34,356 nt of DNA from a virus, in the IMG/VR virus record IMGVR_UViG_3300032132_000189, positions 1-34,356 of that record. The stretch is one strand, 5' to 3'. Position numbers and translations under genes: made by a program. Shown here one piece after another: positions 1 through 34,356 of this stretch (its first letter is position 1; every line of letters starts with the position of its first letter). Under the pieces are notes generated by a model, which had not been told where the DNA came from, ran no database searches, and worked only from the letters and a program-made list of their open reading frames with translations.

Positions 1-2
1 TC

Positions 3-377
3 GAGTATTCTTCTGAGAACTTTAACATGATGAAAGAGATGACTGATGTAGATGCAATGGTTTATACATTTGAAGCAGTACACCCAAAGTGGTCTTTTGT
101 TAAAACTAACTCTAGAGGAATTGTAACAGAAGTTGCCGAAAAGAAACCCATTTCTAATATTGCAACTTGTGGGATTTATTGGTATAGAAAAGGTTCTGAT
201 TTTGTAAAATATGCAAAAGAAATGATTGAAAAGGATATAAGAGTAAATAATGAATTTTATATTGCTCCAGTATATAATGAGTTAATACAAGACAACAAAA
301 CACTTATTCCATTTTTTGTTCATTCGATGTGGGGGTTGGGAACACCCGAAGACCTAAGAGCATTTTTAGACAGATGA
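3..377 (+). CDS. Sugar-phosphate nucleotidyltransferase, C-terminal part
   Basis: This is the 3' end of a gene that enters from outside the window: the frame is open from base 3 and the first ATG at 27 is probably internal. The visible 124 residues match the C-terminal half of NTP_transferase enzymes such as glucose-1-phosphate thymidylyltransferases. Seen: a CGIYWYRKG strand, a NEFYIAPVYNELI segment and the closing WGLGTPEDLRAFL, which is the conserved GTPEDL turn of this family. Such enzymes make NDP-sugars in the cytoplasm. The RmlB-like and WecB-like genes downstream support a sugar-nucleotide route. The substrate cannot be told because the N-terminal nucleotide-binding loop lies outside the window. 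The stop overlaps the next start. Confidence 0.8.
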   Translation, partial: EYSSENFNMMKEMTDVDAMVYTFEAVHPKWSFVKTNSRGIVTEVAEKKPISNIATCGIYWYRKGSDFVKYAKEMIEKDIRVNNEFYIAPVYNELIQDNKTLIPFFVHSMWGLGTPEDLRAFLDR

Positions 378-1132
378 TGAAATATTCTTTACTTATACAA
401 GGTCCTCTTAATGCAACATCTCTTAATGCAATTGATAAATGTGGTTATGGTGAACAGGTTGACGAAGTTGTAATATCACATTGGTCGTGTGATAAAAACA
501 AAGAAGAACTGTTACAAAAAATACCGACAGAAAATATAACCATTGTTGAATCCAAATTACCAGAAATACCTCTGGAAAATGGAGCCCATGATACTGCACA
601 TAATATGTGGTATGGTGTTTCCTCAACACACGAAGGATTAAAAAAATGTAAAGGTAAATTTACAATAAAAATAAGAAGTGACGAATATTATGAAGACTTT
701 GGTCCATTAAAAGAACTATCCAAAAACAATCCAGACAAAATGATATTTGGAAATATTTTTGCTAAAAACTTTTCTTATTGTCCTTATCATATAGGCGACC
801 ATTTATTCGTAGCAAACACAAACAGGCTAAGAGAAACATATGAGTGGTTTACTGATGTATATGAAAATTACAAAAAAGAAGATGTTCCTTGGTGGATGTT
901 CCAATCGTCGGCCGCAACAGAATCTGTTCTTGCTAGGTCATTTGTCCATACAGGAGAAACATCATCTGGATGGGAAAACTCTACAGAATCATTTTTGAAA
1001 TGGTTTGAATGTATTGATATAAACAAATTAAAACCATACTTTGTGAGGTGGGGGCACGCCAATCAAGAATGGAATAGCGAAACAAATCCCTTTGTATGGC
1101 ACATCACTTCTACAGAAGATATGATTAAATGA
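377..1132 (+). CDS. WavE-like lipopolysaccharide synthesis family protein, copy 1
   Basis: About 251 residues. The start region LLIQGPLN, the segment VDEVVISHW and the motif IKIRSDEYYEDF resemble the WavE family of LPS-core synthesis proteins (putative glycosyltransferases); the RSDE would sit at the sugar-nucleotide site. The start at 377 is preferred over 374 because it aligns with the Met of a clear paralogue on the - strand at 20901-21749, which also has LLIQGPLN, a VDEIVVSHW segment, EGLKKC, RSDEYF and NIFAK. The gene overlaps the previous stop and its end overlaps the next start. The likely role is modification of a surface glycan of host or virion; no donor or acceptor can be named. 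Family assignment is from motif memory, so moderately sure. Confidence 0.6.
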   Translation: MKYSLLIQGPLNATSLNAIDKCGYGEQVDEVVISHWSCDKNKEELLQKIPTENITIVESKLPEIPLENGAHDTAHNMWYGVSSTHEGLKKCKGKFTIKIRSDEYYEDFGPLKELSKNNPDKMIFGNIFAKNFSYCPYHIGDHLFVANTNRLRETYEWFTDVYENYKKEDVPWWMFQSSAATESVLARSFVHTGETSSGWENSTESFLKWFECIDINKLKPYFVRWGHANQEWNSETNPFVWHITSTEDMIK

Positions 1133-1566
1133 TAATAATAGCACACAGAGCAAATCTAGAAGGCAGGAATTATGAAACAGAGAATCATCCAGACCAAATT
1201 CTCCGTGCTATAGAAGAAGGATTTCATGTAGAAGTTGATGCTTGGTTTGAAGATGGAAAATGGTATCTTGGTCACGATGATATGAAGTATGAAGTTAAAC
1301 CTTCTTTCTTTTCTAGAGTCTTAAATCCTAATGAAGATAAACTTTGGATTCACGCAAAGAATCTAGAAGCAGTAGAACAATTACGGTTATCAGGTATGAA
1401 TTGGTTTTGGCACGAAAAAGACAAAGTAACTATAACCAGTAGAGGATACATTTGGTGTTTTCCTGGCTATGAAGTTGATGGTGGAATAATGGTTGAGTTT
1501 GAACAAAAAACAGATAAAGATATTATTGGTGTTTGCACAGATAACCCAAGGAGATGGCAAAAATGA
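1129..1566 (+). CDS. Glycerophosphodiester phosphodiesterase-like protein
   Basis: 145 residues with the signature of the GDPD/PI-PLC-like TIM barrel: IIAHRAN near the N-terminus (catalytic His-Arg), then EN, EVDAWFEDG (metal-binding Glu and Asp) and LGHDD (second catalytic His). A late CTDNPRRW strand is also typical. It is much shorter than usual GDPDs (about 240 residues), so the barrel is minimal, and the real substrate may be a phospho-sugar or a glycerophosphate group on a glycan. The next gene looks like a glycerol-3-phosphate-type cytidylyltransferase, which would fit a glycerophosphate theme. Starts in an ATGA overlap with the preceding stop. The fold call is good; the activity is inferred. 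Confidence 0.65.
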   Translation: MIIIAHRANLEGRNYETENHPDQILRAIEEGFHVEVDAWFEDGKWYLGHDDMKYEVKPSFFSRVLNPNEDKLWIHAKNLEAVEQLRLSGMNWFWHEKDKVTITSRGYIWCFPGYEVDGGIMVEFEQKTDKDIIGVCTDNPRRWQK

Positions 1567-2000
1567 AACTAGGATTTACAGCAGGAAATTTTGATGTACT
1601 TCATCCAGGCTACATCTATACCTTTGAAGAAGCAAAAAGACACTGTGATAGGTTTATCGTATTTCTTCAACGAGACCCGTCAGAAGGTAGACATTCGAAG
1701 TATAAGCCAGTTATGTCTTATTACGAAAGATACAAGAGTTTAATGGCAATCAAGTATATTGATGAAGTGTATATGTATCAGAACGAAGAAGAACTTTATG
1801 AGTTAATTAAGTTCTTTGAGCCTGATATTCGTATCTTGGGCGAGGACTACATCGGAAAATCTTTTACTGGTGATGATTTGCCACCGAAAGTAATTTACAC
1901 AACTCGCTGTCACGAATGGTCAACAACAAGATACAAAGATTTGATTACCATTCAAACTATCAAACAAAATCCAGACATTGTAAAAAAGGCATCAAAATGA
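1563..2000 (+). CDS. Cytidylyltransferase-like protein (TagD/glycerol-3-phosphate type), HxGY variant
   Basis: 145 residues of the small cytidylyltransferase fold. Near the N-terminus it reads GFTAGNFDVLHPGY, equivalent to the HxGH nucleotide-binding motif but with Tyr in place of the second His. Later it has GEDYIG and the C-terminal STTRYKDLI, the equivalent of the family's RTxGISTT region. These enzymes transfer CMP to glycerol-3-phosphate or a related alcohol phosphate. The start at 1563 is chosen because AAGGAG at 1548-1553 lies nine bases upstream; the in-frame ATG at 1554 directly abuts it. It overlaps the GDPD-like gene by four bases and the RmlB-like gene by four. The changed motif leaves activity uncertain. 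Confidence 0.65.
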   Translation: MKLGFTAGNFDVLHPGYIYTFEEAKRHCDRFIVFLQRDPSEGRHSKYKPVMSYYERYKSLMAIKYIDEVYMYQNEEELYELIKFFEPDIRILGEDYIGKSFTGDDLPPKVIYTTRCHEWSTTRYKDLITIQTIKQNPDIVKKASK

Positions 2001-2938
2001 ATACTGTAATGGTTACTGGTTGTGCAGGATTTATCGGTAGTTATGTAGCCGAAGAATTTGTAAACGCAGGATACAGAGTAATAGGTATTGATATATTAAC
2101 CTATGCTGGCAAGGAAGAAAATATGTCTTCGTTTATTGATAATCCTAACTTTATCTTTCATAGAATAGACATAAGAGTGCATAATGCAATGAAACAATTT
2201 GTTCAAAAAGAAAATATAGAATGGATAATCAATCTTGCGGCAGAAACACATGTAGACAATTCAATCCAATCTTCTAATGTTTTTATAGAGACAAATATTC
2301 ACGGAACAAAAGGTCTTTTAGATGTCTGTAGAGAAACAGGAGCAAAACTCCTTCAGTTTTCTACAGACGAAGTTTATGGAGTTGCAGTCAACCGTTCATT
2401 TACAGAAAGAAGTAACCTCAACCCAAAGAACCCATATTCTGCTACGAAGGCGGCCGCCGACCATATGATTGAAGCATATCAAAATACTTACGGAACAGAA
2501 CACATAATCGTTCGTCCGTCTAACAATTTTGGTCTTCGCCAACACGATGAGAAATTTCTACCAACCATTATTCGAAAACTAAAAGCAGGTGAAAAGATTC
2601 CTGTTTATGGTAAGGGAAATCAAATTCGTGAGTGGACACACGCAAGAGAAACGGCAAAGGCAACGAGATTTATATTAGAAAATTCTGAAACAAATCAGAT
2701 ATATAATATATCATCTGAATTCCATACAGAAAATATGAATGTTGTACAGATGGTGTGTGATATGTTAGGTATGAGAATAGAAGATTGTGTGGAATTTGTT
2801 CCCGATAGACCAGGTCACGACTTCAAATATTCAATCACACCAAGGAAACTAAACAACCTTGGCTACACTGTGTCTAGTAATTTTGAAAAAGAACTTAAGG
2901 AATTTATAGATTATGAATTTAGTAGCATACGGAACTAG
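1997..2938 (+). CDS. NAD-dependent epimerase/dehydratase, dTDP-glucose 4,6-dehydratase-like
   Basis: 313 residues, a short-chain extended-type Rossmann enzyme. Visible: the NAD loop TGCAGFIG at residues 7-14, LAAETHVDNS, the STDEVYG active-site strand (Thr-Asp-Glu of RmlB) and YSATKAAADH with the catalytic Tyr-x-x-x-Lys. VRPSNNFG and REWTHARE follow RmlB. RmlB converts an NDP-glucose to the 4-keto-6-deoxy sugar, the entry to many deoxysugars. The start is the ATG in the ATGA overlap at 1997, since the glycine loop must lie close to the N-terminus. With the nucleotidyltransferase upstream it suggests the first two steps of an activated deoxysugar pathway. The precise NDP-sugar is not established. 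Confidence 0.85.
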   Translation: MNTVMVTGCAGFIGSYVAEEFVNAGYRVIGIDILTYAGKEENMSSFIDNPNFIFHRIDIRVHNAMKQFVQKENIEWIINLAAETHVDNSIQSSNVFIETNIHGTKGLLDVCRETGAKLLQFSTDEVYGVAVNRSFTERSNLNPKNPYSATKAAADHMIEAYQNTYGTEHIIVRPSNNFGLRQHDEKFLPTIIRKLKAGEKIPVYGKGNQIREWTHARETAKATRFILENSETNQIYNISSEFHTENMNVVQMVCDMLGMRIEDCVEFVPDRPGHDFKYSITPRKLNNLGYTVSSNFEKELKEFIDYEFSSIRN

Positions 2939-3926
2939 ACCAGAATGGATTAAACTTCAGCCCCTGATTAACATATTGAAGGAAAACCATCACGATGTTC
3001 GGGTGTTGTTTACTGGTCAACAAAAAGACATTGGTAAATTTGAATATGATGTCGCACTTGAAATTCCAGACAAAACCGACAATAGGTTAAATGATATTAT
3101 TACTGCAATACTTACAAACACTCAAATTTACCTTGATGGTGTAACACATACTATTGTTCAGGGAGATACTGCTTCAGCATTTGCCGTTGCTTTAGCCTCG
3201 TTCAATAAAGAAATTCCTGTCTCACATATTGAAGCGGGACTTAGAACATATGATAGTTTAAACCCCTATCCAGAAGAATCGTATAGACAAATGATATCCG
3301 CAGTTACTACCTACAATTACGCACCAACACAAAATGATTTTGATAATTTGGTCCGAGAAAGAAAAAGTAATATTACTATAACTGGAAATACCGTTATAGA
3401 TACCCTACCAGAATTAAGTACGAGAGAAGAAGATTTCATTCTTATTACAATGCATCGCAGAGAGAACCACGAAAAGATGAAAGAGTGGTTTCAAGAAATC
3501 GAAAAATTGGCAAATCATTATCCTTCTTACGATTTTGTATTGCCCCTTCATCCAAATCCAAAAGTTAAAAACGCCTCTAGTGTATTAAAAAAGGTGAATG
3601 TAATAGAACCTATGGAACACATTGAACTATTACACGCACTCACTAAAAGTAAGATGATAATTACAGATAGTGGAGGAATACAAGAAGAGGCTAGTTTCTA
3701 TGGGAAGAAAGTTTTGGTTTGCAGAAAAGCAACAGAAAGACCTTCCCCAAACCAAATTCTTATCAGAGAACCAGAGGATTTATTTTCCTCCTTTGATATG
3801 ATGTTAAATACACCTATAAATAATACAGTATGTCCTTTTGGTGTGGGAGATTCGTCTGAAAGAATATATTCTGTAATGAAAGAATACGATATTTTATCGT
3901 TTACAAATGAAGAACAACTGCTATAA
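2913..3926 (+). CDS. wecB: UDP-N-acetylglucosamine 2-epimerase-like (WecB family)
   Basis: 337 residues. Motifs in order: GTRPEWIKLQPLI at the N-terminus, FTGQQKD, QGDTASAFA, HIEAGLRTYD, NPYPEESYRQMIS, GNTVIDTL, TMHRRENHE and the UDP-binding DSGGIQEEASFYGKK with a following RKATERP. All belong to the non-hydrolysing UDP-GlcNAc 2-epimerase family (GT-B fold), which makes UDP-ManNAc. It is slightly shorter than the usual 370-380 residues. The start lies 26 bases inside the RmlB-like gene, implying coupled translation. In a phage this probably feeds a modified surface sugar. Confidence in the family is high. Confidence 0.88.
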   Translation: MNLVAYGTRPEWIKLQPLINILKENHHDVRVLFTGQQKDIGKFEYDVALEIPDKTDNRLNDIITAILTNTQIYLDGVTHTIVQGDTASAFAVALASFNKEIPVSHIEAGLRTYDSLNPYPEESYRQMISAVTTYNYAPTQNDFDNLVRERKSNITITGNTVIDTLPELSTREEDFILITMHRRENHEKMKEWFQEIEKLANHYPSYDFVLPLHPNPKVKNASSVLKKVNVIEPMEHIELLHALTKSKMIITDSGGIQEEASFYGKKVLVCRKATERPSPNQILIREPEDLFSSFDMMLNTPINNTVCPFGVGDSSERIYSVMKEYDILSFTNEEQLL

Positions 3927-3932
3927 TAAATA
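3925..3932 (+). promoter_or_regulatory. Candidate T4-type late promoter (AATAAATA)
   Basis: An octamer one base from the T4 late consensus TATAAATA, in the only gap of this cluster. With T4 spacing the transcript would start near 3938, leaving a leader of about ten bases that begins GAG, ahead of the ATG at 3948. A motif match only. Confidence 0.4.
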
Positions 3933-3947
3933 GTATGGAGAAAACCT

Positions 3948-5267
3948 ATGGCTAAACCAACAGTTACATTGTGTATGATTGTAAAGGATGAAAATCATCC
4001 CCACCTTTTAGAATGTTTAGACTCTATGAAGAGTCAGATTGACTATTGGGTAATCTGTGATACAGGTTCTACAGATGGCACACAAGAAATAATTAAGAAT
4101 TACTTCAAAGAAGCAGGAATCAAAGGCGAACTTCACGAAATTCCTTGGGAAGGCTTCGGAAAATGCAGAACCAAATCAATAAAACTCTGTGATGGTAAAG
4201 CAGATTATGCTTGGGTAATTGATGCTGATGATAAACTAGATGGAACTTTTGAATTTCCTGAAGATGTTTTGTTAGATGCTTACTCCCTGAGAATTCAAAG
4301 GGGAGATTTTGTGTGGTGGCGAAATCAAATATTTAAAACTGGTATTGGTTGGGAGTATGTTGGTGTTCTTCACGAATATGCACATTGTCCAGATAGACCA
4401 GATATAAAACAAGGAAAAATTAATACACCCGGCTATTTCATTGATGCAAGAACTTTGGGTGGTGCTAGAAATGTCGGTGTTAACCCAATAGAAAAATACA
4501 CCAAAGATGCAGAAGTATTCTTAAATGCATTGACTAATCCAGAGGACCCAAACTACGAACCAGAAAATGTAAGGTATGCTTTTTACCTTGCACAATCTTA
4601 CTTTGATTCAAAGCAATTTGATAAAGCAAAAGAATGGTATATGAAACGAGCAGAGATGGGGGGATGGGAAGAAGAAGTTTTCTATTCCTTATTCAGAAAT
4701 GCAATTTGTAGTAGTCTTATAGGAGATGATTGGAACACTACTATGCCTCTCTTCCTTGCCGCCTGGAACTACAGACCAATTAGAGCAGAACCTTTATATC
4801 AAATTGCACGAATATACAGACTCTCTGGATATCCAAGATTGTCTTATATGTTTGCAAAGATGGCAAAAGATATTCCATTCCCCGAACAAGATATTCTGTT
4901 TATCGGTAAAGAAGTTTGGGACTGGCAAATAGATGATGAACTTTCTGCGACTGCATTTTATGTTGGTCAATTTGAACAGGGATATAATGCTACGATGAAA
5001 CTGCTCAAGGATAACTTATTCCCCGAAACAGAAAGACAGCGTGTGATGACAAATCTTGAACAATATCAAATGAAAATGATGGAAATTCAACAAATGCAAC
5101 AACAACAGATGCAACATAATCAACAGATGCAAGAGGAACTGAAGGAAACCAAACGAATTTATGACGAAAATGAAAAAGAAAAAAGAAAAGAAAAAGTTGC
5201 CAAAGACAACGCAAAGAAAGCAAAATTAAAGAAAGAAAAAGCAAAGAGAAAAAAGCAAAAGGCATAA
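3948..5267 (+). CDS. Family 2 glycosyltransferase with helical repeat and charged coiled-coil tail
   Basis: 439 residues in three parts. Residues 1-110 are a GT2 (GT-A) domain: TLCMIVKDEN, CDTGSTDGTQEII (first nucleotide-binding Asp) and VIDADDKLDG (the DxD metal site). Residues about 170-340 are helical with TPR-like character (YFDSKQFDKAKEWYMKRAE). The last 85 residues are a Gln/Met-rich then Lys/Glu-rich coiled coil. GT2-TPR proteins are frequent in large marine phages. The lysine-rich tail could bind nucleic acid or another virion part, but this is a guess. The gene closes the sugar cluster and follows a possible late promoter. The GT2 call is solid; the acceptor is unknown. Confidence 0.82.
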   Translation: MAKPTVTLCMIVKDENHPHLLECLDSMKSQIDYWVICDTGSTDGTQEIIKNYFKEAGIKGELHEIPWEGFGKCRTKSIKLCDGKADYAWVIDADDKLDGTFEFPEDVLLDAYSLRIQRGDFVWWRNQIFKTGIGWEYVGVLHEYAHCPDRPDIKQGKINTPGYFIDARTLGGARNVGVNPIEKYTKDAEVFLNALTNPEDPNYEPENVRYAFYLAQSYFDSKQFDKAKEWYMKRAEMGGWEEEVFYSLFRNAICSSLIGDDWNTTMPLFLAAWNYRPIRAEPLYQIARIYRLSGYPRLSYMFAKMAKDIPFPEQDILFIGKEVWDWQIDDELSATAFYVGQFEQGYNATMKLLKDNLFPETERQRVMTNLEQYQMKMMEIQQMQQQQMQHNQQMQEELKETKRIYDENEKEKRKEKVAKDNAKKAKLKKEKAKRKKQKA

Positions 5268-5270
5268 ATA
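5263..5270 (+). promoter_or_regulatory. Candidate T4-type late promoter (CATAAATA)
   Basis: Seven of eight bases match TATAAATA. It overlaps the stop of the glycosyltransferase, and its last A is five bases before the ATG at 5275. With T4 spacing transcription would begin at the start codon itself, giving a leaderless message. Confidence 0.5.
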
Positions 5271-5274
5271 AACT

Positions 5275-5742
5275 ATGAAATCAGGAAAATACGACATTCA
5301 AGTTGACCAAGGTTCTACCTTTATTTTTCACCTTACCTATCAGGATAGTGCTGGCACTGCCATTGACTTGGCTTCATATACTGCCAATATGCAAGTTAGA
5401 AGGTCAGTTATAGACACCGATTTGATTTTAGATATTTCGAGTGCAGGTGGTGTGACTGGTGGAGGCACCACTGGTGAATTTATTAGTGCAGTTTCTGGAC
5501 CTAGTGGTGGAGGTTCTGCTTCTCTTCCCATAAGTGGTATCACTATGAATGGTGGTACGGCCGGAGTGCAGGCTCCCGTTCACGGTGGAGTTACTGGCGG
5601 AATATACATTGAAATTGATGCAGACACTATGAAAAATGTTCCCGCAGGAAAACACGCTTATGATTTGGAAATTACTTTATCAGGAACAGTCAATAAAATC
5701 TTAAGTGGTAGGTTTGAGGTTGAAGGTGAAGTAACAAGATGA
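5275..5742 (+). CDS. Putative virion protein with Ig-like N-terminal strands
   Basis: 155 residues. The N-terminus (KYDIQVDQGSTFIFHLTYQD, then AIDLASYTANMQVR) is like the beta-sandwich start of phage baseplate/fibre proteins that begin with an 'extra-stiff' strand and a field of Q/T/V. The middle is Gly/Ser/Thr-rich (GGVTGGGTTGEF and repeats), and the end (AYDLEITLSGTVNKILSGRFEVEGEV) returns to strands. This composition fits a small tail or decoration protein. It lies behind a late-promoter match, as expected for a structural gene. No specific family is recognised beyond that. Its ATG and the next gene's ATG lie in compact overlaps. Confidence 0.5.
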   Translation: MKSGKYDIQVDQGSTFIFHLTYQDSAGTAIDLASYTANMQVRRSVIDTDLILDISSAGGVTGGGTTGEFISAVSGPSGGGSASLPISGITMNGGTAGVQAPVHGGVTGGIYIEIDADTMKNVPAGKHAYDLEITLSGTVNKILSGRFEVEGEVTR

Positions 5743-5849
5743 GAATAGTTACACAAGAAAGTCGCCCACCAAAAGTTACTATAACTTCAAAAAATACTAT
5801 TGTGATAAAACAACAAAGTGATAGAGTGTCCGTGATAAAAACCATTTAA
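5739..5849 (+). CDS. Small basic hypothetical protein, 36 residues
   Basis: A short ORF whose ATG overlaps the stop of the preceding gene in ATGA, the spacing used throughout this genome. The product is rich in Val, Ile, Thr, Ser and Lys (RIVTQESRPPKVTITSKN, ending VSVIKTI), probably an extended beta-strand peptide. No family is recognised. Support is the coupling overlap and the lack of any other gene in this gap. It may accompany the virion-like protein upstream. Confidence 0.5.
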   Translation: MRIVTQESRPPKVTITSKNTIVIKQQSDRVSVIKTI

Positions 5850-5864
5850 TTTGAAAGATTATTT

Positions 5865-6425
5865 ATGATGAATTTAAGTTGTTATCGTATCCACGATGAT
5901 GTTACATTGCCAAAATTAGCAACAATCGGTTCTGCGTGTTTTGATATTTTTTCTTATATCAAACCAAGTGTTCCTATTACTGTGTATGATATGAGCAATA
6001 AAAAAATGGAGCGAGAACCAGAATATGCCGATGTTCCGAAAGTCGAAATGTTCGGAATTCGATTTGACAAACATCCAAAAATAATTTTTCGTATGTTCCC
6101 AGGCGACAGAGTATTAATTCCAACAGGAATTATATTTAATATTCCATTTGGTTCTTCTCTTCGACTCCACACTCGTTCAAGCATTTCTCTAAAAAAAGGA
6201 TTGATTATGCCAAACGGAGAAGGCATAATCGACTCTGACTATTATCACCAAACATATGTAATGCTGTATAACGCATCTGCCGATACAGTTCATATTGAAG
6301 ACAACGAAAGAATCGCACAGGGCGAAATTGTTGAAAATACCTACACAGAAATAAATGAAACATTTCAGAAACCAGAACAAACCACAGATAGGTCTGGCGG
6401 TTTTGGTTCGACAGGAGTTAAATAA
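5865..6425 (+). CDS. dut: dUTP diphosphatase-like protein (trimeric dUTPase)
   Basis: 186 residues. The five motifs of trimeric dUTPases are in order: GSACFDI (motif I, usually AGxDL), LHTRSSIS (II), GEGIIDSDYYHQ (III, with the catalytic Asp and the Tyr that gates deoxyribose), NERIAQGEIV (IV) and DRSGGFGSTG (V, the P-loop-like tail). The enzyme hydrolyses dUTP to dUMP, keeping uracil out of phage DNA and feeding ThyX at 14862. The protein is about 35 residues longer than usual because of an insert between motifs I and II (residues about 40-75). The start may be 5865 or 5868. It overlaps the next gene by one base. Confidence 0.85.
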   Translation: MMNLSCYRIHDDVTLPKLATIGSACFDIFSYIKPSVPITVYDMSNKKMEREPEYADVPKVEMFGIRFDKHPKIIFRMFPGDRVLIPTGIIFNIPFGSSLRLHTRSSISLKKGLIMPNGEGIIDSDYYHQTYVMLYNASADTVHIEDNERIAQGEIVENTYTEINETFQKPEQTTDRSGGFGSTGVK

Positions 6426-6742
6426 TGAATCGACAAGAACTATTTAAACATCACAAAAGTATTTGTGGTGAAGCATTAAATCTTATGGAAAAGAAAAATC
6501 ATGACTATGCAGGCGAAGGCGGCGATACGCCGTTTGCTAATTTTACTAGGTCGGAAGATATGGGAATCTGTTCCACAGAACAAGGATTCTTGGTCAGACT
6601 CTGCGACAAACTTTCCCGCCTATCCACTTTCGCCGCGGCGGGAGAACTCAAAGTAGACAACGAATCATATCACGATGCCATTGTTGATATTATCAATTAT
6701 TGTGTGTTGTTTGATGGATTCGTTTCAACTAAAAAATCTTGA
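6425..6742 (+). CDS. DUF1599/Nmad1-like all-helical protein
   Basis: 105 residues, helical. The pattern KKNHDYAGEGGDTPFANF, then FLVRLCDKLSRLSTFAAAGEL and SYHDAIVDIINYCVLF follows the DUF1599 family (nucleotide modification associated domain 1). Members sit next to nucleotide-metabolism genes in phages and resemble all-alpha NTP pyrophosphatases. Here it directly follows dUTPase with a one-base overlap (TAATG), which supports a role in the nucleotide pool. The substrate is unknown. A sigma70-like promoter for the next gene overlaps its last codons. Confidence 0.6.
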   Translation: MNRQELFKHHKSICGEALNLMEKKNHDYAGEGGDTPFANFTRSEDMGICSTEQGFLVRLCDKLSRLSTFAAAGELKVDNESYHDAIVDIINYCVLFDGFVSTKKS

Positions 6743-6766
6743 CTTTACCTTTATTTGTGGTATAAT
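6739..6766 (+). promoter_or_regulatory. sigma70-type promoter, probably giving a leaderless message
   Basis: TTGACT (6739-6744), a 16-base spacer and a perfect TATAAT (6761-6766). The -35 box overlaps the stop of the upstream gene. The ATG of the transglycosylase is at 6773, six bases beyond the -10 box, so transcription would begin at or next to the start codon. No Shine-Dalgarno sequence could then exist. Confidence 0.75.
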
Positions 6767-6772
6767 TTGGTT

Positions 6773-7195
6773 ATGAAGATAGTAATAATATCGTTCCTCG
6801 CCATAGTCGCTACCCTCGAAGGCCCGAATGTAGATAATGATTCTCGCCATGTAGACTTGTTGGCGGCTATGTGCGAGGTCGAATCGAATTGCGACCCAAC
6901 CAAAGTCGGCAAAGATGATGAAATCGGCTGGTATCAAATTCTTCCAGACTTTTGGACAGATGCACTCGAACACGACCCAAGCATTGGTGGCGTTTACGAA
7001 GATGTTGCAAAGAATAAGCAGTATGCTGAAAGAGTAATCCTTGCTTATTGGGATAGGTATGCTATAATGAAGAGACTTGGTAGAGAACCTACTGATGAAG
7101 ACCGTGCAAGAATTCACAACAAAGGCCCCAACGGATATAAGAAAGATTCGTCCATTCCATATTGGAATAAGGTGAAAAAGATTTTAGATGAATGA
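6773..7195 (+). CDS. Secreted lytic transglycosylase-like protein (SLT fold)
   Basis: 140 residues from the ATG at 6773. The first 15 residues (MKIVIISFLAIVATL) look like a signal peptide or anchor. The core has the SLT pattern: AAMCEVESNCDP with the catalytic Glu, then IGWYQILPDFW (equivalent of GLMQI) and a final RIHNKGPNGYKKDSSIPYW, like the HNGG/Y region of lysozyme-like enzymes. Such enzymes cut peptidoglycan between MurNAc and GlcNAc. A lone one ahead of the replication block could serve in lysis. An upstream TTG start is possible but would lie inside the promoter. It overlaps the polymerase start by eight bases. Confidence 0.7.
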   Translation: MKIVIISFLAIVATLEGPNVDNDSRHVDLLAAMCEVESNCDPTKVGKDDEIGWYQILPDFWTDALEHDPSIGGVYEDVAKNKQYAERVILAYWDRYAIMKRLGREPTDEDRARIHNKGPNGYKKDSSIPYWNKVKKILDE

Positions 7196-9755
7196 ATTCT
7201 ATACGAATATCTCGGTGCGGGGGAAGTACATTCTTTATCGTGGAGTGGACGAAAATGGAAACCGTATCACCAGAAAAGAACAATTTTCCCCAACCCTCTT
7301 TGTTCCTTCTCAAATTGAAACTGAGTGGAGAACACTAGATGGTTTTTATGTAGAGCCGATACAACCAGGCACCATCCCAGAAACAAGTGAATTTATAAAA
7401 ACATATAAAGGTGTTTCTGGGTTTAATATTTACGGAAACACGGATTATGTTTGCCAATATATCGCCGACAACTATCCTTCGGAAGTGGACTATGATATTT
7501 CCAAGATTGTCGTTGCGAATATCGACATCGAAACAGAATCAGAATATGGTTTTCCACAGATTGACACTGCACGGGAACGAGTGAACGCGATATCCGTAGA
7601 CTTCAATGGCACAATGCATGTGTTTGGGCTTGGTGAATTTAATCTCAATTCCCAAGAAGCAGACTACCAATATAAGTACGACAACGAAAAGGACTTGCTT
7701 CGTGAGTTTTTAGAAGTGTGGGAACGAGAGTCCCCCGATATTGTTACTGGTTGGAATGTTCGATTCTTTGACATTCCTTATCTTGTAAATCGTATTACCA
7801 ATCTCTTCGACGAATCTGAAGCGAAGCGTATGTCTCCTTGGAAATCACTAAAGGAGCGTAAGGTCGAGAAGTGGAATCGAGAAAACACTTGCTATGAACT
7901 TGGTGGTCTTGCGACTCTAGATTACTATGAACTATACAAAACATTTACCTATATCAATCAGGCTTCGTATTCGTTGAATCATATTGCAGAGGTCGAACTT
8001 GGTGAGAAAAAATTAGATTACTCTGAGTATGATTCGATGTCGGAATTTTATAAGAACGACTTCCAGAAATTTATGGAGTATAATGTTCTAGACACTCGAC
8101 TGGTAATGAAACTTGAAGACAAGATGAAGTTGATAGAACTTGCAGTGTCCCTTGCATATGCCGCCAAAGTAAACTTCAATGATGTATTTGGTCAGGTTCG
8201 TATGTGGGATTCAATCATATACCACTATCTGAATGAACACAAGATTGCAATCCCACCAAAGACTGCAAGCAAGAAGGATTCTCAGTATGCAGGTGCATAT
8301 GTCAAAGACCCCATCACAGGAATGCACGATTGGGTTGTGTCGTTCGACTTGAACAGTCTGTATCCTCACTTGATTATGCAGTATAATATAAGTCCAGAAA
8401 CTAAGATTGAACAACAAAAAGATTATTACATTACACCCAATAGTGTACTTGGTGAACAGTCTGACGGCTTTAAGAAAGCATTGAAGTCTCACACCGATAA
8501 AGATTATTCTGTCGCCGCAAACGGAACTTGTTACCGAAAAGACCACCAAGGATTTCTTCCTTCTCTGATGGAGAAATTGTACAAAGAGCGTAAAATGTAC
8601 AAGAAGAAAATGATTGAAGCACAGAAAGAACGACAGGGGATTAGTAAATTAAATATGCCTTCTCTTGGAAAGGCCGCATTAGCAAACAAACTAGACAAAG
8701 AGATTGCGAAGTACAACAACTTCCAGTTGGTTCGTAAGATTCAGTTGAACTCTGCTTATGGTGCAATTGGTAATGAATGGTTTCGTTACTTCAATGTTGA
8801 TATGGCAGAAGCAATTACTCTTTCCGGCCAGTTAAGCATTCGGTGGATTGCTGACAAACTGAATGAATTTATGAACAAGACAATCGGCACAGAAGATTAT
8901 GATTATGTTGTTGCATCCGATACAGATTCTGTTTATCTTCGTCTTGGTAAACTTGTAGAAAAGGTATTAAATCCTTTTTCTGATAAAAAAGAAATTGTAG
9001 ATTTCTTAGACAAAGCCTCAGAAGAAATAATTCTTCCGTTCATCAAGAAGCAATATGATGAACTTGCTAAAATAATGAATGCTTACGAAAATAAGATGGT
9101 GATGGATAGGGAGTGTATTGCAGACAAGGGAGTTTGGACTGCAAAGAAACGATATATGATGCGTGTACACGATTCAGAAGGTATTATATACGACCCACCC
9201 AAAATAAAAATTATGGGAATAGAAACCACTAGAAGTTCTACCCCACAAGTTGTTCGTGATGCATTAAAAGAAGCAATTAATCTCATTCTTACAGCAGATG
9301 AAGATAGCATCATTAAATTTATTGCTAATTTCCGTGATGAGTTTAATACTTTCAGCCCAGAAGAAATTGCATTTCCCCGTTCTGTGAACGGAATGAAAAA
9401 ATATGCATCATCAAGATACATTTATGAGAAATCTACACCAATCGCAGTTAAGGGTAGTTTGCTTTACAATCATTATGTCAATCAATTAAACTTATCAGAC
9501 AAGTACAGAATGATTGTTGATGGAGATAAAATTAAATTTCTCCACCTAAAGAAACCAAATCCAGTGGGTGGGGTGGCAGGACAAGACCAAATAATATCCT
9601 TTCCAAATGATTTACCAAAAGAATTTAAATTAGATGAGTTTATTGATTATGAAATACAATTCGATAAGGCTTTTTTATATCCACTGAAAAATATATTAGA
9701 AATCATTGGTTGGAATTGGGAAGAAGTTTCAACATTGGAAGGGTTTTTTGCATAA
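7188..9755 (+). CDS. 43: Family B DNA polymerase, T4 gp43-like
   Basis: 855 residues; T4 gp43 has 898. The exonuclease domain shows NIDIET near residue 111 (Exo I), TGWNVRFFDIPYL (Exo II) and YNVLDTRLVMKLE (Exo III, with the Asp). The polymerase domain shows DLNSLYPHLIMQYNISPET (motif A, about residue 388), the QLNSAYGAIGNEWFRYF helix (motif B) and VASDTDSVYL (motif C, about 576). It copies the phage genome with proofreading. A start at 7188 overlaps the transglycosylase stop. The C-terminus ends in hydrophobic/aromatic residues (LEGFFA), as expected for a sliding-clamp binding tail. The clamp and loader genes are not in this window. Confidence 0.97.
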   Translation: MNEFYTNISVRGKYILYRGVDENGNRITRKEQFSPTLFVPSQIETEWRTLDGFYVEPIQPGTIPETSEFIKTYKGVSGFNIYGNTDYVCQYIADNYPSEVDYDISKIVVANIDIETESEYGFPQIDTARERVNAISVDFNGTMHVFGLGEFNLNSQEADYQYKYDNEKDLLREFLEVWERESPDIVTGWNVRFFDIPYLVNRITNLFDESEAKRMSPWKSLKERKVEKWNRENTCYELGGLATLDYYELYKTFTYINQASYSLNHIAEVELGEKKLDYSEYDSMSEFYKNDFQKFMEYNVLDTRLVMKLEDKMKLIELAVSLAYAAKVNFNDVFGQVRMWDSIIYHYLNEHKIAIPPKTASKKDSQYAGAYVKDPITGMHDWVVSFDLNSLYPHLIMQYNISPETKIEQQKDYYITPNSVLGEQSDGFKKALKSHTDKDYSVAANGTCYRKDHQGFLPSLMEKLYKERKMYKKKMIEAQKERQGISKLNMPSLGKAALANKLDKEIAKYNNFQLVRKIQLNSAYGAIGNEWFRYFNVDMAEAITLSGQLSIRWIADKLNEFMNKTIGTEDYDYVVASDTDSVYLRLGKLVEKVLNPFSDKKEIVDFLDKASEEIILPFIKKQYDELAKIMNAYENKMVMDRECIADKGVWTAKKRYMMRVHDSEGIIYDPPKIKIMGIETTRSSTPQVVRDALKEAINLILTADEDSIIKFIANFRDEFNTFSPEEIAFPRSVNGMKKYASSRYIYEKSTPIAVKGSLLYNHYVNQLNLSDKYRMIVDGDKIKFLHLKKPNPVGGVAGQDQIISFPNDLPKEFKLDEFIDYEIQFDKAFLYPLKNILEIIGWNWEEVSTLEGFFA

Positions 9756-9934
9756 TGAAGCAAAAAGTAAAAGAAATTATAATAGATATATTAAATAGTC
9801 ATTTATCTACTTTGAGAATATCGTTAAAGAGTTGTCAATTAGATAAAACTTGTAGTTTGAAAGTATATGAAGATATTGTTGATAAGTGTCAACAAACAGA
9901 GTATGCAATAGAAGAAATGGAGAATTTGAAATGA
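9755..9934 (+). CDS. Hypothetical protein, 59 residues
   Basis: A short helical protein beginning MKQKVKEIIIDILNSHL, starting at the base where the polymerase stop ends (TAATG) and ending in an ATGA overlap with the next gene. It contains two Cys (KSCQLDKTC) close together. No family is recognised. Its support is the perfect coupling on both sides inside the replication operon. Confidence 0.6.
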   Translation: MKQKVKEIIIDILNSHLSTLRISLKSCQLDKTCSLKVYEDIVDKCQQTEYAIEEMENLK

Positions 9935-10131
9935 TTGAAGGAACATACATAGAAGCGTTGATTGATAATGCGTTTGATGGGTTAGACAGAATGCTTGGAA
10001 TTAGTGAAAGAGCCAGAGAGGCAGACGGAACATTCAAAGCAGACAACCCATCTACACCAAATGTAAATGAAGCGTGGAAATCTGGCAAAAGCCCTAAGAA
10101 AGCAATCCGAAAAAGAACGAGTAAAAAATGA
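9931..10131 (+). CDS. Hypothetical protein, 66 residues, basic tail
   Basis: Starts at the ATGA overlap at 9931 with GGAG about ten bases upstream, so the earlier in-frame ATG at 9886 is not needed. The N-terminal half is acidic and probably helical (IEGTYIEALIDNAFDGLDRML); the C-terminal half is polar and ends in a Lys/Arg-rich tail (SPKKAIRKRTSKK) that could touch nucleic acid. Function not recognised. Lies between polymerase and uvsX, so a replication accessory role is plausible but unproven. Confidence 0.6.
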   Translation: MIEGTYIEALIDNAFDGLDRMLGISERAREADGTFKADNPSTPNVNEAWKSGKSPKKAIRKRTSKK

Positions 10132-10442
10132 ATATAAAAATATTAAAATTAAAGAACGGCGAAGAATTATTATGTGAACTTGTAAAAGAGAATGATGATT
10201 CATATACTGTCAAAAATCCCTGTCAACTAATACCTAGTGGTCAACAAGGCCTTGCTTTAGTTCCTTGGATTCCTTTTGGAGAGTTTGATAGGAAAAAAGG
10301 AGTTGACATTAATAAAAATGTCGTTATAATTAGTGTAGATGTTATTGATGAAATAAAATCTCAATACGAACAGCAATTTGGTAATGTCATTGCGACACCA
10401 TCTAAAAAGATTGTGACGCCTGGCGAGTTACGACTATCATAG
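10128..10442 (+). CDS. Conserved phage protein with Sm-like character
   Basis: 104 residues. It opens with IKILKLKNGEELLCELVKE, then DDSYTVKNPCQLI, and a WIPFGEF segment: this 'KLKNGEELLxELVxE ... VKNP' pattern is seen in small proteins of marine T4-like phages and resembles the Sm1 strand of Lsm/Hfq folds. It is adjacent to uvsX and starts in an ATGA overlap. If the fold is right it may bind RNA, but this is inference from a short pattern. A structure prediction would settle it. Start chosen by the overlap. Confidence 0.55.
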   Translation: MNIKILKLKNGEELLCELVKENDDSYTVKNPCQLIPSGQQGLALVPWIPFGEFDRKKGVDINKNVVIISVDVIDEIKSQYEQQFGNVIATPSKKIVTPGELRLS

Positions 10443-10459
10443 TCGATTGGAGGTAGACA

Positions 10460-11548
10460 ATGAGAAATTCCTTCTTAAATAGTATAATTAAGGAAACTGG
10501 AAACAAGTATGCAACGATTGCGAGCGATGGTATTGATGGTTCTGATGTTACTTCTTGGACTGATACTGGATGTTTTGCTCTTAATGCCTTGGTTAGTGGT
10601 TCTCTTTATGGTGGGATACCTTCTAATAAAATTACTGCACTAGCAGGAGAATCGGCAACTGGTAAAACTTATTTTGCACTAGGAGTTTGTCATAAATTCC
10701 TAAGAGATAATCCCGATGGCAATATTCTTTACTTCGATACAGAATCTGCTGTAACTTCTGAAATGATTTCAGATAGAGGAATCGACCCAACACAAGTTGG
10801 TATTTTTCCTGTAACAACTGTAGAAGAATTTAGACATCAAGCAATCAAAATTGTAGATACCTATAAGGATTTGACAAAGGACCAAAAGAAACCAATTATG
10901 ATTGTTTTGGATTCTCTTGGTATGTTATCTACAGAAAAAGAAATGGCAGATACTGCTGATGGTAAATCTACCCGCGATATGACCAGAGCCCAAATTATTA
11001 AGGCGACTTTTCGTGTACTTACACTGAAACTTGGACAGGCTGGAATTCCTTTGATTCTAACAAACCACACATACGCTGTGATTGGTTCAATGTATCCTAC
11101 AAAAGAAATGGGTGGTGGTTCTGGTTTGAAGTATGCCGCTTCTACTATCATTTATCTCTCTAAGAGAAAAGTAAAAGAAGGCACAGATGTTATTGGTAAT
11201 GTCATTCATTGCAAACTTCAAAAGAGCAGATTAACAAGAGAAAATGCACAAGTAGATGTTATGCTTGATTACAAAGAAGGTCTTAATCCTTATTATGGTC
11301 TAGTAGATATTGCATTGAAGTATGAAATTTTTAACAAGGTATCAACTAGAATTGAATTGCCAGACGGAACAAAAGTTTATGAAAAGTCTATTTACAAAAA
11401 CCCTGAGAAGTATTTCACCGATGATATTATGGAACAACTTGAGAAGGCTGTTGGGGAAGAGTTCAGGTATGGGACAGGAACAGGAGATGATGATGTTTCA
11501 TCGGATGCAGATGGAAGAACAACAGAACAAGAACTCCTCATTGATTAA
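10460..11548 (+). CDS. uvsX: UvsX, RecA-like recombinase
   Basis: 362 residues. Walker A is GESATGKT at residues 63-70, preceded by the [13 protein letters not shown] strand; [12 protein letters not shown] follows the RecA-type catalytic Glu region, and [11 protein letters not shown] is the Walker B strand. [24 protein letters not shown] corresponds to the L2 DNA-binding loop. UvsX coats single-stranded DNA and drives strand invasion, which starts recombination-dependent replication in T4-type phages. The start at 10460 has GGAGG eight bases upstream. The 3' end overlaps the next gene. No UvsY is visible here. Confidence 0.95.
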
Positions 11549-11852
11549 ATATACCTTTGCTCAACACGACAATGCAAAAACCCAACCAATAAAAATAATT
11601 AACGGCAAATATGCGGGATTAATTTTTTCAGTTGGCCGTGTACAATTTTACGAAAAAAATGATAGACATCATTTAGAATTTGACTATAATATGTTAGAAG
11701 GGGACGACCCAAAGGACGAAGAGTTTCACGAAACAGTAGGTGATATTATTTCGGATATTTTAGACAAAGAACTAAGGAACAATCCCGAAGGAGTTTTTGT
11801 AAGTGATGAAGACTATAGAAAAATCAATTCTGATAAACCTTCTGAAGAATGA
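11505..11852 (+). CDS. Conserved hypothetical protein between uvsX and gp41
   Basis: About 115 residues, starting 44 bases inside uvsX (ATG at 11505 or 11511) and ending 47 bases inside the helicase gene. After a polar start it has [20 protein letters not shown] and [22 protein letters not shown], then a helix ([14 protein letters not shown]). The 'I(N/S)[13 protein letters not shown]' region looks like strands of a small beta-barrel. Its fixed place between uvsX and gp41 resembles marine T4-like phages. Function unknown; a helicase-loading or recombination aid is only a guess. Confidence 0.65.
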
Positions 11853-13224
11853 AACATATTCCAGAAAAGTAATTCCTTTTCTGAAACCAGAATATTTTTT
11901 TGACAAAGTAGAAAGACTGGTGTTCGCATCAGTTTATGATTTTATCATAAAGTACAATGCTTTGCCAACACAAGAAGCAATAGTTATTGATTTAGATACT
12001 AGTAAGTCAATAACCGAAGAAGAAAACGAAGAGGCTTCCGTTCTTCTTGATGGGTTATTTTCTGAAGATAAAGAATCTAATGAAGAGTGGCTTATAGAAA
12101 AAACAGAAAACTTTTGTAAAGAAAAGTCAGTCTATAATGCAATAATGGAATCCATTCATATTATGGATGGAAAATCAAATAGTCAAAAGACAGAAAACGC
12201 AATACCAGAAATTCTATCTGAGGCACTTTCAGTTTCGTTTGACACCCATATCGGGCACGACTATATTGAAGACGCCGATGAACGATTTGATTTCTATCAT
12301 AAAGTTGAAAAGAAAGTTCCATTCGACATTACATTCTTAAACAATATCACAAATGGGGGAACACCCAGAAAAACATTAAATATTATAATGGCAGGCACTG
12401 GTGTCGGTAAATCTTTGTTTATGTGTCATCACGCCGCTTCTTGTTTGTCACAGGGATTGAATGTGTTATACATTACTTGTGAAATGGCAGAAGAAAGAAT
12501 CGCAGAAAGAATTGATGCCAATTTAATGGATGTTACTATTGATGATTTAAAAGAACTACCAAAAGAATCATACGAAAAGAAAATAAACAAAATACACCAC
12601 AACAACTCAGGAAAATTAATAGTCAAAGAATACCCAACAGCAACAGCAAGCACTAGTCATTTTAGACATCTTCTAGAAGAATTGAAATTGAAAAAGAAAT
12701 TTATTCCAGATATTATGTTTGTTGATTATTTAAATATATGTGCATCTTCCAGAATGAAAATGGGTTCAAATATTAACTCATACACTTATGTCAAAGCCAT
12801 TGCTGAAGAACTTAGAGGACTGGCAGTAGAAAATGACATTCCTGTTTGGTCTGCCACACAGGTAAATAGAACTGGATTCACCTCTACTGATTTTGGATTA
12901 GAGGACACTTCAGAGTCATTTGGTTTGCCAGCAACAGCAGATTTTATGATTGCTTTGATTGCAACAGAAGAACTTGATGAACTAGGACAAGTACTCGTAA
13001 AACAACTAAAAAATAGATACAATGATGCCGCAACGAATAGAAAGTTTATAGTAGGAATCAATAGAGCAAAAATGAAATTATTCGATTTAGAAGATAGTGC
13101 CCAAATTGGGTTGATTGGAGCAAAACAAATAACAGAAAAAGAAAATAATGAATTTGATGATTATCCCTCGTACTTAGAACCAAAAAGAACAGAAAAAGAA
13201 AAATTTATAAATTGGAAAGTTTAG
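11806..13224 (+). CDS. 41: Replicative DNA helicase, DnaB-type, T4 gp41-like
   Basis: 472 residues. The N-terminal helical domain ([11 protein letters not shown], then YSRKVIPFLKPEYFF) matches gp41. The RecA-like core has Walker A GTGVGKS near residue 200, NVLYITCEMAEERIAERID (a DnaB H2 region), DIMFVDYLNIC (Walker B), and PVWSATQVNRTG (H3, sensor Gln). It unwinds duplex DNA 5'-3' as a hexamer and partners the primase encoded just downstream. AAGGAG at 11788-11793 could serve either a GTG at 11803 (nine-base spacing) or the ATG at 11806; ATG is given. The C-terminal 25 residues are charged. Confidence 0.95.
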   Translation: MKTIEKSILINLLKNETYSRKVIPFLKPEYFFDKVERLVFASVYDFIIKYNALPTQEAIVIDLDTSKSITEEENEEASVLLDGLFSEDKESNEEWLIEKTENFCKEKSVYNAIMESIHIMDGKSNSQKTENAIPEILSEALSVSFDTHIGHDYIEDADERFDFYHKVEKKVPFDITFLNNITNGGTPRKTLNIIMAGTGVGKSLFMCHHAASCLSQGLNVLYITCEMAEERIAERIDANLMDVTIDDLKELPKESYEKKINKIHHNNSGKLIVKEYPTATASTSHFRHLLEELKLKKKFIPDIMFVDYLNICASSRMKMGSNINSYTYVKAIAEELRGLAVENDIPVWSATQVNRTGFTSTDFGLEDTSESFGLPATADFMIALIATEELDELGQVLVKQLKNRYNDAATNRKFIVGINRAKMKLFDLEDSAQIGLIGAKQITEKENNEFDDYPSYLEPKRTEKEKFINWKV

Positions 13225-13234
13225 GAGATATCCA

Positions 13235-13354
13235 ATGGAAAAAGAAAACAACATGAGCGACAAGGAACTCCAAGAATGGGAAAAATGGGCAGAGGAATGG
13301 CTCATTGAAATGAAAGAAGAAGAAGAAGAGAAAGAACAAAAGAAAGAACAGTGA
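13235..13354 (+). CDS. Small, highly charged hypothetical protein, 39 residues
   Basis: Starts at an ATG with AGGAGA about seven bases upstream and stops in a GTGA overlap with the primase start. It is a single charged helix: SDKELQEWEKWAEEWLIEM, then a run of Glu and Lys. No family is recognised. The ribosome site and the coupling to the primase support it as a real gene. Confidence 0.6.
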   Translation: MEKENNMSDKELQEWEKWAEEWLIEMKEEEEEKEQKKEQ

Positions 13355-14406
13355 CTACTTTTATTGATAAAATGTTTATTGATAGAGTTTCTCCCACCTT
13401 AAGAAATTTTAAGTGGAAAAAGAATGACCTAGCAAATTGCTCTTGTCCTATATGTGGCGATTCACAAAAGAATCAAAGAAAGGCTAGGGGATTCTTTTAT
13501 CAAAAAGGTAATGATTTTTTCTATAAATGTCACAACTGTGGTGTAGGTCACAACATATATAATTTTTTAAAAGAAGTATCTCCTTCACTATGTAAGGAAT
13601 ATTCTCTAGAAAGATTCCGTAATGGTGAATCTGGAAAGTCGAATTACAAAAAGCCCAAGGAAAAAGAATTGTTTAATTTTATTGATAGTAAACCAAAATT
13701 TAAAAGAAAGGATGAAGTTCTAGACCAACTAGAATGTCTTTCGAATTTACCATCAGACCACATTGCTGTTCAGTTTGCAAATGTAAGAATTATTCCCAAG
13801 CAACATTGGGGATTGTTGTACTATACTGATGACTTCGGTTCTTTTATGAAAGAACTTGACCCGTCCTGTGCATCGGCTGGTAAAGAAGAAAGATTGGTTA
13901 TTCCATTCTTCAATAAAAGTGGTGATGTTGTTGCCGCTCAAGGCAGGGCATTAACCATAGAAGATGAAATGAATGCAAGAGCAACAGCAAAGTATATCAC
14001 TGTAAAATACGACAAAAGTATTGACCGTCTTTGGTATGGTATGTGGCGTGCAAAACCAAATAAGCGTGTATATGTTGTTGAAGGTCCAATTGATAGTTTG
14101 TTTCTTACCAATGCGGTAGCAATGGTGGGTGCAGGTGCATTAAAAATAATACCTGACCGTTTTGCAGAAACACCAATGACATATATTCTTGATAACGAAC
14201 CACGCAACAAACAAATTTGTGCGTATGTTGAGAAGTTAATTGAGATGGGACGAGAGGTTTGTATCTGGCCGGACAACATTAAAGACAAAGACATTAATGA
14301 TATGGCACACCATATGTCTACCCGCAAAATTCAAAAAATGATTGACGAAAATACATTCAGTGGACTGCAAGCGACATTGAGGTTTCGTGATTGGAGAAAA
14401 GTATGA
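13351..14406 (+). CDS. 61: DNA primase, T4 gp61-like
   Basis: 351 residues. An N-terminal zinc site with CSCPICGDS near residues 29-36 and CHNCGVGHN about 30 residues later (four Cys), then a TOPRIM-like core: VYVVEGPIDSLFL (catalytic Glu), MVGAG and MTYILDNEPRNK (Asp), as in gp61/DnaG. It makes RNA primers for the lagging strand and works with gp41. The GTG at 13351 is preferred over the ATG at 13372 because the extra residues (TTFIDKMFIDRVSP) belong to the conserved start of marine phage primases and the GTG overlaps the previous stop. Highly confident. Confidence 0.93.
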   Translation: MTTFIDKMFIDRVSPTLRNFKWKKNDLANCSCPICGDSQKNQRKARGFFYQKGNDFFYKCHNCGVGHNIYNFLKEVSPSLCKEYSLERFRNGESGKSNYKKPKEKELFNFIDSKPKFKRKDEVLDQLECLSNLPSDHIAVQFANVRIIPKQHWGLLYYTDDFGSFMKELDPSCASAGKEERLVIPFFNKSGDVVAAQGRALTIEDEMNARATAKYITVKYDKSIDRLWYGMWRAKPNKRVYVVEGPIDSLFLTNAVAMVGAGALKIIPDRFAETPMTYILDNEPRNKQICAYVEKLIEMGREVCIWPDNIKDKDINDMAHHMSTRKIQKMIDENTFSGLQATLRFRDWRKV

Positions 14407-14582
14407 ACAAGAAGAAAATGAAGAAAACATTTGAAACTTTATTGCAATATGGTTGGATGTGGGGATGGCCCAAATATATTGACAAAGAAGGTTGGAATGA
14501 ATTACTTACATTTTATAAAGAAGAACTGAATGGCGGTAAAGATTTCAAACCAGACGAAAAAAATAAAGCAAAAGCGTCGTAA
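14403..14582 (+). CDS. Hypothetical protein, 59 residues, aromatic-rich
   Basis: Starts in an ATGA overlap with the primase stop (14403) and ends in TAATG with the next gene. The N-terminus is Lys-rich (NKKKMKKTFETLL), followed by YGWMWGWPKYI with four Trp/Tyr in a short stretch, then a helix WNELLTFYKEEL. A TTG at 14391 is possible but lacks reason. No family is recognised; the aromatic motif could be a protein- or nucleic acid-binding knob. Confidence 0.6.
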   Translation: MNKKKMKKTFETLLQYGWMWGWPKYIDKEGWNELLTFYKEELNGGKDFKPDEKNKAKAS

Positions 14583-14875
14583 TGTATAAACCACTACCTA
14601 AAGAGGTTACTGTAAAGAAATCTCTTATAAATGGGTTAGGTCTTTTTGCAGAAGAAGACATAAAAAAGGGAACTCAACTTGGAATATCTCATGTGAGTGA
14701 TATTAGATTTGAAAATGGATACATACGAACTCCGCTTGGCGCTTTTGTGAATCATTCAAATGAACCTAATTGTGAGTTTATTAAAGAAACAGAATTTATA
14801 TATCTTGAAGTAATTAAGAACACTCCAGTGGGAACTGAGTTAACAGCAAAGTATTGGTTATATGATGTCGGATAA
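14582..14875 (+). CDS. Minimal SET-domain protein
   Basis: 97 residues that match a SET protein-lysine methyltransferase core: SLINGLGLFAEEDIKKGTQLG (N-terminal SET strands), FVNHSNEPNCEF (the NHSxxPNC pseudoknot motif that binds S-adenosylmethionine, residues about 55-65) and GTELTAKYWLYD (the GEEL-Y closing region with the catalytic Tyr-like residue). Normal SET domains are about 130 residues; this one lacks much of the SET-I insert and any post-SET cysteines. Its targets could be host or phage lysines. Starts one base before the previous stop ends and overlaps ThyX by 14 bases. Fold call good, activity inferred. Confidence 0.75.
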   Translation: MYKPLPKEVTVKKSLINGLGLFAEEDIKKGTQLGISHVSDIRFENGYIRTPLGAFVNHSNEPNCEFIKETEFIYLEVIKNTPVGTELTAKYWLYDVG

Positions 14876-15557
14876 AGAGAAAGTATTAGACAAAGGCCTT
14901 GTCATCCTTATCGACCATATGGGTTCAGACTTAACTGTTGCGAACGCCGCAAGAGTTTCCTTTGCGACCCATAAAGATGAACTTGATGAGAAGGACGAGA
15001 AACTAATCAAGTATCTTGCAGACCATAATCATTGGACACCGTTCGCACATCCACAAATTACTTTACGAATCAAAGCACCAATTTCAATTCGCACACAATT
15101 TTTTAAGCACAAGCAGGGATTCGTGGAAAACGAAATCAGTAGACGATATGTAGATTTTGAACCAGAGTTCTACCATCCAAAATGGAGAAGAAGACCAGAC
15201 AAATCTATGAAGCAAGGGAGTGGTGAATGGTTAGAATGTATTGACAGTGGTGGAGAAACTTCTGGTGGATTTACAACATTCCCTTTATATCGTGATTACG
15301 AACATCATATGAAAGAATCAATCAAACTCTATGAAGAATTAATCATACACGGTGTTGCACCAGAACAGGCAAGGTTTTGTTTACCACAAGGAATGTATAC
15401 TGAATGGTATTGGACTGGCTCTCTTGCGGCATATGCAAGATTTTATAAACAACGAGTTGACGAACACGCACAATGGGAAATTCGCCAGTATGCAAAAGCA
15501 GTCGGAAAAATTATAGAACCACTATTTCCAGTTTCTTGGAACCAACTTGTAAGTTAG
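14862..15557 (+). CDS. thyX: Flavin-dependent thymidylate synthase ThyX
   Basis: 231 residues. VANAARVSFATH at the N-terminus, NHWTPFAHPQITLRIKAPI (substrate and FAD contact), then QFFKHKQGFVENEISRRY, which is the ThyX signature RHRxxSxNExSxRY in a phage form where the RHR is KHK and the first Ser is Phe-Val. FCLPQGMYTEWYWTGSLAAY and RQYAKAV are the C-terminal dUMP sites. It converts dUMP to dTMP using methylene-tetrahydrofolate and FAD, joining the dUTPase upstream. Start 14862 or 14865. Frequent in T4-like marine phages. Confidence 0.92.
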   Translation: MMSDKEKVLDKGLVILIDHMGSDLTVANAARVSFATHKDELDEKDEKLIKYLADHNHWTPFAHPQITLRIKAPISIRTQFFKHKQGFVENEISRRYVDFEPEFYHPKWRRRPDKSMKQGSGEWLECIDSGGETSGGFTTFPLYRDYEHHMKESIKLYEELIIHGVAPEQARFCLPQGMYTEWYWTGSLAAYARFYKQRVDEHAQWEIRQYAKAVGKIIEPLFPVSWNQLVS

Positions 15558-15587
15558 TATAGATATAACATTAAAGGAAAATAGATT

Positions 15588-17510
15588 ATGGAATATATCA
15601 GTGACATCCTACCAGAAGAATTCTTACAAGGCTATAGTTCAAAGAGACCCAATTGGGGCTATAATGGTCTGGGTGAAATTGTTTACAAACGAACATACTC
15701 TCGTCTGAAGGAGGATGGAACAAATGAAGAATGGTGGGAAACAGTCGCTAGGTGTATCAATGGCGCCCAAAAGATTGGGGCAGATTACACAAAGAAAGAA
15801 GCACAACAACTTTACGATTACATCTTCAACCTCAAATGCAATTTTGCAGGTAGAATGCTTTGGCAATTGGGGACTACAACCGTTGATAGGTTTGGTGCAA
15901 ATTCTCTCCTAAATTGTTGGGGTGTTTGTATTAGAGACATTGACGATTTTTGTTTCATCTTTGAAAACTTAATGCTTGGTGGTGGTGTCGGATTCTCTAT
16001 TCGTAAAGAAGACATTCATGAACTTCCTCGAATTAAAGAGAATGTCTATGTCACACATAAAAAAACAAACGATGCAGATTTTATAGTTCCAGATTCCCGT
16101 GAAGGTTGGGTAAAACTCTTAAAGAAGATTCTCAAGGCCTTTTTCTATACGGGCGACTCCTTTTCCTATTCTACTCTTTTGGTTCGTTCATCTGGTGAAC
16201 ACATTCAGGGGTTTGGTGGTAAAGCAAGTGGTCCATCTATTCTTATTGATGGAATTGAAAATATTAGTGAAGTGCTTCGTGAAAGAGAAGGAAAGAAACT
16301 TCGCTCTATTGATGTTTTAGATATCTGTAACATTATTGGGTCTGTCGTTGTTGCAGGTAATGTAAGGCGTTCTGCTGAAATTGCAGTAGGTGACCCAGAC
16401 GATTATCTGTTCCTTCGTGCAAAGCGTTGGGACTTAGGTAATGTGCCTAACTGGCGTGCAATGTCCAACAACACAATTTATGCAGATTCATATGAACATA
16501 TTAGTGATGCAGTATGGAAGGGTTATGATGGAGGAGGAGAACCTTATGGTTTCTTTAATCTTCCACTTGCACAAAAATATGGCAGACTACAAGATAAGAA
16601 AAAAGATAGATGTGAGATTTTAAATCCTTGTGCAGAGATTCTTCTTGAGTCCCACGAATGTTGTAATCTCTCGGAGTTATATCTTAACAACATTACATCT
16701 AAAGCAGAATTAAAAGAATGTGCAAAACTTCTTTACAAGACACAGAAAGCAATTTGTGCTTTGCCATTTATTCATAAGAAGACAGAAGAAGTTGTTCACA
16801 AGAATATGCGTATCGGTGTTGGTGTAACTGGCATTTGTCAATCGCTCGACAAGATTGATTGGTTGGAAGATTGTTATGAAAGTCTTCGTGAGTATGATGA
16901 GAAATGGTCAAAGAAGAAGGGACATCCCGTAAGTATTCGGTTAACAACAGTAAAACCATCTGGTACATTATCTCTTCTTTCTGGAAGTACACCAGGCGTT
17001 CATCCTGCATATGCAAATTATTTTATACGAAGAGTTCGTATGTCGAGCGATGATAATCTTGTTGTCGCCTGTAGAGATGCAAACTATCCAGTAGAATATG
17101 TAAAACGATTTGACGGTACAGAAGACCGAAGCACAGTTGTTATAGAATTCCCCTGTCATATTAATGGAAAGACCATTTTAGCAAAAGATATGACTGCTGT
17201 AAAACAATTAGAACTTGTAAAGAAAATGCAGACTGTTTGGTCGGACAATTCTGTTTCTGTGACTGTCTATTATCGTCTAGAAGAACTTGATGAAATTAAA
17301 GAATGGATGGAAATGAATTACGAAAATTCCTTAAAGACAGTAAGTTTCCTACTTCATAATGACCACGGTTTTGAACAAGCACCCTATGAAGAAATCACTA
17401 AAGAAGAATATGAAAAAAGAGCCTCTAAATTAAAGGTAATGGAAAATGTCGAAACAGGCGAATTACTGAAAGAATTAGAGTGTGCCGGTGGTGCTTGTCC
17501 CATCAGATAA
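15588..17510 (+). CDS. nrdJ: Class II (cobalamin-dependent) ribonucleotide reductase
   Basis: 640 residues, slightly short of the 740 typical for monomeric RTPR. Features: CKCNFAG-type start, NCWGVC near residue 110 (first redox Cys), GNVRRSAEIAVG, ILNPCAEILLE with the thiyl-radical Cys near residue 348, ESHECCNLSEL (second redox Cys), VKPSGTLSLLSGSTPGVHP and the C-terminal ECAGGACPIR that recycles the active-site disulfide. The NPCAEI plus CxGGxCP pattern is that of adenosylcobalamin-dependent enzymes. It supplies dNTPs without oxygen or a separate radical subunit, but depends on cobalamin. No nrdA/nrdB is in the window. Preceded by AAAGGA. Confidence 0.85.
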   Translation: MEYISDILPEEFLQGYSSKRPNWGYNGLGEIVYKRTYSRLKEDGTNEEWWETVARCINGAQKIGADYTKKEAQQLYDYIFNLKCNFAGRMLWQLGTTTVDRFGANSLLNCWGVCIRDIDDFCFIFENLMLGGGVGFSIRKEDIHELPRIKENVYVTHKKTNDADFIVPDSREGWVKLLKKILKAFFYTGDSFSYSTLLVRSSGEHIQGFGGKASGPSILIDGIENISEVLREREGKKLRSIDVLDICNIIGSVVVAGNVRRSAEIAVGDPDDYLFLRAKRWDLGNVPNWRAMSNNTIYADSYEHISDAVWKGYDGGGEPYGFFNLPLAQKYGRLQDKKKDRCEILNPCAEILLESHECCNLSELYLNNITSKAELKECAKLLYKTQKAICALPFIHKKTEEVVHKNMRIGVGVTGICQSLDKIDWLEDCYESLREYDEKWSKKKGHPVSIRLTTVKPSGTLSLLSGSTPGVHPAYANYFIRRVRMSSDDNLVVACRDANYPVEYVKRFDGTEDRSTVVIEFPCHINGKTILAKDMTAVKQLELVKKMQTVWSDNSVSVTVYYRLEELDEIKEWMEMNYENSLKTVSFLLHNDHGFEQAPYEEITKEEYEKRASKLKVMENVETGELLKELECAGGACPIR

Positions 17511-17526
17511 AAATAACAAAATTAAT

Positions 17527-17554
17527 TTGACATCCTCTATTATTAATGTATAAT
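17527..17554 (+). promoter_or_regulatory. Strong consensus sigma70 promoter
   Basis: Perfect TTGACA (17527-17532) and TATAAT (17549-17554) with a 16-base spacer, starting 16 bases after the reductase stop. Transcription would begin near 17561. Perfect boxes are uncommon among promoters and suggest early, strong, host-polymerase expression of the small protein and porin that follow. Confidence 0.85.
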
Positions 17555-17560
17555 GGAGGA

Positions 17561-17691
17561 CTAGTATTAATGTAAATGTCTACATAAAAGACATTCATTA
17601 AATCAGAGGGGTTATTTTGACCCCGCAAGGTACAATCCGTACCGCCCTCACAGATTGGCCGAGGTAAATTTCTATTAAAGGAGAAAGAATT
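17561..17691 (+). promoter_or_regulatory. Structured 5' leader RNA of the porin cassette
   Basis: About 130 bases between promoter and the ATG at 17692, with three clear hairpins. (1) 17567-17572 plus 17575-17580 pair with 17590-17601: twelve base pairs with a two-base bulge and a nine-base loop. (2) GGGGT 17608-17612 with ACCCC 17620-17624, seven-base loop. (3) GGTAC 17629-17633 with GTACC 17639-17643, five-base loop. GAGGG (17606-17610) can instead pair with CCCTC (17645-17649), which excludes hairpin 2 and encloses 3, so two folds are possible. No known riboswitch is recognised. AAAGGAG lies near 17678. Confidence 0.6.
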
Positions 17692-17871
17692 ATGGCTAAT
17701 AAAGAAGTATGTTGCACTGGAGATGTTGTATCGACCACTTTAGGTCGAGTAGGCATCAATCGAAGTATGCTAATTACACTAGCACTGGTTCCATTCGCTT
17801 GGGATGGTGTTGTATGGTGTGGTCAAGCACTTAATTCCCTATGGGGTCTCGTAACCAACGCTGTTGGTTGA
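17692..17871 (+). CDS. Small hydrophobic protein of the porin cassette
   Basis: 59 residues. ATG with AAAGGAG eight bases upstream. The N-terminal 24 residues hold a Cys pair (KEVCCTGDVV) and a polar stretch; residues about 25-45 (SMLITLALVPFAWDGVVWC) form one hydrophobic segment, followed by an amphipathic tail. It is probably a small inner-membrane protein, but no family is recognised. It shares promoter and terminator with the porin gene 32 bases downstream. A holin-like or transport-helper role is only a possibility. Confidence 0.65.
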   Translation: MANKEVCCTGDVVSTTLGRVGINRSMLITLALVPFAWDGVVWCGQALNSLWGLVTNAVG

Positions 17872-17903
17872 AATACTGAACTTATTCATAAAGGAGATAA
17901 ACT

Positions 17904-19046
17904 ATGAATATCTCAAAAATTGCAAAGTTCGGTATGGCCGCATTAGTAGTAGGAATTGCTACTTCGTTCGCTACAGCCGACACTAACGCAGAACTTCAAC
18001 TAAGACTTGAAGCCGCAGAGGCAAGGATTGCCGAACTAAGTGTATCAGATAGTGATAACTGGTTGAACAACCAACGAGCCGAAGCGACTCGCCAACTTGT
18101 TCACGATGTTCTTGCTGATGCAGATTCAAGAGCAATGATGCAAGGTAACGGAAACCCAGTAACAGTCAATGTTCACGGGTTCTTACAAACTCGCTACTCT
18201 TACAGTGGTGGTGGTGATGATGAAGCCAATCGTGGTTTCAATCTTCCCCGCGCCCGCCTTATCTTTTCTGGTGATGTATATAACTGGGAATATAAGGTAA
18301 GTGGTGAGTGGAGCGACAGCACCAATACCTTTGACCTTCTAGATGCATATGCAGAAGGTGGTCTTCTTGGTGGAAATGTCCGTGTAGGTCAGTTCAAAGC
18401 ACCGTTTATGCGTGAGGTACTTGTCAATCAGGCAGATACTCTTATGACAGAGCGTTCAATCGTGTCCAATCAGTTTGGTCAAGGTCGTTCGCAAGGTGTT
18501 CAATACAGTCGTGACTTCGGTATGCTAGATTTTGCTGGCGCATATACCGATGGTTTCGATACTGCTAATGGTGCAGGCGTTCAAAACGGTTCAGCATTGA
18601 CTGCTCGTTTTGGTGTCGATGTTACCGACTGGTGGAATGTTGGCGCAGCCATTTCATACAATGATTTGGTTGATACTGACTACACCACTTACACTCTTGA
18701 TACTTTGGTATCAACAGGTGGTCTTGACTTGAGTGCGGCTTATGTTGCAACTAGCGGTGACGCTGGCGACAACTGGGGTGCAACTGTTCAAGCAGGATAT
18801 ATGTGTATGGATAACTTCCAAGGTTTCGTTGCATACGAGATGGGCGAACTTGAAGGTGTCACTGAGAACCTAAGTATCTTTACAGTTGGTGGGAATTACT
18901 TCATCAACGATAATGTCAAGTGGACAACCGAACTCGGTTATGCACTAAATGGCGTTAACGGTGCTTGGGATTTGGGAGAAACAGGTTGGCGTGCTGGCGA
19001 CAGTGGCGAATATGTTCTTCGTACCCAAATTCAGATTTCATTCTGA
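17904..19046 (+). CDS. Outer-membrane porin-like beta-barrel protein
   Basis: 380 residues. Signal peptide MNISKIAKFGMAALVVGIA, likely cut after residue 25. Residues 29-46 form a short coiled coil (ELQLRLEAAEARIAELS), typical of porins that trimerise. The rest is strands with alternating aromatic residues: GFLQTRYSYSGGG, NLPRARLIFSGDVYNWEYKVSGEW, VRVGQFKAPFMREV, GVQYSRDFG, YEMGELEGV, with a final Phe (QIQISF), the classic barrel-assembly signal. Content and motifs (RARLIFSG, QFKAPF) point to the phosphate-selective porin O/P family (OprO/OprP type). AAGGAG precedes the ATG. A terminator follows. Carried by a phage, it may change nutrient uptake or receptor exposure. Confidence 0.8.
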   Translation: MNISKIAKFGMAALVVGIATSFATADTNAELQLRLEAAEARIAELSVSDSDNWLNNQRAEATRQLVHDVLADADSRAMMQGNGNPVTVNVHGFLQTRYSYSGGGDDEANRGFNLPRARLIFSGDVYNWEYKVSGEWSDSTNTFDLLDAYAEGGLLGGNVRVGQFKAPFMREVLVNQADTLMTERSIVSNQFGQGRSQGVQYSRDFGMLDFAGAYTDGFDTANGAGVQNGSALTARFGVDVTDWWNVGAAISYNDLVDTDYTTYTLDTLVSTGGLDLSAAYVATSGDAGDNWGATVQAGYMCMDNFQGFVAYEMGELEGVTENLSIFTVGGNYFINDNVKWTTELGYALNGVNGAWDLGETGWRAGDSGEYVLRTQIQISF

Positions 19047-19085
19047 TAATTTAACAATCTAATAACGGGAATGATTTCCCGATAC

Positions 19086-19120
19086 AACAACCCCTCGCTT
19101 CGGCGGGGGGTTGTTTTTTT
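19086..19120 (+). terminator. Rho-independent terminator with UUCG loop
   Basis: A 13-base-pair stem, 19086-19098 with 19103-19115 (one G-U pair), closed by a C(UUCG)G tetraloop and followed by a T-run to 19120. It lies 40 bases beyond the porin stop and is the strongest terminator in the window. Confidence 0.93.
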
Positions 19121-19164
19121 ATACATATAATGCAACAAACCCAATAACTTTAAGGAGTTTTAAA

Positions 19165-19722
19165 ATGACATTACAACATCGAATCTGGGCTTCCAGAATA
19201 CAAAATCTTCCTAATCTAGAAGAAGACCATATGATTGGCAAGACTGTTATAGTTGGTGAGAAGATAGGGAAAGTCACAAAAGAAGTAGAAGAAAATGCAA
19301 CTGGCGAAGTTTATGAAGTAGAACTAGAAGATGGAACTACCGTCACCGCCGGCGCTCACGAAATGAGTATTAGCGACCCAGCCGCAGGAACAGGTGAACC
19401 TTCAAAAGATATTCAAGCAGAAAGCACTGGTAGTGGTGATGGTTGTGGAGAAGAAACCATTCCAGAAGCAGAAGAGGAAGAAGAAGCAGAAGAGGAAGAA
19501 GAGGAAGTTGAAGAAGGCAAAGATGAAGAATATGAAAAATTCTTTAAAGCGGCATTAAAGAAATTTGGTGTTGACTCCCCTGCTGACTTTAAGAGCGATG
19601 ATGAAAAGAAGAAATTCTTTGATTATGTCGATAAGAACTACAAAGGCGAAAAGAAAGAATCAGTAGAATTTTCTGCTGAAGAACTCGCCTACTTTGAAGA
19701 TATCCTAAAAATCAAATCATAG
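19165..19722 (+). CDS. Acidic protein with SH3-like N-terminal domain
   Basis: 185 residues from the ATG at 19165, which has AAGGAG about nine bases upstream. Residues 24-70 (IGKTVIVGEKIGKVTKEVEE, then YEVELEDGTTVTAGAHE) have a KOW/SH3-like pattern shared with the protein at 24378-24998. Then comes a very acidic stretch near residues 100-130 and a C-terminal helical domain (KFFKAALKKFGVDSPADF, KKKFFDYVDKNY) known from hypothetical proteins of T4-like marine phages. A virion scaffold or internal protein role is conceivable. The end overlaps the convergent gene by six bases. Confidence 0.65.
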   Translation: MTLQHRIWASRIQNLPNLEEDHMIGKTVIVGEKIGKVTKEVEENATGEVYEVELEDGTTVTAGAHEMSISDPAAGTGEPSKDIQAESTGSGDGCGEETIPEAEEEEEAEEEEEEVEEGKDEEYEKFFKAALKKFGVDSPADFKSDDEKKKFFDYVDKNYKGEKKESVEFSAEELAYFEDILKIKS

Positions 19723-20307
19723 TGGTGTTGCTCGTAGCGGGTCCAAAAACGCCCATTTCATTTTTTCAATAGTTGTGTATTTTAAATCATCGTGTCTATT
19801 AAGAGTATCGGTAAAATTTATCATACCATTTACATTGGGATTCCATTTGCTGATATCCCAACCATCTAAAAATACATCTATATCACCATACATTAAAAGG
19901 TCGCCAATAACCGTGGGCGTAGATGGATGTGTTGTTACCAAAAACTTTTTATCTTCTAAAAGAGAATCGTAATAACTGTGAACATTGTTTGTTTCGATTA
20001 TACAATCTGCTCTTTGTTTTAAAACTTTATTAAATCCTTTTTCTTTGGCGTGAAGAAGACCAGAGGCAACCAGTTTAGGATGTCCATAACCAATTTCTGT
20101 TTGGTCTATCTCTTCTTTCCAATCAACAAAATCACACAAGTCAAGAGTCTTATCGTATGGTAGTTCTCCGTGTCCAGTTAATATTATATAAAGATTAGAA
20201 TTATTAGAAAGGAAATGATTCACACAAGAGTCAATTTCATCTTTTTTGTATGATTGATTTTCGCCTATCCAAACATGTGATAACAGCAAACAATTTTTAG
20301 TATTCAT
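19717..20307 (-). CDS. Glycosyltransferase-like hypothetical protein
   Basis: 196 residues, last gene of the - strand operon. N-terminal strands (CLLLSHVWIG, NLYIILTGHGEL) followed by KVLKQRADCIIETNN look like a GT-A-type fold; the QRAD occupies the place of the RSD motif in the WavE-like proteins of this window. The C-terminal half has aromatic and Asp residues (FLDGWDISKWNPNVNG) that could form an acceptor site. No family is recognised with certainty. Starts 11 bases inside the sulfotransferase gene. Neighbours suggest glycan modification. Confidence 0.5.
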   Translation of the reverse strand: MNTKNCLLLSHVWIGENQSYKKDEIDSCVNHFLSNNSNLYIILTGHGELPYDKTLDLCDFVDWKEEIDQTEIGYGHPKLVASGLLHAKEKGFNKVLKQRADCIIETNNVHSYYDSLLEDKKFLVTTHPSTPTVIGDLLMYGDIDVFLDGWDISKWNPNVNGMINFTDTLNRHDDLKYTTIEKMKWAFLDPLRATPL

Positions 20308-20899
20308 AATTAAACCTCTCTATATCTTCTGCATATAACTGTTTTACAATTTCCTTTGTATCCGAATCATAATATTCTCTGTAATCTTTTTTTCTTGGAC
20401 TTGTTCGGTGTCTTCCTATTGCTCTATACCAACCATCTGGTTCAAACAGAAGAGTATCCATTACACTGTTCCAGTCCTCATTGAAATTTTCTACCTTCCC
20501 GATAAACTCAACCCCTTCAATAAAATAAGAAGCAGGAAAATAATGAATTGTGTGGTCTTCTGGTTGGTTTGAAAGAATTTCTGGCAATCTTTCTTTGACA
20601 AAAACATCAAATGGTTTGGGCGTTTCTTTATTCCATCTTTCTCTAATCCAGAAATCGTTAAAAGAAGAAACTACTCTGTTCCAAGGATTTCTTACAAAAG
20701 TAAATGAAAAATAATTTTCTACTTCTGGATTTTCTTTAATACATTGTTCATATGTCATATGATGTTTGAGGGGCAGAGGGTCCGCTCTCTCTGGGCTGTA
20801 TTCGGGCCAATACATATCTTTAAAAAATATATGCACGGATGAACCTGCACACTTTGGTACATGAATAAAAACAAATTTTTGGTCATTACATATAAACAT
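20297..20899 (-). CDS. Sulfotransferase family protein
   Basis: 200 residues. FVFIHVPKCAGSS at residues about 10-22 is the PAPS 5'-phosphosulfate loop, and FTFVRNPWNRVVSSF at about 67-81 is the 3'-phosphate-binding site of carbohydrate sulfotransferases (Sulfotransfer_2 type). The end (YYDSDTKEIVKQLYAEDIERF) is the family's typical C-terminal 'Y..Y..D...F.Y' helix. It transfers sulfate from PAPS to a sugar or other hydroxyl. It lies in an operon with a WavE-like protein and a glycosyltransferase-like protein, consistent with sulfation of a surface glycan. No PAPS-making gene is in view, so the host would supply it. Confidence 0.82.
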   Translation of the reverse strand: MFICNDQKFVFIHVPKCAGSSVHIFFKDMYWPEYSPERADPLPLKHHMTYEQCIKENPEVENYFSFTFVRNPWNRVVSSFNDFWIRERWNKETPKPFDVFVKERLPEILSNQPEDHTIHYFPASYFIEGVEFIGKVENFNEDWNSVMDTLLFEPDGWYRAIGRHRTSPRKKDYREYYDSDTKEIVKQLYAEDIERFNYEY

Positions 20900-20900
20900 T

Positions 20901-21749
20901 TTAGTACGGCAAGGGAGATTTTTTGACTATATCATCTTGCATCATATCTTCCATTACTTTAATTGGCCAATCAAAAGTCTTCACTGTAGAATCCCATTCG
21001 ATACCCTTGCCGGCCCATTTAACACTATATGAACCTAATAAGTTTACATCAATGATATCAAAGAGGCTAACAAACGCATTTTTATCATGTACAAAGTTTT
21101 CAAACTCAATCTTAGTAAGTGTGTAGATATAAGAACTTGCAAGAATATTTTCTGCTACACCGTAGTGGAAACTCGATGAACCGTCGGCAGGGTATACATT
21201 ATGATACGACACATTCTGCTTCATCCACGGAAGACATTCGCAGGTTTTACAATAATTTATATTTATCCATTCATATGTTTCTTGAAGCCTTTTTGTTTTT
21301 GCTACAAACATATGGTCGCCAATATGTTGTCGCCAATCATCCCAATATTTTGCAAAGATATTTGCAAATACCAATTTTTCTTGGTCTTTTTCGAATAGGT
21401 GTATTAATTCCTTGAAGTCACTAAAGTATTCGTCACTTCTCATTTTTATTGTGGCATTACTGGTACACTTTTTAAGTCCTTCGTATGTTGAAGTAATCGA
21501 CCACCAAAATGTACTATTGTTTTGTGGTCCTTCGTTGGTTGTTTGTTCAATGTCTGGTAAGTCAGTTTCAACAACGGTTATTGGACCAACCCAGTCAATC
21601 ACAGAATATAGTTTATTTTTTAGTTCAAGAGAATCAGAGGACCAATGCGACACTACAATTTCATCAACTTGGTCGTGATAATTACATTCTTCAATTGCTT
21701 GAAGAGATGTTAGATTAAGAGGTCCCTGTATTAATAATGTATATGTCAT
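20901..21749 (-). CDS. WavE-like lipopolysaccharide synthesis family protein, copy 2
   Basis: 282 residues, first gene of a - strand operon behind a TATAAATA late promoter. It is a paralogue of the protein at 377-1132: LLIQGPLN start, QVDEIVVSHW, EGLKKC, TIKMRSDEYFSDF, FANIFAKYW, HIGDHMFVAKTKRLQETYEW in order, then divergence in the C-terminal third. The RSDE motif and the fold suggest a glycosyltransferase. It is about 30 residues longer, with an insert around residues 175-200 rich in Cys/Tyr (NYCKTCECLPWMKQN). The likely job is adding or changing a sugar on a phage or host surface glycan, with the sulfotransferase next door. Confidence 0.6.
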   Translation of the reverse strand: MTYTLLIQGPLNLTSLQAIEECNYHDQVDEIVVSHWSSDSLELKNKLYSVIDWVGPITVVETDLPDIEQTTNEGPQNNSTFWWSITSTYEGLKKCTSNATIKMRSDEYFSDFKELIHLFEKDQEKLVFANIFAKYWDDWRQHIGDHMFVAKTKRLQETYEWININYCKTCECLPWMKQNVSYHNVYPADGSSSFHYGVAENILASSYIYTLTKIEFENFVHDKNAFVSLFDIIDVNLLGSYSVKWAGKGIEWDSTVKTFDWPIKVMEDMMQDDIVKKSPLPY

Positions 21750-21754
21750 CTTGA

Positions 21755-21762
21755 TATTTATA
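21755..21762 (-). promoter_or_regulatory. T4-type late promoter (perfect TATAAATA)
   Basis: Exact TATAAATA on the - strand, ending six bases before the ATG at 21749. With T4 spacing the first transcribed base is the A of the start codon. Confidence 0.65.
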
Positions 21763-21787
21763 TATTATGGTTTGGGTGATGATAAAT

Positions 21788-21817
21788 AAAAAAAGCCACT
21801 TTCGGGTGGTTTTTTTT
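21788..21817. terminator. Bidirectional terminator inside the divergent promoter gap
   Basis: A short GC stem with CCAC (21796-21799) and GTGG (21806-21809), flanked by an A-run on the left and a T-run on the right, so it could work on both strands. It lies between two divergent late promoters and upstream of both genes, and so would act as an insulator against read-through from either side. Confidence 0.6.
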
Positions 21818-21836
21818 ATATATCAGCCATTTTCTT

Positions 21837-21844
21837 TATAAATA
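21837..21844 (+). promoter_or_regulatory. T4-type late promoter (perfect TATAAATA)
   Basis: Exact TATAAATA ending ten bases before the ATG of the protease gene. With T4 spacing transcription begins near 21850, leaving a leader of about four bases. Confidence 0.65.
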
Positions 21845-21853
21845 TATTATGGT

Positions 21854-22666
21854 ATGAGAGTATTTAATTTAGTATATGCCTTAGCATCTATATTATGTTT
21901 AGCAAGTTGCATCGCAACCACCTCTACCTCTACCCCAAAAACACAACCAAAAGAATCCATTGTTGATTCAACCACACCTTCTCATTATATGGATGAGTGG
22001 TTTGTTTCAACAACAACAGAAAACGACCCATACCCCTCAATATGCAGTTTGCATTTAGAGAATGGTAGTTTATTGGGAAGTGGAATCCTTATCCGCCCAG
22101 ATGTAGTTCTAACGGCAGGTCATTGTATCGACGAAGACAATATCTTTTCTGTATTCATAGGACAAGAAGAGATAATGGTGAAGGATATGATGTTACATCC
22201 CAGTTACAGCGATACATTTGGGCGGGTAAGAAATGACATAGGATTGATATTTCTCGAATGTGATTCAATATACGAACCTGCAACAATAGGGTGTGTAGAA
22301 TGGATGGAAAGATATCAAGATATTACAACGGTTGGCCATTCTTTTTATTATAAGAAGTATAGCAAACCAGGCGTATTCAGATATTTCGGTGTTGTATTAG
22401 AAGAACCGAATGAAATGAAATTCATTCCAAGACCCGCATCAGTTCTGCCTGGAGATAGTGGTGGAGGCGTGTTTGCTAAGTTTAAAGAAAAGGAATATGT
22501 TGTAGGAATCATTAGTAACTATACTGTGATTACAATATTTAAAAATGAACCAATAATATCAGAATGTTCTGCTACAATTATAGCAAACTATATTGATTGG
22601 ATTGAAATGGAGGTGGTTAAAAATGAGATTAGAACGCTTAATAAGATTACTGAGGATGGAAGGTAG
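21854..22666 (+). CDS. Trypsin-like serine protease, predicted lipoprotein
   Basis: 270 residues. A lipoprotein signal peptide with lipobox LASC, Cys at 19, then a Thr/Ser/Pro-rich linker to about residue 60. The catalytic triad of the S1 fold is visible: LTAGHC (His near 88), NDIGLI (Asp near 129) and PGDSGGG (Ser near 201). GSGILIRPDVVLTAGH is typical for trypsin-like enzymes. It probably sits on a membrane surface facing the periplasm or outside. The late promoter suggests a role in late infection, for example lysis, release or defence against surface proteins. Secreted S1 lipoproteins are unusual in phages. Fold call is strong; substrate unknown. Confidence 0.85.
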   Translation: MRVFNLVYALASILCLASCIATTSTSTPKTQPKESIVDSTTPSHYMDEWFVSTTTENDPYPSICSLHLENGSLLGSGILIRPDVVLTAGHCIDEDNIFSVFIGQEEIMVKDMMLHPSYSDTFGRVRNDIGLIFLECDSIYEPATIGCVEWMERYQDITTVGHSFYYKKYSKPGVFRYFGVVLEEPNEMKFIPRPASVLPGDSGGGVFAKFKEKEYVVGIISNYTVITIFKNEPIISECSATIIANYIDWIEMEVVKNEIRTLNKITEDGR

Positions 22667-22757
22667 TGTGGGAGAACGCATTGGAACTGCTTTTGTTGTT
22701 GTCCTTGGTTTTTCTGTCGGATTGTCTCTTGGAAGAATGATACTAGGATTGATATAA
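22623..22757 (+). CDS. Small single-span membrane protein, 44 residues
   Basis: Overlaps the end of the protease gene by 44 bases in another frame. Its ATG has GGAGG ten bases upstream (22608-22612), the best evidence that it is real. The N-terminal 20 residues are basic (RLERLIRLLRMEGSVGERIG); residues 21-40 (TAFVVVLGFSVGLSLGRMIL) form a Gly-rich transmembrane helix. Such small proteins coupled to a lipoprotein protease could be holin- or spanin-like, but no family is recognised. Confidence 0.6.
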   Translation: MRLERLIRLLRMEGSVGERIGTAFVVVLGFSVGLSLGRMILGLI

Positions 22758-22760
22758 ATA
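22753..22760 (+). promoter_or_regulatory. T4-type late promoter (perfect TATAAATA)
   Basis: Exact TATAAATA, overlapping the stop of the small membrane protein and ending five bases before the ATG at 22765. Transcription would again start at the initiation codon, so the message would lack a leader. Confidence 0.6.
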
Positions 22761-22764
22761 TGGT

Positions 22765-23181
22765 ATGGACAAACATGGACACTGGAATAATTTGCCTAAT
22801 GATTTCAACCCTGACGATTGGTTTGGGTTTGTCTATTGTGTTACTCGTAATGACACAAAACGAAAATATATTGGCAAAAAACAAATCCATTCATATCGCC
22901 GTAAAAAAGTCAAAGGGCGAAAGAATAGAAAGAGAGTAGTCAGCGAATCAAAGTGGAGGGAATACACTGGTTCGTGTGACGACCTTAATCTAGAAATAGA
23001 AACACTGGGGAAAGAAAAGTTCACCTTTGAAGTCTTAAAGTTATGCAAGACCAAAGGAGTACTAACCTTCTCCGAAGTGGAGTATCAAATTAAAAATGAT
23101 GTTCTTACTTCGCTATTAGAGGATGGTACTAGAGAATACTACAACTCTAATATTATGAGTCGTTGGTTTCTTTCTAATTAA
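22765..23181 (+). CDS. GIY-YIG-like endonuclease domain protein
   Basis: 138 residues. WFGFVYCVTRNDTKRKYIGKK near residues 18-40 fits the GIY-YIG core (here VYC and YIG), followed by a very basic segment (SYRRKKVKGRKNRKR), SKWREYTGS and KFTFEVLKLCKT with a Glu-containing EVEYQIKNDVL and a final YYNSNI. This arrangement resembles free-standing phage endonucleases. The conserved Arg and Glu of catalysis cannot be fixed by eye. It could be a homing-like nuclease or a repair enzyme. It is a single-gene unit behind a late promoter. Confidence 0.6.
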   Translation: MDKHGHWNNLPNDFNPDDWFGFVYCVTRNDTKRKYIGKKQIHSYRRKKVKGRKNRKRVVSESKWREYTGSCDDLNLEIETLGKEKFTFEVLKLCKTKGVLTFSEVEYQIKNDVLTSLLEDGTREYYNSNIMSRWFLSN

Positions 23182-23203
23182 AAAACCCCGTTCACGCACG
23201 GGG
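23180..23203 (-). terminator. Terminator for the - strand membrane-protein operon
   Basis: Stem CCCCGT (23186-23191) with ACGGGG (23198-23203) and a six-base loop; read on the - strand it ends in T6. It lies 64 bases past the stop at 23268. The + side has no T-run. Confidence 0.85.
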
Positions 23204-23267
23204 TCACACGGATTACTTTACAATAGTTTATCATTCTACGCTGAATGGGATTTCCAGACAGCAACAT

Positions 23268-24311
23268 TTATTTCTTCTTTGTCAAATTTTTAAATCCGTT
23301 TTTGATTTTAACTTGAGCAACAATCCTCTTAGTCAGGTCGCTTGTCATTCTAGAAGCGAACCCATCACGACCAAAGATTTCTTTTCTCTCATCTGGAGTA
23401 AGATGGTCTTTGGTTTCTTCAATGAGTTCTACAATTTCTTCAATTGCTTTCTTGTTGTTCTTACCATCAATGAGCATCCATCCAACAACACCAAGTGATG
23501 CAAGGAATCCTACAATCAATACAATAAGACCAACGGTTGCAATTTCTTCGAGATAGTATTGTGATGCGGCCGCAAATCCTACGGTCAATACACCAATCGC
23601 CAATACAACACCACCAAGTCTACCACTAACCCAAAAGGTAAGGAATGCACCACCGATAAGCATACCAAATCCTATTACAAAGAATAATGTAATAAAACTG
23701 TGTAAGTTTTCGAGTGCTTCTCTTCTAACCTCTCGGTCGGATTGTTCGTACTCGGTTACTAGGTCTTCGAGTTGTTCTATCTGCCCTACCGCAGCCGACA
23801 CTCTCGCGTTCGCTGACTCTAAATCTTCGAGTGCCTCTTCGACTCTTATCTGTGACTTCTCCGCACCGTCCACATGTTCCTTGATTGCCTCGGCGCTTCC
23901 CTCGATACTGTTCAGAGTCGGGTCTATGTTGTAGTTGTGGTCGTCCGGCACCAGAGCGATATCGTTTAGAATTGAGTTTGCTTGGTTGTCGATGCTTTCC
24001 AGACTTCCTGCTATCTCGCCAGTTGCGTCCGTTATCTCGCCCGTCTGCTCTTTCTGTTCTCTCAGACTGTCCACCACGGTTGAAGCGGTGTTCTCTGGAT
24101 GGCCGTTCATGTCTTGCAGTGCTTCGCACCCAATCATCAGAGTTGCGACCGTTATCAGCGAGAGAATTCCTCCACTGAGCAAACCTCTCTTTGGCTTGTT
24201 CTGGTGTGAGTTTACCTTCTGCGATTGCCGTTCTGAGTCGTTTACCGACTGCATGGGATGCATTGTCCCGTTCCATTTCGTGGATGGTTCCAAATTTTTC
24301 TCTCTCATCAT
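23268..24311 (-). CDS. Membrane protein with coiled coil; lipobox-like Cys; start uncertain
   Basis: Up to 347 residues. KPKRGLLSGGILSLITVATLMIGC (written here in two halves: KPKRGLLSGGILS and LITVATLMIGC, residues about 39-62) looks like a lipoprotein signal ending in Cys. A long coiled coil follows (residues about 80-200, SLREQKEQTGEI through LEDLVTEYEQ), then three or four membrane helices (SFITLFFVIGFGMLIGGAF, LGGVVLAIGVLTVGFAAA, VGLIVLIVGFLASLGVVGW) and a charged tail. The ATG at 24311 lies far before the signal; an internal start is likely but no clear one is visible. It overlaps the next ORF over 587 bases. A membrane-anchored late protein of unknown role. Confidence 0.6.
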   Translation of the reverse strand: MMREKNLEPSTKWNGTMHPMQSVNDSERQSQKVNSHQNKPKRGLLSGGILSLITVATLMIGCEALQDMNGHPENTASTVVDSLREQKEQTGEITDATGEIAGSLESIDNQANSILNDIALVPDDHNYNIDPTLNSIEGSAEAIKEHVDGAEKSQIRVEEALEDLESANARVSAAVGQIEQLEDLVTEYEQSDREVRREALENLHSFITLFFVIGFGMLIGGAFLTFWVSGRLGGVVLAIGVLTVGFAAASQYYLEEIATVGLIVLIVGFLASLGVVGWMLIDGKNNKKAIEEIVELIEETKDHLTPDERKEIFGRDGFASRMTSDLTKRIVAQVKIKNGFKNLTKKK

Positions 24312-24381
24312 TTACCTCCGAGTCCTGTGCAACAATTGGTGTTGCGAATAATAATACTGCCAATGCAATTAGTGTTTTCAT
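23725..24381 (-). CDS. Secreted protein with signal peptide; long overlap with the membrane protein
   Basis: 218 codons. The start is supported by GGAG ahead of the ATG, by the ATGA overlap with the upstream gene and by a clear signal peptide (MKTLIALAVLLFATPIVAQ). Residues 20-75 are ordinary (AEGKLTPEQAKERFAQWRN), but beyond residue 75 the sequence is Arg/Gly/Ser-rich and looks like the shadow of the other frame. So either a short secreted protein whose C-terminus is dispensable, a true dual-coding overlap, or a frameshift product joining it to the membrane protein, which lies in the +1 frame. The N-terminal part is credible; the rest is uncertain. Confidence 0.55.
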   Translation of the reverse strand: MKTLIALAVLLFATPIVAQDSEVNDEREKFGTIHEMERDNASHAVGKRLRTAIAEGKLTPEQAKERFAQWRNSLADNGRNSDDWVRSTARHERPSREHRFNRGGQSERTERADGRDNGRNWRDSRKSGKHRQPSKLNSKRYRSGAGRPQLQHRPDSEQYRGKRRGNQGTCGRCGEVTDKSRRGTRRFRVSERESVGCGRADRTTRRPSNRVRTIRPRG

Positions 24382-24998
24382 TTTTTTTCTCCGTGAATTA
24401 AATATGCCATTATACCTGTTGTTTTGTCTTGAATAACAATCGGCACGCCAGGATTTTTGTGGGCATAATCACGAATCTCTTGGTTGTCAATGTTTTCCAT
24501 ATTTAGTCTTTTGTTCCATCGTTCATATCGTTTTCTTCCGTGCATACAAGTGTAATATTCGTCACTGCTCAATTCAAACACTTCAGCACCTGCAAACTTT
24601 TTACGCTTCTTTACTTTCTTTCCTAATAGTGGGTCATAGCCTTTGATTCCGCCTTCACCACCAAAGTGTGGCGACATCCCACCACCAACTGAATTCGCTG
24701 GCGCTTCTTCTTCTACTTCTTCGCCTGGTGTATCTTCACGATAAGTATCAAGTAGTTCGTCTGTTCCTTCTTCACCTGCACCGTGTTCTTCGTGTACTAA
24801 AAATGGTCTAATTTGAGAATCGTGCATTTCAACTTTCGAACCATCTCTAAATTTTACTTTATATACTGAATCTGTTCGGGTTTCGCCAACAGATACAACA
24901 GTAATGATTCTGCCCCTTCTATCTCCCATCTGTACTGTTTTTCCAAGGAGAACAGATTCAAGATTTATTTCTTTTTTAAATTTTTTGAAGGGTTTCAT
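24378..24998 (-). CDS. SH3-like domain protein with acidic linker
   Basis: 206 residues. The start KPFKKFKKE is basic. Residues 15-65 (LLGKTVQMGDRRGRIITVV, then YKVKFRDGSKVEMHDSQI) have the same pattern as residues 24-70 of the protein at 19165: GKTV, a Gly-Lys/Arg-x-I/V turn and a Tyr-x-V-x-x-x-DG-(S/T) strand. An acidic linker follows, and then a distinct C-terminal domain (EVFELSSDEYYTCMHGRKRYERWNKRL and VPIVIQDKTTGIMAYLIHG). No function is recognised; a virion-associated role is possible. It sits in a four-gene - strand run of conserved phage proteins. Confidence 0.6.
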   Translation of the reverse strand: MKPFKKFKKEINLESVLLGKTVQMGDRRGRIITVVSVGETRTDSVYKVKFRDGSKVEMHDSQIRPFLVHEEHGAGEEGTDELLDTYREDTPGEEVEEEAPANSVGGGMSPHFGGEGGIKGYDPLLGKKVKKRKKFAGAEVFELSSDEYYTCMHGRKRYERWNKRLNMENIDNQEIRDYAHKNPGVPIVIQDKTTGIMAYLIHGEKK

Positions 24999-24999
24999 C

Positions 25000-25539
25000 T
25001 TATATCCTTTCTATATCATATGATGAAAAAACTGTTTCGTTTATTTTAAACAGGGGAATTTCTAACACAGAATCAAAGGATTCTCTATCTTCATAAAAAG
25101 TAATATTCTTTCCGTTTAATCTATATGTTCCTTTAGGAATAATTAAATCTAATTTATTAAAATCTTCATTAATTCCTTCTTCCATCAAACCATTTTCTGT
25201 AAGATAATCAATAAACAATCTTTCTATTAGATTATCATCTTCCACGCCCATCTTTTTGGCTTCTTCTTTTAAGAACCATACTGCGGCAGCGGCTCCACCC
25301 AATCGACTCTTTCCGCCTGGAACTAAACTAACCAATCGTTTGATATTAAAAATAACCTTATGAATGTTTGTGTATTTTGAACCTGCACTTCTTGCCGCAT
25401 CATCTGCTTCTTCAGAACGAATTCTCTTTCCCTTCTTATCAATTATACCAAGTTTATAGGCGTCCGTTTTTTTCCACGGAGTCGCCAACATTTTGATAAA
25501 CTTGTATGCCAAGTATGTGTCTACTAAACCTATACCCAT
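25000..25539 (-). CDS. Conserved phage hypothetical protein, 179 residues
   Basis: Starts GLVDTYLAYKFIKMLATPW and continues KTDAYKLGIIDKKGKRIR, a pattern I associate with a conserved protein of T4-like marine phages. The middle (NIKRLVSLVPGGKSRLGGAA and AVWFLKEEAKKMG) is basic and helical; the end is beta-rich. No enzyme motif is visible. Two bases separate it from the next gene and one from the previous, so it is co-transcribed with them. Probably structural or an assembly factor, by neighbourhood only. Confidence 0.6.
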   Translation of the reverse strand: MGIGLVDTYLAYKFIKMLATPWKKTDAYKLGIIDKKGKRIRSEEADDAARSAGSKYTNIHKVIFNIKRLVSLVPGGKSRLGGAAAAVWFLKEEAKKMGVEDDNLIERLFIDYLTENGLMEEGINEDFNKLDLIIPKGTYRLNGKNITFYEDRESFDSVLEIPLFKINETVFSSYDIERI

Positions 25540-25540
25540 T

Positions 25541-25924
25541 TTAAATGTTCCTTAATACCTTCATAACTTCTGTGTGTAGTGGAATTGATATTATGTCTAC
25601 CTCTGGTGTTCTTAAATCTAATGGTAAGTATTTTAGATATATTAAAAATGTCTTCAATACTGAATGAAATTCTTCTTCTATTTTAAAAAACAATAATCTG
25701 TTCGCGTTCTCCATATCAAAAACATTATAAAATATAATAATATGATTTAAAATCAATCTTTCCTTTAATGTATCTGATACTAAATATTTTTTAAAAAGCC
25801 GTTTCAGATATTTTATTCTATTCAAATCATCATAAAATTCCTCAAGTCCTGTACAATGAGGGTTTTCATAATGCTTCATAGCAAACATAATATAGTTTTG
25901 ATTGTTTAGATAACGAAAATCCAT
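25541..25924 (-). CDS. Conserved phage protein (DUF7207-like), helical
   Basis: 127 residues, nearly all helix. FAMKHYENPHCTGLEEFYDDL, then RIKYLKRLFKKYL and LKERLILNHIIIFYNVF follow a small protein common in T4-like phages of many hosts. It lies between two other conserved phage proteins in the same operon, in the order also expected for marine T4-like genomes. Function unknown. The ATG at 25924 gives a full-length protein; a later Met is possible. Confidence 0.65.
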   Translation of the reverse strand: MDFRYLNNQNYIMFAMKHYENPHCTGLEEFYDDLNRIKYLKRLFKKYLVSDTLKERLILNHIIIFYNVFDMENANRLLFFKIEEEFHSVLKTFLIYLKYLPLDLRTPEVDIISIPLHTEVMKVLRNI

Positions 25925-25938
25925 TCACATTCATACCT

Positions 25939-26220
25939 TCAGCCAGTTCTATTCATTTCCGCATCTGCAATACCTTCAAAATCTGCTCTACTATTAGTAG
26001 ATGTTGGTGTATTTCCTACTGCTTTTGTAAAGTGTTTATTGTAAATTGAAGTTTTTGTTTCGATGGGAATATTCCCTGCATTTTTTACTTCTTGTCCTGC
26101 TTCAACTGCGGCACTTTTCAGTGTATCGTCCACAGATGCCACAGCGTTCTCTCTGTTTTTCTTCATAATATCTGCGATACTATCAACTGTTTTGTCTCTG
26201 CTTGAAAAGGGGTTTGTCAT
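25939..26220 (-). CDS. Hypothetical protein, 93 residues
   Basis: The ATG at 26220 has AGGAGA about eight bases upstream, so the earlier in-frame ATG at 26262 is rejected. The product is polar and mostly helical (TVDSIADIMKKNRENAVASV) with a Thr/Ser-rich end (GNTPTSTNSRADF). No motif is recognised. It follows the large fusion gene by about 30 bases and may share its transcript. Confidence 0.6.
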   Translation of the reverse strand: MTNPFSSRDKTVDSIADIMKKNRENAVASVDDTLKSAAVEAGQEVKNAGNIPIETKTSIYNKHFTKAVGNTPTSTNSRADFEGIADAEMNRTG

Positions 26221-26251
26221 TTTATTTCTCCTAAAATTATGTATATAGGCT

Positions 26252-28294
26252 TTATAGTTCAATTAACTCAAAGCCAAAATTGACATCTATTGATTCCAAT
26301 TGTTGTTGGGATTTCTTTTGTTCCGATAAAGTAAATGTCTTATTCACATTCACGCTAAAATTAAGTGTTTCAAGGAATCTTTTTCCTATAAGAACCAAGT
26401 ATGTATTATCATCTCGGTCGCCTAAGTTGAAATTGACATCTTTGTATTCTTTCTTGCCAAACTTTATATCAAATTTGACAATATATCGTTCTTCCCATTG
26501 GTCTGAACCGATATTAATTTTTTGGGTTTGTACGATTGGTTTGGTAAACTTCTTTCCAAGAATCTTAAATGATACATTCTTGCCCTCTGCTTTTATATCA
26601 TTTGCACCAATAGAATTCACTGTACCATTTCCAGTATCTACTTTGGCTTTTACTTTACCAACACCCTTGACGGTGATGTATTCCACATAGCCAATTTCTT
26701 TTGCAGTAAACTTCCAATTCTCTTTATTGAGAATGTGGTCGAGTATTATATTAATTAAATTTTCACTGCTTAATTTTTTAGATGGGTTGTATCCCATATA
26801 TGGAGCCGCACCAGAACCAGGCGAACCATTCACTTCTAGGATATAATGAGTTCCCTTATTGGTGATATGGTCAACGCCAGCAAAATAACAGCCTGACATT
26901 TTGTAGGCTTGCATAATTAAATCTTTTTCTGCTTGGTTTAATTTATAAGGAGCAGTATCACTTCCAAGTGCCTTGTTTGTTCGGAAGTCTTTGCCGCCTT
27001 TAATACGCTTAACGGCTGCAATAATTTTATTGTCTAACACAAGGGTACGGACATCGTGTTTAATCTCCATATACTCCTGAAGGATAACCTCTGCTTCTTG
27101 CTTCCAGAGAGTCTGTAGAACGCTCTTGAGGGATTCCTGAGACTCAATCTTCATCACACCGATACCTTCAGCACCTGTGATTGTCTTGACGATGACAGGG
27201 AATTTGCCGCCGATTTTCTCTAAGGCAATCTCAATCGAATCTTCGTTATTAATAAAGGCTGTTCTTGGTGAAGAAATTCCATGTTGTTCGAGTGCGAGTG
27301 CAGTACTCATTTTGTTTTGGCAGAATTTCATAGCCTCTAGGTCGTTCACTGTGAACATACCCGATTCCTGAAGTACCTTCACCAAACCCATTCCTGCATT
27401 ATCAACCAAAGCGCCACCACGAACTAAGCACACTGTGTTATCTGTTTTAAGTGTGATGTTTTTGTTTTCGCCATTATAGTTGTGAATAACCAGTTCGTTA
27501 TCGTCCAAATCTTTATCTACGATAAATGCGTGGTTTGTATGTACTGGGTAAAAAGAAACGCCTCGCTTCTTACAGGCGTTTTCTAATCGTTCAATGGTAT
27601 CAGATTTTTCGTCTGAGGAAGTTGACTTGGTGATTGCAATAAGACAAGGAGCCTTTTTTGTACCTTCTTCTAAGTGAGCAAGAGTGTCCCAATCTTCTTC
27701 GAGTGATTCTTTAATTCCCATTTCTTTTCTCAATTTTTTGTACATTTGTTTTGCAACTGTTTTGTTTCCTACGCCCAATTCAAAACTTCCATAATTTCCC
27801 TCGGTCGCGGCCGCCCTCATCTTTGAAGCAGACATTCCTTCGACTCCTTCGCTATCTGGGTCTCTGTGTCCTGCACTTCTTACTTCAAAATGGTCAAATT
27901 GATATCCGTCCGTACCAACATATTTTGAAATACTCTTTTCTAATTCGTTTACTCTATCACCACCAACAACAAGAATAACTTTTTTATATCCTTCGTCGCT
28001 TAATTTCTGCATCATATAAAACGGATTTATTATAGACTTATCATCTATAATATTTGCTCCCCTAAACATCTTTTTCATAAAATTAATTTTATCTTTTGGT
28101 GATAAAGGATTTTTCTTGCTGTCGTGACTCCGGCTTGGATAAATCCTATGCTCTGCTCTTTCTTTGCGGGCGTTAGCAACCACCGCATCAACCAGTTTTT
28201 GATGACCGATTGTAGGTGGTTGAAAACGACCAAAAGTTACAACGACAGCCTTCTGATTATCTTCATTCAGAAAATCACGAACAGATTTGCTCAT
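26252..28294 (-). CDS. Three-domain fusion: nucleotidyltransferase, RimK-like ATP-grasp, retropepsin-like protease
   Basis: 680 residues. Domain 1 (residues 15-195): FGRFQPPTIGH at 21-31, VGGDRV and GMSASKMRAA near 153-162, the HxGH and ISATKMR motifs of nucleotidyltransferases. Domain 2 (215-525): RimK-type ATP-grasp with FPVIVKTITGAEGIGV (ATP loop), EYMEIKHDVRTLV and LEVNGSPGSG (metal ligands). Domain 3 (535-680): GVGKVKAKVDTGNGTVNS, an Asp-Thr-Gly catalytic motif at 553-555 as in the RimK-associated RimB protease. The N-terminus SVRDFLNE ends in Leu-x-Glu like a T4 capsid-targeting peptide. Two further Leu-x-Glu sites near 199 and 208 lie in the first linker. RimK adds Glu residues to proteins; here the target is unknown. 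Confidence 0.85.
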   Translation of the reverse strand: MSKSVRDFLNEDNQKAVVVTFGRFQPPTIGHQKLVDAVVANARKERAEHRIYPSRSHDSKKNPLSPKDKINFMKKMFRGANIIDDKSIINPFYMMQKLSDEGYKKVILVVGGDRVNELEKSISKYVGTDGYQFDHFEVRSAGHRDPDSEGVEGMSASKMRAAATEGNYGSFELGVGNKTVAKQMYKKLRKEMGIKESLEEDWDTLAHLEEGTKKAPCLIAITKSTSSDEKSDTIERLENACKKRGVSFYPVHTNHAFIVDKDLDDNELVIHNYNGENKNITLKTDNTVCLVRGGALVDNAGMGLVKVLQESGMFTVNDLEAMKFCQNKMSTALALEQHGISSPRTAFINNEDSIEIALEKIGGKFPVIVKTITGAEGIGVMKIESQESLKSVLQTLWKQEAEVILQEYMEIKHDVRTLVLDNKIIAAVKRIKGGKDFRTNKALGSDTAPYKLNQAEKDLIMQAYKMSGCYFAGVDHITNKGTHYILEVNGSPGSGAAPYMGYNPSKKLSSENLINIILDHILNKENWKFTAKEIGYVEYITVKGVGKVKAKVDTGNGTVNSIGANDIKAEGKNVSFKILGKKFTKPIVQTQKINIGSDQWEERYIVKFDIKFGKKEYKDVNFNLGDRDDNTYLVLIGKRFLETLNFSVNVNKTFTLSEQKKSQQQLESIDVNFGFELIEL

Positions 28295-28419
28295 CTATTC
28301 CAAGGTGCCTTTGATTTTATCCATCCCCATAGAGGGACACCAATGAGTGCGCCGCCTACGAAGCACAAAACGCTCCACCAAACGGTGCCTAAAGTTTCGC
28401 TTAAAAATGCTAATGTCAT
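28291..28419 (-). CDS. Small membrane protein, 42 residues
   Basis: ATG at 28419 with AAGGAG eight bases upstream; its stop overlaps the fusion gene's start in ATGA. The sequence (SETLGTVWWSVLCFVGG, then ALIGVPLWGWIKSK) forms one Trp-rich membrane helix with a basic end. No family is recognised. Its start MTLAFLSE also contains Leu-Ser-Glu, but with the membrane helix directly after it this is probably chance. Confidence 0.6.
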   Translation of the reverse strand: MTLAFLSETLGTVWWSVLCFVGGALIGVPLWGWIKSKAPWNR

Positions 28420-28451
28420 ATCAGTTCTCCTTTTTTAAAACTGTTTCGATT

Positions 28452-28473
28452 CTCTGGTATATTTAGACCAGAG
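28452..28473 (-). promoter_or_regulatory. Intergenic hairpin with late-promoter-like loop
   Basis: CTCTGGT (28452-28458) pairs with ACCAGAG (28467-28473): seven base pairs and an eight-base loop, directly after the stop of the ligase-fold gene and before the small membrane gene. Read on the - strand the loop holds CTAAATA, close to the late-promoter core. There is no T-run, so it is not a typical terminator; an RNA-processing site is possible. Confidence 0.4.
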
Positions 28474-29679
28474 TTATTTGTCCCAATTCTTTGCCGCAGT
28501 AAAATTCTGCATTGAAAATTCTAATCTATCTACTAGTTTTAAAGCCTTGTTGCTAATTCTATCTACTGCAACAAAACCCTCTGGTGAGGTTACTTCAAAA
28601 CCGTTTTCTGTTTTTATGAAAGTTCCTATCTGTTTAACTTTCTCTAATTGTCTAATAATGTATATTTTTGCTTTCACTAAAGATTGTCGCAAATCGAACA
28701 TCAAATCTATTTTGCTAGAGTTCTTACCAAGATAGGTAAGCAATTCTTGTCTAACCAAGTTTTTACGCTCTTTTGCGGCGTCAGTCTTTAATGAATCTAT
28801 AGATTTCTGCATTTTTGAATTCATATAATTTGAGAATCCCGCCGCAGATTCAGTCCCGCCGGCTCCCTGACGAACAAGACTGTTGCTATAGATTTTTACT
28901 TGTGAAATAATCATAGTTTGTGATAACAACTTATCTATAAAACTCTTTGAACTTTTTAATTTATTTTTACAATCCTTCAAAAGAGCATTTATATCACTCG
29001 TTTCCTTTCTTGTAAATGTTGCAGTCCCTGATGTATCCCTAAAATCTGCATCCGTAAACCAGACAGCCCTAGTCTTTACAAGAGAACTTACTTGTGGGTT
29101 AAAAGATGCTTTCAAATCTTTAATTGTCTTTCCTGTATATTTTGTATGCCAAACTACCCCAATTTTAGCACTGTTCATTTGTTTTGCTAAATCTGAATTA
29201 GCAGGAACGGAATAGGAAATGGTATTAGGCTGAAAAACGATATGTGATTCGCCATCAATGGTTTCTTTTGATATATCTCCACTGGTAAACATAATGTCTC
29301 CCTGAAGAATTCCTCTAATTCCCAATTTACCCAAATTTGATAAAGCAATTTTGAGTTTTGCGGCTAATTGACCAGAATGATTCTTGTCTACATCCGCACT
29401 TGTATAGTTTATTTTTGGTACAACATTGAATAATGATTTGGTCGCCACAAAAAACTTTCCGTTTTCTGGATTAATTCCTGCAAATACAGCAGGCGCACCA
29501 TCCCATTTTACTGTTACATTTATGGGTGATTTTGTATTTCCATCCAACATAGAAACCACCGATTCCATAAAAGAAATGGCTTCATTAACACCAGAAGAAC
29601 CGTCATTTAGAACGGAATCCTCTATATGTTCCATATGGAGGTTTTTACCCTCACTCAAAAAGTCTTTTAATCGCTTCAT
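28474..29679 (-). CDS. Ligase-fold nucleotidyltransferase-like protein (DUF6267-like)
   Basis: 401 residues. HMEHIEDSVLNDG then VKWDGAPAVFAG, with Lys 58 in a KxDG motif, the adenylated lysine of DNA/RNA ligases and capping enzymes; KFFVATKSLFN follows like motif III, and IRGILQGDIMF like motif IIIa/IV. The C-terminal 150 residues are helical. It resembles a conserved protein of T4-like marine phages, recalled as DUF6267. The N-terminus MKRLKDFLSE ends in Leu-x-Glu, matching T4 capsid-targeting peptides. GAGG precedes the ATG, and TATAAATA lies 22 bases upstream. An RNA or DNA ligase-like activity is a reasonable inference, unproven. Confidence 0.6.
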   Translation of the reverse strand: MKRLKDFLSEGKNLHMEHIEDSVLNDGSSGVNEAISFMESVVSMLDGNTKSPINVTVKWDGAPAVFAGINPENGKFFVATKSLFNVVPKINYTSADVDKNHSGQLAAKLKIALSNLGKLGIRGILQGDIMFTSGDISKETIDGESHIVFQPNTISYSVPANSDLAKQMNSAKIGVVWHTKYTGKTIKDLKASFNPQVSSLVKTRAVWFTDADFRDTSGTATFTRKETSDINALLKDCKNKLKSSKSFIDKLLSQTMIISQVKIYSNSLVRQGAGGTESAAGFSNYMNSKMQKSIDSLKTDAAKERKNLVRQELLTYLGKNSSKIDLMFDLRQSLVKAKIYIIRQLEKVKQIGTFIKTENGFEVTSPEGFVAVDRISNKALKLVDRLEFSMQNFTAAKNWDK

Positions 29680-29700
29680 TTAATCCTCTACTGTTATTAG

Positions 29701-29708
29701 TATTTATA
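29701..29708 (-). promoter_or_regulatory. T4-type late promoter (perfect TATAAATA)
   Basis: Exact TATAAATA on the - strand, 22 bases before the ATG at 29679. With T4 spacing the leader is about 16 bases and holds the GAGG ribosome site, the normal T4 late arrangement, unlike the three leaderless-looking cases. Confidence 0.7.
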
Positions 29709-29752
29709 CATATTATGTAATGTAACAACACTGATTAAGGAATTTCTAACAA

Positions 29753-30112
29753 ATGCAAGTCAACAATTCATATCCCAATAGACCAGTAAGACCGAATTTC
29801 ACTGATATTCGGACTATTCAAATATTCGACCCAATAGTAATTGGACAATCGGCAGCAACCACCAAATTTGCGGCATTGTCTGCAACAGGTGCAACATTAG
29901 AAAATGGTGTACGAATCAAAAACACATCGCCAGCAGGCACTCTGGCTATTGGTGTTACTGGTCCTTATCCCGATGGACTTAACACGGTTGGAAACTCAAC
30001 TGGCGGGTTCGAACTTCTTCCAAGCGAAGAACTATTCATAGAGGTCCGTGACCTATCTAAACTTCTTATTAGAGGAACTACTTCCGCAACTGCTTGTTGG
30101 ATTGCTAGTTGA
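29753..30112 (+). CDS. Putative virion protein, 119 residues
   Basis: Starts with a polar Pro/Asn segment (NNSYPNRPVRPNFTDI) and then strands (TIQIFDPIVIGQSAATTKF), ending FIEVRDLSKLLIRGT. The pattern 'RIKNTSPAGTLAIGVTGPYPDG' (split here as RIKNTSPAGTLAIG and VTGPYPDG) is like the short beta-sandwich decoration or neck-type proteins of T4-like marine phages. No specific family is assigned. AAGGAAT lies about 15 bases upstream. Followed by a glycine-rich tail-like gene. Confidence 0.5.
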   Translation: MQVNNSYPNRPVRPNFTDIRTIQIFDPIVIGQSAATTKFAALSATGATLENGVRIKNTSPAGTLAIGVTGPYPDGLNTVGNSTGGFELLPSEELFIEVRDLSKLLIRGTTSATACWIAS

Positions 30113-30810
30113 AAGAAAAATTCAACAAATCTGGCAATAAAGGAAGAGGTAGACATTCTCCCACTAAGAATATGTCTCGCTATAAATTGGTGAGGCGGCA
30201 TCCACATCGTTACTCTAGTGTTGATATTAGTCCATCATCCACAACAACAATATCAAGTACTGGTTCACAAACCTATACTGTTGGAAAGGGTGTTGACAAA
30301 CTTAACATTGTAATGTATGGTGGTGGAGGTGGTGGAGGCGAAGCATCCGAAGGGACAAGTAGAGGCAATCCAGTTAGTGAAGGCGGCGGTGGTGGAGGTG
30401 GTTCTAAATTAGTAATCATACTCGATGAAGTTCCAAGCGGCACTGTTCTTACTTTTAATGTTGGAGCAGGTGGCGCTAAAGGTTCTGGCAACGCCTGTGG
30501 GGCGGATGGTGGAAACACAACTCTTTCATATGGTGGTAAAGATTTTGTCGCGGGTGGTGGTGAAGGAAATTCGTCTGGCCACGCCATTCCCGTATGTGCT
30601 GATGATGGAAGTGGTGGAGTAGCAGACTGTGATAGTTTTGGTGATTGTACTGGAACGAATGGAAATAATGGAACAGCAAAACACAATAACTCAACACAAG
30701 TAGGTGGTGCCGCATTAGGAGATAGTGCGGGGGCCGGAGGTCGAGGTTCTGGTGATAATGCCTCTCAACTCAACGAGGCGGGCGACAATGGAAAAGTGAT
30801 TATATCGTGA
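30109..30810 (+). CDS. Glycine-rich tail-fibre-like protein
   Basis: 233 codons from a TTG overlapping the previous stop; an ATG at 30172 gives 212 residues and is an equally good start. The core follows the phage glycine-rich domain: TYTVGKGVDKLNIVMYGGGG, then runs of Gly (residues about 68-75 and 91-98), VILDEVPSGTVLTFNVGAGG, GNTTLSYGGKDFVAGGG, ending in DNGKVIIS. Such domains occur at receptor-binding tips and fibres. It probably contributes to host recognition. The Gly-rich stretches also give long open frames on the other strand, which are not genes. Confidence 0.65.
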   Translation: MKEKFNKSGNKGRGRHSPTKNMSRYKLVRRHPHRYSSVDISPSSTTTISSTGSQTYTVGKGVDKLNIVMYGGGGGGGEASEGTSRGNPVSEGGGGGGGSKLVIILDEVPSGTVLTFNVGAGGAKGSGNACGADGGNTTLSYGGKDFVAGGGEGNSSGHAIPVCADDGSGGVADCDSFGDCTGTNGNNGTAKHNNSTQVGGAALGDSAGAGGRGSGDNASQLNEAGDNGKVIIS

Positions 30811-31370
30811 CTAGAATTAGGGTGAATATACCCGAAGGTGTTTCTGGTAATTTCCGTATAGAAAAAAAAGAAATAAATCGTTGGGCTGGTTCAAAAGAAC
30901 CACAAGATACCTATACTCTTTTATATAATGAATGTCATTGCATTATGCAAGACACCACAAGAGAATATCGAGAACACGAACAGTTTTTAAACGATGCTCA
31001 CGGTAATATTATTATTGGTGGACTTGGACTTGGAATGGTAAACCAATCCTTAATGGAAAATCCAAATGTAACTTCAGTTACGATTATAGAAAAGTACCAA
31101 GAAGTTATAGATTTGGTCTGGCATCATTGTCCAAAGAACGAAAAGATTCGTTTGGTTCACGCAGACATTTATGAGTGGGAGCCAGATTCAACTTGGGATA
31201 TTGGTTGGTTTGATTCTTGGTGTGGCGAAAACGAACACACCGAATACCAAAAACTTATGAACGAAAAATATAGTACATTATGCAAAGACATTCGGTTTTG
31301 GAAAGCCTTTGGTGTTAGTATGGGGTGGGGAAACAAATCAGAATGTTGGGAAAAGGCGTCTAAAGATTAA
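30807..31370 (+). CDS. SAM-dependent methyltransferase-like protein
   Basis: 187 residues from a GTG in a GTGA overlap with the preceding stop. IIIGGLGLGMVNQSL is a glycine-rich AdoMet-binding loop; SVTIIEKYQEVIDLV supplies the acidic residue that holds ribose; IRLVHADIYEW and WDIGWFDSW follow motifs II and IV. The order resembles spermidine-synthase-like methyltransferases. The HNIIIGGLGLG context and the short C-terminus leave the substrate open. It follows two virion-like genes, so it may act on a virion or a small molecule. Its end overlaps the convergent gene by 11 bases. Confidence 0.6.
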   Translation: MTRIRVNIPEGVSGNFRIEKKEINRWAGSKEPQDTYTLLYNECHCIMQDTTREYREHEQFLNDAHGNIIIGGLGLGMVNQSLMENPNVTSVTIIEKYQEVIDLVWHHCPKNEKIRLVHADIYEWEPDSTWDIGWFDSWCGENEHTEYQKLMNEKYSTLCKDIRFWKAFGVSMGWGNKSECWEKASKD

Positions 31371-31725
31371 CCATTCCATCGTTGGTGCTATACCAGATAT
31401 CATCAAATAACGCCTTACACCAAATCAAACAATTGCAACAAGGTTTGCTCATACGCATATCACAAAACCGATTGAACCTAAAGTTTACCAGTTTTAGATT
31501 ATCCTTTGGTCCTCTATAACGCAAAAGTGCATCCAATTCTGAATGCACTTCGTCAAAGAAATAACCATACTTCTTCGCCAGCGGATGTGTCCGAAAGTTA
31601 TTCGTACCAACAGAAACAATCTCATTCTTACGAACAATAATTGACACATGTTTCTTTGGACGAGGAATCTCTAACGAGACTGGCAATGCCATATCCGTTA
31701 ACTTTAAAATTTTCTTTTCGTTCAT
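31360..31725 (-). CDS. Cytidine/deoxycytidylate deaminase-like zinc protein
   Basis: 121 residues. VHSELDALLRY holds the HxE zinc/proton-shuttle motif and SKPCCNCLIWC the PCxxC pair, which together make the zinc site of the cytidine deaminase fold. DDIWYSTNDGMV is the typical strand after it. Such enzymes deaminate cytosine nucleotides (dCMP to dUMP), which would feed ThyX. The N-terminal part is short, and the usual T-E-A tract is not clear, so the substrate is uncertain. Starts in an ATGA overlap with the next gene upstream. Confidence 0.7.
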   Translation of the reverse strand: MNEKKILKLTDMALPVSLEIPRPKKHVSIIVRKNEIVSVGTNNFRTHPLAKKYGYFFDEVHSELDALLRYRGPKDNLKLVNFRFNRFCDMRMSKPCCNCLIWCKALFDDIWYSTNDGMVNL

Positions 31726-31835
31726 TTCAATAACAGATAAAATATACCACTTAGCAAAATTAAATCAGCAATCAAAGACCATATAATATAGGTCTTGAAT
31801 AAAACAGATGCTGATTTTTTTGTGAAAGGTTTCAT
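31722..31835 (-). CDS. Small membrane protein, 37 residues
   Basis: Coupled on both sides by ATGA overlaps. KPFTKKSASVLFKTY then IIWSLIADLILLSGIFYLLL: a basic start and one or two hydrophobic segments. It faintly resembles DUF2061 proteins of marine phages, but the match is too short to claim. Not previously visible as a long ORF; the overlaps and the membrane helix support it. Confidence 0.5.
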   Translation of the reverse strand: MKPFTKKSASVLFKTYIIWSLIADLILLSGIFYLLLK

Positions 31836-31972
31836 CTAATTCTTTTCCCGTTTCCTTTTTTAGAAGTTCTTGCACAAGCATTTCCCTTCTTTCGAAACAG
31901 TTTTGAAGTTCTGGGTTTTCCTACTGAAACTCTATTTGAAATCGCAGGGTCGTATCCACTATTTTTTGCCAT
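31832..31972 (-). CDS. Small basic protein, 46 residues
   Basis: The ATG at 31972 is two bases past the stop of the upstream gene and the stop overlaps the next ATG. The product is strongly basic and lacks acidic residues apart from one Asp (AKNSGYDPAISNRVSVGK then PRTSKLFRKKGNA, ending RTSKKGNGKRIR). A nucleic-acid-binding role fits the charge, but no family is recognised. Confidence 0.5.
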   Translation of the reverse strand: MAKNSGYDPAISNRVSVGKPRTSKLFRKKGNACARTSKKGNGKRIR

Positions 31973-31974
31973 AA

Positions 31975-32154
31975 CTAATTATCCTTATCGTCTTTCTGTG
32001 GAATGTCTGTCATATCAATAATTCCACCTTTTTGCATTAGACCTTTTTTAGAATTCTTTTTCTTTTTAGGAAATGCCTTTTCGTAATTCTCAGCATATTT
32101 CTTCTGGTCTACTGGCCGGTAACGGTCACCCTTACCTGCTTGGCCATTAGTCAT
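31975..32154 (-). CDS. Small phage protein with GKGDxYRP motif, 59 residues
   Basis: Start at 32154 chosen because TNGQAGKGDRYRPVDQ is the family pattern at the N-terminus; upstream residues from 32172 are not. The motif GKGDxxRPVxxxxYxxNYxxAF occurs in short proteins of many T4-like phages. The C-terminal half is Lys-rich (PKKKKNSKKGL). Function unknown. The start overlaps the previous gene by eight bases. Confidence 0.6.
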   Translation of the reverse strand: MTNGQAGKGDRYRPVDQKKYAENYEKAFPKKKKNSKKGLMQKGGIIDMTDIPQKDDKDN

Positions 32155-32368
32155 CACACTCACCGCATTCACAGCACTTGCCCATAATCCACTTAAGCAA
32201 ACTACATTTTGTCTTTCTAGTTTCTACAGGCCAGCATTGATTACACGAAGGAACTTCGCCTAAATTGTTCATTGCTCTTTTTGCTGTTTTCTTGACTTCT
32301 GTTTCAGTAAGAAGGAGGTCTACTGGCACTCCATCCACTTCAATACAAGTATGTAAATAATCACTCAT
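32147..32368 (-). CDS. Small Cys-rich protein, 73 residues
   Basis: AAAGGAG precedes the ATG by six bases. The C-terminal half holds seven Cys in PSCNQCW, KTKCSLL and KCCECGECDD, arranged as one or two possible zinc sites. Short Cys-rich proteins ending CCxCGxC are seen in marine T4-like phages. Immediately downstream of the tmRNA gene. Function unknown; zinc-finger type protein interaction or nucleic acid binding is possible. Confidence 0.6.
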   Translation of the reverse strand: MSDYLHTCIEVDGVPVDLLLTETEVKKTAKRAMNNLGEVPSCNQCWPVETRKTKCSLLKWIMGKCCECGECDD

Positions 32369-32399
32369 AATATCTCCTTTACTGTCTGAGTTTTAAATG

Positions 32400-32690
32400 C
32401 CTTGGATGGGGTCGCCCCCACCCAAGGGTCCGTAGCCGCTCAAGCGGCCATTGCGTAACTGTTGTCAGTTAACTTTTTGCAACGCTTTTGTCAAGCCTCG
32501 TTGCCAACCTTGGGTATCTACTTCTTTGTTACTTACTATCGAATCGACTCCATTCGCCCCCATCAGAGACACCCTTGCGACTTATTGCTTCCTAATTAAT
32601 GTTATGTGTAAAAAATAAAATTAAGCAAGGGTGCCTCTGGTGGAGGCGGGGAGATTCGAACTCCCGTGTTCGATAACTTTTACTCCGATA
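32400..32690 (-). ncRNA. ssrA: Circularly permuted (two-piece) tmRNA gene
   Basis: On the - strand the acceptor piece comes first: a T-arm (32649-32665, loop TTCGAAT), 3' acceptor strand CGCCTCC (32642-32648), A, and an encoded CCA (32638-32640). A 76-base spacer follows, then the coding piece beginning GGGGGCGAATGGAGTCGAT at 32561. The acceptor halves pair over seven base pairs with G3-U70, the alanine identity element. TTCGATA (32537-32543) pairs with TATCGAA (32669-32675) as helix 2. The tag frame ends DNSYAMAA and TGA at 32440-32442, with the stop in the loop of a GCCGC/GCGGC hairpin. A 12-base-pair GCGA-capped hairpin (32400-32427) closes the gene. The 5' end of the acceptor piece is approximate. 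It rescues stalled ribosomes by tagging proteins for degradation. Confidence 0.92.
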
Positions 32691-32709
32691 TTAACAATAC
32701 CATTTCTAT

Positions 32710-32952
32710 TTAGTTACTTTGTTGAACAAAATCGTAAATCTTGTTTGCTTCAACTAAAATTTCTTCGTGCTTCGGAAATCCAGGCCGAACCCCAATAGGA
32801 CAAGTGGCAGTTATTTTCGTTCCATCTGCCTCTCTATCTCGTTTCCAATCTTGAAAATCTTGCCACAATGCGTGGTCTTGATAGAACTGGTCCATCAGCC
32901 TTTGCTGTGCCTGTTGGTAAATTTCGTAACGCAATTCATATGGATTTTTCAT
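32710..32952 (-). CDS. Conserved small phage protein, 80 residues
   Basis: Starts KNPYELRYEIYQQAQQRLMDQ with AAGGAG about nine bases upstream. The end (HEEILVEANKIYDFVQQ) resembles small proteins of T4-like marine phages that begin KNPFEIRF and end in a similar helix. Probably all helical; function unknown. It is the gene immediately upstream of the tmRNA on the same strand, 20 bases from the presumed RNA start. Confidence 0.6.
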   Translation of the reverse strand: MKNPYELRYEIYQQAQQRLMDQFYQDHALWQDFQDWKRDREADGTKITATCPIGVRPGFPKHEEILVEANKIYDFVQQSN

Positions 32953-33002
32953 AAATTTTTTCTCCTTGTGTTTATGTGTGTGTTAATCCAAAAATATATA
33001 TG

Positions 33003-33347
33003 CTAATCTTCCATTAGTCCTCTACCAAAATCTTCATATTTGGCATTCCGTTCTGTTTCGTATTCTTCTCGTTGAATCCATTTTGTTCGTTCTTCGTCGG
33101 TTTTACACTTATCCCAATCACTAGGAATATAGTTTTTATTATTCCATTCGTCCCAGATAAATTTCCATTCACGATTCCAAATCAATTCATCGGTCTTGTA
33201 TGCATTGTCAAGCATTTGTTGACCTCGCTCAGAAACCCACGCATCAAATTCGTGAGTAAATCTTGCGGTGTTCATTCCGCCATTATCTGCAAACTCATCT
33301 GCAAGAATAATATTACCAGTTATAAAACAATATGCACAATCGCTCAT
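33003..33347 (-). CDS. Hypothetical protein, 114 residues
   Basis: ATG at 33347 with GAGG seven bases upstream, overlapping the previous stop; the earlier ATG at 33365 is less likely. DCAYCFITGNIILADEF contains a CxxC pair and resembles a short zinc knuckle; RNAKYEDFG and WDEWNNKNY follow in a charged, Trp-rich C-terminal half. No family is recognised. Confidence 0.6.
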   Translation of the reverse strand: MSDCAYCFITGNIILADEFADNGGMNTARFTHEFDAWVSERGQQMLDNAYKTDELIWNREWKFIWDEWNNKNYIPSDWDKCKTDEERTKWIQREEYETERNAKYEDFGRGLMED

Positions 33348-33688
33348 ATTATATCCTCTTTCCACAGTTCGTCTGTGAGTTTATATTGAAGTCTTTCACA
33401 TTCTTTTTCTCCATCGCCTCTACATTTACCCGTAACAAATTGTTTTATGTGTATCATTTCGTGTACAACCGTAGCAACAAAATCACGAATGTTTTGGTCG
33501 TTGGCAATAGTAATATGGTATTTGTTGTTTTCTTCTTCTGAACAAGTTCCCCAACAATCATAATCTCTAAACTTTCCAATCCTCACATCAATATTGGTTT
33601 TTATTTTGTAATGATTAAAACACCACACAATAACCCTGTCTGTAATTCTTCGTTCGTGTTTTTTCCCACCAGTAATCTTAACCATCAT
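33344..33688 (-). CDS. SprT-like zinc metalloprotein
   Basis: 114 residues. VATVVHEMIHIKQFV contains the HExxH zinc motif, with a following acidic GDGEKECERL that could supply the third ligand, as in SprT-like and minigluzincin proteins. The N-terminal half (RVIVWCFNHYKI, DVRIGKFRDYDCWGTC, YHITIAND) has the strands expected before such a helix. A protease or DNA-protein crosslink repair role is possible. The start is 33688 (Met-Met). It lies just after the tRNA-Arg gene on the same strand. Confidence 0.65.
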   Translation of the reverse strand: MMVKITGGKKHERRITDRVIVWCFNHYKIKTNIDVRIGKFRDYDCWGTCSEEENNKYHITIANDQNIRDFVATVVHEMIHIKQFVTGKCRGDGEKECERLQYKLTDELWKEDII

Positions 33689-33699
33689 ATACCTTTCAA

Positions 33700-33772
33700 C
33701 ACGCCTGGCAGGATTCGAACCTGCGACTTGCGGTTTAGAAGACCGCTACTCTATCCACTGAGTTACAGGCGC
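33700..33772 (-). tRNA. tRNA-Arg (anticodon TCT)
   Basis: A 73-base cloverleaf. Acceptor GCGCCTG pairs with CAGGCGT (one G-U), anticodon stem GCGGT with ACCGC around loop CTTCTAA, T-arm GCAGG-TTCGAAT-CCTGC. CCA is not encoded. It reads AGA/AGG, which are frequent in the AT-rich genes here. Confidence 0.93.
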
Positions 33773-33776
33773 TCAA

Positions 33777-33850
33777 TAAGAGCGGCGGGACTCGAACCCG
33801 CACTTGACAGATTTTAAGTCTGTTGCCTCTGCCAATTGGGCTACGCTCTC
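33777..33850 (-). tRNA. tRNA-Leu-like (anticodon TAA) with short variable loop
   Basis: 74 bases. Acceptor GAGAGCG with CGCTCTT, anticodon stem ACAGA/TCTGT around CTTAAAA (anticodon TAA), T-arm GCGGG-TTCGAGT-CCCGC. The variable loop is only five bases, whereas bacterial tRNA-Leu normally has a long variable arm. Four bases separate it from tRNA-Arg. CCA is not encoded. Confidence 0.85.
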
Positions 33851-33883
33851 GCAGTCCAAGTAACTCATCTCAATAACAAAAAT

Positions 33884-34356
33884 TCAAACATCAATGTCTT
33901 TCCAATCCTTTTCGGCAATACGATGTAATGCCCAATATCCCATTCCACTAGAAGGGTCTAAAACTTCATCACCAACTTCTTCAAAAATGAATGGACGACC
34001 ATTTACATACGAAGTGTAAATTGGTGAATCATATCCCATTCGTCCTCTCTTAAATACTTCTTTCTTTCCATAACTAATCCAATTATTTTTACAGTGATTT
34101 GTTCCAATCAAATATGCTTTTGCATCGGGATTGTTTTGAACAGCACCCTGTGGTACAGATAAAATACTATCTTGGTCAAATTCCTCACCAATACGCCGCA
34201 AATCATTTTCGAGATTCCCGCTATCTTTCAAGTCTACTACAAAAAAACTAATCTCTTTACCAACAAGTCCTGACATACCTTCAGGATATCTACCGTGTAA
34301 TGTTGTTACGCCATATCCTCTGGACTTCAGTTGTGATAAAAGACTCTTGTTTCGTT
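33884..34356 (-). CDS. DUF3293-like phage protein, N-terminus outside the window
   Basis: The frame stays open from the ATG at 34276 back to the window edge, giving RGYGVTTLHGRYPEGMSG before it, so the gene begins outside. Visible: 'EISFFVVDL', then LRRIGEEFDQDSILSVPQG and RPFIFEEVGDEV. The pattern 'GVTxLxGxYxE ... SFFVVD ... QDSIL' fits a conserved protein of T4-like phages similar to DUF3293. Function unknown. It lies upstream of the tRNA pair on the same strand. Confidence 0.6.
   Translation of the reverse strand, partial: RNKSLLSQLKSRGYGVTTLHGRYPEGMSGLVGKEISFFVVDLKDSGNLENDLRRIGEEFDQDSILSVPQGAVQNNPDAKAYLIGTNHCKNNWISYGKKEVFKRGRMGYDSPIYTSYVNGRPFIFEEVGDEVLDPSSGMGYWALHRIAEKDWKDIDV

Follow-up and report, generated by a model that had tools for sequence, protein, structure and literature searches.

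A circularly permuted tmRNA gene in a T4-like marine phage that probably infects planctomycetes

Can a phage bring its own two-piece ribosome-rescue RNA into a cell, and where would such a gene have come from? The question is raised by a locus on the minus strand of the IMG/VR virus record IMGVR_UViG_3300032132_000189, of which we analysed positions 1-34,356 (34,356 nt, the whole stretch being called the window hereafter). The initial annotation read the locus as a phage-encoded permuted (two-piece) tmRNA gene, and this reading has held: a complete circularly permuted gene lies at 32701-32400, where ARAGORN calls a tmRNA* (32349-32730, tag DNSYAMAA*) and where the Rfam family RF04321 (tmRNA_permuted) matches 32701-32440 with 68.4 bits (E 2.6e-11), above its cut-off of 47 bits and over the full length of the model; covariation, described below, points the same way. 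This was the sole non-tRNA match over cut-off in the Rfam scan of the window. ARAGORN and the permuted Rfam models had both been named as ways to check the reading; the former made the expected call, and with the latter the outcome was divided, as RF04321, in which the alpha, beta, and cyano models are merged, exceeds its cut-off, whereas the alpha-tmRNA and cyano-tmRNA models have no match over theirs. In fact, the gene falls below cut-off for all three lineage models (RF01849, RF01850, and RF01851; alpha/beta/cyano), the best one shown being beta, with 40.2 bits against a cut-off of 84. Matches to plant microRNAs were also below cut-off and are attributable to the long inverted repeat.

ARAGORN, RF04321, and the sequence itself bear out the order of parts that had been described, with an acceptor piece that ends in CCA followed by a coding piece, and the elements that can be located are as follows:

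32638..32701, minus strand: acceptor piece, with helix 2 strands, T-arm, acceptor 3′ strand, A, and encoded CCA (RF04321, ARAGORN, sequence, covariation)
32649..32665, minus strand: T-arm GGGAG-TTCGAAT-CTCCC (sequence; stem invariant and paired in 7/7 sequences)
32642..32648, minus strand: acceptor 3′ strand CGCCTCC (sequence; invariant in 7/7 sequences)
32641, minus strand: discriminator A (sequence)
32640-32638, minus strand: encoded CCA (sequence)
32562..32637, minus strand: intervening segment, predicted to be removed on maturation (sequence and covariation)
32555..32561, minus strand: acceptor 5′ strand GGGGGCG (sequence; invariant in 7/7 sequences)
32398..32561, minus strand: coding (mRNA-like) piece, 5′ end at 32561 (RF04321, ARAGORN)
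32479..32512, minus strand: PK1 pseudoknot, CAAG/CTTG and GCAACG/CGTTGC (covariation)
32440..32466, minus strand: tag frame GAC AAC AGT TAC GCA ATG GCC GCT TGA, read as DNSYAMAA and stop (ARAGORN)
32435..32448, minus strand: hairpin GCCGC-TTGA-GCGGC with the stop codon at the loop (sequence; 87% of cells paired across relatives)
32400..32427, minus strand: 3′-terminal 12-bp hairpin at the end of the coding piece (pairing in 98.7% of cells; 3 double-changed pairs)

The acceptor piece has its 3′ end at 32638, and the RF04321 match begins at 32701. The T-arm (32649-32665) and the acceptor (32555-32561) are found exactly where the initial annotation had placed them, and the acceptor of seven pairs that it proposed, G3-U70 included, is formed by 32648-32642 and 32561-32555. 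Helix 2, also given there as seven base pairs, contains in the segment UUAUCGAA/UUCGAUAG seven Watson-Crick pairs and one G-U pair. The alanine-type features of the acceptor end (G3-U70, T-arm, discriminator A, and CCA) are invariant in seven sequences. Five elements had gone unnamed, namely PK1, the tag frame, the hairpin at the stop codon, the 3′-terminal hairpin, and a 13-bp stem (32637-32625 with 32578-32566) that joins the flanks of the two mature ends. In the coding piece, whose 3′ end we infer from the conserved terminal hairpin, the resume context is TTAACT and then GAC, and the tag has eight codons and a hydrophobic AA end; the tags among the relatives are DNSYAMAA, DNSYSMAA, DNSYSLAA, and GNSFKLAA.

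Permuted relatives were found on separate contigs (L010, L086, L092, L093, L094, L097, and L098), and the alignment comprised 7 distinct sequences, that is, the window and 6 relatives. Overall, 95.2% of cells are paired, 17 pairs are changed on both sides, and none of 500 shuffles reached as high a covariation score; controls with slid partners pair in 40-48% of cells, a comparison that somewhat favours the structure because it was written from the window. The changes are located in PK1 (2 and 3 pairs changed on both sides in its two stems, which are 100% and 93% paired), in the flank stem (5 such pairs, 100% paired in the 7 sequences), in parts of helix 2, and in the 3′ hairpin. The acceptor and the T-stem never vary and thus contribute no covariation. 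The minus strand of the gene also folds 5.8 s.d. better than shuffles, and together these comparisons of sequence support selection on the structure. As for expression, L010 and L097 each have a near-consensus sigma-70 promoter (12/12 and 11/12 positions, respectively) that ends immediately before the precursor, and in L097 the coding piece is followed by a terminator, a terminator-like hairpin there taking the place of the 3′-terminal 12-bp hairpin; thus, at least in these phages, the gene appears to be an independent transcription unit. No convincing sigma-70 promoter was found for the window gene itself.

The phage has a T4-like set of genes in the window (family B DNA polymerase, UvsX/RecA, DnaB-type helicase, ThyX, and B12-type ribonucleotide reductase), and its nearest isolates are the pelagimyophage HTVC008M and the methylophage Melnitz (62% for UvsX and 45-46% for DUF6267). 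The neighbours of the tmRNA gene and one more distant gene that bears on the host are as follows:

33700..33850, minus strand: tRNA-Arg(tct) and tRNA-Leu(taa) genes, upstream of the tmRNA
33344..33688, minus strand: SprT-like metallopeptidase gene, upstream of the tmRNA (Pfam DUF6782/SprT-like, weak)
28474..29679, minus strand: DUF6267 gene, downstream of the tmRNA (PF19782, E 8e-115)
17904..19046, plus strand: gene for a porin-like outer-membrane protein of planctomycete affinity, a clue to the host

Two small ORFs separate the SprT-like gene from the tmRNA, and the same two tRNA genes also lie upstream of the tmRNA in L092, L097, and L098. At 33884-34354 on the minus strand, an ORF cut by the contig end matches the S-adenosylmethionine lyase family (PF23780, 29.8 bits) and is possibly an anti-restriction gene.

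Phage two-piece tmRNAs have already been published, and thus the window gene is of a kind with precedents. When the gene was compared with isolate phages by BLASTN, the matches were short and confined to the surroundings of the T-arm. The tmRNA database holds 79 phage sequences (PMC11915505), and the paper that described the two-piece tmRNA of Melnitz counted 402 tmRNA-bearing phages among 18,146 genomes, with 53 two-piece structures, of which 50 came from marine or aquatic samples (PMC9004378); the earlier remark that tmRNA is rare in phages therefore needs correcting. Like the window gene, the two-piece tmRNAs (SsrA) of Melnitz, Mosig, and HTVC008M are permuted and belong to marine T4-like phages (Kyanoviridae), but they are of alpha type, have other neighbours, and, where we compared scores, reach 113 bits (Melnitz) and 91 bits (HTVC008M) as opposed to 68 in the window. 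The window gene further differs from them in its eight-codon tag DNSYAMAA, in carrying a 3′ hairpin instead of the AACAGAA element, and in that the likely host of its phage has no two-piece tmRNA. That element, about 25-37 nt after the stop codon, is absent from the window gene, the sole match lying beyond the gene, and is present in L097.

This last difference depends on the identity of the host, for which the initial annotation had proposed a lineage with two-piece tmRNA. The porin-like protein suggests otherwise. A scan of the whole genome collection returned 6 relatives of this protein, four of them titled Phycisphaerales, Planctomycetota, or Planctomycetaceae, a fifth in a genome (G425) numbered within the series of the Planctomycetota set, and one in a Myxococcaceae MAG; matches were found in 61 of 150 Phycisphaerae genomes (best E 1.4e-36) and, as a weaker control, in 30 of 146 genomes of the phylum of the Myxococcaceae MAG (best E 7e-9). 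The porin is common to four other contigs with permuted tmRNA. It is thus likely that the phage infects a planctomycete, with the porin pointing to Phycisphaerae, an assignment that leans for the most part on a single gene family, and this family may have come by horizontal transfer. Since one-piece tmRNA exceeds the cut-off in 95 of 101 Phycisphaerae genomes, and permuted tmRNA does so in only 1 of 392 planctomycete genomes, the proposal of a host with two-piece tmRNA is not supported. The single exception (L117, G247:C27) is an alpha-like permuted tmRNA with a tag read as ANESYALAA on an AT-rich (low-GC) contig of a planctomycete MAG, which is probably misbinned. The one-piece genes of Phycisphaerae (RF00023), although unpermuted, resemble the window gene in the acceptor GGGGGCG/CGCCTCC, found in many, and in the resume context (TAACT and then G) and AMAA tag ends, each found in several; the tags of the permuted group end in AMAA, SMAA, SLAA, or KLAA, like planctomycete tags such as AKPQFAMAA and ANNNYAMAA. 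The porin-like protein of the window has no Pfam match, and its gene could be a receptor or an exclusion gene.

Very probably, the gene yields a functional two-piece tmRNA, and it belongs to a marine phage that is T4-like (related to Kyanoviridae) and probably infects planctomycetes. Given that the anatomy is complete, trans-translation would be the function, and it would have to use the SmpB of the host, as no phage SmpB was found in the 18 phage records searched. A single transcript would fold back on itself by way of the 13-bp flank stem, the acceptor, and the T-arm; RNase P and the 3′ tRNA-processing enzymes of the host would cut at 32561 and after 32638; and the acceptor and coding chains would stay paired via the acceptor and helix 2. 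Host AlaRS could then charge the RNA, and host SmpB and EF-Tu would deliver it to ribosomes stalled on broken mRNA, which would append (A)DNSYAMAA and be released, leaving the tagged product to ClpXP-type proteases of the host. The gain for the phage would be free ribosomes at a time of high mRNA turnover, and it is plausible that the phage thereby supplies its own ribosome rescue during infection. Several DUF6267 relatives are without a detectable tmRNA, and the gene would thus be dispensable.

Two other roles have to be weighed. The phage RNA might be a decoy that titrates host SmpB or AlaRS and so blocks trans-translation by the host, as has been proposed for tmRNA-like RNAs that consist of the tRNA-like domain (TLD) only, for example, in phage DS6A, and there is precedent for a similar molecule that inhibits tmRNA (PMC4131195, PMC11915505). 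The lack of a phage SmpB in the 18 records would fit such a role, but we consider it unlikely, as the relatives all maintain PK1, the stop codon, the tag frame, and the resume context, none of which a decoy would need. It is highly improbable that the gene is a non-functional passenger or what is left of an attachment site: integration commonly takes place at tmRNA genes (PMC11915505) and some relatives are missing the gene, but it is complete, covaries, and keeps a conserved locus, and no integrase was recognised among the translated ORFs of the window. A separate candidate for a TLD-only tmRNA, resembling that of phage DS6A, was seen at about 1419-1528 of L083 (LR756508.1, a 484-kb uncultured phage); it measures about 110 nt, has no tag, and presents a GGGGGCG/CGCCTCC acceptor with G3-U70, a T-arm, and a long helix 2 (RF00023 27.4 bits, below cut-off, with E 1e-9 in a small search; fold z -2.9).

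How the permuted form came to this locus is a different matter, and the readings that follow are about origin and are no rivals of the functional explanation. In a related phage, L009, which was found via DUF6267 and not via its tmRNA, the same locus holds a one-piece gene (RF00023, 113.9 bits; tag GNNSYSQAA). The window and L009 share the SprT-like gene upstream (46-47% identity), the DUF6267 (55%) and cytidylyltransferase (46%) genes downstream, and a trypsin-like gene (31%), and L009 and the permuted L011, on the same contig as L086, also have a phosphatase-like gene in common. The SprT-like gene stands directly before the permuted tmRNA in L092 and L097 and about 210 bp from the one-piece tmRNA in L009. 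A second one-piece relative, L267/L268 (137.8 bits, tag GNSYALAA), has just upstream of its tmRNA a gene with 69% identity to one that lies a short way upstream of the permuted tmRNA in L011. The tag module is nearly identical, and the 42-nt resume/tag module of L267 is the best non-group match to those of the window, L010, L086, and L092, with the reverse also holding, a similarity that was partly selected because L267/L268 were found with a tag pattern. The genes of L009, L267, and L268 are unpermuted, with 331-335 nt and more sequence between tag and T-arm than the window gene. Thus, with permuted genes in the window and L097 and a one-piece gene in L009 at the same locus, the topology was switched, or swapped, within the phage clade; the DUF6267 tree gives no clear answer as to whether L009 falls inside the phages with permuted tmRNA. 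That modules of this RNA recombine is shown by L097 (7183-7563), a mosaic that combines a window-type acceptor piece, an L086-type PK1, a tag segment most like that of Mosig, and, after the tag, an AACAGAA element as is typical in alpha/beta-type genes. Near the one-piece genes, a manA RNA motif (RF01745) was seen in L267 (8436-8645) and in L268 (8580-8789).

A tree of 168 columns, built without a reference set of bacterial alpha, beta, or cyano genes, unites eight permuted genes, the window included, in one group (support 100/99). Eight of the nine alpha-type permuted rows (L117 and seven from phages) stand apart, with 98/96, from the rows of planctomycetes, of one-piece genes, and of the group, the ninth (L084) having a long branch and an unsure placement. 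In this tree of linearised genes, the window group shares a side with the planctomycete and one-piece rows; its partners in the best tree are the one-piece L009 and L267, with weak support (59/53). The group looks distinct from the alpha-type two-piece tmRNAs of phages. AU tests, meant to reject a single origin of permutation, failed to do so and did not reject its grouping with alpha (p 0.14-0.21), with beta (0.40), or with all permuted rows (0.15), an outcome explained by the small number of columns and the absence of bacterial reference sets. A scan for genes with a cyanobacterial-type start returned two one-piece tmRNAs, and a match in the marine virus AG-345-P14 (H59) proved not to be a tmRNA at that place.

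It is quite possible that the permuted form arose inside the phage clade, where a one-piece tmRNA of planctomycete type, already carried by the phages, would have been its source, and this would make it a fourth independent permutation. The occupation of one locus by a one-piece gene in some related phages and by a permuted gene in others, the reciprocal best match of the L267 module, the 98/96 split together with the weak joining to L009 and L267, and the failure of the alpha, beta, and cyano models to reach cut-off all argue for this origin, although the alpha, beta, and all-permuted groupings stand unrejected in a tree with no bacterial reference set, the four nucleotides before GGGG (TGAT) and the flank stem of the window resemble those of alpha/beta permuted genes, and the likeness of L267/L268, though not that of L009, owes something to the search by tag pattern. 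It is also possible that a permuted gene entered from an alpha/beta-type source, for instance, from pelagimyophages, and then exchanged its tag module by recombination with one-piece phage tmRNAs at this locus. The mosaic L097 speaks for such an import, as its AACAGAA is found after the stop codon in most alpha-type phage genes and in JWDelta and is absent from the genes of the other group members and from 51 of 54 one-piece calls; in addition, the related isolates Melnitz, HTVC008M, and Mosig have alpha-type two-piece tmRNAs. However, the genes of these three isolates form a separate, supported clade, the tmRNA of Melnitz and HTVC008M lies tens of kb from DUF6267 and that of Mosig has other neighbours, and the 3′ hairpin common to window-type genes and L010/L086 suggests that the alpha-like end of L097 is a later import. 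Permutation in place and import with exchange of the tag are thus about equally likely, and the sequence tree does not decide between them.

Permuted tmRNA is on record from three bacterial lineages and from organelles, and to our knowledge, the route from a one-piece to a two-piece gene is not known. This clade may hold a fourth independent permutation, made in place and inside phages, with both topologies at one locus and hosts that have one-piece tmRNA. As the two forms share a locus in this phage clade, there are close relatives among which the change and its intermediates could be sought. The findings also suggest that phages may supply a rescue RNA whose topology their hosts do not have, a situation that would test whether an ordinary SmpB and ribosome can work with a two-piece tmRNA. 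Two-piece tmRNAs were also seen in five isolate phages whose records carry no tmRNA annotation there, namely, Achromobacter phage JWDelta, Erythrobacter phage vB_EliS-L02, Rhodobacter phages RcSimone-Hastad and RcRudolph, and Mesorhizobium phage Cp1R7A-A1 (L165 and L275, L276, L277, and L278).
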